DNA from: Marinobacter caseinilyticus
GTDB taxonomy: Bacteria; Pseudomonadota; Gammaproteobacteria; Pseudomonadales; Oleiphilaceae
Assembly (NCBI RefSeq): GCF_011074955.1
Contig: NZ_WUQJ01000020.1
Coordinates: 251,103 to 315,102, forward strand
DNA: 64,000 bases
Direction of reading: 5' to 3'
Position 1 is the stretch's first letter. Every line of letters starts with the position of its first letter. This document shows, in pieces, positions 1 through 64,000 of the stretch. The position numbers were made by a program, and so were the translations under genes. The notes under the pieces are model-generated. The model did not search any database. It worked only from the letters and a program-made list of their open reading frames with translations, and was not told where the DNA came from.

Positions 1-43
1 GGTATCCTTTGCCATCTGCCAAAGCGTGAAACTGTAAAACAAA

Positions 44-72
44 GCAACCGGGTACGCCAGTGCTCCGGTTGC
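44..72. terminator. Hairpin before folE, possible terminator
   Basis: An 8-bp perfect stem (GCAACCGG at 44-51, CCGGTTGC at 65-72) encloses a 13-nt loop. On the minus strand the stem is followed by a T-rich run, as in an intrinsic terminator, but no minus-strand gene lies to its right. On the plus strand there is no T-run. It may mark the end of a gene left of the window. Confidence 0.3.
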
Positions 73-205
73 CCGATCGTGCTGACCACCATCGCCATTG
101 GTCCTTTTGCTGCTTTGGCACGTAACAGAACCAGAGTGTGTCGCGCGACATTACCCAATTCATTATCATGAGCTGCTCAAACACTTTTGCACAACGGAAA
201 ACACC

Positions 206-772
206 ATGACCAATAAACTGAATGACCTGACGGATCACTACCGGGGAATCATCTCCGGACTGGGCGAGGATGCCACCCGCGAAGGGCTGCAGGACACCCC
301 CAAGAGAGCTGCCAAGGCCATGCAGTTTTTAACCAAGGGTTATCAGCAGAACCTCACTGAACTGGTCAACGGCGCCGTTTTTGAATCGTCCATGGATGAA
401 ATGGTGGTGATTCAGGACATCGAACTCTACAGCATGTGCGAGCACCACCTTTTGCCCTTCATCGGCAAGTGCCACATAGCCTACATCCCACAAGGCCGGG
501 TGCTTGGACTGTCCAAATTCGCCCGGATTGTTGATATGTATGCCCGTCGCTTCCAGATTCAGGAAAATCTGACCCGACAGATTGCCGATGCCATTGAAAG
601 TGTCACCAATGCCAAAGGCGTTGCGGTGGTTATTGAAGCAAAACACATGTGCATGATGATGCGCGGTGTCGAAAAGCAAAATTCCCTGATGAAAACGTCG
701 ATGATGCTGGGCTCCTTCCGACAATCCCAAGCCACTCGCGCTGAATTCTTAAACCTGATTCAGAAACGCTAG
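206..772 (+). CDS. folE: GTP cyclohydrolase I (FolE)
   Basis: This 188-residue protein catalyses conversion of GTP to 7,8-dihydroneopterin triphosphate, the first step of pterin synthesis, in the cytoplasm. The type I family zinc ligands are visible as Cys78 and His81 in MCEHHLLPF and Cys149 in KHMCMMMRG, and the [20 protein letters not shown] block is typical. The ATG at 206 gives the usual family length; the frame stays open upstream to 98, but that extension does not resemble FolE. It lies 10 bp before folX, so the pair is probably one transcript. The pairing points to tetrahydromonapterin production in addition to, or instead of, folate supply. Confidence 0.95.
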
Positions 773-782
773 GAGCGTCGCC

Positions 783-1169
783 ATGACCACATCGGAGCTC
801 AGCCACCAGGCCACTGTTCGCATCAAGGACTTGCTGCTCAGAACCTACATCGGCATCAAAGAAGAGGAAATTAATAATCAGCAGGATGTGCTCATCAACG
901 TATGCCTGACGTACGATGCCACCGCCGCAATCGACAACAATGAAATTGAATCGGCGTTGAACTACCGGACCATCACCAAACAGATCATTCGTCATATCGA
1001 TGGCAACCGATTTGCCTTGCTTGAGCGCATGACCCACGAAGTACTGGGTATCGTGATGGAGCACGGCGCGGTCGAATGGGCGAGAGTGGAAATAGATAAG
1101 CCCCACGCGTTACGCTACGCTGAGTCGGTTTCGGTAACGCTCGAAGCGCGTCGGAACCATCCCCAGTAA
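783..1169 (+). CDS. folX: Dihydroneopterin triphosphate 2'-epimerase (FolX)
   Basis: The 128-residue protein belongs to the FolB/FolX fold. The block [21 protein letters not shown] and the later [21 protein letters not shown] and [13 protein letters not shown] match Escherichia coli FolX far better than FolB aldolase. FolX epimerises dihydroneopterin triphosphate to dihydromonapterin triphosphate, leading to tetrahydromonapterin, a cofactor used by phenylalanine hydroxylase in Pseudomonas. It starts 10 bp after folE and should be co-transcribed with it. No FolM reductase or phenylalanine hydroxylase gene is in the window. Confidence 0.9.
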
Positions 1170-1187
1170 ACAGCAAGGCCAACTACC

Positions 1188-1628
1188 ATGCCAGCGAGCA
1201 ACCCGGAGACGTTGCGTCATATCCTGACCGCGGTTCGCACCATTGCTATGGTGGGTGCCAGTGAAAAACTTCACCGCGCAAGCCATCAGGTCATGGCCTA
1301 TCTCCAGGGGCGCGGTTATCGGGTGATACCGGTGAATCCAAGACTGGCGGGGCAAACCTTGCTGGGCGAAACCGTTTACCCCAACCTTCAATCGATCCCC
1401 GAGCGTGTGGATATGGCCGACCTGTTCCTGGCCTCCGATCACACCGGCCCTGTCATGGAGGCTGCCATCGCCCTTAAAATTCCGATCCTCTGGCTACAAA
1501 TTGGCGTCATCAACGAAGAGGCAGCCCACCAGGCTGAAGCTGAAGGCCTGACCGTGGTTATGGACCGTTGCCCCAAGCAGGAAATCCCCCGTCTCGGAGT
1601 CCCTCTGGTGACCCGCGCCGCCTCCTGA
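1188..1628 (+). CDS. CoA-binding domain protein, YccU type
   Basis: This 146-residue single-domain protein has the N-terminal Rossmann pattern of the CoA-binding family (IAMVGASEKLHRASHQVMAYLQGRGYRVIPVNPR), followed by GETVYPNLQSIPERVDMADLF and a C-terminal MDRCPKQE motif, all typical of E. coli YccU. The family binds CoA in its few studied members; the physiological role is unknown. It begins 18 bp after folX and may be read with the pterin genes, although no functional link is evident. Confidence 0.85.
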   Translation: MPASNPETLRHILTAVRTIAMVGASEKLHRASHQVMAYLQGRGYRVIPVNPRLAGQTLLGETVYPNLQSIPERVDMADLFLASDHTGPVMEAAIALKIPILWLQIGVINEEAAHQAEAEGLTVVMDRCPKQEIPRLGVPLVTRAAS

Positions 1629-1906
1629 GGGCACGGCACTTCCAACCGCAGGGGCCTGGCAAGGGTCTCTTTTAGGCCAGCAGACACCAAAGCCCGCTCT
1701 CAGCCCTCCCCGACTGTGACCGTTGGTGTCATCACCCCGTCATCATTGTCACGATACTTTACACATACAGCCGGCCTCATTTGAGACGTTGCTGTAGCGT
1801 CCGCTTGCAAGCTGTTTGATTGGGGACCCTTTTGCCAAAACGGAACTGAAATTGCGGCGTAATGACCGTTACGGAGCTAAACCCCCTAGCCGGGTGGAGG
1901 TACGTC
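1629..1906. other. Intergenic stretch before HD-GYP gene
   Basis: Together with the weak small ORF at 1907-1999, this leaves about 470 bp without a secure gene between the CoA-binding protein and the HD-GYP gene. I see no tRNA, no clear sigma-70 promoter and no T-tailed terminator. It holds one copy of a short motif (1816-1857) that recurs at 9856-9887. Confidence 0.5.
1816..1857 (+). repeat. Short dispersed motif, copy A
   Basis: A 17-nt core TTGATTGGGGACCCTTT (1816-1832) is followed 17 nt later by AATTGCGG (1850-1857). The second copy at 9856-9887 shares 15 of 17 core bases and the same AATTGCGG, but with a gap 10 nt shorter. Both copies sit in gaps upstream of plus-strand reading frames. 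The function is unknown. Confidence 0.35.
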
Positions 1907-1999
1907 ATGAGTGAACAAGTCCTGTCTTTCGCGAAAATATGCCTGGTGGTGGCCGTATTCTGTGTCGTGTCGTCCTGGACCGGAACGCTCGCTTTCTAA
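1907..1999 (+). CDS. Possible 30-residue single-span membrane peptide
   Basis: An ATG at 1907 preceded by GGTGGAGG (8 nt upstream) opens a 30-codon frame ending in TAA. The product MSEQVLSFAK is followed by a hydrophobic stretch with two Cys (ICLVVAVFCVV) and a short polar tail. The good ribosome-binding site and membrane-like composition are the only support; no family is recognised. It lies about 100 bp before the HD-GYP start. It may equally be chance. Confidence 0.35.
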   Translation: MSEQVLSFAKICLVVAVFCVVSSWTGTLAF

Positions 2000-2096
2000 A
2001 CCAGCGTCGCGCTAACGACTTACGACACAGCCGCAAGTGCGAACGTTTGTTTTTCTGCCATACTGCACTCACCATAAAGATGAGACTGGCAGAGTC

Positions 2097-3419
2097 ATGT
2101 GGTTCAGACGTAAAACCAGCGCACGCACTTCAAAACCGAGCACAAGCACAAGCACAAGCACAACTGCACCGCCTGACCTTGGTCAGACGGTGACGCGCAT
2201 CCGACTGCCGGTGGATCTTATCGAGCCGGGTATGCGAATCGTCAAGCTTGACCGTCCCTGGACCGAGTTACCGGTTCTGTTTCAAGGCTTTACCGTTGAG
2301 ACGGACGAACAGACCCGGCTGCTACGCCACTACTGCCAATGGGTCTTGGTGGAAGGCGAACGGGGTCAACTGGCCCTCGCACAGGGAAAAATGTCGCTGC
2401 TCAACCACAAAATCGGTAAACCGATGGCTGAGGCCCACTCGCTGGCGGATGAATTGCCCCGGGCGCATGCCGCGTACTATCAAGGGCAGATCTTTGTTGA
2501 CCAGGTCCTGGATGCCATCGAACGGAATGACGCGGTAAGCCTGGCCGATGCGCGCCCGGTCATCCAGGACTGCGTCAAAAGCATTACCGCCAATGCGAAT
2601 GCCATGTTCTGGATGACACGCATCAAGTCCGACGATGCCTACACCGCTGAACATTGCATGCGGGTGGCTGTTTACGCCATTGCCTTTGGCCGCTTTATAG
2701 GGTTGCCCAGTGACGACCTGGAAGTGGTCGGTCTCTGTGGAATGTTGCACGATATCGGGAAACTCAAAATCAGTCATGCCATTCTCAACAAGCCCGGAGA
2801 GCTGACGCCGGCTGAAATGGAGGAAATGCGGCGCCACAGCGAGCTCGGATTTGAGCTGCTGCAATCGCAGCATACCCTGGAACCTATTGTGGCGGACGTG
2901 TCGCGTCACCACCATGAACGTATCGATGGCAAGGGTTACCCTCAACAACTGGAAGAATGGCAGATCAGCCGGTACGCGCGCCTGATATCGATTGTGGATG
3001 CGTTCGATGCCATCACCAGCAATCGCTGTTACCGCAAGGGACTGTCAGCCTCCGATGCGTTGCGGATTTTATACCGCGGTCGGGGCGAGCAGTTTGACGC
3101 GGCAATGATTGAGAGCTTTATCCGGATGGTGGGCATCTACCCGCCGGGCACGTTGCTTGAACTCAGTTCCGGCGAGGTCGCACTGGTTCTCGCCTCCCAC
3201 CCTGGCAAGAAGCTCAAGCCCAAAATTGAAATCGTACTGGACGCCAACAAACGGCCGTGCGTGCCCGTCATCATTGACCTTGCCGACGATCCACTGGATG
3301 CTGACAATCAGCTTTACGGCATCAACCAGCCGTTGCCGGACGGCGCCCATGGTGTATCCGTCAGCGAAAGGATGAATCAGATCATGGATATAGGTCATAC
3401 TCTGACATCGGAACGGTGA
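2097..3419 (+). CDS. HD-GYP c-di-GMP phosphodiesterase with DUF3391 N-terminus
   Basis: The 440-residue cytoplasmic protein begins with a DUF3391-like region (about residues 28-150, including RIRLPVDLIEPGMRIVKLD) and carries an HD-GYP domain from about residue 180. The metal-binding HD is His218-Asp219 in LHDIGK, and the GYP signature is at 280-282 in HHERIDGKGYP, so the phosphodiesterase looks intact. Such enzymes hydrolyse c-di-GMP to GMP. The ATG at 2097 is preferred to an upstream GTG at 2037 because it begins just before the conserved region. A run of hexanucleotide repeats at about 2141-2165 encodes a Ser-Thr linker. The next gene, 54 bp downstream, is a GGDEF-EAL protein, so the two are a likely signalling pair. 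Confidence 0.9.
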   Translation: MWFRRKTSARTSKPSTSTSTSTTAPPDLGQTVTRIRLPVDLIEPGMRIVKLDRPWTELPVLFQGFTVETDEQTRLLRHYCQWVLVEGERGQLALAQGKMSLLNHKIGKPMAEAHSLADELPRAHAAYYQGQIFVDQVLDAIERNDAVSLADARPVIQDCVKSITANANAMFWMTRIKSDDAYTAEHCMRVAVYAIAFGRFIGLPSDDLEVVGLCGMLHDIGKLKISHAILNKPGELTPAEMEEMRRHSELGFELLQSQHTLEPIVADVSRHHHERIDGKGYPQQLEEWQISRYARLISIVDAFDAITSNRCYRKGLSASDALRILYRGRGEQFDAAMIESFIRMVGIYPPGTLLELSSGEVALVLASHPGKKLKPKIEIVLDANKRPCVPVIIDLADDPLDADNQLYGINQPLPDGAHGVSVSERMNQIMDIGHTLTSER

Positions 3420-3473
3420 TCGGCCTCGGCTTGGTAGGTCCTTGTCATTTGACGAACCGGAGCATAGTGAAGC

Positions 3474-5735
3474 GTGCAGAATCGAAAACCCTACTCGGGC
3501 ATCATCCTTCGGTGGCTTGCGCACCCAGCTTTGCCCGTGCTGATTTTTCTGCTGTTTCTCGGCATTGCCAGCACCCTTAAATTTGGCATCGACCAGCAGA
3601 ACGACGCTCAGATCAGCAGCCGGCTGCAGTCCGAAGCAAAGAGCCTGGCCCGGGAGCTGGAGCGGGACTTCACCCGTCATGTCGAAGCCCTCAAGCGCAT
3701 GGCGGAACGCCGAAAAGTGCTACCCGCCATATCCGAGGCGCAGTGGCGTGAAGACGCCAGAAATTACCTGACAGATTTCGAGACCTACCAGGCCATCGAG
3801 TGGATCAGCCGCGATTTTCTGGTTCGATGGGTGGAGCCCTTCACCGGCAATGAAGACGTTCTGGGCTTCAATGTTGCGTTTTCCGATGCCCGCCACGAGG
3901 CTCTGGACCGCGCAATCCTGACCGGCTCATTGGACGTTTCCGGGGTTATCCAACTGAAACAGGGGGGAACCGGTCTGGTGATTTATGCCCCAATCGGGGC
4001 GTCGGATAGGAACAACGGCTTTATCGCCGGTGTCTTCAGAATGGAGAACCTGTTGGAAGCCCTGCAGGCACCTCGGATTCGCAACCACTTTCAGCTCGAC
4101 ATCATGGAATCGGGCCAGAGTGCTTATCAACTGAACGCCGACTCCGCGCTAATCACAAACTTCTCGGAACAGGTACCGGTCAATTTGCCGGCCGTTGAAT
4201 GGGCATTGAAATTGTCGCCCACCAAGCTCTGGGCCACTCAGCATCGGAGCTTCTGGCCGTGGGTCACCTTTGTCACTATGGTGGCGGTGGGGGCGATGGT
4301 CAGTGTATCCGTGCTTCTGGTGCAACTGATTCTGAAACGCAATCAGGTTTTGCTGAAAACCCGTTCGGAGCTGGAACAGGAAGTTGACCAGCGTAAGGCT
4401 ATTCAGCAGGATCTGGCGCGACTGGCATCCACGGATGCCCTGACCGGGCTCGCCAATCGCCGGTTCTTCATGGAGGATCTGGCCCACACCTTGTCGATCG
4501 CCGACCGCCAGCTTCGCCAAGTGGCGCTGGTCATGATTGATCTGGATCGCTTTCAAATGCTCAACGATTCGCTGGGGCATCAGTTTGGCGACGAGCTGTT
4601 GATCAAAGTGTCCGAGCGCCTCAATCAACTGAGTGACGAGCGCGTGCTGGTCGCCTATTCCGGCGGTGACGAATTCATGATTTGCCAACAACAGGTGGAA
4701 GACATTGATGACGTCATCAACCTGTTGGGTCACGTGAAACAGTGCTTCAGCAAGCCCTTCATTGTACAGAACGAAGCTCACACCATTACCGCCACCATGG
4801 GCGTTGCCGTCTACCCGCAAAGCGGGCTGGATGCCGATATCCTGTTGCGCAATGCCGATATTGCGCTTTACCGGGCCAAGGACAGCGGTCGCAATACCTA
4901 TCAGTTTTATACCGAGGGTATGCAGGACCGGGAAGTGATGCGACTGGAGTTGGACAAAGACCTCAACAACGCTCTGGCGCGTGACGAGTTTGTCCTCTAC
5001 TACCAACCGCAACTCGATTTGGCCACGATGCAAATGGGCAGTGTTGAGGCGCTGATCCGCTGGCAGCATCCGGAGCGCGGCCTGTTGCCTCCTATTGAGT
5101 TTATCCCCCTGGCAGAAGAAAGCGGTCGCATTACCGATATCGGCCGCTGGGTGGTGCTGGCGGCCTGCCGCCAATTGGCCGAGTGGAGCGATGGGCCGCT
5201 CAGCCACCTGCGCGTGGCGGTGAATCTGTCCGGCCGGGAACTGGACGACAAAGGGCTGGTGGAACACATTCAACAGGCGTTAGCCAAGCACGGTGTGCCA
5301 GCGGATCGCCTGGAGGTCGAGCTGACAGAAGAAATCTTCATCGCCAACCTTGAGCGCAACCTTGACCAGCTGACCCGGCTGAACAAGCTGGGTGTGCACC
5401 TGGCCATTGACGATTTTGGTGTCGGCTATTCATCCCTGGCCTACCTGCGCGACTTCCCGGTGGACTTGCTGAAAATTGACCGCTCCTTTATCACCAACGT
5501 CACCGACCGCCACGACGACGCGGTCATCACCCGGGCCGTCATCAACCTGGCCCACAACCTCGGCATTCAAGTGGCGGCAGAGGGCATCGAAACCGAAGCC
5601 CAGCTGAACTTCCTAAAAAGCCACCGCTGTGACCTGGCCCAAGGCTATTTAATCAGTCGCCCCATTCCGGCAGCCGACCTGCCGGCCTTGTTGGCGCGGG
5701 GCATTAAATTTGACAGCTTACCCACTGCCCCTTGA
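3474..5735 (+). CDS. Membrane CHASE-GGDEF-EAL protein
   Basis: This 753-residue protein has an N-terminal membrane span (about 17-36), an extracytoplasmic CHASE-like sensor domain (about 40-250), a second span (about 262-285), a GGDEF domain and an EAL domain. The GGDEF motif is intact at 397-401, and the EAL signature (525-527, EALIRW) and DDFGVGYSS loop with KIDRSF are present, so the phosphodiesterase is probably active. The RxxD inhibitory site normally just before GGDEF is replaced by DERV. The start is a GTG with GGAG 11 nt upstream. It probably reads a periplasmic ligand and alters c-di-GMP. Which activity dominates cannot be told from sequence. Confidence 0.9.
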   Translation: MQNRKPYSGIILRWLAHPALPVLIFLLFLGIASTLKFGIDQQNDAQISSRLQSEAKSLARELERDFTRHVEALKRMAERRKVLPAISEAQWREDARNYLTDFETYQAIEWISRDFLVRWVEPFTGNEDVLGFNVAFSDARHEALDRAILTGSLDVSGVIQLKQGGTGLVIYAPIGASDRNNGFIAGVFRMENLLEALQAPRIRNHFQLDIMESGQSAYQLNADSALITNFSEQVPVNLPAVEWALKLSPTKLWATQHRSFWPWVTFVTMVAVGAMVSVSVLLVQLILKRNQVLLKTRSELEQEVDQRKAIQQDLARLASTDALTGLANRRFFMEDLAHTLSIADRQLRQVALVMIDLDRFQMLNDSLGHQFGDELLIKVSERLNQLSDERVLVAYSGGDEFMICQQQVEDIDDVINLLGHVKQCFSKPFIVQNEAHTITATMGVAVYPQSGLDADILLRNADIALYRAKDSGRNTYQFYTEGMQDREVMRLELDKDLNNALARDEFVLYYQPQLDLATMQMGSVEALIRWQHPERGLLPPIEFIPLAEESGRITDIGRWVVLAACRQLAEWSDGPLSHLRVAVNLSGRELDDKGLVEHIQQALAKHGVPADRLEVELTEEIFIANLERNLDQLTRLNKLGVHLAIDDFGVGYSSLAYLRDFPVDLLKIDRSFITNVTDRHDDAVITRAVINLAHNLGIQVAAEGIETEAQLNFLKSHRCDLAQGYLISRPIPAADLPALLARGIKFDSLPTAP

Positions 5736-5744
5736 AATGGGGCA
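5726..5744 (+). terminator. Hairpin at end of GGDEF-EAL gene
   Basis: TGCCCC (5726-5731) and GGGGCA (5739-5744) form a perfect 6-bp stem with a 7-nt loop that spans the stop codon at 5733-5735. No T-run follows, so it is a weak terminator candidate. Confidence 0.25.
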
Positions 5745-5792
5745 ACTGACATCCCACCCTTTCATTATCGCGATCCATCACTGGCACCTATC

Positions 5793-6107
5793 ATGAACTC
5801 GGGTTATCTGACACAGGAACAGGACCGGCTACTGAGACGCTGGGAAACCTGGAACCGCAATTATTTTTTGTTCGCCTTCGTGACACTTGTCATTGTGCTG
5901 GTTTTCAGTACCCAGCTCGGGCTCTCCAGCAGCCACAGCTGGGGGCCACTGGGCCTCATTATCGCGGCCTTGGTGGCGCCCATCATCGTACTGCAACGGC
6001 GATTGGCCTGCCCGGCCTGTGGGCACCGCATCGGGTGGCAAGCCAAACTGATGGCACCGGATCAATGCCGGCACTGCCAGATTTTTCTTCGAGCGAAGAA
6101 ATCCTGA
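5793..6107 (+). CDS. Small membrane protein with zinc-ribbon-like C-terminus
   Basis: The 104-residue protein has a charged N-terminus, two predicted membrane spans (about 26-44 and 51-68) and a cytoplasmic tail with two CxxC-type pairs (CPACGHRIGW and CRHC), which resembles a zinc ribbon. It is not a family I recognise with certainty. It lies between the c-di-GMP genes and the copper module with its own gaps on both sides, so context gives little help. Confidence 0.7.
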   Translation: MNSGYLTQEQDRLLRRWETWNRNYFLFAFVTLVIVLVFSTQLGLSSSHSWGPLGLIIAALVAPIIVLQRRLACPACGHRIGWQAKLMAPDQCRHCQIFLRAKKS

Positions 6108-6114
6108 ACAACGA

Positions 6115-6146
6115 TTGACCTGTGAGTGACTCACAGGTTTTAAACT
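6115..6146 (+). promoter_or_regulatory. MerR-type promoter and operator
   Basis: A -35 element TTGACC (6115-6120) and a -10 element TAAACT (6141-6146) are separated by 20 bp, the overlong spacing typical of MerR-family promoters. A perfect palindrome fills the spacer: ACCTGTGAGT (6118-6127), one central G, and ACTCACAGGT (6129-6138). It lies 40 bp before the MerR gene, which is followed on the same strand by copA, so the regulator should activate its own operon. Confidence 0.75.
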
Positions 6147-6178
6147 CTCATAATCAAAGACTCAATCCCCCGGGGTGA

Positions 6179-6610
6179 ATGGTTATGAGAGTGACAGATC
6201 TTGCCGCAAAAACCGGTGTAAGCCCGGATACCATCCGCTTTTATACCCGTGAAGGCCTGCTTCAACCTGGCCGCAACCCCACCAACAACTATCACGAGTA
6301 CGATGCCACGGAGCTGCAGCGATTGCGTTTTGCCCGCAAGGCTCGCCAACTCGGATTCTCGCTACCAGAAATAAAGTTGATTCTGCAGCAAGCCGATGAC
6401 CGGCATTCCCCTTGCCCCATGGTCAGAGGCGTGTTTGAGGATCGACTGGCCGATGTTGAAGCCCAACTGAACGAGCTTACCGCGTTACGGGATCGCATGC
6501 AGGCGGCGCTGGCGACCTGGCAATCGATGCCCGACGGCACCCCCGATGGCCATACTATCTGCCGGTTGATCGAGCACTGGGACGACACCCCGGATGCCAC
6601 CGGAAAGTAA
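6179..6610 (+). CDS. MerR-family metal-responsive regulator
   Basis: This 143-residue protein has the MerR winged-helix start (RVTDLAAKTGVSPDTIRFYTREGLLQP), a dimerisation helix and a short C-terminal sensor region. Its only cysteines are Cys79 (SPCPMV) and Cys128 (TICRLIE), with His125 and His133 nearby. The paired Cys ligands of the CueR loop (CX7C) and the Cys-Cys pair of the ZntR loop are both missing. ZntR-type sensors do have Cys at positions like 79 and 128, so it lies closer to the ZntR/CadR/PbrR branch, although the next gene is a Cu(I) ATPase. The start could also be the ATG at 6185. It is probably autoregulated through the palindrome just upstream. Confidence 0.85.
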   Translation: MVMRVTDLAAKTGVSPDTIRFYTREGLLQPGRNPTNNYHEYDATELQRLRFARKARQLGFSLPEIKLILQQADDRHSPCPMVRGVFEDRLADVEAQLNELTALRDRMQAALATWQSMPDGTPDGHTICRLIEHWDDTPDATGK

Positions 6611-6691
6611 TCCAAAAGTAATCCGAAAAGACTCGAACGTCGCCGGAACGTAATCGGAAGTCAGCAGAAAGTACCTGGAGTTGCTATCACC

Positions 6692-9247
6692 ATGACCGAA
6701 CCACTGCCAAACGTATTGTCGATAACCGGCGCTTCCTGTCAGGGATGCGCCCGCAAGATCCGCTCTGCATTGGCGCCTCTGGTGGCAGACCCGGATCGCA
6801 TTGAGGTTGATCTGGCCAACCAAACCGTCACCTTACCCATGGGCAACAAGCTGAGTGAGGCTGCCCGACTGGTGACCCAAGCCGGTTTTCCGGCGCGCCC
6901 GCACACCACAACCGATACCGTATCGGCCCCGACCAAGGGCGACGCCGCCGCGGACACACCCGAACCGCAGCAACCGGAAACCTCCACCGGCGCCAGCGCC
7001 GCGCCGGTATATCTGGCAATCACGGGCGCCACCTGCGCCTCCTGTGTCCGCACCATCGAACAGGCGCTGTTGTCCGTCGACGGCGTCACTTCGGCACAGA
7101 TGAACCTGGCCGACAATACGGCCACCGCCGAAGGCGTCTGCGACCCACAGGCATTAACCCGGGCCATCGTCAGCGCCGGTTATGGGGCCAGCGTGATTGA
7201 TGATCCGGAGGCCACGGCAGATAACCGGGAACAGGAAGACCGTCAACACTACCGTGCCCTGCTGACCAAAATGGCCATCAGTCTGAGCACCGGCCTTGCG
7301 CTGATGGTTTGGGGCATGGGCTTTGGCACCATGATGGTCACCGAGGCCAATCAGACGATCTGGCTGTCACTCGGGGCACTGACCCTGGCGGTGATGGTGG
7401 GGACCGGAGGGCACTTCTATGTGGGCGCCTGGAAGGCGTTCCGTCACCACAACGCCAACATGGATACTCTGATCGCCCTCGGCACCGGCACCGCCTGGCT
7501 GTATTCCATGGTGGTCGCCAGTCTGCCGGCGCTGCTGCCGGAAATGGCACGACACGTGTACTTCGAGGCGTCGGCCATGATCATCGGCCTGATCAATCTG
7601 GGGCAGGCACTGGAACTGCGCGCCAAGGGCAAGACGTCCGAGGCGGTGCGGCGCTTACTCGACCTGCGCGCCAAAACCGCTCGCGTCATCCGCAACCACC
7701 GCGAGATTGACCTGCCCATCGAGCAGGTGCAACGGCAGGATCGTATCCGGGTGCGGCCCGGGGAAAAGCTACCGGTAGACGGCACGATCATCGAGGGCGA
7801 AACCCGCATTGACGAGAGCATGCTGACCGGGGAGCCGATGCCAGTCAGCAAACGCACCGGTGATGACGTCTCCGCCGGGACCCTGAACACCCATGGTTCA
7901 ATCATCTATGAGGCGACCCGTGTCGGCAGTGACACCGCGTTGGCCCAGATCATCCGGTTGGTGAAAAAGGCCCAGGGTTCCAAACCGTCCATCGGTCGTC
8001 TGGCCGATCAAATTTCTGCGGTGTTCGTGCCCAGTGTGATGCTGATTGCGGTCGCGACGGCCCTGGTCTGGTACAACCTCGGGCCCGACCCCCGAGTGGT
8101 CCACATGATGGTGGCAGCGACCACCGTGCTAATCATTGCCTGCCCGTGCGCCCTGGGGCTGGCGACGCCGATGTCGGTGATGGTTGGCGTCGGCAAAGCG
8201 GCCGAGTACGGCGCTTTGATCCGCCAGGGTGAGGCGCTTCAGACGGCGGGCAAACTGGACCTGGTGATTCTGGACAAGACCGGCACCATTACGGCAGGTC
8301 ACCCCACCGTCACCCATATCCACGCCCGCGATGGCGACACCCAACGCTTGCTGACACTGGCGGCGGGCCTCGAGCAGCACTCGGAGCATCCCCTGGCCGA
8401 GGCGATTCTTGCGCGCGCGATGGACGATGGTGTCAGACCGGATACCGTCACCGGCTTTGCGGCCTTTAACGGCAAAGGTGTCCGGGGGCAGTTGGGCGAT
8501 CAGACGCTTCGCCTGGGCAATCGCCGCTGGCTTGAAGCCGAAGGCGTTGACGTCGCGACACTCGATGCCGCCGCCGGCGCCATTACCCGCGCCGCCGGTA
8601 CACCCCTGTTTCTGGCGCTGGGGCAGCAGGCCCTCGGAGTGATCGGCATTGCCGATGCCATCAAATCGGATTCCAAAGCGGCAATCCAGCGTCTGCACGA
8701 TGCCGGCATTCGGGTCATGATGGTCACCGGTGATGTGGAGGCCACCGCCCGTGCCATTGCGAGCGCTGCTGGAATTGACGATGTCCGGGCCGAAGTCCTG
8801 CCGGAGAACAAGGCGCGCATCGTCGAGGAAATGCGCAGCAAAGGCCATACGGTGGCGATGGTGGGCGACGGCATCAACGATGCGCCGGCACTGGCCGCCG
8901 CCGACGTTGGCTTTGCCATCGGCACCGGTACCGACGTCGCGATTGAAAGTGCCGCCATCACACTGATACGAGGTTCTTTGCACGGTGTCGCGGATGCCAT
9001 TGAAATTTCCCGGGCCACCGTGCGCAACATCCATCAGAACCTGTTCGGCGCGTTTGTCTATAACACCCTCGGCATTCCCATTGCCGCCGGCGTACTCTAT
9101 CCTCTGTGGGGAGTCTTGATGAGTCCGATCCTGGCGGGCGCGGCGATGTCCTTGTCTTCCGTTACGGTCGTGACCAATGCCAACCGCTTGCGGCTGTTCA
9201 AAACCTCACCAAGCCAGACGTCCGAGACCAGCAAGGGGAACGTATAA
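6692..9247 (+). CDS. copA: Copper-exporting P1B-type ATPase (CopA)
   Basis: The 851-residue inner-membrane ATPase exports Cu(I) from the cytoplasm. It has two N-terminal heavy-metal-binding domains, with CxxC at Cys16/Cys19 (GASCQGC) and Cys115/Cys118 (GATCASC), an actuator TGEP motif, the transport-site CPC at 484-486 in [12 protein letters not shown], the phosphorylated DKTGT at 528-532, the SEHPLAEAI nucleotide-domain motif and [19 protein letters not shown] in that setting is the Cu(I) subclass (P1B-1). It starts 81 bp after the MerR gene, and its stop overlaps the start of the next small gene. The first metal domain is diverged ([10 protein letters not shown]) and is joined to the second by an Ala/Thr/Pro linker. 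Confidence 0.95.
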
Positions 9248-9369
9248 TGGATATTCTGGTCAATATCGGCGGTGTGTTACTCATGGCCGCCATCGTTGGC
9301 TGGTTCTGGTTCTCAGGCAAACGAACCGCCAAGCCGTCGTCACCCACCCAAGCCGATCACCACCATTGA
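9247..9369 (+). CDS. 40-residue membrane peptide with His tail
   Basis: The ATG overlaps the copA stop (TAATG) and has AAGGGG about 8 nt upstream. The product is [20 protein letters not shown], then a basic segment (SGKRTAKPS), ending in ADHHH. One membrane span and a possible metal-binding His tail are visible. Placement and translational coupling suggest a copper-handling accessory of CopA. The family is not known to me. Confidence 0.65.
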   Translation: MDILVNIGGVLLMAAIVGWFWFSGKRTAKPSSPTQADHHH

Positions 9370-9379
9370 GGGCGTTACC

Positions 9380-9823
9380 ATGACCATCAAAGCACTTAGC
9401 CTGGCGTTCGCCATGGCCATCAGCCCGCTGGCCTCGGCCGCCGGAGACGAGTCGGTTATCACGGTCTACAAGTCACCCAGCTGCGGCTGTTGTGGCGACT
9501 GGGTCAAGCATCTTGAGGCGAATGATTTCGAGGTGGCGGTGCGGGAAACCAACAACCTCAATCCGATCAAGATGGAGGCCGGACTGACGTCCGCCCTGGC
9601 CAGTTGCCATACCGCCTTTGTGGACGGTTATGTGATCGAGGGCCACGTGCCGGCCAACGACATTCGCCGGCTGATCGAACAGGCACCGAAAGCCAAAGGC
9701 CTCACCGTGCCGGGCATGCCCGCCGGTTCCCCCGGCATGGAAATGGGGAACCGACAGGACGCTTATCAGGTGTTGTTGTTCAATGACGAGGGTCAGACCC
9801 GGGTGTTTGCTGACTACCCGTGA
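9380..9823 (+). CDS. DUF411 exported metal-binding protein
   Basis: The 147-residue protein has a signal peptide (about 1-21, ending ASA-A) and the DUF411 hallmark YKSPSCGCCGDWVKHL, with Cys35, Cys37 and Cys38, followed by ASCHTAFVDGYVIEGHVP and a Met-rich stretch (PGMPAGSPGMEMG). DUF411 proteins commonly accompany copper-resistance genes and are thought to bind copper in the periplasm. It starts 10 bp after the small His-tail peptide and is the last gene of the merR-copA operon. Confidence 0.85.
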   Translation: MTIKALSLAFAMAISPLASAAGDESVITVYKSPSCGCCGDWVKHLEANDFEVAVRETNNLNPIKMEAGLTSALASCHTAFVDGYVIEGHVPANDIRRLIEQAPKAKGLTVPGMPAGSPGMEMGNRQDAYQVLLFNDEGQTRVFADYP

Positions 9824-9855
9824 GTTCTGGCGCTTGCGCCTGCCTTAGCAACTCC

Positions 9856-9887
9856 TTGATTAGGGACCGTTTGAGCGGGAATTGCGG
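9856..9887 (+). repeat. Short dispersed motif, copy B
   Basis: The core TTGATTAGGGACCGTTT (9856-9872) and AATTGCGG (9880-9887) match copy A at 1816-1857, with the internal gap shortened from 17 to 7 nt. This copy lies about 90 bp before the RNase II start. Confidence 0.35.
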
Positions 9888-9974
9888 ATGTGCCGTCGTC
9901 AGGGTCTGACTCAGAACCTCATAACCGGTATACTCCCGCACATACTCATTCTTATCCCAGTCAGGTTCTTTTGC

Positions 9975-11945
9975 ATGCTAAACGCCGACGCCCTCCAGCA
10001 GTTGCGCCAGCTCAAAACCGATATCGAAGCGACCAAGGTAGTGTTCCCCGGCACGATCAAGGCAACCAACGGCCGCTTCGGATTTGTTGCCCTGGACGAT
10101 GGCCGCGATCTGTTTCTGCCCCCGGAAGAAATGCAGAAGGTGTTACCCGGCGACCGGGTACAGGTCACCGAACAGCCTGGCGACAACGGAAAAACCCAGG
10201 CCGCCATCGACGAACTGCTGGAAACACGCCTGACCACCTTCGTGGGTAAGTACCTGGTTAAAGGCAAGGGTCACTTCGTGGTGCCCGAAACCCCCGGCAT
10301 CAATCGCTGGATTTTCATTCCTCCGCAAAAACGCCTTAATGCCGAACCCGATGACTTCATTTATTGCGAAATCATCCGGCACCCGATCAAGGATGGCAAA
10401 GGCCAGGCCGGTATCCGCCGCATTCTGGGCAAAGCCAACCAGCCCGGCATCGAGCGTGCGTTTACGCTGGCGACATTTGATCTCGAGGACGCCTGGCCGG
10501 CGGCCGTCGATAACCAGGCCAACAGCCTGAGTGAAGACGCCATCGCAAACGACACGGTGGCCCGTGAAGACCGAACCGAACGCCCCTATGTCACCATCGA
10601 CAGCCCTAACACCCAGGACATGGATGATGCCCTGCTGGCCGAGCCCAACGCCACCGGCTGGACCCTGTCGGTGGCGATCGCCGATCCAACGGCCCTGATC
10701 AAACAAGGCAGCCCGGCCGAACTGCTGGCCCGGGAACGGGCCACCGCAATTTACTTTCCTGGCGAACCACGGCCCATGCTGCCGGATGCCATCAGCACGC
10801 GATTGTGTTCGCTGATGCCCGAGGTAAACCGGCTGGCGCTGATCTGCGATGTGCAGGTTAATAACGACGGCAGTCTGGGGGACTACAGTTTCCACCAGGC
10901 CGTGATTCATTCGAAGGGGAAACTCAGCTACGACCTGGTCGCCAACGTGATCGAAGGGCGCGAGGATGACGATACCCGAGCCTTGTCAGCGGAAGTGCTG
11001 AACAGTCTGGACCAGCTTCATCAGGTTGCCAGCGTGTTGCGCAAATGGCGTTCCAGGCACGCCTTGATGGGCGCGGAGCGTCAGGAATTCCGTATGCGTC
11101 TGGATGAAAACCGACGCATCCGTCAAATCGATCCGTCGGTTCAGAACGAAGCCCATCGGCTGGTGGAAGAGTGCATGATCGCGGCCAATCGCAGCGTCGC
11201 CAATTTCCTAACGCGCCAGGGCCAGGGGCTGTTTATTCAGCATCCCGGTCTGCGGGAGGATCGCGCCGACAACATCCGTACGCTGCTGAAAACCTACGCC
11301 ACTGAGCTGGCCGACGTGGACCCGACTTCGCCGGAGGGGTTCAAGACCCTGATGCGGCAAACCGATTTGCCGGCCGCCGAGATCCCGATCAAGGCCGTTG
11401 TCTCCCGCCAGTTGGCACGCGCCGAATTGTCGTTCACGCCAGCACCGCATCAGGGCATGGGGCTGGAAGCGTACACCACCTTCACCTCACCCTTGCGCAA
11501 ATTCAGCGATTTCTACGTCCATCGGCTGCTGAAATCGGTGCTTTGGCAGCAGCCGCTGAAAGTACTCACCAACGCGGAACTGGAACAACTGCAAGCCGCC
11601 CAGATCAAGGCACGTCAGGCTGCCAACAGCCTGGAAACCTGGCTCAAGTGCGATTTCGCCAAGCAACTGGGCAATGCCAACTTGACCGGCGTTATCAGCC
11701 GGACAATTCCAGCCGGTTTTTTCGTTCGTCTGGACATAAATGGCCTGGAAGGCTTCGTGAACTGTAAGTCCCTGGAGGGGAAATTCAGTTTCGACCCAGT
11801 GACGTTGCGACTGAAAGGGAAAAAACGATTCTTCCAGATCGAACAGGCCGTCACCGTCACCCTCGCAGGCGTCGACGACGAACGTAAGCAGATCAATTTC
11901 AACCTGGTGGAGCCCGCTCAGGACGAACCCCAAACACCCGCTTGA
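9975..11945 (+). CDS. rnb: Exoribonuclease II (RNase II)
   Basis: The 656-residue protein is close to the length of E. coli RNase II and well short of RNase R. It has an N-terminal cold-shock/OB region (VVFPGTIKATNGRFGFV), the RNB catalytic domain, and a C-terminal S1 region (LTGVISRTIPAGFFVRLD). The four acidic residues of the active site are visible as Asp209, Asp215, Asp217 and Asp218 in DSPNTQDMDDALL. RNase II degrades RNA 3' to 5'. The ATG at 9975 is chosen because the upstream extension to 9882 is unlike the family. Confidence 0.9.
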   Translation: MLNADALQQLRQLKTDIEATKVVFPGTIKATNGRFGFVALDDGRDLFLPPEEMQKVLPGDRVQVTEQPGDNGKTQAAIDELLETRLTTFVGKYLVKGKGHFVVPETPGINRWIFIPPQKRLNAEPDDFIYCEIIRHPIKDGKGQAGIRRILGKANQPGIERAFTLATFDLEDAWPAAVDNQANSLSEDAIANDTVAREDRTERPYVTIDSPNTQDMDDALLAEPNATGWTLSVAIADPTALIKQGSPAELLARERATAIYFPGEPRPMLPDAISTRLCSLMPEVNRLALICDVQVNNDGSLGDYSFHQAVIHSKGKLSYDLVANVIEGREDDDTRALSAEVLNSLDQLHQVASVLRKWRSRHALMGAERQEFRMRLDENRRIRQIDPSVQNEAHRLVEECMIAANRSVANFLTRQGQGLFIQHPGLREDRADNIRTLLKTYATELADVDPTSPEGFKTLMRQTDLPAAEIPIKAVVSRQLARAELSFTPAPHQGMGLEAYTTFTSPLRKFSDFYVHRLLKSVLWQQPLKVLTNAELEQLQAAQIKARQAANSLETWLKCDFAKQLGNANLTGVISRTIPAGFFVRLDINGLEGFVNCKSLEGKFSFDPVTLRLKGKKRFFQIEQAVTVTLAGVDDERKQINFNLVEPAQDEPQTPA

Positions 11946-12020
11946 AAAGCCAATGCATGGCGCCCAATGTAAGGTATAGGAACAGCGCCCACGTCAGCAA
12001 TTGTGCAGGAGGGTAAGACC

Positions 12021-12221
12021 ATGCGGCCCGACGAGTTTTTGAAGAAATACGGTTTTGATGAAGACGAGGAAGAGCGGGACCACAGCCTACGCCATAATGC
12101 GATGGAGCACGCCAAGCACCTGAAAAGGCCCCATGCCGGCACCCCGCATGACTGGGAAGATTGGGAGCGTTATCGGGAGGAACACCCGGACGATGTTGAA
12201 CCCGAGGACGACGACGCCTGA
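12021..12221 (+). CDS. Small acidic hypothetical protein
   Basis: A strong ribosome-binding site (GCAGGAGGG) stands 8 nt before the ATG. The 66-residue product begins MRPDEFLKKYGFDEDEEERD and is very rich in Asp, Glu and His, ending EPEDDDA. It has no membrane span and no recognised family. It follows the RNase II gene by 75 bp; a bulged hairpin (AGCCC/GGGCT, roughly 12226-12250) lies just after it. Confidence 0.7.
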   Translation: MRPDEFLKKYGFDEDEEERDHSLRHNAMEHAKHLKRPHAGTPHDWEDWERYREEHPDDVEPEDDDA

Positions 12222-12387
12222 TAAAGCCCAACGGCCCTGCCGAACGGGCTGTCCTTGTCACTCAGGAAGCGCTGACAGGCCTCTTGGCCAAGGCTCCGGC
12301 GTCATCCCGCGGGGCGGGGTAGCAGCAAAGTGGGGACAAGGTAACGACAGGAAGGGTCCGTGCGGTGCCGCCCAACGGGCGTGCGCG

Positions 12388-13299
12388 CTAAGCTTCCTGC
12401 ACCGCCGTTTCCGGGTTCAGTATCCGCTCAATACGCTGATCCTTGGCCTCCCAGATTGAGGACACCCAGCTACGGACATCACCGCGCTTTTTCTCATCCT
12501 GATTACGTAGCTCCGTTGGAATCGGAACGATCTCAATCACCATATCGACCTCGGCGACGCGGCCGCACAGGAAGTCCCAAAACGTCGGGGCGCCTTTCGG
12601 ATAGGTAATGGTCACATCCACCAGGGTTTCAATCGAATCCCCCATCGCGTCCAGCACGAACGACACACCGCCGGCTTTGGGTTTCAACAGGTGCTTGTAG
12701 GGTGAGCGCTGCTGCGCATGCTTGGCGGGGGTAAACCGGGTGCCTTCCACAAAGTTCATCACGCTGACCGGGGTCGCGCGAAATTTTTCGCAGGCCTTGC
12801 GCGTGGTTGCCATATCCTTGCCCCGCATTTCCGGGTGCTTGGCCAGGTATTCCTTGGAGTAACGCTTCATAAACGGAAAATCCAGTCCCCACCAGGCCAA
12901 TCCGATGACGGGCACCCAGATCAGCTCTTTCTTGAGAAAGAATTTCAGGAACGGCGCCTTGCGATTGAATACCCGCTGCATGGCGAAAATGTCGACCCAG
13001 CTCTGATGGTTGCTCAGCACCAGGTACCAGCTCTGTCGCTTGAGTTGGTCATCGCCCTCAACACGCCACTGGGTGCTTTGTGTCAGCTTCATCCACCCGG
13101 TGTTACACGCCACCCAGGATTCCGACAACACAATGATCAGCTTGGTGCAGAGTACCCGCCAGCCCTGATGTGGGATCATCAGTTTTAACAGGGCCGGAAT
13201 GTAGAGCAACAAACACCAGAAAACGGTGTTGACGGCCAGCAGGGTGGCGGCGATAACGCCCAGCAACGGTGCGGGAAGAAAGCTCAGCATGGGAAGCAT
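12388..13299 (-). CDS. YihG-like membrane acyltransferase
   Basis: The 303-residue protein belongs to the PlsC/LPLAT superfamily, which transfers acyl groups to lysophosphatidic acid or related lipids at the inner membrane. The catalytic NHxxxxD block is NHQSWVD at 97-103, and the acceptor-binding block is FVEGTRFTP near 180. A hydrophobic N-terminus (about 10-43) anchors it. Overall it resembles E. coli YihG, which affects phospholipid acyl composition. It is divergent from the PhaC-like hydrolase, with a 216-bp gap. Confidence 0.85.
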   Translation of the reverse strand: MLPMLSFLPAPLLGVIAATLLAVNTVFWCLLLYIPALLKLMIPHQGWRVLCTKLIIVLSESWVACNTGWMKLTQSTQWRVEGDDQLKRQSWYLVLSNHQSWVDIFAMQRVFNRKAPFLKFFLKKELIWVPVIGLAWWGLDFPFMKRYSKEYLAKHPEMRGKDMATTRKACEKFRATPVSVMNFVEGTRFTPAKHAQQRSPYKHLLKPKAGGVSFVLDAMGDSIETLVDVTITYPKGAPTFWDFLCGRVAEVDMVIEIVPIPTELRNQDEKKRGDVRSWVSSIWEAKDQRIERILNPETAVQEA

Positions 13300-13515
13300 C
13301 CATTATGATTCAGAAATCTGTGCTGCATCATAACAATGCAAAGCGTCTGTGGGCAGCCATTGGATGACCAAATTGCCAGTCACTCTGGACGGTCTCGCCA
13401 CTGCGCTGTCCTCTTCAGACCGTATACTGGCCGACACGCCCCTGTGCCGGACGGTGCGCAAAGGGGCCACTACTGACTTTATCCAACACTTTTCACCCAT
13501 CAACCCGAGCGCTCA

Positions 13516-14667
13516 ATGAAACGACTGATTCCATCCGCTGTTAACAAAGCCGCTGCACTCAGCCGTCACTCCGCCCGGTATGCGGGCAACGCCTTTGACC
13601 GCCTCTTTCGGGCAACCAGCCTGGTTCAGGCCGGCCAGACACCCTTTGAAACGCTGCACGACAACGGCCTGGTCAGTTTGCGGTATTATCCGCCGCTGAC
13701 CGACGACACCATCGAACTGGACGGGATGACCATTCCGGTCGCGCCAGCCCGGCACCGGACCCCAATTGTGATCGTGCCACCGCTGGCGGTTAACATGCTG
13801 ATTTACGACCTGCTGCCGCAGCGCAGCCTGGTTCGCTACCTGCGCGCGCGAGGGTTTGAAGTCTACCTGATCAACTGGGGGGTGCCGACTCGTGCGCACA
13901 GTCACTACAACCTGCACACTTACGTGGCTGAGTTGTTACCCGAATACCTGAACCACGTGCGCGAACACAGCGGTGAACAGGCATTGTCACTGCACGGCTG
14001 GAGCATGGGCGGCATGTTCACTCTGTTTTACGCAGCCTTGAGCCAGGACCAGCATATCCGCAATGCGATTGTGCTCGGATCGCCGATCGACAGCCACGCC
14101 TCCGGCCTGATGGGATTGATGACACAGAAGTTCAGCGCGGCGGCGGAGGCGGTACGCAAACGCACCGGGTTTCACCTTCACGACCTCAAACCGCACTGGT
14201 TTCACAGCCCCGGCTGGGCCAACACCCTGGGTTTCAAGCTAACCAATCCGATTGGCAGCGTGATGGGTTACTGGGAGGTGGTGGTGCGTCTGGGCGACCG
14301 TGAATTCATTGCCAACCATGCCTCCACCTCGGCGTTTCTGGACCGCATGGTGGCGTATCCGGGCGGGGTTGTTCAGGACACGGTGGTCCGGGTCTGGATC
14401 GACAACCAGCTTTCCGACGGCCAGATCCAGATCGGTGACGACTTGGCCCGCCTGGAAAACGTCAATGCCAATCTGCTGGCCATCGCCGGCCAGAACGACA
14501 CTCTGGTCACACCGGCGGCGGCTGAGCGGGTGATGGATCATGTCGCCTCCACGGACAAGACCTTTCGAGTCATTCCCGGCGGGCACATGGGCATCCTGGC
14601 CGGCAGCAAGGCGCCACGAAGCAGCTGGCTGGCGTTGGCGGACTGGCTCGCTGAGCGCTCTGACTGA
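13516..14667 (+). CDS. PhaC-like alpha/beta hydrolase with Ser nucleophile
   Basis: The 383-residue protein resembles class III polyhydroxyalkanoate synthase subunits (IVIVPPLAVNMLIYDLLPQRSLVRYLRARGFEVYLINWG). The nucleophile elbow is GWSMGG with Ser163, where true PHA synthases carry Cys (GxCxG). The Asp (AGQNDTLV) and His (GGHMG) of the triad are present. The change suggests a hydrolase or acyltransferase rather than a polymerising synthase. No phaA, phaB or phasin gene is nearby. It ends 4 bp before the convergent HAD gene. Confidence 0.75.
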   Translation: MKRLIPSAVNKAAALSRHSARYAGNAFDRLFRATSLVQAGQTPFETLHDNGLVSLRYYPPLTDDTIELDGMTIPVAPARHRTPIVIVPPLAVNMLIYDLLPQRSLVRYLRARGFEVYLINWGVPTRAHSHYNLHTYVAELLPEYLNHVREHSGEQALSLHGWSMGGMFTLFYAALSQDQHIRNAIVLGSPIDSHASGLMGLMTQKFSAAAEAVRKRTGFHLHDLKPHWFHSPGWANTLGFKLTNPIGSVMGYWEVVVRLGDREFIANHASTSAFLDRMVAYPGGVVQDTVVRVWIDNQLSDGQIQIGDDLARLENVNANLLAIAGQNDTLVTPAAAERVMDHVASTDKTFRVIPGGHMGILAGSKAPRSSWLALADWLAERSD

Positions 14668-14671
14668 GCCG

Positions 14672-15355
14672 TTACCGGGTTACCGCCAGCTCCGACAGCG
14701 CATCCGACAGGCCATACAGATCCGGTATCACGGCCGAAGGCTGGAAGCCCCAGTCTTCAAACACCGTGGCCGGGTCGCGCTGAACCCAGATCGCCATCAG
14801 CCCGGCGGCACGGGCGCCGATGACGTCCCAGCCATTGCTCGACACCAGGCACAGCGGCTGATCCAGGGCGCCGGTGGCTCGGCGGGCATGGGTATATACG
14901 GCCGGGTCCGGTTTGAAGCTTTTGATATCGTCCACCGACACCAGGCCATCCAAGTGCTCCAACAGACGGTTGTGGCCCAGCACTTTCTTGAGCGCGGCAT
15001 GGGTACCGTTGGAAAATGCGAACTGCGGGTGGTGGCGCCCCAGCTCTTCCAATACCGGCTCGGCGTCGGGGAACGCCGGCAACGACAGATACGCCGTCAT
15101 CAACTCGTCTTCGCGCTTTTTACTGAGGGCAAAGCCGTAGCTCTTCATCGCGGTCTGCAAGGCCTGACGGGTGCAGACCCCGAACTCCTCGTATACGCGC
15201 ATCAGGCCACGCCGGAATGAGAACTCCAGTTGTTTCTGGCGCCACAACTGGCTTACCTGCGGCGCCGCATCGCCGACATCCGTCTGCAACTGCTCGGCCA
15301 TGCCCTGCGGGTCCACCAAAGTGCCGTACACATCAAAGGCCAGATAAATCGTCAT
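14672..15355 (-). CDS. HAD-superfamily, type II haloacid dehalogenase-like protein
   Basis: The 227-residue protein has HAD motif I with Asp8 (FDVYGTLVDP), motif II (FSNGTHAAL), and a Lys-containing motif III (KSFKPDPAVY) followed by SSNGWDVIGARAAG, the layout of L-2-haloacid dehalogenases. That family hydrolyses short 2-haloacids through an aspartyl intermediate, although close relatives are general phosphatases. The ATG at 15355 places motif I at the N-terminus, as is usual. Confidence 0.8.
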   Translation of the reverse strand: MTIYLAFDVYGTLVDPQGMAEQLQTDVGDAAPQVSQLWRQKQLEFSFRRGLMRVYEEFGVCTRQALQTAMKSYGFALSKKREDELMTAYLSLPAFPDAEPVLEELGRHHPQFAFSNGTHAALKKVLGHNRLLEHLDGLVSVDDIKSFKPDPAVYTHARRATGALDQPLCLVSSNGWDVIGARAAGLMAIWVQRDPATVFEDWGFQPSAVIPDLYGLSDALSELAVTR

Positions 15356-15622
15356 CTTGCACACTCTCCTGCTAGTTGGACCACTCACCGGCGCTGGCAA
15401 AGGCGGTCGTGACACGGCCCGCCCGACTCAAAGCCGCGAACATCGCCGGGGCCATGGTTCACCGGGGGTGCGAATCCTGAACGGATCATGCCGTCACTGT
15501 ACCGAATTCGCACGCCCTGTGTCGTGCTGCCGGCGATTTACGGCCAGTGCCTCAGTATAAAATTCGCACCGTTGCCGACTGCACTCTGGCCCGAACGAGC
15601 TCTACGCCCTACACTGGAAAGC

Positions 15623-16525
15623 ATGAATACAATTGATGAATACAACCTCGATGTCCGGGCACTCTCGGTGTTGATTGCCGTCCATGACACCGGCAGCGTT
15701 TCCCGCGCAGCGGTACGGCTGGGGGTCAGCCAATCGGCCGTCAGTCATACTCTGGACCGCCTTCGCCAGGCGCTGGGGGATCCGCTGTACGTAAAGTCGG
15801 GCCGCGGCATCACGCCTACCCGCTACACTTTGCAAACCGTGCCGCACGTGCGCCAACTGGTGGATGACCTGCGCGCCCTATCGGTCGGCCCGCCGTTCTC
15901 CCCGGCCCAGGCGGAATTCACCTTCACGATCGCCGCCAACGATTACCAGCGCGACCTGCTGTTACCCCCGCTGATGCACACCCTACGGGAAACCGCGCCC
16001 GGCATCCGTCTGCAGGTGATGCCGTCGGGCATTCCCAGTGCCGACATGCTGCGGCAGGACATCTGCGATCTGATCATCTCACCGCACCCGCCCGCCGTTG
16101 GCGATGTCATGCAACGGGGATTGCTGACCGATCAAATGACGGTATTTTACGACCCGCACAAACGGCAGGCACCCGCCAATCTGGCGGATTACCTGCACAG
16201 CCAGCACATCGGCATTCTGTTTGCGACCGGTGAGCGAATGGCGCTGGAAGGTGCGTTGCAGGCCCAGGGCCTGGCTCGGGATATTGCCGTGACCGTTTCC
16301 AATTTTTCCGGTCTGCCGGGATTCCTGAAAGGCACAAACCTATTGGCGACCGCGCCCCGCCGCATGAGTGAGCACTTACTGAAAGAGTTTGCCCAGGCGC
16401 CCCTGCCCTTCACGATCAAGCCCTTCACACTGCTCATGCTGTGGCACCAGCGCAATCAGGACGATTCCGCCCACCGCTGGCTGCGGCAACAGCTGGTCGC
16501 GGTCGCCCGGCACCTGACGGACTGA
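15623..16525 (+). CDS. LysR-family transcriptional regulator
   Basis: The 300-residue protein has the LysR N-terminal helix-turn-helix (LSVLIAVHDTGSVSRAAVRLGVSQSAVSHTLDRLRQALGDPLYV) and a substrate-binding-type effector domain. The ATG at 15623 gives typical length and HTH position. It is divergent from the HAD gene by 267 bp and is followed 25 bp later by a Bcr/CflA exporter, so control of either neighbour is possible. The inducer is unknown. Confidence 0.85.
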   Translation: MNTIDEYNLDVRALSVLIAVHDTGSVSRAAVRLGVSQSAVSHTLDRLRQALGDPLYVKSGRGITPTRYTLQTVPHVRQLVDDLRALSVGPPFSPAQAEFTFTIAANDYQRDLLLPPLMHTLRETAPGIRLQVMPSGIPSADMLRQDICDLIISPHPPAVGDVMQRGLLTDQMTVFYDPHKRQAPANLADYLHSQHIGILFATGERMALEGALQAQGLARDIAVTVSNFSGLPGFLKGTNLLATAPRRMSEHLLKEFAQAPLPFTIKPFTLLMLWHQRNQDDSAHRWLRQQLVAVARHLTD

Positions 16526-16550
16526 TTCATCACTTATTGTCATAGGTTGT

Positions 16551-17852
16551 ATGAAAGGCGCGGCCGTTATTGCAGGGGTCTGGGCGAGTAGACTGTCGGC
16601 TGAATTCATCACTCTTCGGACAACCGTGCTCGTACTCACCAGTATCTGGACCACCATTTTGCTTGCCGCCGCCGTAGCCCTGGGACCACTGGCCACGGAC
16701 ATGTACCTGCCCGCACTGCCGTCCATGGGCGCGAACCTGAACGCCGGCACCGATCAGATTCAACTCACCCTGAGCATCTACATGGCCGGGTTTGCGATCG
16801 CACAACTGGTGTGTGGCCCACTGGCGGACCGGTTTGGCCGCAAGCCCATCATGATTGGCGGATTCATTCTGTTCGCTTTGGCCAGCCTGGGCTGCGCCCT
16901 TGCCACCAGTATCGATACGTTGTTGTTGTGCCGGTTTTTGCAGGCGCTGGGTGGCTCCGCCGGCCCGGTTCTCGGGCGTGCGGCCATACGAGACATTTAT
17001 ACCCCCCGAGAAGCCGCCCGTATCATGGCGCTGCTGGCCAGCATTATGGCCCTGGCGCCGGCCGTGGCCCCGACCCTGGGTGGCCTGCTGCTCGGCGGTT
17101 TTGGCTGGTCATCGATTTTCCTGGCGCTGGGGATTTATTCGCTGGTGATGGCGCTGGTCATCGCCTTCGGCATCCCCGAGCCACTGGCTCCCGCCCACCG
17201 CCAAAGCCTCCGGCCAGGACACCTGCTGCGCAATTATCGCAGCATTGCCCTGGACCCCAGCTTTGTTGGTTACACCCTGACCAATTCCCTGGTGTTTGGT
17301 GGCTTGTTTGCCTTCCTGTCCGGATCGTCTTTCGTGCTGATTGATTTTTTGGGCGTGAAAGCCGAACACTTTGGCTTTTACTTCGCCAGCATCGTGGCCG
17401 GCTACATTCTTGGCAATCTGACCGCGATGCGCCTCGGACGGCGATTGCTGCCCGACCAGATATTGTTGCGGGGTCTGATGATCGCCACGGTGGGCGGCAC
17501 CCTGATGGCGCTGCTGGCGTGGGAAAAACACTTTTCCGTTGCCGCCGTGATGTTGCCCCAGGCTGTGTTCATGATCGGAGTGGGTATGGTGTTGCCACAG
17601 ACCATGGCCGGCGCGCTCGCTAATTTTCCCACCATGGCCGGGTCCGCGTCCGCGTTGTTCGGCTGCGTGCAGATGGCGGTGGCGGCGGCCATCGGCATGC
17701 TGGTCGGCCACCTTCATACCGGCACCTCCCTGGTCATGGCGTTGACCATTGCCAGCTGTGGCATTGCCGCACTGATCGCCTACCTGGCGCTGGTACAGCG
17801 CTTTCCCGCCCGCGGTTTTGGGACCGCTGAACCGAGTGTCTCGTCCGGTTGA
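16551..17852 (+). CDS. Bcr/CflA-family MFS drug efflux transporter
   Basis: The 433-residue protein has about 12 membrane spans, the family start signature LGPLATDMYLPALPSMGANL and the MFS loop motif GPLADRFGRKPIMIGGF. Members export bicyclomycin, chloramphenicol, sulfonamides or cysteine by proton antiport. A GTG at 16626 would give a more usual N-terminus; no strong ribosome-binding site decides. It follows the LysR gene and may be its target. Confidence 0.85.
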   Translation: MKGAAVIAGVWASRLSAEFITLRTTVLVLTSIWTTILLAAAVALGPLATDMYLPALPSMGANLNAGTDQIQLTLSIYMAGFAIAQLVCGPLADRFGRKPIMIGGFILFALASLGCALATSIDTLLLCRFLQALGGSAGPVLGRAAIRDIYTPREAARIMALLASIMALAPAVAPTLGGLLLGGFGWSSIFLALGIYSLVMALVIAFGIPEPLAPAHRQSLRPGHLLRNYRSIALDPSFVGYTLTNSLVFGGLFAFLSGSSFVLIDFLGVKAEHFGFYFASIVAGYILGNLTAMRLGRRLLPDQILLRGLMIATVGGTLMALLAWEKHFSVAAVMLPQAVFMIGVGMVLPQTMAGALANFPTMAGSASALFGCVQMAVAAAIGMLVGHLHTGTSLVMALTIASCGIAALIAYLALVQRFPARGFGTAEPSVSSG

Positions 17853-18144
17853 GTGATTAAGCCACTGAACCATTGAGCGTCTTGAATGCGATGCCCGGTG
17901 GCAAGCGACTGAAGACCCTTCATCAAGGGCTGGCAACACCGACCAGAGCCCTCCACGTCATGCCGTTGATTCACCGATTCACCACACGAAACGCAAAAGC
18001 CAGACGCGTCCGTGTTCCGTGTCGGAGACCGATGCCATCACCCCTGAAGCCATTGGCGACGTGACGAGTCATCCAAAATCGACTAAACAGGAGTATGGTA
18101 ATCGGTGTAATGTTTTCCATTCCTGACACAAACTGGAGTTTCTG

Positions 18145-18642
18145 ATGAGCACAGTCACACTGGACGGTACCCCGCTGCAAATCAGCGGCACGTTTCCTTC
18201 TGTCGGCGATTCGGCGCCCGCCTTTACGCTGACCAATCAAGGCCTGGAAGAGACTGGCCTCGATGCCTACGCCGGTAAGCGCAAAATTCTGAACATCATT
18301 CCCAGCATCGATACCGGTGTCTGCGCCGCCTCGACCCGTAAGTTCAATGAAAAAGCTGGCAGCCTGGACAACACCGTGGTTCTCGTCGTCTCCGCCGACC
18401 TGCCCTTTGCCGCCGGCCGCTTTTGCGGTGCCGAGGGTCTGAAGGATGTGGTGCCCCTATCCACTTTCCGTAACTACAGTTTCCAGCAGGATTACGGCGT
18501 TGGGATTCAGGATGGCCCCCTGGCCGGACTCTGCGCCCGTGCCGTGGTGGTGTTGGATGAAAACAACAAGGTGATCCACAGCCAACTGGTCGGCGAAATC
18601 AAAGATGAGCCAGACTACGAGTCGGCCCTGAAGGCGTTGTAA
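18145..18642 (+). CDS. tpx: Thiol peroxidase Tpx (copy 1)
   Basis: The 165-residue Tpx-type 2-Cys peroxiredoxin carries the peroxidatic Cys60 ([11 protein letters not shown]) and resolving Cys94 (GRFCGAEG). Tpx reduces hydrogen peroxide and alkyl peroxides using thioredoxin. GGAG lies 7 nt before the ATG. A second full-length Tpx lies at 40056. The 290-bp gap before this gene has no obvious other gene. Confidence 0.93.
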
Positions 18643-18661
18643 AGGAACCAGAGCCGACCCC

Positions 18662-18689
18662 ACCGCTTGACGGTGCTTCCGCAAGCGGT
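18662..18689 (+). terminator. Hairpin after tpx copy 1
   Basis: ACCGCTTG (18662-18669) and CAAGCGGT (18682-18689) form an 8-bp perfect stem with a 12-nt loop, 20 bp after the tpx stop. No T-run follows, so it may be a weak or Rho-assisted terminator or a 3'-stabilising structure. Confidence 0.4.
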
Positions 18690-18867
18690 TGGCGGCTCAC
18701 TTAACGTTCCGGCCGAGGCAGCCACGAATCCGCGTGACTGTGTCGTTGAACACTCACGCCGATGCACGCGCCGAAACCGAATGCTTTCGGCTGAACCGGA
18801 CACCCACGCGCTCTCTTCGCTACCCTGATTCGCCACTTTATCGCCACCCAGAGACCCTTCATCCTCC

Positions 18868-20199
18868 GTGACTAATGCTGCTGTTCACACGCCCTCTCTG
18901 GGCCGTCACCTGGCGGCCATGACCTGGCCCATGCTGTTTGGCGTGCTGTCGTTGATGACCTTTCAACTGGTCGACAGCGCCTTTATCGGTCAGTTGGGGC
19001 GTGACCCGCTGGCGGCACTGGGTTTTACCCTGCCCATGCAACAGCTGATCATCGGGCTGCAGGTCGGTCTTGGCATCGCCACCACGGCGATCATTTCCCG
19101 CACCCTGGGCGCCGGTGAAGATGTCCGTGCCGAGCGTCTGGGCGGGCTGGTGGTCGGCGTGGGGGCACTGATGGTGCTGGCCCTGTGTTTGACGCTGTGG
19201 CTCACCCGCGACCAGATCATGACCCTGCTGGGTGCCGACCAGACCCTGCTGCCAATGATTCAAAGCTATTGGGCACCCTGGTTACTGGCCGCCTGGACCG
19301 GCGCCATGCTGTATTTCGGCTACAGCATCTGTCGCTCACACGGGGACACCAAACTGCCGGGCTACATGATGGTGGCCACCAGCGTGGCGAACATCGCGCT
19401 CGACCCGCTCTATATTTTTGTCTTCGGGTGGGGCTTGCCCGGTGCCGGCTGGGCCACTGTGACCGCCTTTGGTGCGGGCTGTCTGGTGATTTACCCCCGG
19501 CTGCTGAAACGCTGCTGGCTGCGGTTTGATCTGCGCCAACTGGCATTGACCAAGGCCCTCCAGCAACTGTCCGGCATCATGGCGCCGGCCATGGTGAGTC
19601 AACTGATGCCCCCGCTGGCCGCGATGCTGGCCACGGCGTTGGTGGCCGGTTTTGGTTCCGCGGCGGTGGCAGCCTGGGGGCTGGGCACCCGGCTGGAATT
19701 CTTCTCGCTTGTGGTGGTGCTGGCGTTGACGATGTCGTTGCCGCCCATGATCGGTCGTGCCCTCGGCGCCGGGGATATTGCTACCATCCAGCGGCTGATC
19801 CGCATTGCGGTGCGCTTTGTGGTGTTCTGGCAACTGGCGCTGGGTCTGATTTGGGTGGCGGCGTCGGGGCTAGTGTCAAACCTCTTCAGCAGTGATCACG
19901 CGGTACAAAGTGTGCTGGACGACTACCTGATTCGGGTGCCCCTGAGCTACAGCGGGCTGGGTCTGTGTATGCTGATGGTGTCAGTCTGCAACGCCCTGGG
20001 GCTGTCTTTGCGAGCGTTGCTGATCTCCGTGCTGCGGTTGTTCCTCTGCTTCCTGCCCTTCCTGTGGGTGGGCGCACAATGGGGCGGCATCAGTGGTCTG
20101 ATGAGCGGAGCACTGGCGGGCAATCTGTGTGCGGGCGTCATGGCTTACTCCCTCTACCGCACCGGCATGCGCCAGCTTTTGGTCTCAGCCAAACCGTAA
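18868..20199 (+). CDS. MATE-family efflux transporter
   Basis: The 443-residue protein has about 12 membrane spans and MATE signatures (TWPMLFGVLSLMTFQLVDSAFIGQLG; PLAALGF). MATE proteins export cationic drugs by sodium or proton antiport. The start is GTG at 18868. Its last 15 bp overlap the 3' end of the convergent thioesterase gene. Confidence 0.88.
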   Translation: MTNAAVHTPSLGRHLAAMTWPMLFGVLSLMTFQLVDSAFIGQLGRDPLAALGFTLPMQQLIIGLQVGLGIATTAIISRTLGAGEDVRAERLGGLVVGVGALMVLALCLTLWLTRDQIMTLLGADQTLLPMIQSYWAPWLLAAWTGAMLYFGYSICRSHGDTKLPGYMMVATSVANIALDPLYIFVFGWGLPGAGWATVTAFGAGCLVIYPRLLKRCWLRFDLRQLALTKALQQLSGIMAPAMVSQLMPPLAAMLATALVAGFGSAAVAAWGLGTRLEFFSLVVVLALTMSLPPMIGRALGAGDIATIQRLIRIAVRFVVFWQLALGLIWVAASGLVSNLFSSDHAVQSVLDDYLIRVPLSYSGLGLCMLMVSVCNALGLSLRALLISVLRLFLCFLPFLWVGAQWGGISGLMSGALAGNLCAGVMAYSLYRTGMRQLLVSAKP

Positions 20200-20610
20200 C
20201 CGAAACGCCTCCGGTACCGGTACAACCTGTTTGCGCACGTAGTTGAAAAAGACAAACCCGTACTTGGCCAACGCCACCGGCTGACCACTGTCGGCCTTAC
20301 TGACCCGGAAGACAAAATCGCCGCCGTACTTATTGAAATCCATCAACCCCACCTCAAACCGCAGCACTTCCGGGAAAAATGACTCCGACTGATACATGGT
20401 GGCCAGATCGGTCACGATGATGCCGGTGCCCTCCTGATCCGACTCCTCCATCCCGTGCTTGACCAGAAATTGCGCCCGCGCCTCGGACAACATGGAGATC
20501 AGGGCATCGTTGCCAAGATGATTGGCGCCATTGATGTCAGTAATCCGCACCGGCATGTGGGTGGCAAAGATGAACACGTCATCGGGAAACGACAGTTTGA
20601 TACGGGCCAT
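20185..20610 (-). CDS. 4HBT hotdog-fold acyl-CoA thioesterase-like protein
   Basis: The 141-residue protein has the hotdog thioesterase pattern (VRITDINGANHLGNDALISMLSEARAQFL), with the NHLGND region at the place of the 4HBT active site. The substrate is unknown. The ATG at 20610 is preferred over the longer frame reaching 20667. It converges on, and overlaps by 15 bp, the MATE gene. Confidence 0.8.
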   Translation of the reverse strand: MARIKLSFPDDVFIFATHMPVRITDINGANHLGNDALISMLSEARAQFLVKHGMEESDQEGTGIIVTDLATMYQSESFFPEVLRFEVGLMDFNKYGGDFVFRVSKADSGQPVALAKYGFVFFNYVRKQVVPVPEAFRLRFG

Positions 20611-20752
20611 AACGGGGTACCTGGCAAACAGGGGTTGAAGAGTAGGCGGCATGATACCCCGATCCACAATCCCGGTTCACCTGCAGACAGCCACGGTGGT
20701 TTTCCGCTATCGTAGACCGGTTTCTCTATGCCACTTATTTGGGTCATACGTA

Positions 20753-22399
20753 ATGGAAATTCGCCCCGCCGCCACCCTGGCGCTGATACGGGATACCGAC
20801 GAGGGTATCCAGGTATTGCTGTTGCAACGGACCTGGGACGCGGCCTTTCTCCCCGGTTTCTATGTGTTTCCGGGCGGTGCCGTCGACGCCAGTGATCACG
20901 CCTGCCAGCAGTGGCTCGACGGCCACGATGACCGGTCTGCCAGCGCTGCTCTGGGACTGCCGGACGGTGGTGCCCCGTTCATGATTGCCGCCATCCGGGA
21001 ATGCTTCGAAGAAGCCGGGGTGCTGCTGGCACTGAAACCCGATGGCAGCCTGCTGCAAGAACACACGGAAGCGACCTGTAAGGCGCGGGCCGATATGAAT
21101 AACGGCACCCTGACCCTGGCGGATCTGTGTCAGCAACAACGGTTGAAGCTGCCGCTCGACCGGCTGGCTTATCTGAGCCACTGGGTCACACCGCCCGGAC
21201 CACCAAGCCGATTTGATACCCGGTTTTTCGTGGCGGCGGCGCCGCCTCAGCAAGTCAGCCACGACGGCGTTGAGACCATTGATCACGTCTGGTTGTCGCC
21301 CGCGGACGCTCTGGAAGACCACCGCATGGGGCGCCGGCTGTTGGTTGCCCCGACGCTGCGGACGTTGCGGATTCTGAGCGATTTTGACACCACGGCCGCC
21401 GTCATGGCCTTTGCCCATGGGCAACCTGCCGAAGTGATACCACACACACCCTGGCCCGCCCAAAAAAACCGCCAAGCCAGCATGATTGAGCCCGGTGAGC
21501 CGGCCTACCACGAAGTGCGCAAGCTGGACCCGGAGCAAAAAGGCCACGCCAGCGCGACCATCGTCCCGGGCACGGCGACCTTACTCGGCCCCCAGCTGCA
21601 ACGCCTGACCGCGGGTAATCCCGGCATGATGACCGGCCCCGGCACCAACACCTATATTCTCGGCGGCGCCGATGACGTCACGGTGATCGATCCGGGCCCC
21701 GACGATGCCGATCACATTGCCCGCATTCTGGCCCTGACCGGGCACCGGATTCGTCAGGTGCTGGTGACCCATACCCACCGTGACCACTCGCCCGGTGCAC
21801 GAGCGTTACACGCCGCCACCGGCGCGGCCGTGATGGGCATGGCCGCACCTGACGAGCCAACCCAGGACCTTGAATTCCAGGCCAGCAAGGCATTGAGGGA
21901 CGGTGATACCGTCACAACCGGCGCCGGAACATTAAGAGTCATTCACACCCCGGGGCACGCCTCCAACCACCTGTGCTATCTGCTGGAGTCGCAAAAGATA
22001 CTGTTTTCCGGCGATCACATCATGCAAGGCTCAACCGTGGTGATTAATCCGCCGGACGGCGACATGACGGCGTATTTGGCCTCGCTGCACCGTTTGCTGC
22101 AACACGATATTGACTACATTGCCCCCGGCCATGGGTTTTTGATGGCCCACGCTCATGCCATCGTTGATTTCCTCACCACTCACCGCCTGTCCCGGGAGCG
22201 GAAAGTCATCACCGCCCTGAGCGACCATGGCCCTGCGACGCTGAGGGCGCTCACCAAACACGCCTACGACGATGTTCCCGTTGCTATCCACGGGGTTGCC
22301 AGCCGGTCCTTGCTGGCGCACCTGATCAAGCTGGAAGCGGATGGCAAGGCGTTGAATCAAAGCGATCAGTGGACGTTCGTGCAGCCGCCGTCAACGTGA
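20753..22399 (+). CDS. NUDIX hydrolase-metallo-beta-lactamase fusion
   Basis: The 548-residue protein joins an N-terminal NUDIX domain (about 1-230) to a C-terminal metallo-beta-lactamase domain (about 275-540). The NUDIX helix has Arg82 and the Glu86-Glu87 pair in RECFEEAG, with an unusually long insert between the initial GGAVD and this helix. The MBL metal motif is His340-Thr-His342-Arg-Asp344-His345 (THTHRDH), with later GDH and GHG motifs, and resembles LACTB2-type hydrolases. NUDIX enzymes cleave nucleoside diphosphates linked to another moiety. The fusion suggests sequential action on a CoA-like or nucleotide ester, but that is inference. Confidence 0.85.
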   Translation: MEIRPAATLALIRDTDEGIQVLLLQRTWDAAFLPGFYVFPGGAVDASDHACQQWLDGHDDRSASAALGLPDGGAPFMIAAIRECFEEAGVLLALKPDGSLLQEHTEATCKARADMNNGTLTLADLCQQQRLKLPLDRLAYLSHWVTPPGPPSRFDTRFFVAAAPPQQVSHDGVETIDHVWLSPADALEDHRMGRRLLVAPTLRTLRILSDFDTTAAVMAFAHGQPAEVIPHTPWPAQKNRQASMIEPGEPAYHEVRKLDPEQKGHASATIVPGTATLLGPQLQRLTAGNPGMMTGPGTNTYILGGADDVTVIDPGPDDADHIARILALTGHRIRQVLVTHTHRDHSPGARALHAATGAAVMGMAAPDEPTQDLEFQASKALRDGDTVTTGAGTLRVIHTPGHASNHLCYLLESQKILFSGDHIMQGSTVVINPPDGDMTAYLASLHRLLQHDIDYIAPGHGFLMAHAHAIVDFLTTHRLSRERKVITALSDHGPATLRALTKHAYDDVPVAIHGVASRSLLAHLIKLEADGKALNQSDQWTFVQPPST

Positions 22400-22644
22400 G
22401 CCGGCCACGGCACCGGTGGCACTGGTCCCGGAAGCCCCAGGCCCACCCGAATCATCCCTCGCTACCACAGCGTGGGCAGGCGACGCATGTCACCCCCGAC
22501 ACCGCCACGGGGTGACGACGAACCATGAAAACCCGAATTAAACCTCTGTCAGGTCGGTTCCGTCTGCCAATCACGTCCTTTATGCTTACCCGACGTGTGT
22601 TATCACTTCTTGTCCTCCTTCATTGCCTGACCCAGAGACTGTTC

Positions 22645-24171
22645 ATGGTGCTTAATCGGCTGTACGCGCTCCCTTTCGCCTCCCTCATCACGCTCCTGCT
22701 GGCACTGTCAACACCGCTGACATGGGCTGACACTGCAAACTCAGACAAGACAATGGTCAGCAGCCTGTCGGAAGACGAGAGCGTAGAGGACATAGAAACC
22801 TCCGAGCCCAGGCACCCTCAAGGCGGAGTCAAAGACGCGCCCGAAGACGAGCCGGGGGACGAAGCCAAGTCCCCATCGCCACCCCCCCCGGTCACTGATA
22901 CGGCGGAGGGGCAGGCCTCGCCAGAGGCCGCCAATACGGCGACCGGGTCGTCCGGCAGCGAATCCGGTAGCAAAGTCATTGCGCCCAATGTGGATTTGAA
23001 AAAAGAAGTGACCTCCGCTCCAGAGCCGGTGCCATCGCCTGCGGCCGGCGAGACGCCAATAACCAACCAGACAAACCAACCCGAGGAACGCCTCGATGAG
23101 CCCGACTCGCCTACCTCAAGCCCCGGGCATGGCACCATCAGGCCCGACGCCAGCGTCTCCAAAGTGCCGGATACCCCCCGGCCGGCGCCGGTGATACCTC
23201 CCCCCGTCGCTGAGAATTTCACTCTGCTGAACGCCGAAGTAATGCCCGGCACGTCGACCCGCCTGGCCTGGTCACCCGGCATTCAAATTGCCGGGCTGTC
23301 GCAACCAACGCCCGTGCTGGTGGTCAATGGCGCGCAGCCCGGACCGGTCCTGTGCCTGACCGGCGCGGTGCACGGTGACGAGCTTAACGGCATCGAAATT
23401 GTCCGCCGGATAATGTACGACCTGGACCCGAAAAAGCTGTCCGGCACGGTGGTCGGCATCCCGATCGTCAATGTTCAGGGCTTTCAGCAGGGCAGCCGTT
23501 ATCTGGCGGACCGGCGCGACCTTAATCGCTACTTTCCGGGCGATCCGGCCGGCAGCCTGGCAGGGCGCATTGCCCATTCGCTGTTCGAGCAGGTCATACG
23601 TCATTGCACCCTGCTGGTGGATGTCCACACCGGGTCCCTCAAGCGCACCAACCTGCCTCAAATGCGAGCGGACATGAACGACCCCGAAGTGGCGGAATTT
23701 ACAAGGGGTTTCGACGGCATGGCCATTGTTCACAGCAGCGGCGGGCCCGGTATGTTACGAACCGCCGCCACGAAAGCCGGGATCGTGACGGTCACGATGG
23801 AAGCGGGTGAATCGCTCCGGATTCAGGAGCACCAGATCAAGGCCGGGGTGAACAGCATCCACAGTCTGATGGAAAAGCAAAACATGCTGTCCCGGTTCTT
23901 CGTCTGGGGGGACCCGGAGCCGGTCTATTACGATTCCCACTGGATACGGGTCGATCAGGGCGGCATATTGTTCAGCGATGTCGATTTGGGCGACAAAATC
24001 GTCGATGGTCAGATCCTGGGGATCGTCGCAGACCCGATCACCAATGTGCAGATCCCCGTGCGCGCCGATGCCGACGGTCGTGTCATCGGCATGGCGGTGG
24101 ATCAGGTCGTGATGGCCGGCTTTGCGGCGTATCACGTTGGTCTAAAGGCGGAAACGCCCGGAGAAGAGTAA
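22645..24171 (+). CDS. Exported succinylglutamate desuccinylase/aspartoacylase-family protein
   Basis: From the ATG at 22645 the 508-residue product starts with a clear signal peptide (NRLYALPFASLITLLLALS, then TPLTWA). A low-complexity linker of about 160 residues rich in Pro, Glu, Ser and Thr follows, then a zinc carboxypeptidase-like domain. Metal ligands are visible as His243 and Glu246 (HGDE) and His328 (DVHTGS). The family removes acyl groups from amino acids; an exported form with such a linker is unusual. Upstream ATGs at 22525 and 22582 are in frame and would add a second hydrophobic segment. The gene's end overlaps the convergent small membrane gene by 30 bp. Confidence 0.75.
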   Translation: MVLNRLYALPFASLITLLLALSTPLTWADTANSDKTMVSSLSEDESVEDIETSEPRHPQGGVKDAPEDEPGDEAKSPSPPPPVTDTAEGQASPEAANTATGSSGSESGSKVIAPNVDLKKEVTSAPEPVPSPAAGETPITNQTNQPEERLDEPDSPTSSPGHGTIRPDASVSKVPDTPRPAPVIPPPVAENFTLLNAEVMPGTSTRLAWSPGIQIAGLSQPTPVLVVNGAQPGPVLCLTGAVHGDELNGIEIVRRIMYDLDPKKLSGTVVGIPIVNVQGFQQGSRYLADRRDLNRYFPGDPAGSLAGRIAHSLFEQVIRHCTLLVDVHTGSLKRTNLPQMRADMNDPEVAEFTRGFDGMAIVHSSGGPGMLRTAATKAGIVTVTMEAGESLRIQEHQIKAGVNSIHSLMEKQNMLSRFFVWGDPEPVYYDSHWIRVDQGGILFSDVDLGDKIVDGQILGIVADPITNVQIPVRADADGRVIGMAVDQVVMAGFAAYHVGLKAETPGEE

Positions 24172-24336
24172 CCTGTGATCTTTGGCAGGACTGGTGACGC
24201 GAGCGCCGGTCATATTACCGTAAGTTTTTTTGGGCTTCTGGGCGTCTTTGTAAACGAAGTAGCCCACGCTGCCAAAGAAAGCCAACATCAAAATCACTGT
24301 GCCGATACCGGCAATCACAACCGCGTCCATATACAT
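24142..24336 (-). CDS. Small single-span membrane protein
   Basis: An ATG at 24336 with GGGAG 7 nt upstream opens a 64-residue frame: a short N-terminus, one membrane span (about 5-26, AVVIAGIGTVILMLAFFGSVGYF) and a basic tail (VYKDAQKPKKTYGNM). No family is recognised. The last 30 bp run antisense into the end of the aspartoacylase-like gene. Confidence 0.55.
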   Translation of the reverse strand: MYMDAVVIAGIGTVILMLAFFGSVGYFVYKDAQKPKKTYGNMTGARVTSPAKDHRLLFSGRFRL

Positions 24337-24448
24337 AATCAATCTCCCGACAGTAATCGCTTCAACGACTGTACTTTAGACGGCGATTCTTTCGGGGATC
24401 TTGACCCGCATCAAATGCGCGACAGGTGATCGTTACCAAGGAGTGTCC

Positions 24449-25384
24449 GTGCCTGACAAAACCACTCGCCCGCTTTGGCTGGCTTACCTTGGCCTGACAC
24501 TCACGCCGCTGTTCTGGGCGGGCAATGCCGTGGTCGCCCGTGGCGTGGTGGACAGCATCCCACCCTTATCCCTGTCATTCTGGCGCTGGGTCCTGGCACT
24601 GGCGATTCTGCTGCCGATTGGCGCACCTCAGGTTCGCCGCCAATGGCCGCTGGTCCGGCAGCGCTGGCGCTCGATGCTGGCGCTGGCCACTTTCAGCGTC
24701 GGGGCATTCAATACCCTGCTCTACCTCTCGGCTCAAACCACCACGGCGCTGAATATCACCCTGGTTAATTCCACAATTCCGGTCATGGTGGCCCTGTTGG
24801 CCTGGCTGATACTGGGTGATCGCATGCGGCCGGTGCAGTTGATCGGCATTGGCCTGGCGATTGCCGGTGTACTGGTGGTGGTGGGGCGAGGTGACTGGCG
24901 AACCTTTACCGCGCTGAATTTCCAGCCCGGCGACCTGATCATGGTGGCTGCAGTAGCCAGTTGGGGGCTGTTCTCCGTGTTATTACGGCGCCAGGCGGTG
25001 CCGCTGACACCCATTGCCTTCCTGACGGTCCAGGTTGCACTGGGGGCGCTGGTCATCCTGCCCTTCTATTTGCTGGACCTGTTGTTCTTCTCCGGCGGTT
25101 TTGACCTGACGCCATCCGTGGCTCCCACGCTCTTGTTCGTGGCGATATTCCCGGGCCTTCTGGCGTATGCGTTCTGGAATCATGGTGTGCACTGGGTCGG
25201 ACCTGCTCGTGCGGCCATGTTCATGTACCTGAACCCGGTTTTTGCCGCGCTGTTGGCCGGTCTGTTCCTGAACGAGCGGCTCAGCGTTTTTCATCTCATC
25301 GGGGGCTTGCTGATCCTGTTTGGCCTCCTGCTGACCACCCGTCAACCCAGACCCGTCCGGCCGCCCGCGACGCTGCCCGAGTAA
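24449..25384 (+). CDS. EamA/DMT-family transporter
   Basis: The 311-residue protein has ten predicted spans in two EamA repeats (TPLFWAGNAVVARGV near residue 20; PARAAMFMYLNPVFAALLAG near 260). DMT proteins usually export amino acids or metabolites; the substrate is unknown. The start is GTG with AAGGAG 5 nt upstream. An internal repeat organisation is evident but no specificity motif. Confidence 0.85.
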   Translation: MPDKTTRPLWLAYLGLTLTPLFWAGNAVVARGVVDSIPPLSLSFWRWVLALAILLPIGAPQVRRQWPLVRQRWRSMLALATFSVGAFNTLLYLSAQTTTALNITLVNSTIPVMVALLAWLILGDRMRPVQLIGIGLAIAGVLVVVGRGDWRTFTALNFQPGDLIMVAAVASWGLFSVLLRRQAVPLTPIAFLTVQVALGALVILPFYLLDLLFFSGGFDLTPSVAPTLLFVAIFPGLLAYAFWNHGVHWVGPARAAMFMYLNPVFAALLAGLFLNERLSVFHLIGGLLILFGLLLTTRQPRPVRPPATLPE

Positions 25385-25434
25385 CGTATGCGGCCCAGGG
25401 CCGGCAGTATTGGGGCCGATCCACGCTGGCCGGT

Positions 25435-25830
25435 TTAACGATCACCGCCACGCTCCCGCTCTTCCAGCCACTCGGCCAGGTTGTGCAGGATCTTGCGCGC
25501 CAGTGCCCGTGCCTTTTCGGTGTAAGGGCCATCAAAGTACAGGTCCAGCGTCTGATTGAAGTGCTCGAACCAAAGCTCGAAATGCTCCTCACTCAGGGAC
25601 GCCTTGTCGTGCAGTTGCTCGTGGTGGTACACCATATTGCGGTGGTATGTGTCTTCGCCCAACAGCATTTTGCACCAATACCCTTCGATCAGCGGCAGGT
25701 GGTCAGCGAGATGAACACCGGCGACCTCCACGAAGATTGGCCGCATCACCGGGTCGTCCAGCAGGCGGGCGTAAAACATCTGCACCATCCGGTGTATAGC
25801 AGCGGGGTTGTCGAGATCCATTGTCGTCAT
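25435..25830 (-). CDS. Truncated haemoglobin, group III
   Basis: The 131-residue haem protein has the trHb3 pattern (MVQMFYARLLDDPVMRPIF; ADHLPLIEGYWCKMLLG). The likely proximal haem ligand is His74 (EQLHDK), placed ten residues before the EEHFELW block as in other group III globins. The class is linked to NO or oxygen handling in the cytoplasm. It is divergent from pycA across a 328-bp gap. Confidence 0.88.
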   Translation of the reverse strand: MTTMDLDNPAAIHRMVQMFYARLLDDPVMRPIFVEVAGVHLADHLPLIEGYWCKMLLGEDTYHRNMVYHHEQLHDKASLSEEHFELWFEHFNQTLDLYFDGPYTEKARALARKILHNLAEWLEERERGGDR

Positions 25831-26158
25831 TCACGGTGTCCCGTGTGGCATCGTTTGGCTTTGCTATTGTGGCGTGAACGGAGCGCCTTCGTCACCCGAT
25901 TTGGCATCCGGTGACGTCTGCGACACAAAGTTCGCGCTGCCGGGCAATCACACCCGTCGTCAATCGCGAAGATCTGCGCACTTTTTGACGCCTGCGCTGG
26001 AACGATTGTGCCGCGGGCTTTTCTTACTATAGGATGATATACGAGGTAGCTGTCACGCCAACGCTAACCGTTTCAGCCCCTGGGGCTCTCACGTCCTTGA
26101 TGACAGCCCTGGTTCAAACAACGGCTTCCTATCCTGACTTACGGTGGAGGTTTTTGGT
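25831..26158. other. Intergenic region between trHb and pycA
   Basis: This 328-bp gap separates two divergent genes and must hold both promoters. The best sequence-level feature is an A/T-rich segment around 26025-26041 (ending GGATGATATA), but no well-spaced -35/-10 pair is visible. No small gene or RNA gene is recognised. GGTGGAGG at 26143-26150 is the pycA ribosome-binding site. Confidence 0.5.
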
Positions 26159-27580
26159 ATGACCATCAGGAAGGTACTCATCGCCAACCGCGGCGAAATT
26201 GCAGTCCGTATCGCACGGGCGTGCCAGGAAATGGGCATCAAAGCGGTTGCGATCTACTCCGAGGCGGATCGGTACTCGCTGCACGTCAAAAAGGCCGACG
26301 AGGCCTACTGCATTAGCAAAGACCCGCTCTCCGGTTACCTGAACCCTCACCACATCGTCAATCTGGCGGTTGAGACCGGCTGCGATGCGCTCCATCCCGG
26401 CTACGGCTTTCTGTCCGAAAACGCCACCCTGGCAGCGGTATGCAAGAAGCGGGGCATCAAGTTTATCGGGCCCTCGGCGGAGGTTATCCAGTCCATGGGG
26501 GACAAAACCGAGGCCCGTACCACCGCCATTAAGGCCAAGGTGCCCGTCACCCCAGGCACCGACCGCAACCTCAAGGATGTCGAAGACGCAGTGCTGCAGG
26601 CCGACAAGATCGGTTACCCGGTCATGCTGAAAGCGACATCTGGCGGCGGTGGCCGGGGTATCCGGCGCTGCGACCATGAAAAAGACATGCGCCAGAACTA
26701 TGAGCGAGTCATTTCCGAGGCCACGAAAGCCTTCGGGAGCGCCGAAGTATTTCTGGAAAAATGCATTGTTAATCCGCGCCACATAGAAGTGCAGGTGTTG
26801 GCCGACTCTCACGGCAACGTCATTCATCTGTACGAGCGCGACTGCTCCATTCAGCGCCGTAACCAGAAGCTCATCGAACTGGCTCCTTCACCGCAACTGA
26901 CGGAAACCCAGCGTGAAACCATCGGGGAGCTGGCGGTGCGCGTGGCCAAAGGCTGCGGTTATGAGAACGCTGGTACGGTCGAGTTCCTGCTCGACAACAA
27001 CGACGACTTCTACTTCATGGAAATGAACACCCGGGTGCAGGTGGAGCACACCATCACCGAAGAAATCACCGGGGTCGACATCGTCAAAGAGCAGATCCGC
27101 ATTGCGGCCGGAGAGCCCCTGCGTTATGCCCAGCATCAGATCAGTTACCGGGGCTTTGCGGCCCAGTTCCGGATCAACGCAGAGGACCCCAAAAACGGTT
27201 TTTTACCCAGCTTTGGTCGCATCAGCCGGTACTATTCCGCAGGCGGGCCGGGCGTGCGCACCGACGCGGCCATGTACACCGGGTATGAGATACCTCCTTA
27301 CTACGACTCCATGTGCGCCAAACTGATTGTCTGGGCCATGGACTGGGAGGAACTGCTGGAGCGCTCCCGCCGCGCCCTGAACGACATGGCAATCTACGGC
27401 GTGCGCACCACCATTCCTTACTATCAACGAATTCTGCAACACCCGGAATTCCGGGCCGGACAGTTCGACACCAGCTTTGTCGAAAGCCACCCGGAATTGC
27501 TTGAATACAGCACCAAGTCACGGCCGGAATCCATCGCCACTGCCATTGCCGTCGCTATCGCGGCTCAGGCCGGCCTGTAA
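26159..27580 (+). CDS. pycA: Pyruvate carboxylase subunit A (biotin carboxylase)
   Basis: The 473-residue subunit carboxylates the biotin of PycB with ATP and bicarbonate. The biotin carboxylase fold is clear: KVLIANRGEIAVRIARACQEMG at the start, the ATP-grasp loop KATSGGGGRGIRR, ERDCSIQRRNQKL, and FMEMNTRVQVEHTITEEITG. The ATG at 26159 lies 8 nt after GGTGGAGG. The partner pycB follows 22 bp later. The pairing with a carboxyltransferase-biotinyl subunit rather than accB identifies pyruvate carboxylase over acetyl-CoA carboxylase. Confidence 0.92.
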   Translation: MTIRKVLIANRGEIAVRIARACQEMGIKAVAIYSEADRYSLHVKKADEAYCISKDPLSGYLNPHHIVNLAVETGCDALHPGYGFLSENATLAAVCKKRGIKFIGPSAEVIQSMGDKTEARTTAIKAKVPVTPGTDRNLKDVEDAVLQADKIGYPVMLKATSGGGGRGIRRCDHEKDMRQNYERVISEATKAFGSAEVFLEKCIVNPRHIEVQVLADSHGNVIHLYERDCSIQRRNQKLIELAPSPQLTETQRETIGELAVRVAKGCGYENAGTVEFLLDNNDDFYFMEMNTRVQVEHTITEEITGVDIVKEQIRIAAGEPLRYAQHQISYRGFAAQFRINAEDPKNGFLPSFGRISRYYSAGGPGVRTDAAMYTGYEIPPYYDSMCAKLIVWAMDWEELLERSRRALNDMAIYGVRTTIPYYQRILQHPEFRAGQFDTSFVESHPELLEYSTKSRPESIATAIAVAIAAQAGL

Positions 27581-27602
27581 ACCGGGAATTGGGAGACTCA
27601 TT

Positions 27603-29405
27603 ATGGCCAAACGCAAAATTCACATTACCGACCTAATCCTGCGCGATGCACACCAGTCCCTGATTGCCACTCGAATGCGCACGGAAGACATGCTGCCCGC
27701 CTGCGAGTGGCTGGATCAAGCCGGCTACTGGTCTCTGGAATGCTGGGGCGGCGCCACTTTTGATGCCTGTGTCCGGTTTCTTAAGGAGGACCCCTGGGTA
27801 CGGCTGCGGCAACTAAGAAAAGCCTTGCCCAACACGCGCCTGCAGATGTTGCTGCGGGGGCAGAACCTGCTGGGTTATCGGCACTATGCCGATGATGTCG
27901 TGGAAGCCTTCTGTCAGAAAGCGGCTGACAACGGCATTGACGTGTTCCGGATTTTTGATGCCCTCAACGACGTCCGCAACCTGGAAACCAGTATCCGGGC
28001 GGTTAAGAAAGCCGGCAAACACGCCCAGGGCACCCTGTGTTATACGGTCAGCCCGGTACACAACACCGAGAGCTTTGTTGCACAGGCCCGTGCCATGGTG
28101 GACATGGGTATCGACAGCATAGCCATCAAGGATATGGCCGGCTTGCTCACCCCCAGTGCGGCCGCGGAACTGGTTGGCGAACTCAAGAAACACTTCAAAC
28201 TGCCGGTTTTCCTGCACACCCACTACACCTCCGGAATGGCGACCATGTGCCATTGGGCCGCCATCGAAGCCGGCGTCGATCACATTGATACCGCAATCTC
28301 GGCCTTTGCCGGGGGCACCAGTCACGCACCCACCGAGTCGATGGTGGCGGCCCTGCACGACGCCGGTTATGAGACCGGGCTGGACCTGCAACGGCTGGAT
28401 CAGATCACCCAGCACTTCCGGGAAGTGCGCAAGAAATACCACCAGTTCGAGAGTGAGTACAACGGTGTCGACACCGCCGTTCTGCTCTCGCAGGTACCCG
28501 GTGGCATGATGTCCAACCTTGCCAACCAGCTCAAGGAGCAAGGTGCGCTGGAGAAAATTCGCGACGTGTTCGCAGAGATCCCCAAAGTTCGCGAAGATCT
28601 CGGCTACCCACCGCTGGTGACACCCACGTCCCAGATTGTCGGGACCCAGGCGGTCATCAACGTGCTGTCCGGCAAGCGGTACGACACCATCACCAACGAG
28701 GTTAAAAAATACCTCCAGGGCTGGTACGGCAAGGCCCCCGGCGACGTAAACCAGGAGCTGCAGCGTCGCGCCGTGGGCAACGAAGAGCTGATTGATGAAC
28801 GCCCTGCCAACCTGCTCACTAACGAATTCCACAAGCTGAAAGATCAGATTGGTGAGCTGGCGGAATGCGAGGAGGATGTGCTGACGTTTGCCATGTTCCC
28901 GGACCAGGCCAAAACGTATCTTGAGCAGCGCCAGGCTGGCACTTTGCAGCCTGAACCTCTGGAGCCGCGCCCCACGGGCAAAGCCGCGGAGAGCATTTCG
29001 ACCGAATTCAAGATCACCGTGCACGGCGAGACTTACGACATTCATGTTACCGGGGCGAGTCCCACCAGCGATACCGAACGTCGTTTCTACATGACCGTGG
29101 ACGGTGTCCCGGAAGAAATCGCCCTGGAGTCCCTCGGTGGCTTCACCAAGGACGGCACGAGCAGCGGCAGCCAGCGCAGCAAAGTCAGCAAGGAGGGCCA
29201 CGTGACCACCACCATGCCCGGCAACATTGTCGATGTGCTGGTGCAGGAAGGCGATGACGTGTCCGCAGGCGATCCGGTGCTGGTCATTGAGGCGATGAAA
29301 ATGGAAACCGAGGTGAAAGCCTCAACCTCAGGAAAAGTGGCGGCGGTGCATATCAAGAAGGGGGACCGGGTCACGCCTGGTGAGGTTTTGGTGGAGATCG
29401 AATGA
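27603..29405 (+). CDS. pycB: Pyruvate carboxylase subunit B (carboxyltransferase-biotinyl)
   Basis: The 600-residue protein has an N-terminal carboxyltransferase TIM barrel (ITDLILRDAHQSLIATRMRTEDM, with FRIFDALNDVRN and HTHYTSGMA), a conserved PYC/OADA middle region, and a C-terminal biotinyl domain with the biotinylated Lys566 in EAMKMET. It is very like the alpha subunit of oxaloacetate decarboxylase, but the adjacent pycA and the absence of membrane oadB/oadG genes favour pyruvate carboxylation to oxaloacetate, feeding the TCA cycle and gluconeogenesis. Confidence 0.92.
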   Translation: MAKRKIHITDLILRDAHQSLIATRMRTEDMLPACEWLDQAGYWSLECWGGATFDACVRFLKEDPWVRLRQLRKALPNTRLQMLLRGQNLLGYRHYADDVVEAFCQKAADNGIDVFRIFDALNDVRNLETSIRAVKKAGKHAQGTLCYTVSPVHNTESFVAQARAMVDMGIDSIAIKDMAGLLTPSAAAELVGELKKHFKLPVFLHTHYTSGMATMCHWAAIEAGVDHIDTAISAFAGGTSHAPTESMVAALHDAGYETGLDLQRLDQITQHFREVRKKYHQFESEYNGVDTAVLLSQVPGGMMSNLANQLKEQGALEKIRDVFAEIPKVREDLGYPPLVTPTSQIVGTQAVINVLSGKRYDTITNEVKKYLQGWYGKAPGDVNQELQRRAVGNEELIDERPANLLTNEFHKLKDQIGELAECEEDVLTFAMFPDQAKTYLEQRQAGTLQPEPLEPRPTGKAAESISTEFKITVHGETYDIHVTGASPTSDTERRFYMTVDGVPEEIALESLGGFTKDGTSSGSQRSKVSKEGHVTTTMPGNIVDVLVQEGDDVSAGDPVLVIEAMKMETEVKASTSGKVAAVHIKKGDRVTPGEVLVEIE

Positions 29406-29781
29406 ACATCGCGGGCCCCCATGCCCACTGTACAGGAGGCGACCCGACAACCGAGCGCTGACTGTTGAGCTAACCGCCAGCGTGGGTATTTCTGATCGAG
29501 CGTATTCTTGCTGCCCTGAAACGCATCATTCGTATAGGGGGTCTGTCTCAGCACTCGACGGCTGTACCACTCGGGACCTGAGTCTTCCCACCACAACCTG
29601 AGGCCAAAAAGCGTTGCGGCAAACAAGCGATGTCAGCGAAGTGGTTGAACGCGTTGTTTGATCTACCCGATAGGGCCATCGGGTACCAGTCGACCCGGGC
29701 GGGGGCTTGGATTCGGAAGCTTGGCCGCAAAGACAACGGTGTTAAATGATTGCCTGCCTAAGCGCGCCTCTGCACAGGCGT
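29406..29781. other. Gene-poor gap after pycB, with hairpin
   Basis: This 376-bp stretch separates the convergent pycB and LacI-type genes. Small open frames in it lack ribosome-binding sites and look random. The only structured element is a perfect hairpin: TACCCGAT (29664-29671), a 6-nt loop, ATCGGGTA (29678-29685). No T-run follows, so its role as a bidirectional terminator is only possible. Confidence 0.45.
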
Positions 29782-30816
29782 CTAGGCGCTTTCACCAATG
29801 GTCAGCTCAAAACCGACATCCGTCCGGTTGTTAGCCAGTGCACGACCTTCGATGCGGGCAATAACTTGCTCGGCGGCAAGACGACCAATCCGGTAACGGG
29901 GCGACGTGATCGTGGTCAGGCGCGGCGTAACGTGCTGCCCGATCGGCAATCCATTAAATCCGGCAATCGCAATGGTCTCCGGGACGCAGATGCCCTGGCG
30001 CTGTGCGTGCAAGAGTGCACCGGTGGCCAGATCGTCATTGGCAAAATGGATCGCACTGGCGTCAGGGTAATCGGCTAGCACCCTGTCGAGTGCCCGTGCC
30101 CCAGTTTCAAACTGCCCAAGCTGGTCCAAATCGAGCAACGGCGCCGCCTGACCCGATGCCTCAAGCACCTCCCGGTGTCCATCGTAGCGTAACCCTGCGC
30201 GGTAATCCCGGGCCACCTGAGCCGCCACGTAGACGATGTTGCGATGACCTTTTCCCAGCAGATAGCGGGCCATACAGCGGCCCGCTTCCGGGTGATCAAG
30301 CCCGACATTCAGGTCAATAGCGTCACCCAGCTCCATTATTTCAGCGATGGGACTGTCGCACTCTGAAAGAATGCGCTGACAGGCTTCGTTATGTCGCAAG
30401 CCCGTCACGACCATGGCGGATGGCGACCAACCGAGAAACGTCCGGACCAACTGGCACTCCCGATCAAGATCGTAGTCAGTATTGGCCAGCAATATCTGGT
30501 AGCCCTGGCGTTCGAATTCGCTTTGCAGGCCGTTGATCACCTCGATGAATACAATGTTTGAAAGGGACGGCACGATGACGGCAATGAAACGCGAACTGGC
30601 AGAGGCCAGGCTACCCGCCAGCATATTGCGGACGTAACCGACCTTATCGATGGCTGCTTCCACACGGGCGCGTGTTGCGGGACGTACCACATCGGGAGAA
30701 TTGAGCACCCGCGACACCGTGATCGCTGAAACCCCGGCCTCGATCGCAACTTCCGCAATGGTCGGCTGCATGACGCCTCTACGCTGTCGCTTGGTTTTAC
30801 TGCTGGACATAGACAC
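29782..30816 (-). CDS. LacI-family repressor of the tetronate operon
   Basis: The 344-residue protein has the LacI helix-turn-helix (TIAEVAIEAGVSAITVSRVLN) followed by the hinge (LAGSLASASSRFIAVIVPSLSN) and a periplasmic-binding-protein-like effector domain. It resembles GntR-type sugar-acid repressors. GTG at 30816 has GAGG 7 nt upstream and is preferred; an ATG at 30810 is possible. It is divergent from ltnD, with a LacI-type operator between, so it very probably represses the operon and senses a threonate/erythronate pathway compound. Confidence 0.88.
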   Translation of the reverse strand: MSMSSSKTKRQRRGVMQPTIAEVAIEAGVSAITVSRVLNSPDVVRPATRARVEAAIDKVGYVRNMLAGSLASASSRFIAVIVPSLSNIVFIEVINGLQSEFERQGYQILLANTDYDLDRECQLVRTFLGWSPSAMVVTGLRHNEACQRILSECDSPIAEIMELGDAIDLNVGLDHPEAGRCMARYLLGKGHRNIVYVAAQVARDYRAGLRYDGHREVLEASGQAAPLLDLDQLGQFETGARALDRVLADYPDASAIHFANDDLATGALLHAQRQGICVPETIAIAGFNGLPIGQHVTPRLTTITSPRYRIGRLAAEQVIARIEGRALANNRTDVGFELTIGESA

Positions 30817-30833
30817 TTATTTTCCTCAGGGGG

Positions 30834-30881
30834 TTGCCTCAGGCTGGATAATATTCTATTAATAATGGTAGCGCTAACATT
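30834..30881 (+). promoter_or_regulatory. Promoter and LacI-type operator before ltnD
   Basis: A possible -35 TTGCCT (30834-30839) and -10 TATTAA (30857-30862) are 17 bp apart and would start transcription near 30869. The imperfect palindrome AATGGTAGCGCTAACATT (30864-30881), centred on AGCGCT, is typical of sugar-acid LacI regulators and covers that start, which would block transcription when bound. Confidence 0.5.
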
Positions 30882-30940
30882 TCGCTACTGCAGATTTTAT
30901 TTAACTGCGGAACCCGCTTTCACCATAAGGAGTACAACGA

Positions 30941-31876
30941 GTGTCTAATCACGATAACCCAGTCGTCGGCGTCGTCGGACTGGGCGCTATGGGCCTGGGT
31001 TCCGCAACCGCAATACTCGAAGCCGGGCTGACCGTTACAGGCTGCGATGTTTCTGCCCACGCCTGCGATACGTTCACATCCCGCGGCGGTCGCTGCGTTG
31101 CAACGCCCGCAGAACTGGCCGACAAATGCGACATTGTGGTGTTGTTGGTGGTCAATGCTGATCAAGTCGAATCGGTGCTGTTTGGCGCCGAAGGCCTGGT
31201 CCCCAAATTGGCTCCGGGCAGCCTGATCATGCAGTGCGCCACGGTCGCGCCCAGTTACGCCAAAACTCTGGGCAGGCGCCTGAAAGACGCCGGATTGCTA
31301 ATGCTTGATGCGCCCGTCAGCGGTGGTGCCGTCAAGGCCGGCGCCGGACAGCTATCAATAATGTCCGCCGGCGAACCGTCAGCCTACACCAAAGGTCAAG
31401 CGGTATTGGACGCCATGGCAGCCACCGTCTATCGGCTGGGCGATGCGCCAGGGGTTGGTTCCAGCGTAAAACTGGTCAACCAGCATCTGGCGGGCATTCA
31501 CATCGCTGCGGCCGCCGAAGCCATGGCCCTGGGAATACGCATGGGACTGAACCCTGAGACGCTGTATGAGGTGATTACGCATTCGGCAGGTAATTCCTGG
31601 ATGTTTGAGAACCGCGTTCCTCACATCATCAGCGGCGACTATACCCCGCTGTCCGCTGTCGACATTTTTGTCAAAGACCTGAACATCGTGCACCAGACCG
31701 GTCGTGAGTTGACTCTCGCAATGCCGGTCGCCGCCAGTGCCTTGCAGCAGTTTACTGCGGCGAGCGGTGCCGGGTTTGGGCGCGAAGACGATTCCGCCGT
31801 TATCAAAGTGTATCAACGGCTGTCAGGCATTGAGTTGCCAGCAGCCAATGACCCGGCCGATGAGGAGGCTGGATAA
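30941..31876 (+). CDS. ltnD: L-threonate dehydrogenase (LtnD)
   Basis: The 311-residue protein belongs to the 3-hydroxyisobutyrate dehydrogenase family: NAD-binding GVVGLGAMGLGSA near residue 10, DAPVSGG near 125, and the catalytic Lys region SSVKLVNQHLAG near 178. In known tetronate gene clusters this position is held by LtnD, which oxidises L-threonate to 2-oxo-tetronate with NAD. The GTG start has AAGGAG 8 nt upstream. Its stop overlaps the start of otnK (TAATG). The family assignment is sure; the substrate follows from the neighbours. Confidence 0.88.
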   Translation: MSNHDNPVVGVVGLGAMGLGSATAILEAGLTVTGCDVSAHACDTFTSRGGRCVATPAELADKCDIVVLLVVNADQVESVLFGAEGLVPKLAPGSLIMQCATVAPSYAKTLGRRLKDAGLLMLDAPVSGGAVKAGAGQLSIMSAGEPSAYTKGQAVLDAMAATVYRLGDAPGVGSSVKLVNQHLAGIHIAAAAEAMALGIRMGLNPETLYEVITHSAGNSWMFENRVPHIISGDYTPLSAVDIFVKDLNIVHQTGRELTLAMPVAASALQQFTAASGAGFGREDDSAVIKVYQRLSGIELPAANDPADEEAG

Positions 31877-33156
31877 TGGCTATTGTGCTTGGCGCCATCG
31901 CTGATGATTTCACCGGCGCCACGGATCTGGCCAACAACCTGGTACGGGCCGGCATGCGCACACTGCAGGTTATCGGGGTCCCGCGTAAAACGCTGGATCT
32001 TGCAGACACTGATGCGGTTGTGGTGGCGCTCAAGTCACGCTCATGTCCGGCTCAAGACGCGGTCAATGACTCCCTGGCGGCGCTGGACTGGCTCCGTAGC
32101 CAGAGCGTGCGGCAGGTTTTCTTCAAGTACTGTTCAACCTTTGACTCCACCGATAACGGCAATATTGGCCCCGTCGCGGATGCCTTACTGGAACAGCTTG
32201 GTGCCCGGCAGACTGTGATGGTGCCGGCGTTTCCCGCTAATGGCCGGACGGTCTATCAGGGCCACTTGTTCGTTGGCGACCGGCTGCTCAACGACAGCGG
32301 CATGGAACATCACCCACTCAACCCGATGACCGATGCTGATCTGGTGCGCACACTCTCCCGCCAGACACCGCACGCCGTTGGCCTGCTCGCGCGCCCCACC
32401 CTGGCCTCAGGTCCCGAGCACGCGCGGGCTCATCTCGACAAACTTGAATCACAGGGCGTACGCCACGTGATTTGTGACACGCTTGACGAGACAGATCTTA
32501 CGGTACTGGCGGCGACACTGGCTCGATCCGCTCTGGTAACCGGCGGTTCCGGGCTTGGTCAGACCTTACCTGCCCAATACCGTCGACTCGGCTGGCTCGA
32601 AAATGTGGACAACGCAGGCCAACTGGCGCCAGCCAGCGGCGCACCCTTGGTACTCTCCGGAAGCTGCTCCCGGGCGACTCTGGCTCAGATCGAGCACTTC
32701 CTTTCCCGCTTTGAGGGTTTCGCCCTTGACCCCGTAGCGCTTAACGACAGCGATGACCAGATCAATGAGGCGCTGGCGTTTGCCCGTGAACGTTTAAACA
32801 GCGCGGATCCGGTGCTGATTTATGCCTCGGCTTCGCCAGACAAAGTCAAACGGGCTCAGGAACAGCTGGGGGCCGCCGCCGCAGGTGAGCGGGTTGAACG
32901 CGCGTTAGCCCGACTGGCGAGGGAACTGGTAGCTGAGGGTGTTGGTAAATTACTGGTAGCAGGCGGTGAAACCTCTGGTGCCGTGGTATCCGCACTTGGC
33001 ATTGGCGAACTCCGCATCGGTGGGCAGATCGACCCCGGCGTGCCCTGGACCCAGACTCACTTACCTGGCCGGAAGGCCCCTCTGTCGCTGGCGCTCAAAT
33101 CAGGCAATTTTGGTGGTGTCGACTTCTTCTCGCGGGCTTTCGAGGTGCTGTCATGA
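31876..33156 (+). CDS. otnK: 3-oxo-tetronate kinase (OtnK)
   Basis: The 426-residue protein is a DUF1537 four-carbon acid sugar kinase. The N-terminal ADDFTGATDLANNLVRAG and FFKYCSTFDSTDNGNIGP blocks and the C-terminal LLVAGGETSGAVVSALG block are diagnostic. OtnK phosphorylates 3-oxo-tetronate to its 4-phosphate with ATP. GAGGAGG lies 7 nt before the ATG, inside the end of ltnD. Its stop overlaps otnC (ATGA). Confidence 0.9.
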   Translation: MAIVLGAIADDFTGATDLANNLVRAGMRTLQVIGVPRKTLDLADTDAVVVALKSRSCPAQDAVNDSLAALDWLRSQSVRQVFFKYCSTFDSTDNGNIGPVADALLEQLGARQTVMVPAFPANGRTVYQGHLFVGDRLLNDSGMEHHPLNPMTDADLVRTLSRQTPHAVGLLARPTLASGPEHARAHLDKLESQGVRHVICDTLDETDLTVLAATLARSALVTGGSGLGQTLPAQYRRLGWLENVDNAGQLAPASGAPLVLSGSCSRATLAQIEHFLSRFEGFALDPVALNDSDDQINEALAFARERLNSADPVLIYASASPDKVKRAQEQLGAAAAGERVERALARLARELVAEGVGKLLVAGGETSGAVVSALGIGELRIGGQIDPGVPWTQTHLPGRKAPLSLALKSGNFGGVDFFSRAFEVLS

Positions 33157-33794
33157 GCAAAATCAACACCCTGCGGGAAGAGATTGCGCTCTACGGCAAG
33201 TCATTGTTTGATCGTGGCCTGACCATGGGGTCGAGCGGCAATATCAGCACACGGCTTGACGACGGCGGCTGGCTGATGACGCCCACCAATGCCTGCCTGG
33301 GCCGACTCGATCCTGCCCGCATCTCGCATCTGGATTGTAACGGCAAATTGCTGGCGGGCGACAAGCCGACCAAGGAAAGTTTTTTGCACCAGGCCATGTA
33401 CTCGGAGCGTCCGCAGTCCGGCGCCATCGTGCACTTGCATTCGACACACTCGGTGGCGGTTTCGTGCCTCCCGGAGGTTGATCCTCATAACTGCATCCCT
33501 CCGCTGACTGCCTATTATGTGATGCGCGTTGGCAAGCTGCCGCTGGTGCCTTATCACATTCCCGGCGATCCCTCCCTAGGCGATGCCGTGAAGGGACTGG
33601 CAGGTGAACACAGCGCCGTTCTGCTGGCCAACCACGGCCCCATCGTGGCAGGCAAATCGCTGGAGGCTGCCGTCTATGCCACGGAGGAACTGGAAGAAAC
33701 CGCCAAGCTCTTCATGTTGCTGCGGGGTCATAACCCACGCTGTCTGAGTGAGGAACAAATCGCCGAACTGGAGGCGCGTTTTCCACGCGACTGA
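33153..33794 (+). CDS. otnC: 3-oxo-tetronate 4-phosphate decarboxylase (OtnC)
   Basis: The 213-residue protein is a class II (zinc-dependent) aldolase-family member, with LTMGSSGNISTRL, the metal site HLHSTHSVAVSCL and LANHGPIVAGKS. OtnC decarboxylates 3-oxo-tetronate 4-phosphate to dihydroxyacetone phosphate, which enters glycolysis. The ATG sits in the otnK stop (ATGA), so translation is coupled. Aldolase activity on another sugar cannot be excluded from this sequence alone. Confidence 0.88.
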   Translation: MSKINTLREEIALYGKSLFDRGLTMGSSGNISTRLDDGGWLMTPTNACLGRLDPARISHLDCNGKLLAGDKPTKESFLHQAMYSERPQSGAIVHLHSTHSVAVSCLPEVDPHNCIPPLTAYYVMRVGKLPLVPYHIPGDPSLGDAVKGLAGEHSAVLLANHGPIVAGKSLEAAVYATEELEETAKLFMLLRGHNPRCLSEEQIAELEARFPRD

Positions 33795-33825
33795 CACTGA
33801 AACTTAACGCAGCAAAGGACATACG

Positions 33826-34620
33826 ATGATTCGACTGGCCGCCAATTTGAGCATGATGTTCACAGAGCATGCTTTTCTCGACCGTTTTGCAGCGGCTGCA
33901 AAGGCCGGATTTCACGGTGTCGAGTACCTCTTTCCGTATGAGTTTGACGCCAGTGAACTGCGCGCCGCGCTCGACGCCAACGATTTGACTCAAGTCCTGT
34001 TCAACTTGCCACCGGGAGACTGGGCGGCCGGTGACAGAGGACTCACCTGTCTGCCGGGGCGAGAGCAGGAGTTCCGCGATTCGGTCAGCCAGGCAATTCA
34101 TTACGCCGAGGTGCTCGGGTGCTCACAGCTGCACGCGATGGCAGGCCTGCTGCCCCCTGGGGCCGACGACACTGTTCGCAGCGCTCATCTGAATACCTAT
34201 GTGAGCAACCTGCGTTTCGCAACCGGCGAACTGGCCAAGATTGGCAAGACACTGCTCATTGAGCCTATCAATGGCCGTGACATGCCAGGGTTTTTTCTCC
34301 AGCGCCAGGCCCAGGCCAGGGATGTTCTGGCGCAGGTCGGCGCCGACAATCTCCGGGTGCAGTTCGACGCCTATCACTGTCAGATCGTCGAAGGTGACCT
34401 TATCCGTAACCTCGAAACCCAGTTTCCGAATATTGGTCACGTACAGATTGCCGGTGTCCCCAACCGACATGAACCGGACAATGGCGAGCTGAACTACCCG
34501 GCGATCCTGGCCCGACTCGATGCGCTCGGTTACCGGGGTTGGGTGGGGTGCGAATATCGCCCCGCTGGCGACACGCAGGCGGGGCTCGGCTGGGGCATCC
34601 GATATGGACTGACGCCCTGA
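33826..34620 (+). CDS. otnI: 2-oxo-tetronate isomerase (OtnI)
   Basis: The 264-residue protein belongs to the hydroxypyruvate-isomerase branch of the xylose-isomerase-like TIM barrels. The metal-binding glutamates lie in [13 protein letters not shown] and WVGCEYRP. In tetronate clusters OtnI interconverts 2-oxo- and 3-oxo-tetronate, which supplies OtnK. AAAGGA precedes the ATG by 7 nt. The gap after it to denD carries a tandem repeat. Confidence 0.88.
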
Positions 34621-34655
34621 GCTGGCGAGGGCACGCACTCTTTTTAACGACAGTA

Positions 34656-34691
34656 CGAACACAACGAACACAACGAACACAACGAACACAC
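34656..34691 (+). repeat. Four 9-bp tandem repeats before denD
   Basis: Three perfect copies of CGAACACAA (34656-34682) are followed by a fourth, CGAACACAC (34683-34691). The array lies in the 91-bp gap between otnI and denD and ends 20 bp before the denD ATG. Changes in copy number would alter the leader without affecting any coding sequence. Confidence 0.9.
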
Positions 34692-34711
34692 AAAACAATA
34701 AGGAATTTATC

Positions 34712-35683
34712 ATGCATGTCCTGATCACCGGTGCCGCCGGCTTCCTGGGCCAACGCCTGACCCAGGCGCTTACCGAGCGCGGTACGCTGAACGACCGACC
34801 ACTTTCCCGTCTTACTCTGGTCGATCAGGTCAAGCCTGAGGTGCCGTCTGACGTGCCATTTACGGTCGGCGCCTACGCCACTGACATCACCGCACTGGGC
34901 GCTCTAGATACTGCGCTGGATGAGCGTCCCGATGTGATCTTCCACCTTGCCGCTGTCGTCAGTTCGGCCGCTGAGGCCGATCTCGACCTCGGCATGGCCG
35001 TTAACTTTGATGCGACCAGGGCACTGCTGGAGGGCTGTCGCAGCAGAGGGCTGGCGGACACCCGCCTCGTCATGGCCAGTTCGGTCGCCACCTACGGAGG
35101 TGCGCTGCCGCCAGAACTGGATGATCTCACGGCCGTCACGCCTCAGAGTTCCTACGGCACTCAAAAAGCTATGAGCGAACTTTTAATCAGCGATTACAGC
35201 CGACGAGGTTTAGTGGATGGTCGCGTGCTGCGCCTGCCCACCATCGTCATCCGACCTGGCCGCCCCAATGCCGCGGCCTCAAGCTTTGCCTCAAGCATCC
35301 TGCGGGAACCCCTGAACGGCGAAAACGCAGTGTGCCCGGTTCCCGTGGATCTTGAGCTGTTCGTGATGTCGCCCGGTAAGGTCATTGAGGCCCTGTTACA
35401 CGGGGCAGAGGTATCAGGGCAGGCCTTTGGCACACGACGCAGTCTGATGTTGCCAGGCATTACTGTCAGTGTTGCTGAAATGCTGGCTAACCTTCAGACA
35501 CTGGGAGGTGACGAAGCATTGGCTCGCGTGCACCACGAGCCCGACCCAAAAATTGAAGCCATTGTTGCCAGTTGGCCTTCAAGATTTAAAACCCTGCGTG
35601 CAGAGAAACTGGGGTTTAAAAGTGACGGCAGTTTTCAAGAAATCGTCGAGGCCTTCCTTGACGACCGCGCCAAACCTCTCTGA
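34712..35683 (+). CDS. denD: D-erythronate dehydrogenase (DenD)
   Basis: The 323-residue protein is a short-chain extended (NAD-dependent epimerase-like) dehydrogenase with the N-terminal ITGAAGFLGQRL nucleotide site, the MASSVATYGG block and the catalytic Tyr-xxx-Lys in SSYGTQKAMSE. In tetronate clusters DenD oxidises D-erythronate to 2-oxo-tetronate. With LtnD this gives entry points for two substrates. AAGGAA lies 8 nt before the ATG. Confidence 0.88.
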   Translation: MHVLITGAAGFLGQRLTQALTERGTLNDRPLSRLTLVDQVKPEVPSDVPFTVGAYATDITALGALDTALDERPDVIFHLAAVVSSAAEADLDLGMAVNFDATRALLEGCRSRGLADTRLVMASSVATYGGALPPELDDLTAVTPQSSYGTQKAMSELLISDYSRRGLVDGRVLRLPTIVIRPGRPNAAASSFASSILREPLNGENAVCPVPVDLELFVMSPGKVIEALLHGAEVSGQAFGTRRSLMLPGITVSVAEMLANLQTLGGDEALARVHHEPDPKIEAIVASWPSRFKTLRAEKLGFKSDGSFQEIVEAFLDDRAKPL

Positions 35684-35735
35684 CCACCCGTCAGGAGGAT
35701 CCACAAGTGTGTTACAGCAAATCGAGGGAACAACA

Positions 35736-36734
35736 ATGACAACAATATTCGCACGCCGTAAAATCGCTTTGACCATGGGCAGCCTCACCGCCGCTTTTGC
35801 CATGTTCTCAGCCAGCGCCCAAGCTGAACAAACGATCAACCTGGGACATACGCTGTCTGACACCTCGCATTACTCGGTCGGCGCTGACGCCTTTAAAGAA
35901 ACCCTTGAGCGCCTCAGTGACGGGGAGTTCAAGGTAGCCGAGCACCCCTCCGGCGCCCTCGGCGGGGAGCGCGCCATGATCGAAGGCCTGCAAATCGGGA
36001 CCGTCGATGTGGTCATTACTTCAACTGGCCCACTGGGTAATTTTGTGCCGGAAAGCTATGTCCTGGATCTGCCATTCCTGTTCAAGGACTACGAGCAGGC
36101 CCGCTGCGTGCTGGATGGCGACATTGGCCAGCAACTTCTCGACAAAATGGGGGAGCATAACCTGGTCGGCCTGGCCTGGTCGGAAAACGGCTTCCGGCAC
36201 ATGACCAACAGCAAACAAGCGATCAAGACACCGGCCGATGCCAAGGGCCTGAAAGTACGTACCATGGAAAACAAAGTGCACATGGAAGCGTTCCAGCAAA
36301 TGGGCGTGCATCCCACCCCTATGGCCTTCCCTGAAGTATTCACCGCTTTGCAGCAAGGCACAGTCGATGGCCAGGAAAATCCCATTACGGTCATCGTGGC
36401 TACCAAATTCTGGGAAGTGCAGGACCATCTGTCACTGACCGGACACGTATACTCACCGGCGGCCGTTCTCGCCTCTCCGATCTTGCTTGATGGCTTAAAC
36501 GAAGAACAGCGGGGCTGGTTCTTGGAGGCTGCCAACGCGTCCGCTGCTGCCACCCGTGAGGAAGTATCACGCCTTGAGAGTGAAGGCGTGGATCTGCTCC
36601 GCAAAAATGGCATGACCGTGGAAACAGACATCAACAAGGCCCCCTTCCAGGAAGCCGTCAAGCCCGCCTACAAGATCTACACAGATCAGTATGGCAGCGA
36701 AATGCTTGACCTCATCCGTGACAGTAGTTGCTAG
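35736..36734 (+). CDS. TRAP transporter substrate-binding protein (DctP type)
   Basis: The 332-residue protein has a signal peptide (MTTIFARRKIALTMGSLTAA, ending ASAQA-EQ) and DctP-family features (LGHTLSDTSHYSVGADAFKE; GLQIGTVDVVITSTGPLGNF; LKVRTMENKVHMEAFQQMG with the conserved carboxylate-binding Arg). It should bind the four-carbon sugar acids in the periplasm. The ATG follows AGGGA. The dctQ- and dctM-like genes follow directly. Confidence 0.9.
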   Translation: MTTIFARRKIALTMGSLTAAFAMFSASAQAEQTINLGHTLSDTSHYSVGADAFKETLERLSDGEFKVAEHPSGALGGERAMIEGLQIGTVDVVITSTGPLGNFVPESYVLDLPFLFKDYEQARCVLDGDIGQQLLDKMGEHNLVGLAWSENGFRHMTNSKQAIKTPADAKGLKVRTMENKVHMEAFQQMGVHPTPMAFPEVFTALQQGTVDGQENPITVIVATKFWEVQDHLSLTGHVYSPAAVLASPILLDGLNEEQRGWFLEAANASAAATREEVSRLESEGVDLLRKNGMTVETDINKAPFQEAVKPAYKIYTDQYGSEMLDLIRDSSC

Positions 36735-36797
36735 GTCTGTTGTCGCTCAGGCCCGATGCCAGAGGTGTCGGGCTATCATGATCCAACGGTGATCGTC

Positions 36798-37385
36798 ATG
36801 ATTAATCATTTTCTGCGTTTCGAGCAGTGGACGACTCGGCTTGCCCTGGTGGCGGCGATAGTCATGCTGATCATTTCAGTATCGCTTGGCTTTTATCAGG
36901 TCATAACCCGGTTCGTCCTTGATGCGCCATCGACCTGGTCAGAAGTCATCTCGCGTTCGGCGATGATCTGGTGCGTTTTCATGGGTGCCGCCGCGGGTTT
37001 CCGCGGGGGCTTCATGATGTCCGTGGAGGTTATCTACAGACTGCTGTCGGCACGAAAACTGGTCTGGCTCGAACTACTTATCGCACTGTGCTGCGTAACC
37101 GTATTCATTGTGCTGATTTACTACGGCACCGCCATGACCTGGCGAGTACGTAGCCAAATGCTGTCCGGTCTTGGCGTCTCTATTGCCTGGGCCTACGCTG
37201 CCATGCCGACAGGCGCTGTGTTTGCCCTGATTGCGGTTTTGGCACGCCTGCTGTCACAGGTCAACGGCCTCGAGGCTATCGGCCCGGCCGAAAGTGAGAC
37301 CGATGACCATCACGTATCCACACCGGTGGTCGAACGACACGCCACCCCTGAATCCTCTGCATTCGATGGGAGGGTGAATCAATGA
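36798..37385 (+). CDS. TRAP transporter small membrane subunit (DctQ type)
   Basis: From the ATG at 36798 the protein has 195 residues and four membrane spans, with the DctQ pattern SLGFYQVITRFVLDAPSTWSEVISRSAMIWCVFMGAAAGF. An in-frame ATG at 36756 would add 14 residues; neither start has a strong ribosome-binding site. The polar C-terminal tail of about 30 residues (DDHHVSTPVVERHATPES) is longer than usual. It overlaps dctM by ATGA. Confidence 0.85.
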   Translation: MINHFLRFEQWTTRLALVAAIVMLIISVSLGFYQVITRFVLDAPSTWSEVISRSAMIWCVFMGAAAGFRGGFMMSVEVIYRLLSARKLVWLELLIALCCVTVFIVLIYYGTAMTWRVRSQMLSGLGVSIAWAYAAMPTGAVFALIAVLARLLSQVNGLEAIGPAESETDDHHVSTPVVERHATPESSAFDGRVNQ

Positions 37386-38656
37386 ATACGGCAATCGGAC
37401 TCGCGCTGATTATCCTGTTCAGTCTCGGCGTGCCCATCGCAGTGTCGATCGTGCTGGCGTCCATTATCGGTATTGAGTTTTTCTCGCGCCTGCCCTTGCT
37501 GCTGGTCCCGCAACAGATGTTTGTAGGTATCGACAACTTTCCGCTGATGGCCATTCCGTTTTTTATCCTGGCGGGCAATCTGATGGCAGCGGGTGGCATT
37601 TCCCGACGGCTCGTCGACCTCGCCAAGTCCATTGTGGGCGGTTTTCAGGGTGGCCTGGCCATGACCTGCGTGTTGACCTGCATGATGTTTGCTGCCGTCT
37701 CAGGTTCGAGTGTTGCGACCACGTTCGCCATTGGCTCTATTCTGATCCCGGCGATGGTGAAGCATGGCTACCCACGTCCGTTGGCGGCCTCTATCCAGGC
37801 ATCCTCGGCCGAACTAGGCGTTCTCATCCCGCCGTCAATTCCCTTGATCCTGTATGGCGTCAGTACTGATACGTCCATCGGTAAACTGTTTATTGCCGGC
37901 ATTGGCCCAGGGTTGTTGATCGGTGGCGCGTTGCTGTTGTTTCTCTACTTGTTCTGCAAGGTTCGCGGATACGGCTTGCGTGATCATGAAGATCGCGAGA
38001 GTTTTACGATCGCATTGAAGCGGGCCTGGATCGCGATGCTGATGCCGGTTGTCGTCATTGGTGGCATTTACGGTGGCGTATTCACACCAACCGAGGCCTC
38101 GGCGGTCGCCGTCGTGTACGCCGTTATTGTCGGCGGCTTTATCTACCGCGAACTCAGTCTCGCAGAACTGTGGCCAATCCTGCGCCACAGTGTCATCTCC
38201 ACCTCCGCGGTCATGCTAATCATCGCTGCAGCTGCGCTGTTCAGCTTCCTGATCAGTCGTTCCGGCTTGCCGACGGAAGTCGCCGGTTGGGTAACCGTTG
38301 TATTCGACAGCCCGATCACGTTTCTTCTCGCCGTCAATGTCATGTTGCTGATTGTCGGCATGTTCATCGAAACGTCGGCCGCAATACTGGTGTTGGCGCC
38401 AATTTTCACTCCGATTGCCGTGCAGTACGGCATCGACCCGGTGCATTTTGGACTGATCGTTGTTGTGAACCTGGCACTCGGCATGTTTACACCACCGCTC
38501 GGGGTAAACCTGTTCGCCGCCTGCGCCGTGGCCAAACTGTCGGTCGATCAACTCCTGCCCTGGCTGATGCGCTTCGTGCTGGTGGTTCTGGCCTGCCTTA
38601 TTGCCATCACCTATATGCCGTGGATATCGCTGGGGCTGGTCGATTTGCTGTACTGA
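37382..38656 (+). CDS. TRAP transporter large permease (DctM type)
   Basis: The 424-residue sodium-dependent permease has about 12 spans and DctM hallmarks (LFSLGVPIAVSIVLASIIG; AVSGSSVATTFAIGSILIPAMVKHGY; IPPSIPLILYGVSTDTSIG; GMFTPPLGVNLF). Its ATG overlaps the dctQ-like stop. With the two preceding genes it forms the uptake system for the tetronate pathway. Confidence 0.92.
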   Translation: MNTAIGLALIILFSLGVPIAVSIVLASIIGIEFFSRLPLLLVPQQMFVGIDNFPLMAIPFFILAGNLMAAGGISRRLVDLAKSIVGGFQGGLAMTCVLTCMMFAAVSGSSVATTFAIGSILIPAMVKHGYPRPLAASIQASSAELGVLIPPSIPLILYGVSTDTSIGKLFIAGIGPGLLIGGALLLFLYLFCKVRGYGLRDHEDRESFTIALKRAWIAMLMPVVVIGGIYGGVFTPTEASAVAVVYAVIVGGFIYRELSLAELWPILRHSVISTSAVMLIIAAAALFSFLISRSGLPTEVAGWVTVVFDSPITFLLAVNVMLLIVGMFIETSAAILVLAPIFTPIAVQYGIDPVHFGLIVVVNLALGMFTPPLGVNLFAACAVAKLSVDQLLPWLMRFVLVVLACLIAITYMPWISLGLVDLLY

Positions 38657-38746
38657 AACCCTGTGGGGCGCCGTTCAAAAAAATAGAGACGAAGCACCGT
38701 AATTTCCGCCAAACTGGCAGGAGCTATTTTTGAAAGGACACGCCCC

Positions 38747-39979
38747 ATGGCCCGGATAAAAGTCGAATTCCCCAACGACGAAGGCAACACCCTGGCCGGA
38801 TTGCTGGAGCTTCCGGAAAACAGCAAGGTCCGGGCCGTGGCGCTGTTTGCTCACTGTTTCACCTGCGGCAAGGATGTCGTCGCAGCGTCGCGAATTTCGC
38901 GGGCACTCGCCGGACAGGGCATCGGTGTGTTGCGGTTTGACTTTACCGGGCTGGGCAACAGCGATGGTGACTTTGCCAACACGAACTTTTCGTCAAACAT
39001 TGAGGATCTGATCGCCGCCGCCCGCTATCTGGAGCAAGCCTATGAAGCCCCGAAGCTGATAATCGGGCATAGCTTAGGGGGCGCGGCCGCGTTGGTGGCG
39101 GCCCAGAAACTCGATTGCATTGAAGCGGTCGCCACCATCGCGGCGCCGGCCACGGCACACCACGTTCAGCAACTGTTTTCGGGTCAGGAAGCGGATATTC
39201 GGGCCCAGGAACAAGCCCGCGTCAGCATTGGCGGTCGTGAATTCAGTATCAAATCGCAATTGCTGGACGATCTGGAGCACTGGAATTCACCGGATCACAT
39301 TGCCCGTTTGCGCAAGCCTCTGATTATTTTTCATTCCCCCGTCGACCGGATTGTGGACATCAACGAAGCCGCCGCCATATTCCAGGCCGCCAAGCACCCC
39401 AAGAGTTTTATCTCATTGGATAGCGCCGACCACCTGTTATCCAAACCCGAAGATTCACAGTACGTTGCATTGACGCTGGTCGCCTGGGCAAGCCGTTATC
39501 TGACGTTGAAGGATACCGCCTCAGCCGCGGTAACCGCCGACTTACCGGCGCTTGATGCAGGCCAGGTACTGATTACCGAGAAGGACGCCAAGTTCCTACG
39601 TGGCCTGTATACCAACGATCACCAACTGCTGGCCGACGAGCCCCAGTCTGTGGGCGGCACCAACCTTGGCCCCAACCCCTACGACCTGCTGCTGATGTCC
39701 CTGGGCGCCTGCACCTCCATGACGCTAAGGATGTACGCCAATCGCAAGTCGTTGCCGATAACCAATATTGAGGTCCGGCTGCAGCATTCACGGGTACACG
39801 CAGACGATTGTGAACAATGCGAATCGACCTCCGGCCAGATTGACCGTATCGAACGGGTCATCAGCTATCAGGGTGACCTTGATGCCGGACAAGAGGCCCG
39901 TTTGCTCCAGATTGCCGATCTCTGCCCCGTTCATAAAACACTGCACAACGAAATCGACGTCGTCACGCACTTGGACTAA
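38747..39979 (+). CDS. Alpha/beta hydrolase-OsmC fusion protein
   Basis: The 410-residue protein joins an alpha/beta hydrolase (about 1-265; nucleophile Ser109 in GHSLGG, Asp in HSPVDRIVD, His in SADHLLS) to an OsmC/Ohr domain (about 285-410) with the two peroxidase cysteines in SLGACTSMTL and LCPVHKTLHN. OsmC proteins reduce organic hydroperoxides. The fused order is known as a bifunctional family; the true substrate is not established. A Tpx and a glutathione transferase gene follow, which supports a role in peroxide or thiol metabolism. Confidence 0.9.
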   Translation: MARIKVEFPNDEGNTLAGLLELPENSKVRAVALFAHCFTCGKDVVAASRISRALAGQGIGVLRFDFTGLGNSDGDFANTNFSSNIEDLIAAARYLEQAYEAPKLIIGHSLGGAAALVAAQKLDCIEAVATIAAPATAHHVQQLFSGQEADIRAQEQARVSIGGREFSIKSQLLDDLEHWNSPDHIARLRKPLIIFHSPVDRIVDINEAAAIFQAAKHPKSFISLDSADHLLSKPEDSQYVALTLVAWASRYLTLKDTASAAVTADLPALDAGQVLITEKDAKFLRGLYTNDHQLLADEPQSVGGTNLGPNPYDLLLMSLGACTSMTLRMYANRKSLPITNIEVRLQHSRVHADDCEQCESTSGQIDRIERVISYQGDLDAGQEARLLQIADLCPVHKTLHNEIDVVTHLD

Positions 39980-40055
39980 TGGCGGAAGCCAAGCCCGCCA
40001 TTACGCCGTATCCTTATGCGAATACAGGAACCACACCCATAAAGGAGATCTCACC

Positions 40056-40553
40056 ATGGCTACCATTACCCGTCGCGGTGTCGCTGTTGAAACAACCGGC
40101 GAGTTACCCGCCCTTGGCAGCAAGGCGCCGGCGGCGCAATTTACTAAAAACGACCTATCAGCGTTGGCACTGGCGGACTTGTCGGGCCAGCGTGTCATTC
40201 TCAACATTTTCCCCAGTATCGACACACCCACGTGCGCCAAGTCGGTGCGGCGCTTTAACGAGGCCGCGGCACAGCTGAATAACACCATGGTGTTGTGTGT
40301 GTCAGCGGATCTGCCTTTCGCTCAGGCCCGGTTTTGTGGGGCCGAAGGCCTGGATCGGGTGATGTCGGTGTCCACATTTCGCAACCGGGAGTTCGGTACC
40401 AACTACGGCGTCGAGATGACCGATGGCCCCCTCCAGGGTCTGCTGTCCCGCGCCATCGTTATTCTGGATGAGACCGGCACCGTTATTCACACCGAACAGG
40501 TTCCGGAGATTGCCCAAGAGCCGGACTACGAGGCCGCTCTCGCCGCGCTGTAG
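40056..40553 (+). CDS. tpx: Thiol peroxidase Tpx (copy 2)
   Basis: The 165-residue Tpx has peroxidatic Cys60 (PSIDTPTCAKS) and resolving Cys94 (ARFCGAEG), with an extra Cys81. AAAGGAG lies 7 nt before the ATG at 40056. It differs from the copy at 18145 at many positions, so the two are old paralogues or one was acquired. It follows the OsmC fusion gene by 76 bp. Confidence 0.93.
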   Translation: MATITRRGVAVETTGELPALGSKAPAAQFTKNDLSALALADLSGQRVILNIFPSIDTPTCAKSVRRFNEAAAQLNNTMVLCVSADLPFAQARFCGAEGLDRVMSVSTFRNREFGTNYGVEMTDGPLQGLLSRAIVILDETGTVIHTEQVPEIAQEPDYEAALAAL

Positions 40554-40663
40554 GAGCTCCGGTTGGAGAGCGTCAGGCTGAGGGGGGGTGGCACATCATG
40601 GAACCCGGCCAGGACTAACCTGTACACTTTGTAGGTTGTAGACACTGGACAGCGGGAGACACG

Positions 40664-41353
40664 ATGATCGACCTTTATTACTGGACCACCCCCAACGGCC
40701 ACAAGATCACCATTTTTCTGGAGGAAACCGGGCTTGAGTACACCCTCAAGCCCGTCAACATCAGTGCAGGTCAGCAGTTTGAGGACAGCTTCCTGAACAT
40801 ATCGCCCAATAACAAAATCCCGGCCATCGTCGACCGGCGCCCGGACGATGGCGGTAAGCCCTTCTCGATTTTCGAATCGGGGGCCATCCTGGAATACCTG
40901 TCGGAAAAAACCGGCCGACTGATGCCGCCGGACCTGCGGGACCGCTGGCAGGCCATCCAGTGGCTGCACTGGCAGATGGGCGGATTTGGCCCCATGCTGG
41001 GTCAGAATCATCACTTCAAGCAGTACGCGCCGGAAAAGCTTCCCTACGCGATTGAACGTTACGACAAGGAGGCCGAACGGTTGTACGGTGTGTTGGACGA
41101 CCAACTGCGCGATAAGGACTATATTGCGGGTGAGTACTCCATTGCGGATATCGCCACCTACCCATGGGCCAGGTTGCACGAGCGCCATGGCGTTGATCTG
41201 AAGGACTTGCCCAATGTGGCCCGCTGGCTCAATACCATGGCCGAACGCCCTGCGGTGAAACGCGCCTACGCCAAAGCCGACACCATCAACACCCAAGCCA
41301 CGGTGAGTGACGAAAGCAAAGCCATACTCTTTGGCCAGGGCCGACGAAAGTAA
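40664..41353 (+). CDS. Glutathione S-transferase, YfcG-like
   Basis: The 229-residue protein has the N-terminal thioredoxin-fold of Nu-class GSTs (MIDLYYWTTPNGHKITIFLEETGLEYTLKPV, then ISPNNKIPAIVD and FESGAILEYLSEKTG) and a helical C-terminal domain (YIAGEYSIADIATYPW). The TTPNGHK motif is typical of YfcG, which has disulfide reductase activity with glutathione. GGGAG precedes the ATG. Its place after OsmC and Tpx fits thiol-based peroxide defence. Confidence 0.88.
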   Translation: MIDLYYWTTPNGHKITIFLEETGLEYTLKPVNISAGQQFEDSFLNISPNNKIPAIVDRRPDDGGKPFSIFESGAILEYLSEKTGRLMPPDLRDRWQAIQWLHWQMGGFGPMLGQNHHFKQYAPEKLPYAIERYDKEAERLYGVLDDQLRDKDYIAGEYSIADIATYPWARLHERHGVDLKDLPNVARWLNTMAERPAVKRAYAKADTINTQATVSDESKAILFGQGRRK

Positions 41354-41490
41354 ACGCCGGCCCTGTGTGACCGGATCCTCACGGGTGTAACGCGATGGGG
41401 GTGCCACCGGGAAGGGTGTCATAGACAGAGTGTAACAAATCGGCTGCGTGAGTGTCGAAGCTACATCACTCACTCAAGGAGGACACGGTC

Positions 41491-41934
41491 ATGCTCCGCA
41501 TCATCACGCTCTGCATCATGCTGCTGTCTGCGGCCTCATTGTGGGCCACCGAACCGGCGGTTTACACCAGCCCCCACTCAAACCACGGCGCCGGCGGCCA
41601 CGATGTGGTGGCCTATTTCACCGACGGCAAGCCGGTCAAGGGCAACACCGCCTACCAGACCAAGTTCAACGGCGCTTCCTGGCTGTTCGCCTCCGCCGAG
41701 CATCTGGCCAGGTTCAAGGCCAACCCCGAGAAATACGCGCCGGCCTACGGCGGCTATTGTGCCTGGGCGGTAAGCCAGGGCTATCTGGCCAAGGGCAACC
41801 CGCGCAACTGGACGGTGGTCGACGGTCGGCTGTACCTGAATTACAACGATGCGATTCAGAAAAAATGGCTGAAGGATATTGCCGGATTCATTACCGCGGC
41901 CAACGCCCATTGGCCCGCCGTGCTGGATCAGTGA
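41491..41934 (+). CDS. Exported YHS-domain protein
   Basis: The 147-residue protein has a signal peptide (MLRIITLCIMLLSAASLWA) and a YHS-type domain (GGHDVVAYFTDGKPVKGNTAY, AEHLARFKANPEKYAPAYGGYCAWAVSQG). YHS domains are often metal-linked, but the exported form has no fixed function. AAGGAGG lies 7 nt before the ATG at 41491. It ends 46 bp before the convergent gntR. Confidence 0.85.
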   Translation: MLRIITLCIMLLSAASLWATEPAVYTSPHSNHGAGGHDVVAYFTDGKPVKGNTAYQTKFNGASWLFASAEHLARFKANPEKYAPAYGGYCAWAVSQGYLAKGNPRNWTVVDGRLYLNYNDAIQKKWLKDIAGFITAANAHWPAVLDQ

Positions 41935-41980
41935 CCGCCGCGCCTGAGGCCCGTGCAAGTGGACGGAGACAGGGCCCGCA

Positions 41981-43024
41981 TCAGAGGGTGCCGCCGGGCT
42001 CAATACGATAGCCCAGGTCAATGATCCGCTCACCCGGTGCCTGGCCCTTGATCCGGTTCAATAATTCAACCGCCGCGCGGGTGCCCAGGGCTTCCCGTGG
42101 TGTGATGACGCTCGCCAGTTTGGGGGCCATCACCTGCCCCACGTCGTGGCCGTGAAAACCGGCAATCGCAATTTGACCCGGCACCGGGATTCCCCGCCGC
42201 ACACACTCAAAATACGCACCGATCGCGACATCATCGTTGGTGCAAAACAACGCATCGGTCTCTGGATGTTCGGTCAGGATCTGCGCCATTAGGGTGGCAC
42301 CGACGGTATACGAAGATCGCAGGTTGGTTTGCAGGGTCGCCGGCGCCAGCCCGTGCTCGGTCATCGCCTGTGCATACCCCTCCTGGCGCTGCAAGGTGCG
42401 GGCATCCAGCCGCACCGCCAGATATCGTATTCGGCGGCGACCGCGGCGGATTATTTCCGTCACCATGTCGTAAGCGGCGGCCACATTATCGAACCCTACG
42501 GCCTGTTCGAATGGCGCCGAACGGGTATCCATGATCTCAACTGTCGGCACGCCGGCCGTTTCCAGCATGCGCAGGGTGCGCGGTGTGTGCTGACTTTCCG
42601 ACAACATCACCCCATCGACATTGTAAGACAACAACGACGACAGACTCCGCTCCTCGATCTCCGGACTGTAACCATAGTGCGACAGCATCAGGTGATAGCC
42701 CGCAGGTTCGGTGGCCGTCTCAATGCCTTTGATGACGTCGGCGAAGACCTGATTGGTCAGCGATGGCACCAGAATGCCAATCGCCCGGCTGGTGGATTTG
42801 GACAATATATCCGGCCCCCGATTGGGGATGTAGCCCAGAGCCTCAGCGGCGTCCAGAATTTGCGCCCGCATCTTGTCAGAGACGGTATCGGCGCCGCGCA
42901 AACCCCGGCTAACGGTCATCTTTGTGGTGCCGACCCGGTCCGCAATGTCTTGCAACGTCGGTCTCCGCTTCTTGACCGGGTTTTGAGCGCTGCTTTTGGG
43001 TTTATAAGGGTTCTTAGAAGTCAT
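41981..43024 (-). CDS. gntR: Gluconate operon repressor (GntR, LacI family)
   Basis: The 347-residue protein matches E. coli GntR throughout: HTH RRPTLQDIADRVGTTKMTVSRGLRG, then GYIPNRGPDILSKSTSRAIGILVPSLTNQVFADVIKGIE, CTNDDVAIGAYFECVRRG and AIAGFHGHDVGQVMAPKLASVITPRE. GntR represses gluconate uptake and kinase genes and is released by gluconate. Its start lies within the last codons of gntK, so it is the final gene of the P-Q-M-gntK-gntR operon and should be autoregulated. Confidence 0.93.
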   Translation of the reverse strand: MTSKNPYKPKSSAQNPVKKRRPTLQDIADRVGTTKMTVSRGLRGADTVSDKMRAQILDAAEALGYIPNRGPDILSKSTSRAIGILVPSLTNQVFADVIKGIETATEPAGYHLMLSHYGYSPEIEERSLSSLLSYNVDGVMLSESQHTPRTLRMLETAGVPTVEIMDTRSAPFEQAVGFDNVAAAYDMVTEIIRRGRRRIRYLAVRLDARTLQRQEGYAQAMTEHGLAPATLQTNLRSSYTVGATLMAQILTEHPETDALFCTNDDVAIGAYFECVRRGIPVPGQIAIAGFHGHDVGQVMAPKLASVITPREALGTRAAVELLNRIKGQAPGERIIDLGYRIEPGGTL

Positions 43025-43565
43025 AGCGGCTCATATCAGGGCCTTCCGGCGAGGAAGCACCATCATACTTGTCCTGTTGCCTCAACGCAGCCAGGCAGGC
43101 CTGTAAAACCGCAGCGGGCGATTCGCGAATGTCGATGGCTGCGGCTTCGTCCGGGCCGGGTTCTTCCAGTTGTTCGAACTGACTGACCAGCATCGACTCA
43201 CCATTGAAATAATGATCCTGACGTTTGGCGTGCCGGGACCAGATGGTGTCAAAGTCGCCCTGCAAGTACAGCGTCAGCAGACCCGGGTCGGCCGCCCGCA
43301 GCTGCTCGCGATAAGACCGCTTCAACGCCGAACAGGCCAGCACCAGTCCCGATTCACGCTGAATCAGCGCGGCCAGATCCTGCAACCAACCGCGACGATC
43401 AGTATCGCTGAGCGGGATCCCATTGGCCATTTTCTGGATATTGGCCGTGCTGTGAACCGCGTCCGCATCCAGAAAAGACAGCCCCAATGTCGCGGCCAGC
43501 TGCTGCCCAACCAGCGTCTTGCCGCTGCCGGAAACCCCCATCACAAGAATTTTCAGTTGGTTCAT
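43014..43565 (-). CDS. gntK: Gluconokinase (GntK)
   Basis: The 183-residue kinase phosphorylates D-gluconate to 6-phosphogluconate. The P-loop is residues 10-17 (GVSGSGKT), followed by FLDADAVHSTANIQKMANGIPLSDTDRRGWL and CSALKRSYREQLR, all diagnostic of GntK. Its ATG lies 1 nt after the TRAP permease stop, and its end overlaps gntR by 11 bp. Confidence 0.93.
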   Translation of the reverse strand: MNQLKILVMGVSGSGKTLVGQQLAATLGLSFLDADAVHSTANIQKMANGIPLSDTDRRGWLQDLAALIQRESGLVLACSALKRSYREQLRAADPGLLTLYLQGDFDTIWSRHAKRQDHYFNGESMLVSQFEQLEEPGPDEAAAIDIRESPAAVLQACLAALRQQDKYDGASSPEGPDMSRYDF

Positions 43566-43566
43566 A

Positions 43567-44886
43567 TTATTCCCACCATAGTGCCAGTTGCGGGAAGGCG
43601 ATCAGCAGCGCCAGGGCCACCAATTGCAAGCCTATAAACGGTAATAGCGACTGGAAAATCTCGCCCAGTGAGATGTCTTTCGGGGCCACCGATTTCAGAT
43701 AGAACGCGGCCGGCCCGAACGGTGGCGACAAAAACGACACCTGCATGTTCATGCAGAACACCACACCAAACCAGATCGGGCTGTACCCCAGCTCGGTGAC
43801 GATGGGCACAAAGATGGGCATGGTCAGCAGCGCCACCCCGACCCAGTCCAGAAACATGCCCAGCACCAACAAGATCAGCATCATGAACAGGATGGTCCCG
43901 ATGCCACTGCCGCCGCTGACGGCAAACACCATCTCGCGGACAAAATCGATGCCTCCCATCAGGTTGTACACCCCGACCAGCGCGGTCGCACCAATGCCAA
44001 TCCAGATGATCATGCCGCAAATGCGCAAGGTGCTGATGGTGGCTTTGCGCACCATGCTGTAGGACAATTCACCCCGAATCCAGGTACTGATTGCGATTCC
44101 CAGCACGCCCAGTGCCGAGGCTTCGGTGACCGACGCGACACCGCCGTAAATACTGCCCAGCACCACCACCACCGATAAGATCGGGAACAGCAAGGCTTTG
44201 AAAAAATTCGGCGCGGGCGGCTCGTTCTCACTTGAATCGGATGGCAGTGGCGCCAAGGCGGGGTTGAGCCAGACCCGCACTACCACATACCCCATGTAGA
44301 GCAACGCCAGAATCAGCGCCGGCAGGAACGCCCCTTTGAACAGATCACCGATCGAGACGTTGGCGGTCAGGCCATAAATGATCAGGACAATGCTTGGCGG
44401 CAGCATGGTGCCCAATGCCCCGCCAGCGCAGGTGGTACCGATGGCAAGCTTGCGGTCGTAGCCAAGGCGCAGCATTTGCGGCAACGCCAGGATGCCCAGC
44501 AACACCGTTTCACCGCCAATCACACCCGACATGGAGGCCAGAATAATGGCCACCACCAGGGTTTGCAGGGCGACACCACCGCGCAGTTTACGGCCAAACC
44601 GGTTCATCGCATCGAACAGGTCCCGCGCGATGCCGGAGTGGTCGAGCAAGGCCGCCATCAACACAAACATCGGCACCGCAAGAAACACGTAGCTGCCAAT
44701 GAAACTGTACAGCCGACTACTGACAATCGGCAGGGCCTCAGGCCCGAACCAACCCAGAGCAAAGACCAGCGCCACCAGCCCGGTGGCGAAGGCCAACTGC
44801 ATGCCGGTCAGCAACAGCAGAATCAGTAACACCAACATCAGCAGGCTGCCATACCCGATGCCAATGGACGCGAGTTCAAACATCAT
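43567..44886 (-). CDS. TRAP transporter large permease (gluconate module)
   Basis: The 439-residue DctM-type permease has about 12 spans with SYVFLAVPMFVLMAALLDHSG, GVIGGETVLLGILALPQMLRLGYDRKLAIGTTCAGGALGTMLPPSI and QVSFLSPPFGPAAFYLKSV. A charged, Pro-rich loop near residue 220 (LPSDSSENEPPAP) interrupts the span pattern. Its start overlaps the small-subunit stop (ATGA), and gntK follows 1 nt later. It probably imports gluconate or a close sugar acid. Confidence 0.9.
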   Translation of the reverse strand: MMFELASIGIGYGSLLMLVLLILLLLTGMQLAFATGLVALVFALGWFGPEALPIVSSRLYSFIGSYVFLAVPMFVLMAALLDHSGIARDLFDAMNRFGRKLRGGVALQTLVVAIILASMSGVIGGETVLLGILALPQMLRLGYDRKLAIGTTCAGGALGTMLPPSIVLIIYGLTANVSIGDLFKGAFLPALILALLYMGYVVVRVWLNPALAPLPSDSSENEPPAPNFFKALLFPILSVVVVLGSIYGGVASVTEASALGVLGIAISTWIRGELSYSMVRKATISTLRICGMIIWIGIGATALVGVYNLMGGIDFVREMVFAVSGGSGIGTILFMMLILLVLGMFLDWVGVALLTMPIFVPIVTELGYSPIWFGVVFCMNMQVSFLSPPFGPAAFYLKSVAPKDISLGEIFQSLLPFIGLQLVALALLIAFPQLALWWE

Positions 44887-45452
44887 GCGCTCCCCAACTG
44901 ACGGATATCACGAATCAAATGCAGCACGTACTGCACCGTCAGAGTGATAATGGCGACAAAGATCAAAACCTTGAGAAAGGCCGGAAACGGCGGGTTCCAG
45001 GCCGACCCGGAGGTTTCCAGCCGCAACGCGCCCCAGGGCGCATACACGGCCTTCTCCGCCATAAACCACGAGGCATACACCATCATTGCGCAGAAACAGA
45101 GCCCAAGCAGATCGTGCAGTACCCGCAACAGGCCTTGCACCCGCTTCGGTACCGCATCGTAGAGCAGTACCACACGCACATGCCGGTCGGTGGCAAAGGC
45201 GTAGAGACCACCAAAAACAAACAGCGAGGCGCCCAGAAACGTCACGGTTTCGTGCACCCACAAGGTGGGTGAGTCAAACAGATAACGACGGGCAATTTCG
45301 TAGGCCGAAATCACTACGATGGCGGCGAAGATCAGGCTGAGTTTTTGGCCCAGCCAGATTATGCCGCGGTCCAGCGGATTGCTGCCGACGTCTTCATCGG
45401 CCGGAAGTTCAGGCACACCGGGTTCGGGCTGCTCAGGAATAGAATCAGACAT
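44883..45452 (-). CDS. TRAP transporter small membrane subunit (gluconate module)
   Basis: From the ATG at 45452 (GGAG 11 nt upstream) the product has 189 residues. It starts with an acidic Pro-rich N-terminus (SIPEQPEPGVPELPADEDVG), followed by four spans of the DctQ fold (ISAYEIARRYLFDSPTLWVHE). An in-frame ATG at 45479 is possible. The acidic leader is longer than in most DctQ proteins. It is coupled to the permease gene by ATGA. Confidence 0.85.
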   Translation of the reverse strand: MSDSIPEQPEPGVPELPADEDVGSNPLDRGIIWLGQKLSLIFAAIVVISAYEIARRYLFDSPTLWVHETVTFLGASLFVFGGLYAFATDRHVRVVLLYDAVPKRVQGLLRVLHDLLGLCFCAMMVYASWFMAEKAVYAPWGALRLETSGSAWNPPFPAFLKVLIFVAIITLTVQYVLHLIRDIRQLGSA

Positions 45453-45521
45453 GGCGACGGACTCCGGCCCAGACGCCATGCAACAGTCATGGCGCCGGGA
45501 CCTTCATAGGATCGGACAGGT

Positions 45522-46535
45522 TTACAGCAGGCCCTGGGATTCCAGGAAGGCCGTCACGGACTCATACACCTTCTGGGCATTGGGCGACTGCTCGGCATAG
45601 AGTTTCCACTGTTCACGGGCGATGGCGCGAAACTTCCTGCGCTCCTCGGCGGACCAGTCGTGCAGCGTAATGTCGGGGTTGGCTCGTGCTTCATTAACTG
45701 CGTCCACATCCGCCATCGCCAGCTGGGTACTGATGTCGTGGGCAAAGTCCCGCACCGAGGTGGTGAAAATCACCTGCAGATCATCGGGTAGCTTGTTCCA
45801 CTCGTCCAGGTCCATCACGACTTCCAGCAGCGGTAGCGAGTGAAAACCCGGATACACCGGGTGTTGGGCAATGTCGTGCAACCCGGCGGCATGGTTGGTT
45901 GAAAAGACGGTGTAATCCGCCGCATCAATCACACCTTTACTGAGCCCGGTATACACTTCCGAACCCGGCAAATTGACGGGAGACGCGCCCGCAGCAGCAA
46001 ATACCGACTGCACCAGGCCTTCCGGCGCCCGCAATTTCAGCCCCTTCAGGTCATCAACCCCGTTCAGAGGTTTCTTCGATACAAACGACTCGAGTCCGGT
46101 TGCGCCGCCACCAACGAACTTCACGCCGTAGGGCTTGTACAACTCGTTCATCAGCTCGTAGCCACCGCCGTAATAGATATACGTAATCAGCTGATCCGGA
46201 CTCGACCAGGCGCCGACGGTGTTGCCGATCAGCCCGAACGCCGGGTCCTTGCCAGAGAAATAACCGGTCACTGAAATATGGCCATCCAGGACGCCCATAT
46301 CGATGGCGCCCAGGGTTTCGGTATGGCTGACCACGCTGCCCACGGGCAGGATGTCGACGGCGACCCGGCCACCGGACATGCGCTCAATGCGCTCGGCCCA
46401 GGCCTGCTTGATTTCAAAATTTTTCACGCCGGAGGGGTCGGAAGACTGGAACTTGAAGGTGTAATCTGCGGCCAGCGCACCCATGGTAAACGTGGCGGCC
46501 AAAAAGCCGGTTATTAGCTTGAGCGGGGTGTTCAT
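45522..46535 (-). CDS. TRAP transporter substrate-binding protein (gluconate module)
   Basis: The 337-residue protein has a signal peptide (MNTPLKLITGFLAATFTMGA-LA) and DctP features (FQSSDPSGVKNFEIKQAWAERIERMSGGR; LKGLKLRAPEGLVQSVF with the conserved Arg; GLSKGVIDAADYTVFSTN). It should bind the sugar acid in the periplasm. GCAGGAG lies 5 nt before the ATG. It is the first gene of the operon and follows a GntR-type operator. Confidence 0.9.
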   Translation of the reverse strand: MNTPLKLITGFLAATFTMGALAADYTFKFQSSDPSGVKNFEIKQAWAERIERMSGGRVAVDILPVGSVVSHTETLGAIDMGVLDGHISVTGYFSGKDPAFGLIGNTVGAWSSPDQLITYIYYGGGYELMNELYKPYGVKFVGGGATGLESFVSKKPLNGVDDLKGLKLRAPEGLVQSVFAAAGASPVNLPGSEVYTGLSKGVIDAADYTVFSTNHAAGLHDIAQHPVYPGFHSLPLLEVVMDLDEWNKLPDDLQVIFTTSVRDFAHDISTQLAMADVDAVNEARANPDITLHDWSAEERRKFRAIAREQWKLYAEQSPNAQKVYESVTAFLESQGLL

Positions 46536-46568
46536 AATGTCTCCTGCCTGTTCTTGTTTTGACGGTTT

Positions 46569-46618
46569 ATGTTACCGGTAACATTTGCGAGTGTATGGCA
46601 TGGCTTTTGGAATGGCAA
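46569..46618 (-). promoter_or_regulatory. gntR: Promoter with perfect GntR operator
   Basis: Read on the minus strand, a -35 TTGCCA (46618-46613) and a -10 TACACT (46595-46590) are 17 bp apart. The perfect 16-bp palindrome ATGTTACCGGTAACAT (46569-46584) covers the expected start site near 46583. Sequence and position match LacI/GntR-family operators, so gluconate-released repression is expected. Confidence 0.75.
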
Positions 46619-46841
46619 GCGCCTCGATGTGATGTCAGGCGCCACCCTGAACCACTGTCCGGAACGCTGGATTAGCCGAAGGTCTAGGTGCGTTTGCTTG
46701 ACAGTATTGGTCTCGAACGACTTAACTGAGTGGGTGAGCTAGTGAAACCTTATCACCTCACGCCAATCAGTTTATCCAATAATAATAAAGGCTTGAGCCA
46801 TAACTGTGGGCTCTCGGCCGAACCAAGGTGGTGCCTATTCT
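46619..46841. other. Remainder of gap between gluconate and Liv operons
   Basis: The full gap (46536-46841, 306 bp) lies between divergent operons. Outside the GntR operator-promoter and the TTGACA promoter (46698-46727), I see only an A/T-rich leader (about 46770-46795) with no gene. A GTG at 46806 extends the ATP-binding gene in frame but is probably not the start. Confidence 0.5.
46698..46727 (+). promoter_or_regulatory. Sigma-70-type promoter of the Liv-type operon
   Basis: A consensus -35 TTGACA (46698-46703) is followed after 18 bp by TTAACT (46722-46727) as a weak -10. It would start transcription about 105 bp before the LivG-like start. No operator palindrome was found in the leader. 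Confidence 0.45.
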
Positions 46842-47615
46842 GTGAGTGACAGTCATCAGGAAGCGTCCAGTATTCTCGAAACCCGGGGCCTGACCAAGGA
46901 CTTCAAAGGGTTCACTGCCGTCAAGAACGTCGACCTCGCCGTGCGCCGAGGTACCATTCACGCCATCATTGGCCCCAACGGTGCCGGCAAGACCACCTTC
47001 TTCAATCTGCTGACCAAATTTCTGACCCCCACCGCCGGGGCCATTATTTACGACGGCACCGACATTACCCGCCACCGGCCAGCGGACATTGCCCAGAACG
47101 GCCTGGTCCGCTCGTTTCAGATTTCAGCGGTGTTTCCCCACCTTGGCGCCCGCGAAAATGTCCGTATTGCTCTGCAGCGCAAGCTCGGTGTGTCCTACCA
47201 CTTCTGGCGCCCGATCAAAGTTCTCGACCAGCTCAATGAAGAGGCTCAGGGCCTGCTGGAGCAAGTAGGGTTGGGCGAATTTGGCGACACCCTGGCGGTG
47301 GAGTTGGCCTACGGCCAGAAGCGTGCGCTCGAGATTGCCACCACCGTGGCCTTGCAGCCCAGGCTGATGCTGCTGGATGAGCCAACCCAGGGCATGAGTG
47401 CGGAAGACGTTGGCACTGTGACCGAGTTGATCAAGCGAGTCGTCGAAGGCCGAACGATCGTGATGGTGGAACACAACCTGAGCGTTGTGTCTTCGCTCGC
47501 CGATACGATTACGGTGTTGAACCGGGGCGAAATTCTTGCCGAAGGCGACTACGACGCGGTATCAAACGACCCGGCGGTGATGGAAGCCTACATGGGGACC
47601 TCCGATGCCCACTGA
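46842..47615 (+). CDS. ABC transporter ATP-binding protein, LivG-like
   Basis: From GTG at 46842 the protein has 257 residues. Walker A is GPNGAGKTT, the family signature is ELAYGQKRALEIA in place of LSGGQ (usual for LivG), and Walker B is LMLLDEPTQGM, with the switch His in VMVEHNLSV. It powers import by the membrane subunits at 49762 and 50666. An earlier GTG at 46806 is possible. It overlaps the LivF-like gene by 11 bp. Confidence 0.9.
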   Translation: MSDSHQEASSILETRGLTKDFKGFTAVKNVDLAVRRGTIHAIIGPNGAGKTTFFNLLTKFLTPTAGAIIYDGTDITRHRPADIAQNGLVRSFQISAVFPHLGARENVRIALQRKLGVSYHFWRPIKVLDQLNEEAQGLLEQVGLGEFGDTLAVELAYGQKRALEIATTVALQPRLMLLDEPTQGMSAEDVGTVTELIKRVVEGRTIVMVEHNLSVVSSLADTITVLNRGEILAEGDYDAVSNDPAVMEAYMGTSDAH

Positions 47616-48315
47616 CGAGCTGTTACGTATTGAAAATCTGCATGCCTGGTATGGCGAGTCCCATATCCTCCATGGCATCGACCTGACCGTTCACAAGGGC
47701 GAAGTAATTACACTGTTGGGGCGCAATGGCTCCGGTCGCACCACCACATTGAAGGCCATTCTGGGCTTGGTGGGGCGCCGTACCGGGTCAATACGGCTCA
47801 GTGGCACCGAAGTCATCGACATGCCCACCCATCGTATTGCCCACGTCGGCCGCCTCGGCTACTGCCCGGAAGAGCGGGGCATTTTTGCCAGCCTCAACGT
47901 CGATGAAAATCTCGAACTGCCGCCGACACTGGCCGAAGGCGGTATGTCCATTGACGACATTTACACCATGTTCCCGAACCTGAAGGAACGTCGTTCCAGC
48001 CAGGGCTCCAAACTGTCCGGCGGGGAACAGCAGATGCTGGCCATCGCCCGCATCCTGCGTACCGGCGCCACCCTGCTGTTACTGGATGAAATCACCGAGG
48101 GCCTGGCGCCCGTGATCCTGAAAACCCTGAGCACCGTGATCCGCGATTTACGGGAACAGGGGTTCACCATAGTGCTGGTGGAGCAGAATTTTCATTTTGC
48201 CGCGCCACTGGCAGACCGTCATTACGTCATTGAGCATGGCCGCGTCGTCGAGCAGATCGATGCGGCGGAGCTTGAGGAAAAGCAAGAGCAGTTGAACAGG
48301 CACCTCAGTGTCTGA
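47605..48315 (+). CDS. ABC transporter ATP-binding protein, LivF-like, with variant Walker A
   Basis: The 236-residue protein has the LivF layout, but its Walker A reads GRNGSGRTT: Arg45 stands where Lys normally binds the ATP phosphates. The signature LSGGEQQMLAIARIL is intact, and Walker B reads LLLLDEITEGLAP, with Ile for the usual Pro. It may be a weak or non-hydrolysing ATPase paired with a competent LivG-like partner. The ATG lies within the end of the previous gene. Confidence 0.88.
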   Translation: MPTDELLRIENLHAWYGESHILHGIDLTVHKGEVITLLGRNGSGRTTTLKAILGLVGRRTGSIRLSGTEVIDMPTHRIAHVGRLGYCPEERGIFASLNVDENLELPPTLAEGGMSIDDIYTMFPNLKERRSSQGSKLSGGEQQMLAIARILRTGATLLLLDEITEGLAPVILKTLSTVIRDLREQGFTIVLVEQNFHFAAPLADRHYVIEHGRVVEQIDAAELEEKQEQLNRHLSV

Positions 48316-48456
48316 TCCAAGGACCCGGATGCGGTCCGAACGCGAGCTATCGGGAACAACCGATAACGGAATCGGGTTCGTTAAAACCGGACTCAGTATG
48401 AAAGTACTCGTTTCTAATGACACTCGTTTCTAATAACAACAGGGGTAATAAATATT
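48316..48456 (+). other. Structured leader before binding-protein gene
   Basis: This 141-bp gap holds two short hairpins (GGACC/GGTCC, 48321-48337; TATCGG/CCGATA, 48348-48365) and a 16-bp tandem direct repeat with one mismatch: ACTCGTTTCTAATGAC (48406-48421) and ACTCGTTTCTAATAAC (48422-48437). Such leaders often adjust expression of the binding protein relative to the ATPases, but no known riboswitch is recognised. Confidence 0.5.
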
Positions 48457-49671
48457 ATGAATCATCTACTTAAGGGTATTGTCGGGGCCATCGGCCTCGC
48501 GACCGCCGCGCTGCCGCTCGCAGCCGGTGCAGCGCTTTCCGATGACAAGGTCAAGATCGGGGTGCTCAGCGATATGTCCGGTGTTTACAAGGCACTGGAA
48601 GGCCCTGGGGCAGTGATTGCCGCCCAGATGGCTATCGAAGATTTCGGCGGCAAAGTGCTCGGTAAAGACATCGAAGTGATCTCCGCCGACCACCAGAACA
48701 AGCCTGACATTGGCGCCAGCACTGCCCGCGAATGGATCGATGCCAAACAGGTCGACATGATTACCGGGCTGGATAACTCAGCGGTCGGTTTGGCGGTTCA
48801 GGGCCTGGCCAAAGACAAGAAAATCATCACCATCAACACCGGCGCCGGCTCCTCTGCACTGACAGAAGAACAGTGTTCGCCATATGGCATTCACTACGTC
48901 TATGACACCTATGCGCTGCCGGTCGGTACCGCCACCGCCATCGTCAATAACGGCGGCAAGAAATGGTTCTTCATTACCGCGGACTATGCCTTCGGACACT
49001 CACTGACCGGCAATACCTCCAAGGTAGTGGAAAGTCTCGGTGGTGAAGTCGTGGGCAACGTCAATGCACCGCTCAGCACCAACGATTTCTCCTCCTATCT
49101 GTTGCAGGCACAGTCCTCCGGCGCGGATGTCATTGGCCTGTCCAATGCGGGTCAGGACACCGTGAACTCCATCAAACAGGCTAACCAGTTCCGCATTGTC
49201 CAGAGCGGTCAGAAACTGGCCGGCATGCTGGTGTTCATCAGTGACATCCAGAGCATGGGACTCGACATCGCGCAAGGGCTGCAGTTCACCGTTGCGTTCG
49301 TGTGGAACCAGAACGAGGAGACCGAAGCCTGGTCACGTAAGTTCTATGACCGGCACGGTGCTATGCCCACCATGATTCATGCCGGCGTTTACTCGGCAGT
49401 CACCCATTACCTGAAAGCCGTTAAGGAACTCGGTTCCGACGATGGCGACGCCGTCCGTAAGAAGCTGGGCGAAATGGAACTGAACGACTTCTTCGTGAAG
49501 GGCGGCAAGATCGCCGCGAACGGTTCCATGCTGCACGACATGTACCTGGTTGAGGCGAAAAAACCTGAAGAGTCCACTGAGGAGTGGGATCTGCTGAAAG
49601 TGGTTTCAACGATTCCGGCCGACAAAGCGTTTATTTCCATGTCAGACACGGTCTGCTCATTGGTTAACTAA
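48457..49671 (+). CDS. Branched-chain-type ABC substrate-binding protein
   Basis: The 404-residue protein has a signal peptide (IVGAIGLATAALPLAAGAA) and the type I periplasmic-binding fold (VKIGVLSDMSGVYKALEGPGAVIAAQMAIEDFGG; ISADHQNKPDIGASTAREWID; ITADYAFGHSLTGNTSKVVESLGGEVVG). Relatives carry branched-chain amino acids, amides or aromatic acids; the ligand here cannot be told. AGGGG lies 12 nt before the ATG. It sits between the ATPase and permease genes. Confidence 0.88.
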   Translation: MNHLLKGIVGAIGLATAALPLAAGAALSDDKVKIGVLSDMSGVYKALEGPGAVIAAQMAIEDFGGKVLGKDIEVISADHQNKPDIGASTAREWIDAKQVDMITGLDNSAVGLAVQGLAKDKKIITINTGAGSSALTEEQCSPYGIHYVYDTYALPVGTATAIVNNGGKKWFFITADYAFGHSLTGNTSKVVESLGGEVVGNVNAPLSTNDFSSYLLQAQSSGADVIGLSNAGQDTVNSIKQANQFRIVQSGQKLAGMLVFISDIQSMGLDIAQGLQFTVAFVWNQNEETEAWSRKFYDRHGAMPTMIHAGVYSAVTHYLKAVKELGSDDGDAVRKKLGEMELNDFFVKGGKIAANGSMLHDMYLVEAKKPEESTEEWDLLKVVSTIPADKAFISMSDTVCSLVN

Positions 49672-49693
49672 CGCACTGGTATTTTGATCATGC

Positions 49694-49727
49694 CCTCCAG
49701 ACTTCTGCTATCGCCGGAGTCTGGAGG
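49694..49727 (+). terminator. Hairpin after binding-protein gene
   Basis: CCTCCAGACT (49694-49703) and AGTCTGGAGG (49718-49727) form a perfect 10-bp stem with a 14-nt loop, 23 bp after the stop. No T-run follows. Its place fits partial termination or 3' protection that keeps binding-protein mRNA more abundant than the permease message. Confidence 0.6.
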
Positions 49728-49761
49728 CCTAAGTTTCATCCGGCGGTAAGGAGTAATCGAC

Positions 49762-50658
49762 GTGTCGATCCAGGTCATCCTGGCCCAAGCGCTGCTGGGG
49801 CTCAATGCTGGAGTGTTCTACGCCATGCTGAGTCTTGGTTTGGCGGTGATATTCGGGCTGCTCAACATTATCAATTTCGCTCATGGGGCGATGTATATGC
49901 TGGGCGCTTTTATCGCGCTGGTCGGCTACTCCTACCTTGACCAATGGTTTGGCATCGGTCTGGAAGTCGGGTTCTGGCCGTCACTGATTCTGGCACCACT
50001 GGTGGTCGGGGGACTCGGTATCCTGATCGAGCGCACCATGCTGAAGCGGCTCTACAAACTTGATCATATTTACGGTTTGCTACTGACCTTCGGTATTACC
50101 CTGATTCTTCAGGGCCTGTTTTCCAACTATTTCAACGTCTCCGGGACACCTTATCCCGGCCAGCCCGATGCCCTGAGCGGTGTCGTGAATCTGGGTTTTA
50201 TGTACTTTCCTACGTACCGGTTGTTTGCCATTGTGTTCTCCCTCGTGGTCTGCTTCACAACTTGGTACTTCATTGAGCACACCAAGTTGGGCTCCCGGCT
50301 GCGCGCCGGCGTCGAAAACCCCCAACTGACACAAGCCTTTGGGCTCAATGTGCCATTGATGATCACCCTGACTTTCGGTTTCGGTTGTGGCCTGGCAGGT
50401 CTCGCCGGGGTCCTGGCGGCACCGATCTATTCGGTCAGCCCCCTGATGGGCGCCGATTTGATCATCGTGGTATTCGCGGTGGTGGTCATTGGTGGTATGG
50501 GCTCGATTATGGGGGCCATTCTCTCTGGCCTGGCCCTCGGTCTGGTTGAGGGGCTGACCAAAGTGATTTACCCACCCGCCGCCAGCACGGTCATTTTTTT
50601 CCTGATGGTGCTGGTGCTGCTGTTCCGGCCCGCCGGACTGTTTGGCAAGGAGAAGTGA
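49762..50658 (+). CDS. ABC transporter permease, LivH-like
   Basis: The 298-residue permease has about eight spans and LivH hallmarks (LGLAVIFGLLNIINFAHGAMYMLGAF; RLRAGVENPQLTQAFGLNV; VVVIGGMGSIMGAILSGLALGLVEGL). GTG at 49762 has AAGGAG upstream. It forms the membrane pore with the LivM-like gene 7 bp downstream. Confidence 0.9.
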   Translation: MSIQVILAQALLGLNAGVFYAMLSLGLAVIFGLLNIINFAHGAMYMLGAFIALVGYSYLDQWFGIGLEVGFWPSLILAPLVVGGLGILIERTMLKRLYKLDHIYGLLLTFGITLILQGLFSNYFNVSGTPYPGQPDALSGVVNLGFMYFPTYRLFAIVFSLVVCFTTWYFIEHTKLGSRLRAGVENPQLTQAFGLNVPLMITLTFGFGCGLAGLAGVLAAPIYSVSPLMGADLIIVVFAVVVIGGMGSIMGAILSGLALGLVEGLTKVIYPPAASTVIFFLMVLVLLFRPAGLFGKEK

Positions 50659-50665
50659 GCCCATC

Positions 50666-51580
50666 ATGATGAACCGTGTCCTATTTATTTTTATGCTGAT
50701 TGCCGGTATGACGGCACCGTTCTATGCGTACCCGGTGTTTGTCATGGACCTGCTGTGTTTTGCGCTGTTTGCTTGCGCCTTCAACCTGCTGCTGGGTTAC
50801 GCCGGTCTGCTGTCGTTTGGCCATGCTGCCTTTTTTGGCGGTGCCGCCTACATTGCCGGCCATGTGATCAAGGCCTGGGGCTTTCCGCCACTGGCGGGCA
50901 TTTTGACCGGCACCGTCTTTGCCATGGTACTGGGAGCAGCGTTTGGCTACCTCGCCATCCGCCGTCAGGGCATTTACTTTGCCATGGTGACCCTGGCACT
51001 GGCGCAGATCATCTACTTCATGGCCCTGCAACTGCCCTTTACCGGTGGCGAAAACGGCCTCCAGGGCATTCCACGAGGCCAATTGCTGGGCTTTTTGGAC
51101 CTCGGCAACCCGTTGATCATGTACTACTTCGTTTTCGTCATTTTCCTGATCGGCTTTGGCTTGATTTACCGCACCATTCACTCGCCATTTGGTGAGGTGC
51201 TGCAAGCCATTCGTGAGAATGAGGACCGGGCATTGTCGCTGGGTTACGACGTTGACCGCTTTAAACTGCTGGCGTTTGTCATCTCCGCAACCCTGGCGGG
51301 GCTGGCCGGCGCCACCAAAGCCGTGGTCTTCCAGTTTGCCTCGCTGACAACCGCACACTGGCAAACCTCTGGCGAAGTCATCCTGATGACGCTCGTGGGC
51401 GGTCTTGGAACTGTATTCGGTCCGGTGGTCGGGGCCATTACTGTGGCCGCACTCAGCCATGAGCTGGGCTCGTTCGGGTCATGGGTGCAGGTCATCCTGG
51501 GCACCATCTTTGTGGTCTGCGTGTTGGTGTTCCGACGCGGGATCATTGGTGAGCTGGAACGGGTTACTCGCAAACGCTGA
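50666..51580 (+). CDS. ABC transporter permease, LivM-like
   Basis: From the ATG at 50666 the protein has 304 residues, about eight spans and the LivM pattern (LLLGYAGLLSFGHAAFFGGAAYIAG; AIRRQGIYFAMVTLALAQIIYFM; AIRENEDRALSLGYDV; LVGGLGTVFGPVVGA). AAGGAG is 13 nt upstream, inside the LivH-like end; an ATG at 50669 is also possible. It is the last gene of the operon. Confidence 0.9.
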   Translation: MMNRVLFIFMLIAGMTAPFYAYPVFVMDLLCFALFACAFNLLLGYAGLLSFGHAAFFGGAAYIAGHVIKAWGFPPLAGILTGTVFAMVLGAAFGYLAIRRQGIYFAMVTLALAQIIYFMALQLPFTGGENGLQGIPRGQLLGFLDLGNPLIMYYFVFVIFLIGFGLIYRTIHSPFGEVLQAIRENEDRALSLGYDVDRFKLLAFVISATLAGLAGATKAVVFQFASLTTAHWQTSGEVILMTLVGGLGTVFGPVVGAITVAALSHELGSFGSWVQVILGTIFVVCVLVFRRGIIGELERVTRKR

Positions 51581-51600
51581 GGATTGAGCCAAAACGGGCT

Positions 51601-51635
51601 GGCCGCGACCGAGGGGCAAGTCGGTCGGCGCGGCC
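51601..51635. terminator. Strong hairpin between convergent genes
   Basis: GGCCGCGACCGA (51601-51612), an 8-nt loop, and TCGGTCGGCGCGGCC (51621-51635) form a 12-bp stem with a 3-nt bulge. It lies between the LivM-like stop and the end of the convergent TPR/barrel gene. It lacks a T-run but is well placed as a two-way barrier. Confidence 0.55.
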
Positions 51636-51669
51636 GTATCCGGCGCTTGGGTATTGCGCTGGTAAATCT

Positions 51670-52998
51670 TTAAAATCGGACCGTAACACCCGCGGTAACA
51701 CTGTGACGCCCGTATTGGTAACGCTCAATATTACTGTCGTTGTCGGCTTGATTCGCCTCAATGAGCATGGCGACTGTTTTGCTGACGGCATAGGACGCCC
51801 CCAGCGAAAGGTCGTAACGGGTGTCCTCCCGTCTGATGATAAGCACGCCATCCGGGACCTGGAGGCGGTGAGGCGTTCGATAATAGCTGTATCGAACCTC
51901 GGCTGCCGATGTCAGTGTTAATTGGGGTGTGACGGCAAATTCGAGTTTGGCCTTCACCCCCTGCCGTAAGGGCGAGACACTGAAATACTCGCGCCCAGTA
52001 TCGAGGTTTTTCCGGTCATCGTACACAACGCGATAGCGCAGCGAGCCCGTCCAACCCGAGGCGGACGCTTGGTAACGCGCATCGACTTGGTACTGTTGAC
52101 CACGGTATGCCTCCCATTCGGGTTGCGGATAAATCTGTTTAACTTCACCCTCAACACGGCAGCGCTCAGAGTTTGCTAACCCCAGGCAGTCCTGGCGCTT
52201 GAGTCCGAAAACCAACCGCGCACGGCCCTCACGCGTTTTGCCCCCAAGCCAAATGTAGTCACCACCAAGGCCGGCATGAATCCGCCCGAAACCGGTTTGC
52301 TGAACCCAGCCAGTCTCCGCCTGGATTATTTGTGTATCAAAATCACTGTCTGCGGGGTAGTGACGGGCATACAGTTTTACGTCCTGGCGAAAGCCTGCCT
52401 TGCGGCTACCGTAGATCAGGCCGGAGACAGCGCCGACACTTTCCAGGAACCCACCCTCAATAGCCGTGGCGGCGCTGTCCGGGAACAGTGCAATATTATC
52501 TTCATAGCCTGCATTGACCGAAGCCAGACCGATCCAGCGTTGTGGCGGGCGCGGCTCGGCTAATTTAACATCAAGACGCTTCAGCTGAGTCCTAGCCAGA
52601 GTTTCGAGTTTCGGCTCTGGATTGGCCATGAGCACACGCTGAAAGGCACGATCCGCTCTCGGCAGGTCTTGTTGCGCCAGTGCTACCAGACCAATATTGT
52701 AGAAGGCCAGCGCTTCCTGCCTGGAACCCATCAACCGTTGGAAAGTGGCAGCGGCCTTGTCGTACTGTTTGAGTTGGAAATAGACGACGCCAAGGTTGTA
52801 GGTAAGTGCTTTCGAATCCAGACCCAGTCCGTCTGCAGCCTCAAGATAGTCACGCGCCTGTTGAAGATCACCCCGATTGAACGCCTCAATGCCGGCCTTG
52901 AAGAAATTCTGCCCATTGGCAGGCGCACTGTGAGCATCCGCACCAGGCACTAACCAAAAGGTGATCACTACGAGGGTTACATGCAAAAACCTGGGCAA
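51670..52998 (-). CDS. TPR plus C-terminal beta-barrel outer-membrane protein
   Basis: The 442-residue protein has a signal peptide (FLHVTLVVITFWLVPGADA), tetratricopeptide repeats at about 33-130 (FFKAGIEAFNRGDLQQARDYLEAAD; LTYNLGVVYFQLKQYDKAAATFQRL), then a region of alternating aromatic beta strands from about 165 ending in VTAGVTVRF, the terminal Phe typical of outer-membrane barrels. The layout resembles DUF560/Slam-like proteins, but I do not claim that family. The start is TTG with AGGAG 7 nt upstream. It follows the acidic exported protein on the minus strand, after 182 bp. Confidence 0.75.
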   Translation of the reverse strand: MPRFLHVTLVVITFWLVPGADAHSAPANGQNFFKAGIEAFNRGDLQQARDYLEAADGLGLDSKALTYNLGVVYFQLKQYDKAAATFQRLMGSRQEALAFYNIGLVALAQQDLPRADRAFQRVLMANPEPKLETLARTQLKRLDVKLAEPRPPQRWIGLASVNAGYEDNIALFPDSAATAIEGGFLESVGAVSGLIYGSRKAGFRQDVKLYARHYPADSDFDTQIIQAETGWVQQTGFGRIHAGLGGDYIWLGGKTREGRARLVFGLKRQDCLGLANSERCRVEGEVKQIYPQPEWEAYRGQQYQVDARYQASASGWTGSLRYRVVYDDRKNLDTGREYFSVSPLRQGVKAKLEFAVTPQLTLTSAAEVRYSYYRTPHRLQVPDGVLIIRREDTRYDLSLGASYAVSKTVAMLIEANQADNDSNIERYQYGRHSVTAGVTVRF

Positions 52999-53180
52999 AA
53001 GCTGGCTCCTGAAACAGGCAAGCCCCGCGGCGGCAACAGCGCCTGAGGAGATATTCCTCTCTCATCGGAGACACCGGTCAGGGACGGCTATTATTAGAAC
53101 CGCTGAGTATAGCAGTGTAATGGCGTGGAAAAATCAACTGAATGGATGAGTGGTTGGCGCGCCCTTGACCGGATAACCCC

Positions 53181-53642
53181 TCATTGAAGTTCAGTGGCCT
53201 TCGGTTTGAGCGACTCGGACTCGAGAATCTGCAAATCAATCTCGCCCGTACCCGGCAACGCCAGATCCGGACTCTCCAAGCTAGGAACATCCAAGCCCGG
53301 CTGGCTGATTTCAAGTTCGTCGGACAGTTCACCCGGCAACTCTACATTAAGAGCATCCCGCGACTCTCGCGCCTGTTCAGCAACGGACTCTTCGAGACTC
53401 CGGGCATCATCAATGATATCTCCGGCATTCAATTCGTCAACGCTCACAGACTCCGGTGATTCGTCCAAAGACGACGGCAATTCAAGTTGCTGGACGAAGG
53501 TCTCGTTCAGAGCCTCGTCGTCCGCCACCATCCTCATGGTGACACCAAGATCTTCCTCGGCCGCCGCGGTGCCGCAAGTTGAAAGCAACACAATAACGGT
53601 GACCGATAACGCGACGCTTTTGGTAGCACTGGCTTTGATCAT
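53181..53642 (-). CDS. Acidic exported protein coupled to anti-sigma gene
   Basis: The 153-residue protein has a signal peptide (SVALSVTVIVLLSTCGTAAA-EE), after which it is dominated by Glu, Asp, Ser and Leu with no Cys and no membrane span. It looks partly disordered. No family is recognised. Its ATG overlaps the anti-sigma stop (ATGA), so it is translated with it and is probably a third component of the sigma system, possibly a periplasmic partner of the anti-sigma sensor domain. That role is inference. Confidence 0.75.
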   Translation of the reverse strand: MIKASATKSVALSVTVIVLLSTCGTAAAEEDLGVTMRMVADDEALNETFVQQLELPSSLDESPESVSVDELNAGDIIDDARSLEESVAEQARESRDALNVELPGELSDELEISQPGLDVPSLESPDLALPGTGEIDLQILESESLKPKATELQ

Positions 53643-54313
53643 GATGAAGGCTCCTTGTTCCTGCTGATGGCCGTGCGGAACGTCTTTCGCTTGGACCCAT
53701 CGTCCAGGTGGGCTACCAGCGTTCCAGATCCTGGAAATAAAACATTGAGCGGCAGGGCCAGCACGTTATCGCCCTGCTTTAGATTCACTTTCCAGCTCAC
53801 ATTGCGGCGCCCCGGAAATGGGGCCAGTTCAACATTCGCGGGTAACTCCAGCGTTAACGTGACGCCGTCCATTGCCTGCCGGGAGTTGAACGCCAGTTTA
53901 ACCGTCTGGAGCCCAGACTCCACGTGGGCATCGTCGGTTCCGGGCTGTGCGCTCGTGGCGGCGATTTCCGGAACGGTTTCCAGATTGCTATTCGGGCCGA
54001 GGTGCAGGCCAATATAAACACCCAAGGCCAAAATCGCGGCGACCGCCGCTCCCATAGCAGGAAACGCCCAGGCTCGGCGACCGACTGCCCCCTGGCTCAT
54101 GGTTGCTGCCTGCAAAACCCGGAACTCAAAATCGGGACTCGGCTCAGGAATGGCCTGGGCACCAAACAGATCCCGCAGTTGACGTTGTTCTTGCCATAGC
54201 AACGCACACTCGCGGCATTCGGCCGCGTGCGCTTTCAGTTTATTTTCCAAACCAGACGAAGCGTCGTCCTGGTTCAGAATCTCAATGTCTTCACGAAACT
54301 GATGACAGTTCAT
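53639..54313 (-). CDS. Zinc-finger anti-sigma factor, membrane-anchored
   Basis: The 224-residue protein starts with a ZAS-type zinc-finger domain: His29, Cys33 and Cys36 form HxxxCxxC (HAAECREC). A single span (about 83-106) and a periplasmic domain of about 115 residues follow. Such proteins hold an ECF sigma factor until an envelope signal releases it. It starts 33 bp after the sigma gene and is coupled by ATGA to the acidic exported protein. The periplasmic domain (NSRQAMDGVTLTLELPANVE onward) looks beta-rich and is not one I recognise. Confidence 0.85.
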   Translation of the reverse strand: MNCHQFREDIEILNQDDASSGLENKLKAHAAECRECALLWQEQRQLRDLFGAQAIPEPSPDFEFRVLQAATMSQGAVGRRAWAFPAMGAAVAAILALGVYIGLHLGPNSNLETVPEIAATSAQPGTDDAHVESGLQTVKLAFNSRQAMDGVTLTLELPANVELAPFPGRRNVSWKVNLKQGDNVLALPLNVLFPGSGTLVAHLDDGSKRKTFRTAISRNKEPSS

Positions 54314-54346
54314 GGCACCTACCTCTTACTCTAAACGCTGTCGCAG

Positions 54347-54910
54347 TTAAAAAGGTTCCATTTCTTTTTGAAGTCGCTCGCGTAACAGAGCCCTGCTCCG
54401 ATGCAGTCTTGATTTTACCGTGCCAACCGGCACGTCGAGTACGTGGGCAATATCTTCCTGACGCCAGCCATCGGCGTCGTGCAGCAATATCAACGTGCGT
54501 TGATCGGGCGACAAATCGCCCAGAAGTCGGTTCAGTGTTTCTTTTAACTGCATCTGGTCTATGCCTGCCGAGGCGTCCGGACCGGCCTCACCCAAGGACT
54601 CCATAAACGAGGTCTCTCGATCCGCACTCACCAATGTGCCGGCATTGACTTCTCGTCGCCGCGCCTGCTTGCGGGTTAAATCCACAAAATGGCGATACAG
54701 CACTCGGTTCAGCCAGGGCCTGAGCTGCTCAACACCTTCCAGCTCGTCGAGCCGTGGGAACAGTTTTACAACGACATCCTGCACCAGATCTTCCGCATCC
54801 TGCTGCTGACCGGTAAGACGGTACGCGAATTGGTACAACAATCTCAGGTTAGGCTGGACAAGGCGCTCAAAGCGCTTGGTCCGGGATGGTCGGAAGGGCA
54901 ACAAGGTCAA
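54347..54910 (-). CDS. ECF-family RNA polymerase sigma factor
   Basis: The 187-residue sigma factor has region 2 (LLYQFAYRLTGQQQDAEDLVQDVVVKLF) and region 4 (LSPDQRTLILLHDADGWRQEDIAHVLDVPVGTVKSRLHRSRALL) joined by a Gly/Asp-rich linker. The start is TTG with GAGG 8 nt upstream. It heads an operon with its anti-sigma factor and is divergent from the lipase gene, whose promoter region has an ECF-like signature. Confidence 0.9.
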   Translation of the reverse strand: MTLLPFRPSRTKRFERLVQPNLRLLYQFAYRLTGQQQDAEDLVQDVVVKLFPRLDELEGVEQLRPWLNRVLYRHFVDLTRKQARRREVNAGTLVSADRETSFMESLGEAGPDASAGIDQMQLKETLNRLLGDLSPDQRTLILLHDADGWRQEDIAHVLDVPVGTVKSRLHRSRALLRERLQKEMEPF

Positions 54911-55099
54911 TCGAATTTCCTCGGTAAGTCGATGGCACTGCGTCGGACACGATTATCCAGTCATCTGCACAGCATGTTACCAGTGGTGGCCGCCTAAACG
55001 TAGCCTCAGCGCATTTTCAAAATTGATAACTTTCCCTATATATAAGAATTAGTTAGCGCCATTCGACCAACTTTCTTTCCTTTTTCCATAAAAAAATTT

Positions 55100-55124
55100 G
55101 GAACCAAGGCCATTAGACATACGT
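55100..55124 (+). promoter_or_regulatory. ECF-type promoter of the lipase gene
   Basis: GGAAC (55100-55104) and CGT (55122-55124) are 17 bp apart. A run of seven A and three T lies just before GGAAC, the usual upstream element of ECF promoters. It is 57 bp before the lipase ATG. The sigma-factor gene is divergent, so self-directed control of this operon is likely. I found no matching promoter for the sigma gene itself. Confidence 0.45.
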
Positions 55125-55180
55125 GTTAGCCGCAAAGACACAGGCTGTGTCGCATTACAAAAACCAGAAGAGGATACATC

Positions 55181-58153
55181 ATGTTTAAGCGCCAGATACT
55201 CTTGGTTGCCGTCACCGCAACGTCCCTCGGCTTAGCCGGCTGTCTCGACAGCAGCAGTCAGACGCAAAAAAATGCAAACCCGGACTATGTAGTGGCCGGC
55301 TCAACGATCGAGCGAGGTACGCACCCTCTATTTGCGCCACTCAAAACTCAATTTCCGATTCCCAGTGATGCACTGTTCTATTTAAACGAAATCAACGATG
55401 GCACCATGCTCAATGGCAGCGATCCGGCCAACCCCGTGACGACCGGCATCGGCTTCCTTGACGGCAACTCCGTCCTGGCGCCGATTGATGTCAAGATCAG
55501 CGCCAGCCTGAGCAGTGAGCAGGTATTGGATGCGCGTGACTTCATTGCCGTCGATGGCGTCGTGGTGCCGAATCCGGATCAGAATATTTTCCTGATTCCG
55601 CTTGAATACGCCAGCGGAGACAGTCTTCAACAATCCAGTAACGAAGTGGCCGGACTCACGCCCGCTAACCAGTATCGTCGCGCCCTGGCACTCCAGGAGA
55701 CGGGCAGCACAGCGGAAGCCGATGTCATCTTCGGTGCACTGCTGGAAGAAAAAATTCGGGTTGAAGTGCTTGATATAGATGGCGGTCAAAGCAACATGAT
55801 CCGTTTACTGCCACTGGCGCCATTGGCAGAAAAAACGCAGTACGCCCTGGCACTCACCAACGCCATTGTTGATGCCCAGGGCCAGCCGCTGGTTGGGTCA
55901 CCCACCTACCAAACCGTTGGTCATCCGGATCGAACGCTCTCCAATGCGGCCTTCCAGCCCTTTCGCGATGCGCTTGTACCGGCTCGCAGGCTGGCAACCG
56001 ATTACTTCGATTTCAAACGTCAATTTTCAGAGTCTGCCGACTTCCCCTCGGACTTTAACGACGTCACCTTTTCTACCACGATCACCACCACCGCCATCGA
56101 TGACGTGTTGCTGGCCAATGCTGCACCCATTACCTTCTTCCGGTCCAGTTTGCAGATCGAAGCCAGGCAGGCGGCCATTGGCCAGTTGATCAGCGGTTTC
56201 TACAACCTGACTCAACAACCGCTGGATGGCGGTTCGACTGTCGACGAACAGAACATCAACAGCGAGATTTTCAATGTCCTGACCGACACCGGTTTCCGCT
56301 TATATGACGCCAGTCTCGCCCAGGTCATCAGCGATGCTCAGGCGGCTGCCATGACCCTGGGGTACGACGACCTGGTCGGCGATACCGACACCGACCGCCG
56401 AATCGCCCACATTCTGCAAACGGCCACCGCGCTTGCCGTCGATACAGTGGCGGACGTTGAGCCTGCGGCCCAAGCGCTGGCCTCCTCAGCGCAAGCCATT
56501 GTCGACACACCCAAACCTCGGAGCGTCAGCGTATTCAGCCAACGTGACGGCGGCGACATCAACCCGGCGCTGGCACAGGATGTCGGTGGTACCCCGCTGA
56601 ACATCCATGTCTACGAAGGTGAAATTACTCTGCCCTATTTTCAGACAGTGCCTGCGGACAGTGATGGGGCATTGATCCAATCCGAAAGCTGGCGCCCGGC
56701 GGATTTCTCAACCGATGCAGCTCTGGCTGATGCGCCGTCAAATCGCATTACCTATCGCTTCCCATTTGCGGGCAAAACGGTCGATACCAAGGTGCCCATT
56801 GTGATCGCTGCACCGGATACCGATCAGCTGCTGATTCAGGCCCAGGCACCAATCAATGGCTTCCCGGTCATCATTTATCAGCACGCGGTCACCACAGACC
56901 GCTCCGCCATTCTGCCCATGGCCACGGCGGCCGGTTTATCGTGTGCCGACCCCAACAACACCTACGATTGTTTTGTGACCATCGGCATTGATCAACCTTT
57001 GCACGGCATTTTCGGTCAGGGTCTGGTGGGTCTGACCCCCATCAGCGACCAAAGCGGCGCATCGATGGATGCCACCGAGCGGCACTTTGGCTTCTCCGCC
57101 AACGCCGATCTCTCTGCGACCCCTGCGGCGGCATTAACGAACCCCGAATCCGGCAGTCTGTTCCTGAATTTCGCCAACTACGCCAATACCCGGGACAATA
57201 TGCGCCAGGGTACGCTCGATTTGCTGAATGTGAATGCCTCACTGCAAGCCATCGAAACCGCCATCGCCGACTGTCAGACGACGGGGAATTGTGCCCAGAA
57301 CCTGACGATTGACCCCAGCCGGGTCTACTTTCTGAGTCACTCACTCAGTGGCATGGGAGGCGCCGCATTCCCGCACGTCAACAATGAGGCGATCGCGGCA
57401 GGCAACACCCGCCTGAACACCGTCACTGCCTCCAATTTCTTCAACACCGGCGGCCAGTTCACGCGGCTGATTGAGAACTCCCCATCGGTCGCACCTCGTT
57501 TGCTACCGGGTCTCGACACCGCCTCTGACGGATTGCTGGCCCAGGGCCGCACGGAGTTGAATATTTATTTCAGTGTCTTGCAGAGCCAGCTTGACTCGGT
57601 GGATCCGGTTGCCTTTGCCGGCTTCTATGCAGGCACCAATACCTTGCTGACGGAAATCGCTGGCGTGGAGGGTGACCCCGACCGTCCTACCGACAACACG
57701 GTACCTAATTCCGCCGACCAGGAGCTTTACCCGCTTGGTCCTCTGGACACCACGTTGCCTGACACCGGGTTTGTGATTGCCGGCGAGAATGCACCCCTGG
57801 CGGGTACCGATCCCTTCGCCGCTGGAATGGGCGCCGAGTCCACCCCCTTGGGTACCGAAGGACTGCCGCTTATCACCCGTTATCTGGAAGGCTCGCACGG
57901 CAATCCGGTCTCCGCCGGTCAGAAAGACGCCGACGCTTTCTCATCACGGGCCGTCTTTGACGAGATGACCGCGCAAATGCTGACGCTGTTCACCGATGGC
58001 ACGGTGTCAGTGGTCAACCCATGCGTTGTCAAAGACGCAGACACCAGCGGCACAGATTGCACCGCTGACGGCAACACCGATGCCGGTGCAGACCCCGCGC
58101 CCGCTAATGGCGGTGACGGCGGCACGGGTGGCGACCTCCCGCTGGCACTGTAA
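55181..58153 (+). CDS. VolA/Pla-1-type lipoprotein lipase
   Basis: The 990-residue protein has a lipoprotein signal with LAGC (Cys21 as the lipid site; Leu at +2 favours the outer membrane) and belongs by sequence feel to the Pla-1/cef extracellular lipase family, which includes Vibrio VolA, a surface lysophospholipase. The nucleophile elbow is SHSLSGMGG around Ser721, where GxSxG is normal, so both Gly positions are Ser. A long N-terminal half (residues 50-480) is beta/alpha of unknown role. The C-terminus is Gly/Ala-rich. It is probably exposed on the cell surface and heads the operon with DUF1302 and DUF1329. VolA itself is shorter (about 800 residues). Confidence 0.75.
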   Translation: MFKRQILLVAVTATSLGLAGCLDSSSQTQKNANPDYVVAGSTIERGTHPLFAPLKTQFPIPSDALFYLNEINDGTMLNGSDPANPVTTGIGFLDGNSVLAPIDVKISASLSSEQVLDARDFIAVDGVVVPNPDQNIFLIPLEYASGDSLQQSSNEVAGLTPANQYRRALALQETGSTAEADVIFGALLEEKIRVEVLDIDGGQSNMIRLLPLAPLAEKTQYALALTNAIVDAQGQPLVGSPTYQTVGHPDRTLSNAAFQPFRDALVPARRLATDYFDFKRQFSESADFPSDFNDVTFSTTITTTAIDDVLLANAAPITFFRSSLQIEARQAAIGQLISGFYNLTQQPLDGGSTVDEQNINSEIFNVLTDTGFRLYDASLAQVISDAQAAAMTLGYDDLVGDTDTDRRIAHILQTATALAVDTVADVEPAAQALASSAQAIVDTPKPRSVSVFSQRDGGDINPALAQDVGGTPLNIHVYEGEITLPYFQTVPADSDGALIQSESWRPADFSTDAALADAPSNRITYRFPFAGKTVDTKVPIVIAAPDTDQLLIQAQAPINGFPVIIYQHAVTTDRSAILPMATAAGLSCADPNNTYDCFVTIGIDQPLHGIFGQGLVGLTPISDQSGASMDATERHFGFSANADLSATPAAALTNPESGSLFLNFANYANTRDNMRQGTLDLLNVNASLQAIETAIADCQTTGNCAQNLTIDPSRVYFLSHSLSGMGGAAFPHVNNEAIAAGNTRLNTVTASNFFNTGGQFTRLIENSPSVAPRLLPGLDTASDGLLAQGRTELNIYFSVLQSQLDSVDPVAFAGFYAGTNTLLTEIAGVEGDPDRPTDNTVPNSADQELYPLGPLDTTLPDTGFVIAGENAPLAGTDPFAAGMGAESTPLGTEGLPLITRYLEGSHGNPVSAGQKDADAFSSRAVFDEMTAQMLTLFTDGTVSVVNPCVVKDADTSGTDCTADGNTDAGADPAPANGGDGGTGGDLPLAL

Positions 58154-58163
58154 CCGGATTAAA

Positions 58164-58190
58164 GCGCGCGTTCGTCTTGCGAGCGCGCGC
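58164..58190 (+). terminator. Strong GC hairpin after lipase gene
   Basis: GCGCGCGTTCG (58164-58174) and CGAGCGCGCGC (58180-58190) pair over 11 bp with one G-U, closed by a 5-nt loop. It lies 10 bp after the stop without a T-run. It may reduce read-through into DUF1302 or stabilise the lipase mRNA. Confidence 0.5.
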
Positions 58191-58280
58191 CCCTGATACC
58201 CAAGCGCATACCCCTGAATAGTGACGGATGCATTCCATCCAATGGGGAAGTCATGTCCAAATAATGTGGAGTCATTTCCA

Positions 58281-60179
58281 ATGTTAATAACAAACAAACT
58301 TAAAATGAGGCCGCGTCACTTCGCCATGGCCATCGGTTCAGCGTGCCTGTGCACACCGGTTGCGGCCTTCGACTTCGACATTTATGAAATTGATGCGTCG
58401 TTCTCCACTACCCTGACCGCCGGTATTGGCTACCGTCTGGAAGATCAGGATCCGGACCTGATCTCACAGGGCAACCTGGGTCCGGAATTTGCCTTCAGCA
58501 ACACGGGGGCGTCGTCCAACAATTTTGACGACGGTAACCTCAACTTCGAGAAGAACGAACCCTACTCGCAAATCCTGCGGGGCCGCAGCGAACTGTTTCT
58601 GGATTATTCGCCCGACAGTGACACACTGACTCGCATCGGCGCATTGGTCCGCGGCACTTACTACTACGACTACGAACTTAAAAACAACGACCGCGCTGTC
58701 GATCCCGTGGGGCAACGCCGGGAACTGAATGACGAAGCCAGGGACAACGCCTCGGGCGTGGACCTGCTTGACGCCTATGTCTTCACTGACTGGATTTTTG
58801 GCGATACGCCGGTGTCGATCCGTTATGGCCGTCAAGTCGTCAACTGGGGTGAAAGCACGTTCATTCTCGGTGGCATCAACGCCATCAACCCGATCGATGT
58901 GCCTGCTTTTCGGGCCCCTGGTGCTGAGTTAAAAGACGTCCTGCTGCCGGTTGAAATGCTCTACACCTCAGTAGGGCTGACTTCGGAAGTCACACTGGAA
59001 GCCTTCGTACAGACAGACTGGAACAGTTTCAAGATTGACGACTGCGGTACTTTTTTCTCATCGGCCGATGTGGCCGCCGACGGTTGTGGTCCGGTCCTTT
59101 TAGCCGGCCAGGTGCCAGATTCCCAAGCCTTCGAGGAGGGTTTCGTGTCACCCCGGCTGGGCGACAAGGAACCAGGGGACAAGGACCAGTTCGGTGCCGC
59201 GCTGCGCTGGTATGTCACGGAACTGGACGCGGAACTCGGGTTTTACTACACCCGCTACCACAGCCGGCTCCCGTATATCAGTGGTGTGGTCAACAACCCC
59301 TCTGACCCGGAGCCCAATCAAAAAAGCGACCCGAACGAACCTAACTCCCGGTTCCCGAGTTATTTTATTGAGTACCCTGGGGATATCGATCTTTATGGTG
59401 TCAGTATCAACACCACTCTACCCACCGGAACCTCATTCGGGGCCGAGTACAGCTTCCGCCCGAACATGCCGATCCAGTGGAACACCTTTGAACTGATCTA
59501 TGGTGGCCTCCAGCAGCGCGGACCTGACGGTCAGGTTGTGAGCAAACTTGAACAGCGCCAGCGCCAGAACAACCCTGATTACAACTACGCGGGCAAAGCG
59601 ATCGAGGGCTACGATCGCTACAACGTCTCGCAGGCTCAGGCCACGTTTATTCACTTCATTGACCGGGTAATGGGGGCTGCCCGCTTCATCATTGTTGCGG
59701 AAGTGGGCGCAACCTACATCCACGATCTGCCCGGTAAGTCCGAGGCCCGTTATGGCCGCTCCGGAATATACGGAGTGGGCACGGTACCGCTGGACGGAAG
59801 CAACTTTTCCGGTGATTTCTGCAGCCAGGGCACGGACAGTGACCCGCGCCTGAACATCAATGCCAGTAACTGCACTGGTGACGGCTTCACCACATCCTTT
59901 TCCTGGGGCTATCGCACTCTGTTCGTTTGGGATTATCCGAATGCGATCGCTGGCGTCAACCTGCGCCCCAAGCTGTTTCTGAGCCATGACGTTAAAGGCT
60001 ATGCCCCGGACCCTGGTGGCAATTTTAACGAGGGGAATAAGTCGGTTGGCTTGGCGCTCGATGCGACCTACCAAAATGCCTACAAGGCATCGCTCAGTTA
60101 CACCAATTATTTTGGCGGGGATTACAACGTCATCAATGACCGCGACTTCGTCGCGGCGTCCGTTTCTTATTCATTCTGA
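58281..60179 (+). CDS. DUF1302 outer-membrane beta-barrel protein
   Basis: The 632-residue protein has a signal peptide (MAIGSACLCTPVAA-FD, from about residue 15) and the DUF1302 pattern: ASFSTTLTAGIGYRLEDQDPDL early, RYGRQVVNWGESTFILGGINAINPIDVPAFRAPGAE in the middle, and a terminal VAASVSYSF. DUF1302 proteins form outer-membrane barrels that often pair with DUF1329 proteins near lipid or hydrocarbon genes. GGAG lies 9 nt before the ATG. Two 11-nt direct copies of GTCATxTCCAA (about 58251-58281) occur just before the start. Confidence 0.85.
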   Translation: MLITNKLKMRPRHFAMAIGSACLCTPVAAFDFDIYEIDASFSTTLTAGIGYRLEDQDPDLISQGNLGPEFAFSNTGASSNNFDDGNLNFEKNEPYSQILRGRSELFLDYSPDSDTLTRIGALVRGTYYYDYELKNNDRAVDPVGQRRELNDEARDNASGVDLLDAYVFTDWIFGDTPVSIRYGRQVVNWGESTFILGGINAINPIDVPAFRAPGAELKDVLLPVEMLYTSVGLTSEVTLEAFVQTDWNSFKIDDCGTFFSSADVAADGCGPVLLAGQVPDSQAFEEGFVSPRLGDKEPGDKDQFGAALRWYVTELDAELGFYYTRYHSRLPYISGVVNNPSDPEPNQKSDPNEPNSRFPSYFIEYPGDIDLYGVSINTTLPTGTSFGAEYSFRPNMPIQWNTFELIYGGLQQRGPDGQVVSKLEQRQRQNNPDYNYAGKAIEGYDRYNVSQAQATFIHFIDRVMGAARFIIVAEVGATYIHDLPGKSEARYGRSGIYGVGTVPLDGSNFSGDFCSQGTDSDPRLNINASNCTGDGFTTSFSWGYRTLFVWDYPNAIAGVNLRPKLFLSHDVKGYAPDPGGNFNEGNKSVGLALDATYQNAYKASLSYTNYFGGDYNVINDRDFVAASVSYSF

Positions 60180-60212
60180 TTCGAGCTTAAAGCAACAAAG
60201 GAGAACCTAACC

Positions 60213-61574
60213 ATGATAAAACCACCATCGAATGTGTATTTCGCTCTCGCCTGCTCGCTGCTGTTATCCACACCTGTAACAGCAGCCGTCTCCGAGCAGG
60301 AGGCCGCCAAGTTAGGTGACACACTAACCCCCGTCGGGGCGCTTAAAGCCGGCAACGGCGATGAAATTCCAGCATGGGACGGCGGTCTGGTGCAGGCGCC
60401 TGATGCTTACCAGGGAGACGGTCGCTATATTGATCCATTCCCCGAAGATAAAGAGCTGTTTCGTATCGATCAAAGTAACGTTGACCAATACGCCGACAAG
60501 CTTACGCCCGGTCAGATCGCTACGATTAAAACGTATGACGACTATTTTATCCCTGTCTTCCAGACTCGGCGGTCCGGCACTTACCCTAAAGATGTGCAGC
60601 AAAATACCAGGAAAAATGCCACACAAGTGGAATTGGTTGAGAGTGGCAATGGTCTGACAAATTATAAGACCGCGACACCTTTTCCGATTCCGAAAAACGG
60701 TCTGGAGGTAATTTTCAATCACATTACCCGTTACCGCGGCGGTTCCTTTACTCGCCATGTAGCCCAGGTCACACCCCAACCCAATGGTGATTTTAGCCCG
60801 GTCAGATTCACCGAGTCCTTTACCGAGCGCGTCGCCCTCACGGACTTTGACCCTAGCGAGGACCCGAACGTGATGTTCTATTTCAAGCAGGCCATCACCG
60901 CACCGTCCCGCCTGGCAGGCAATGTCCTGCTGGTCCATGAAACCATCAATCAGGTCAAGGAGCCCCGTCGCGCCTGGCTTTATAACTCCGGCCAACGTCG
61001 CGTCCGCCGGGCACCAAACGTCTCCTACGATGGCCCTGGCACCGCCGCCGATGGCCAACGTACCTCGGATAATCTGGACCTCTTCAATGGCGCGCCCGAC
61101 CGCTATACATGGGAACTGAAAGGGAAGAAAGAGCTGTACATCCCCTACAACTCGTATCGACTGGCCAGCGCTGAGTTGAGCTACGACGATATCGTCAAAC
61201 CCGGGCATATTGACCAGGATCTGACGCGGTACGAATTGCACCGAGTGTGGCATGTGACCGCTACCCTGAAGGACGGCGATCGCCACGTGTACGGCAAGCG
61301 CGATTTCTACCTCGACGAAGATACCTGGCAGATTGCAGTGGTGGACCATTACGACGGCCGCGGCAACCTGTGGCGTGTCGCCGAAGCCCATGCCATGCAG
61401 ATATACGACGTCAACCTCCCCGCGTACGCCGTTGAATCCCTGTATGACCTGATGTCGGGCCGGTACTTGCTGATGGGCCTGACCAACGAAGAGGATGAGC
61501 CCTATGTGTACGGCTCGGAGAGAAACTCCCGCGAGTATACGCCGGCTGCCCTGCGCCGCGACGGCGTCCGTTAA
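60213..61574 (+). CDS. DUF1329 periplasmic LolA/LolB-like protein
   Basis: The 453-residue protein has a signal peptide (FALACSLLLSTPVTAA) and DUF1329 blocks (AAKLGDTLTPVGALKAGNGDEIPAWDGG; NHITRYRGGSF; APNVSYDGPGTAADGQRTSDNLDLFNGAPDRYTWELKGKKELYIPYN; YGKRDFYLDEDTWQIAVVDHYDGRGNLWR). The fold is LolB/LolA-like, which suggests binding of a lipid in the periplasm. AAAGGAG precedes the ATG, 33 bp after the DUF1302 gene. The pair is a standard two-gene unit. Confidence 0.88.
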   Translation: MIKPPSNVYFALACSLLLSTPVTAAVSEQEAAKLGDTLTPVGALKAGNGDEIPAWDGGLVQAPDAYQGDGRYIDPFPEDKELFRIDQSNVDQYADKLTPGQIATIKTYDDYFIPVFQTRRSGTYPKDVQQNTRKNATQVELVESGNGLTNYKTATPFPIPKNGLEVIFNHITRYRGGSFTRHVAQVTPQPNGDFSPVRFTESFTERVALTDFDPSEDPNVMFYFKQAITAPSRLAGNVLLVHETINQVKEPRRAWLYNSGQRRVRRAPNVSYDGPGTAADGQRTSDNLDLFNGAPDRYTWELKGKKELYIPYNSYRLASAELSYDDIVKPGHIDQDLTRYELHRVWHVTATLKDGDRHVYGKRDFYLDEDTWQIAVVDHYDGRGNLWRVAEAHAMQIYDVNLPAYAVESLYDLMSGRYLLMGLTNEEDEPYVYGSERNSREYTPAALRRDGVR

Positions 61575-61610
61575 TCCCGGGCCTCTGGATTAGCAACACG
61601 CTCGTATTCG

Positions 61611-61639
61611 CCGGCTCAACTGTCACAGGGTTGAGCCGG
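61611..61639 (+). terminator. Perfect hairpin after DUF1329 gene
   Basis: CCGGCTCAAC (61611-61620) and GTTGAGCCGG (61630-61639) form a 10-bp perfect stem with a 9-nt loop. No T-run follows. It probably ends or stabilises the lipase-DUF1302-DUF1329 transcript. Confidence 0.6.
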
Positions 61640-61665
61640 ACACCCCGCATATAAGGAGCTGCATC

Positions 61666-61953
61666 ATGGTTGTGGCCAGTGCATTGTATGGACTCGATGA
61701 CATCAAAAATCGTCTGATCAGGCGCCAGGGCAAATGGTTTGTTCGAACCCGCGAGATACCGGAGCACGGCCCCTTCACCAACCGACTGGAAGCGATTGAA
61801 GGGCTGTTTCGACATGTGGAAATCTGCAGTGGGAGTCTTGCCAACCGGGACCGGGACGAAGCACGGGCCATAGCCGAGCATTTCATCAATACATGCCGGC
61901 TGCCCGACTGCCCATTGTGCCAACAACTGGCCTTGGCCGAGAAGTGCGCCTGA
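61666..61953 (+). CDS. Small DUF6316-like protein
   Basis: ATAAGGAG lies 6 nt before the ATG. The 95-residue product has RQGKWFVRTREIPEHGPFTNRLEAIEGLFRHVE, a pattern I associate with DUF6316 small proteins (a KWY/F-x-TRE-x-GPF motif), and a Cys-rich end (CRLPDCPLCQQ) with four Cys that could bind metal. The function is unknown. Confidence 0.7.
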   Translation: MVVASALYGLDDIKNRLIRRQGKWFVRTREIPEHGPFTNRLEAIEGLFRHVEICSGSLANRDRDEARAIAEHFINTCRLPDCPLCQQLALAEKCA

Positions 61954-62205
61954 GTTGTTAACATCCGGCGATGCCGGCACACGTTTAGGCGGCCGGTCGA
62001 GGCACGAAACGCTCGCTCACCGGGCGCCTCACCTTTTTTGGCATGGGCGCCTGGTCGCTCGACAACCTGACAAAGGGCTCCGTTGAGCAGGACTCGGCCT
62101 CAGACCTTTAACCATACTTATCATTGTATTCCCCGCCGCCTCGGTTCATGTTGTATGGGCTACACAGATTGAACACACCGCAGCCCAAAAGTCTGGACGT
62201 TCATC

Positions 62206-63156
62206 ATGCGCATCGTTTCTGCTCAAGAGGTGGCCGCCTCGTTACCCTGGTCAACGCTCATCGCGCGCCTGGCCAATACCTTCCGCGATGGGGTCGAATC
62301 GCCACCGCGCCATCACCACACCCTGCACCGCCCCGACGGCGATGCCACCATGTTGCTCATGCCCGCCTGGGAAGCCAGTGGTTACATCGGCATGAAGATG
62401 GTGAATGTCTTCCCCCAGAACGCTGACGTTGGTCTGCCCGCCATTTCCGGGGTCTATTTGCTCAGTGACGGCGCTCACGGCCAACCCCTGGCGTGCATTG
62501 ATGGCAGCGAACTGACCCGACGCCGGACCGCCGCCGCGTCGGCCCTGGCCGCCCGCACGCTGGCCCGGACCGATGCCGGCAGCCTGCTGGTGGTGGGCAC
62601 CGGCAAACTGGCACCGATGCTGATCGAGGCCCATGCCGCCGTGCGCCCCATCACACGGGTCCGGGTCTGGGGCCGCAACCCGGACAAAGCGGCTGCCCTG
62701 GCCTCGGCGTTTGCCGATCGCTTTGATTGCGCCGCGGTCACCGATCTGGACGCCGCCGTGTCGGAGGCCGACATTGTCAGCTGCGCCACCCTCTCGACCA
62801 CGGCTCTGGTCCATGGCAAGGCGCTGAAACCCGGCACCCATCTGGACCTGGTGGGTGCCTTTAAGCCATCCATGCGGGAAACCGATGCCGAGTGTTTTCA
62901 ACACAGCGAGGTGTTCGTGGACACCTACGCCGGTGCCCTGGGGGAAGGCGGGGATCTCTTGCAGGCCATGGAGGAGGGCGCCTTTACCAGGGCCGATATT
63001 CGCGCGGACCTGGCCGAACTGATTCGTGGCCACCACCCGGGACGTTCCGGGCCGGACGCGATAACGGTGTTCAAATCCGTAGGCGCATCGCTGGAAGATC
63101 TGGCCGCCGCCATCGAGGTCTGGGAACAGCTCAGGCAAGGTTTGCTGGACTGGTAA
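62206..63156 (+). CDS. Ornithine cyclodeaminase/mu-crystallin-family enzyme
   Basis: The 316-residue NAD(P)-dependent protein has the family start (MRIVSAQEVAASLPWSTLIARLANTF), GYIGMKMVNVFPQN, the Arg-rich RRRTAAASALAARTLAR, the Rossmann loop VVGTGKLAPMLIEAH, and DLVGAFKPSMRE. Members include ornithine cyclodeaminase, alanine dehydrogenase and imine reductases; the substrate is not clear here. It stands alone, 250 bp from the previous gene, with no amino-acid catabolic neighbours. Confidence 0.82.
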   Translation: MRIVSAQEVAASLPWSTLIARLANTFRDGVESPPRHHHTLHRPDGDATMLLMPAWEASGYIGMKMVNVFPQNADVGLPAISGVYLLSDGAHGQPLACIDGSELTRRRTAAASALAARTLARTDAGSLLVVGTGKLAPMLIEAHAAVRPITRVRVWGRNPDKAAALASAFADRFDCAAVTDLDAAVSEADIVSCATLSTTALVHGKALKPGTHLDLVGAFKPSMRETDAECFQHSEVFVDTYAGALGEGGDLLQAMEEGAFTRADIRADLAELIRGHHPGRSGPDAITVFKSVGASLEDLAAAIEVWEQLRQGLLDW

Positions 63157-63232
63157 GCGCTGCACCGGAATGAGACTATTTAAGCCGGTGCTGTTTATGC
63201 CGTGCTTTCCACCCACGCCAATCGGACACCCT

Positions 63233-64000
63233 ATGATCGCCAGTTCCACCCGCGAACGCCGACAGGCGTTTGCCATGATTTCCCACTTTGTCCTGCCATA
63301 CTGGCGTCCCGTGATGGGTGCCATGGTTGCTCTCATCTTCACCGCCGGCATTACCCTGTCGCTGGGCCAGGGTATTCGATTACTGGTGGACCAGGGCTTC
63401 GTGACCCGGTCACCCGAGTTGCTCAACCAATCCGTCACGTTGTTTTTTGTACTGATTCTGGGCCTGGCCATCGGCACGTTTGCCCGCTTTTATCTGGTGT
63501 CCTGGATTGGCGAACGGGTGGTGGCCGATATTCGCAAGCAAGTGTTCGATCACCTGATCACCCTGCACCCGGGCTTCTTCGAGACCAATCGTGGGCTTGA
63601 GATCCAGTCCCGCCTGACCACAGACACCACCGTGCTGCAGTCGGTGATCGGTTCGACCGTGTCGGTCGCATTGCGCAACGTAGTGATGCTGATTGGCGGC
63701 ATCATTCTGCTGTTCATCACCAATCCCAAACTCACGGCCATTGTCATGCTGGCGGTGCCATTGGTGGTGGCCCCGATCTTGATTTTTGGCCGCCGGGTGC
63801 GCAGTCTGTCCCGCCTCAGTCAGGACCGTATCGCCGACGTTGGCAGCTATGTGGGCGAAATTCTTGGCCAAATCAAAACGGTTCAGGCGTATAACCACCA
63901 AGCCGAGGATCAGGCCCGCTTTGCCGGTGTGGTGGAGCAGGCGTTCGCGGTGGCCAAACACCGGATCAAGCAGCGGGCCTGGCTCATCGCGGTGGTGATC
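63233..64000 (+). CDS. ABC exporter membrane domain, cut by window edge
   Basis: The 256 visible residues form the transmembrane domain of an MsbA-type ABC exporter: about five spans and motifs RLLVDQGFVTRSPELLNQSV and FDHLITLHPGFFETNRGLEIQSRLTTDTTVLQSVIGSTVSVALRN. No stop codon is reached, and the ATPase domain must lie to the right. The ATG at 63233 has no strong ribosome-binding site. The family exports lipids or drugs. Confidence 0.85.
   Translation, partial: MIASSTRERRQAFAMISHFVLPYWRPVMGAMVALIFTAGITLSLGQGIRLLVDQGFVTRSPELLNQSVTLFFVLILGLAIGTFARFYLVSWIGERVVADIRKQVFDHLITLHPGFFETNRGLEIQSRLTTDTTVLQSVIGSTVSVALRNVVMLIGGIILLFITNPKLTAIVMLAVPLVVAPILIFGRRVRSLSRLSQDRIADVGSYVGEILGQIKTVQAYNHQAEDQARFAGVVEQAFAVAKHRIKQRAWLIAVVI

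Follow-up and report, generated by a model that had tools for sequence, protein, structure and literature searches.

The ECF sigma factor encoded in the window, i.e., the whole 64,000-nucleotide stretch of Marinobacter caseinilyticus DNA that was analysed, probably (with a probability of about 0.72) drives two transcription units through promoters that both match GGAACC-N16-CGT: its own operon, comprising an anti-sigma, a small exported protein and a barrel gene, and a divergent lipoprotein unit. The gene content, the gene order and the pairing of promoters were established by sequence comparison.

Open reading frames together with Pfam and NCBIfam scans confirmed that all seven genes of the original prediction are present, at the places and on the strands given there. 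On the minus strand lie the ECF sigma factor gene (54347-54910, with a TTG start), a zinc-type anti-sigma gene (53639-54313), a gene for a small acidic exported protein (53181-53642) and a gene for an outer-membrane protein with a TPR domain (residues ~27-146) and a predicted barrel (156-441) (51670-52998). The ATGA overlap between the anti-sigma stop and the acidic gene is real according to the open frames, and the mature N-terminus of the exported protein is conserved (approximately DLxVTMRMV). The plus strand carries genes for a lipoprotein lipase/esterase (55181-58153), a DUF1302 outer-membrane protein (58221-60179), whose true start may be an internal ATG near 58281, and a LolA-like periplasmic DUF1329 protein (60213-61574). 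The block is flanked in the window by a liv transport operon and an OCD-family gene, and these flanking genes were not found in the regions of relatives, except for one livG match of 22% in locus L096.

The sigma protein matched Sigma70_r2 (4.4e-14) and r4_2 (3e-15), both above the Pfam cut-off, and NCBIfam model TIGR02937 (99.1 bits against a cut-off of 42.9), which places it in the ECF superfamily. The anti-sigma protein of the window gave no Pfam match up to an E value of 5; zf-HC2 was above cut-off in both relatives scanned (n = 2), and H29-x3-C33-x2-C36 was invariant in 19 aligned sequences, i.e., the HxxxCxxC signature of ZAS proteins, so that the zinc-finger call was upheld. Its C-terminal part is predicted to form a conserved, periplasmic beta-sandwich, in a structure model that was poor overall (mean pLDDT 63.7) and whose fold matches were unspecific beta-sandwiches. 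The lipase has a lipobox (LAGC) with a C21 that was invariant in the compared sequences, S721 within SHSLSG, and H906. Its earlier description as VolA/Pla-1-type held for relationship but not for family membership, because it scored 147.4 bits with TIGR03502, below the curated cut-off of 383.9; it is thus a distant relative, and no relative with a solved structure was found by sequence. Both the DUF1302 (3.2e-167, 558.2 bits) and the DUF1329 (6e-152, 506.6 bits) proteins exceeded the Pfam gathering scores.

The conservation of the locus was surveyed in 102 sigma loci and 38 lipase regions fetched from genomes of the family; the loci are related to one another, and the counts are hence not independent. 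Sigma, zinc anti-sigma, small exported protein and TPR/14-strand barrel genes (module A, or the cassette) kept their order at 102/102 sigma loci, and lipase, DUF1302 and DUF1329 genes (module B) stood together at 37 of the 38 lipase regions, the sole exception being a second lipase copy (46-49% identical). Judged from these counts, the conserved order within both modules is more than chance. The modules are divergent at 25 of the 102 fetched loci, as in the window, while 77/102 sigma loci showed no lipase in the fetched stretch and module B occurred without module A at 12 loci in the family. M. algicola DG893 (L135) is among the strains with the linked arrangement. A DUF4382 lipoprotein gene is divergent to module A at 70/102 loci. 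In other families of the order, 11 genomes hold the cassette, with sigma, anti-sigma and barrel genes adjacent in 11/11 and mostly no recognised lipoprotein partner.

Since the modules occur apart, one fixed seven-gene lipid system was rejected. The sequence comparisons indicate that the cassette is a unit separate from the lipase operon; it predates its association with the lipase, and within the family it is usually paired with the DUF4382 lipoprotein. The single lipid-handling system originally predicted was therefore not borne out, and neither was a part in lipid handling for the sigma/barrel half, which usually serves another lipoprotein. Likewise, of the expected linkage of all seven genes in relatives, the order within each module was recovered, but the two were joined at only 25/102 sigma loci. 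The original prediction had also held that sigma pairs without the lipase or without the barrel gene would mark the linkage as chance. The former is literally the case, with 77/102 cassettes lacking a lipase nearby; the barrel gene, however, always accompanies the sigma pair, and the linkage of sigma factor and lipase is not mere chance in view of the promoter evidence.

Predicted ECF promoters (TGGAACC-N16-CGT) were located before both operons of the window: at 54335-54360 on the minus strand, overlapping the 3' end of the sigma gene with the CGT past its stop codon, for the anti-sigma-acidic-barrel operon, and at 55099-55124 on the plus strand for the lipase operon. Across the family, GGAAC[C/T]-N16-CGT preceded the anti-sigma gene by 47-54 nt at 101/102 loci and, at 25/25 linked loci, the lipase gene by 78-99 nt. 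AAC and CGT are given as the canonical ECF -35 and -10 boxes in PMC8103513. In the same upstream stretches, spacers of 11-15 and 17-21 bases yielded 0-3 matches, and the motif with the 16-base spacer was absent upstream of the sigma, acidic, barrel, DUF1302 and DUF1329 genes. A relaxed version, GGAAC-N17-CGT, preceded the divergent DUF4382 gene in 66/70 cases (other spacers, 0-3). At the 97 loci where the motif ends in frame inside the sigma coding sequence, the Arg codon is always CGT, compared with 362 of 2059 Arg codons in sigma gene bodies; at L120, L121 and L266, as in the window, the CGT falls outside the coding sequence yet is kept. The strict motif had 12 matches in the own genome, two of them these promoters, against five for a reversed control pattern. 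One further strict match lies 110 nt before an unrelated open reading frame (L127).

The motif was also followed at loci where the modules are apart. Unlinked lipase orthologues preceded by the promoter were found in six genomes, all six with a cassette elsewhere; the other 6/12 unlinked orthologues lacked the motif and had another conserved upstream block, and five of these six genomes hold the sigma cassette. The DUF4382 gene carried the motif in 4/12 cases without a local cassette vs. 66/70 with one (Fisher p 5.6e-6, relatedness ignored). In G046 and G068 the motif of this gene was kept though no cassette was detected, and in G117 and G089 it was kept with only the linked cassette present. 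In the window genome, the cassette has been lost from the common site beside DUF4382, and that DUF4382 gene is without the motif. Taken as sequence evidence, the matching promoters with their 16-base spacer on both strands make the predicted activation of the lipase operon by the sigma factor well supported, and the two strands look co-regulated.

Positive autoregulation of ECF sigma genes is usual, though not universal. In the family, GGAAC-N16-18-CGT was present in 0/100 stretches of 150 nt upstream of the sigma gene, and autoregulation by the same motif was rejected there; in other families of the order, a motif does precede the sigma gene in 7/11 cases. An extended -10 sequence (TGNTAN3T) occurred upstream of the sigma gene in 56/100 cases, a weak hint of a promoter given that the same pattern was found upstream of 65/102 barrel and 0/102 acidic genes.

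According to the mechanism that we propose, the sigma gene itself would be transcribed independently by the housekeeping polymerase, and an envelope signal would reach the periplasmic domain of the anti-sigma protein. The activated sigma factor would then transcribe the anti-sigma-exported protein-barrel operon from the promoter overlapping the end of its own gene, as well as the divergently oriented lipoprotein gene, which in the window heads the lipase-DUF1302-DUF1329 operon. Activation would thus raise the level of anti-sigma protein and, with the sigma gene transcribed independently, exert negative feedback. The lipase would act at the cell surface or close to it and free fatty acids, DUF1302 and DUF1329 may help to take these up, and the TPR/barrel protein may help to display or secrete the exported products of the regulon, i.e., the small exported protein and perhaps lipoproteins. 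The uptake role is plausible by analogy with Pseudomonas putida, where PMC10866462 reports that the DUF1302/DUF1329 proteins PP_0765/PP_0766 are required for the use of Tween 20.

Whether the barrel protein belongs to the Slam/T11SS proteins was examined by several approaches. Its structure model comprised a TPR N-terminus and a 14-stranded barrel (mean pLDDT 87.5, pTM 0.63), which is the Slam/T11SS architecture, while Pfam detected TPR repeats together with a BBP2_2 tail that scored marginally (23.5 against a cut-off of 23.7 bits). PF04575 did not appear among the matches of the window barrel at E values up to 1, nor among those of three relatives at up to 5, and a PF04575 search of the own genome gave no match at E <= 0.001. 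None was found at E <= 1e-15 in 143 genomes of the class, a search in which no control gave a signal either, and one of 81 genomes in the family of G165 had a match. The high hhalign score obtained with SlipAM proteins over the full length was rejected as decisive for Slam membership, because four of the six templates were themselves weak on PF04575 and the BBP2_2 control matched too. With the barrel alone, hhalign gave 99.7 against the four weak SlipAM scorers, 95.3 against seven BBP2_2 proteins and 0.2 against DUF1302; the two better-scoring SlipAM proteins gave 96.9 together, and 96.4 and 4.6 singly. Fold searches were led by BcsC, OmpG and CymA, with no Slam entry among the matches listed, an absence that excludes nothing. 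Overall, the model and the profile comparisons suggest that the barrel looks more like a protein translocon of the Slam/T11SS type than like a lipid channel, its membership being putative. A bolder reading, which we regard as unlikely, is that of a self-contained and exchangeable surface-lipoprotein module, in which the ECF sigma factor would drive a Slam-like translocon, its small exported partner and a divergent lipoprotein cargo (a DUF4382 protein, the VolA-like lipase or a penicillin-acylase-type lipoprotein), the anti-sigma protein, itself a target, would report whether export keeps up, and new cargo would be plugged in with the promoter opposite the sigma gene.

Several other explanations have to be weighed against transcription of both units by the neighbouring sigma factor. 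FecI-FecR-FecA is a cell-surface signalling system with a TonB receptor, and the barrel, through its periplasmic TPR domain and perhaps aided by the exported protein, could similarly act as a receptor passing an external signal on to the anti-sigma domain, the lipoproteins being mere outputs that the barrel does not handle. We lean against this possibility without discounting it: the exported protein and the barrel stay with the sigma pair at all 102 loci while the lipoprotein partner changes, the adjacency of sigma, anti-sigma and barrel genes in other families mostly without such a partner fits too, and so does the predicted periplasmic beta-sandwich; the barrel gene, however, is under the predicted ECF promoter, as expected of an output, and its architecture is that of T11SS/Slam and not of a TonB receptor. 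That another ECF factor, e.g., RpoE, reads both promoters deserves little credence. GGAAC is widespread among ECF -35 elements, and several ECF genes exist in the genome (nine first-look candidates), but the motif tracks the cassette before its own operon and before DUF4382, where it is largely lost without a local cassette, and the -10 boxes of RpoE generally differ from CGT.

It is very improbable, finally, that chance or gene transfer placed the lipase operon beside the cassette and that its expression is independent. Its occurrence without the cassette at 12 family loci, the distant lipase loci (adjacent DUF1302 in 17/46, cassette in 0/46) and the genes flanking the block, which differ between species, would agree with this; against it stand the promoter of the cassette itself, its spacer unchanged, before every linked lipase gene and a divergent orientation kept at 25/25 linked loci, one of these genomes (L079/L161) carrying a large insert.

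An open-access literature search found no paper describing this gene set. Transcription of both units by the neighbouring sigma factor would make a testable regulon, its promoter defined, out of a seven-gene neighbourhood that had no name. It would also provide an ECF circuit in which the predicted target of autoregulation is the anti-sigma gene rather than the sigma gene, and would further link Slam-like barrels, whose cargo is mostly undefined, to lipoprotein candidates that can be named. Surface lipid hydrolysis would be tied to envelope signalling in Marinobacter, a genus known for using lipids and oil.

Compared with other ECF sigma/zinc anti-sigma pairs (group IV sigma70), the system has the same sigma regions 2 and 4 only, an adjoining zinc-type anti-sigma protein and AAC/CGT promoter boxes, but in Marinobacter and its kin such a promoter precedes the anti-sigma gene (101/102) instead of the sigma gene (0/100). 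The lipase shares with the VolA/Pla-1 surface phospholipases (TIGR03502) its lipoprotein nature, the conserved Ser and His of an alpha/beta-hydrolase type and alignment to the same model, and differs in its score below cut-off, its SHSLSG nucleophile motif and its operon with DUF1302/DUF1329. That family pair also lies in one operon in P. putida (PP_0765/PP_0766), whereas here it follows a lipase gene under a predicted ECF promoter. Like Slam/T11SS proteins (DUF560, PF04575), the barrel protein has an N-terminal periplasmic TPR domain and a 14-stranded barrel, a similar length (~440 vs. a median of 481 aa) and a profile match to SlipAM proteins across most of its length, but it is without a PF04575 match in the scans run, and its profile match to the two better-scoring SlipAM proteins does not surpass that to BBP2_2 (96.9 vs. 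95.3). With FecI-FecR-FecA, the cluster has in common an ECF sigma factor, a membrane anti-sigma protein and a barrel in the outer membrane that carries a periplasmic domain, although here the anti-sigma protein is of the zinc type, and a TPR domain and a 14-stranded barrel take the place of a TonB receptor.

All seven genes of the original prediction were recovered at their places as open frames: on the minus strand (window 51670-54910), a cassette encoding an ECF sigma factor, a zinc anti-sigma factor, a small acidic exported protein and a TPR/14-strand barrel protein; on the plus strand (window 55181-61574), a lipase-DUF1302-DUF1329 operon. The lipase had been described as VolA/Pla-1-type; a relationship stands, but it is distant, as the TIGR03502 score was 147.4 bits with a cut-off of 383.9. 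Invariant in a 16-sequence lipase alignment were the lipobox cysteine C21, S721 (in SHSLSG) and H906, which we take to be the lipid anchor (C21) and catalytic residues (S721 and H906). The same genome encodes a lipase paralogue (L323:5491-8328, plus strand) with the same relationship to TIGR03502 (227.8 bits), adjoined by a gene for a long lipoprotein that is penicillin acylase-like by eye (L323:8564-11275, minus strand).

The distribution of the two modules was determined in the family. A full-length lipase match (at least 976 bits, 55-100% identity) was found in 39 of 151 genomes, with lipase fragments in two further ones, and a sigma match at E <= 1e-20 in 86 of 151. Every listed sigma place except the window's own was fetched, and in all 102 loci the order sigma, anti-sigma, acidic protein, barrel was kept on a single strand. 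Similarly, DUF1302 and DUF1329 lay on the lipase's strand in 37 of 38 lipase regions, the exception (L101) being a second lipase copy within G069; locus L007 is a contig scrap with the lipase alone. The divergent partner of the cassette was the lipase at 25 loci and a DUF4382 lipoprotein gene at 70 (the common site); at the remaining 7 loci, which include some at contig ends, neither gene was detected. A direct test of one DUF4382 protein matched PF14321 (E 6.7e-37). In trees, linkage required 2 label changes for the lipases (38 rows) and 5 for the sigmas (47 rows), which indicates that it is clustered, but was gained more than once or lost several times. In L163 and L164 (M. similis and M. 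salarius records), the sigma gene, the lipase gene and others are interrupted; sequencing error and decay are both possible.

A GGAACC-N16-CGT motif was common to the lipase upstream regions and recurred within the sigma gene's 3' end, directly before the anti-sigma gene. Its boxes fit the general AAC/CGT pattern of ECF promoters, as given in an excerpt of PMC8103513. The strict form (GGAAC[C/T]-N16-CGT) preceded the anti-sigma gene at 101 of 102 loci, all 25 linked lipases and 6 of 13 unlinked ones (L101 among the 13); before the DUF4382 gene it was present in 53 of 70 cases, and the relaxed form (GGAAC-N17-CGT) in 66. Other spacer lengths gave 0-3 matches in the same upstream windows, and spacer 16 gave none upstream of the sigma (100), acidic protein (102), barrel (102), DUF1302 (37) or DUF1329 (37) genes. 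Since the anti-sigma motif overlaps sigma codons, coding constraint was examined. At the 97 loci where the motif is in frame with sigma, the Arg codon was CGT every time, against a background of 362 of 2059 Arg codons in sigma gene bodies; moreover, in the window, and likewise in L120, L121 and L266, an early stop leaves the CGT box outside the sigma gene, where it is nevertheless retained. The strict pattern matched 12 times in the window's genome (reversed control pattern, 5), two matches being the cassette and lipase promoters and one (L127) lying 110 nt before a different ORF. In many linked relatives the spacer of the lipase promoter (window 55106-55121) is itself conserved (CAATTAGAC-like) and may bind a second regulator; the anti-sigma promoter shows no such spacer conservation.

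The six motif-bearing unlinked lipases (L084, L089, L090, L091, L096, L099) belong to genomes with the cassette elsewhere. Six others (L092-L095, L097, L098) lack the ECF motif and carry a different conserved block upstream, TTGGAAT...TATGCGATA (TTGGAAT...GCGATA); five of these genomes hold the cassette, so the motif cannot be predicted just from a genome having it.

Natural losses of the cassette were also surveyed. At the common site of the window's genome, a penicillin-binding-type gene, DUF4382, a lipase-like and a hemL-like gene (labels by eye) are kept, the cassette is missing and the motif was not found within 450 nt of the DUF4382 gene. This locus (L325, G000:C31), together with L337 and L338, where the cassette is also absent between DUF4382 and its usual neighbours, serves as a natural deletion. 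Among 32 genomes without a common-site cassette, the DUF4382 gene was present in 9 of 11 with a linked cassette only and in 2 of 21 (drawn from 65) without a sigma match. Its motif was retained in 4 of 12 cases without a local cassette, the window's genome included, vs. 66 of 70 beside one (Fisher p 5.6e-6, relatedness of genomes ignored). However, both DUF4382-bearing genomes without a detected cassette still have the motif, which counts against reading it as the cassette's target.

A barrel profile search of the order matched 17 of 194 genomes, 11 of them outside the genus. In all 11, sigma and anti-sigma genes adjoin the barrel; inspection by eye also shows, between them, an exported protein whose mature N-terminus is related. 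GGAAC-N17-CGT occurs near sigma or anti-sigma in 8, in 7 of them before sigma, suggesting that the sigma gene may be autoregulated there. In L305-L308, four loci of another family, the gene after the barrel encodes one more exported protein, acidic and rich in repeats, and has GGAACC-N16-CGT upstream. Locus L161, from Marinobacter sp. SS21, has a gene for a lipoprotein of the penicillin-amidase family (L161:7202-9916, minus strand) inserted between sigma and lipase; it carries the cassette's motif approximately 100 nt upstream and is predicted to be a third kind of lipoprotein target. Of 79 named lipase loci, 46 were distant; 17 of these had an adjacent DUF1302, 17 a DUF1329 and none the cassette; the lipase operon thus predates its association with the cassette and is more widely distributed than that association.

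Most likely, sigma would be made from an ECF-independent promoter and held by the anti-sigma factor until a signal releases it; beyond the promoters, we infer each functional step. Freed sigma would then activate the anti-sigma-acidic-barrel operon, which would supply negative feedback as well as machinery in the envelope, together with the lipoprotein gene lying divergent to the cassette, in the window the lipase with its DUF1302/DUF1329 pair. Growth of Pseudomonas putida on Tween 20 requires such a pair, which has been proposed as a transport system, according to an extract of PMC10866462.

In the barrel model (pLDDT 87.5), a TPR domain precedes 14 long strands, the same architecture as that given for T11SS/Slam proteins in portions of PMC8406197 and PMC12282271. 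PF04575 was not matched by the barrel or its relatives in the profile scans made; TPR_Slam matched 10 of 20 relatives and general TPR models all 20. Profile comparison gave 99.7 for weakly scoring SlipAM proteins and, for two better ones, 96.9 together and 96.4 and 4.6 singly; the controls BBP2_2 and DUF1302 gave 95.3 and 0.2. Accordingly, the modelled barrel is named Slam-like, with no family membership assigned. Its constant neighbour is the small exported protein, and the lipoprotein partners vary. A literature search covering a partial collection found no published description of the seven-gene set. The parts each belong to or resemble known kinds, and what is new is their wiring and the exchangeable lipoprotein partner.
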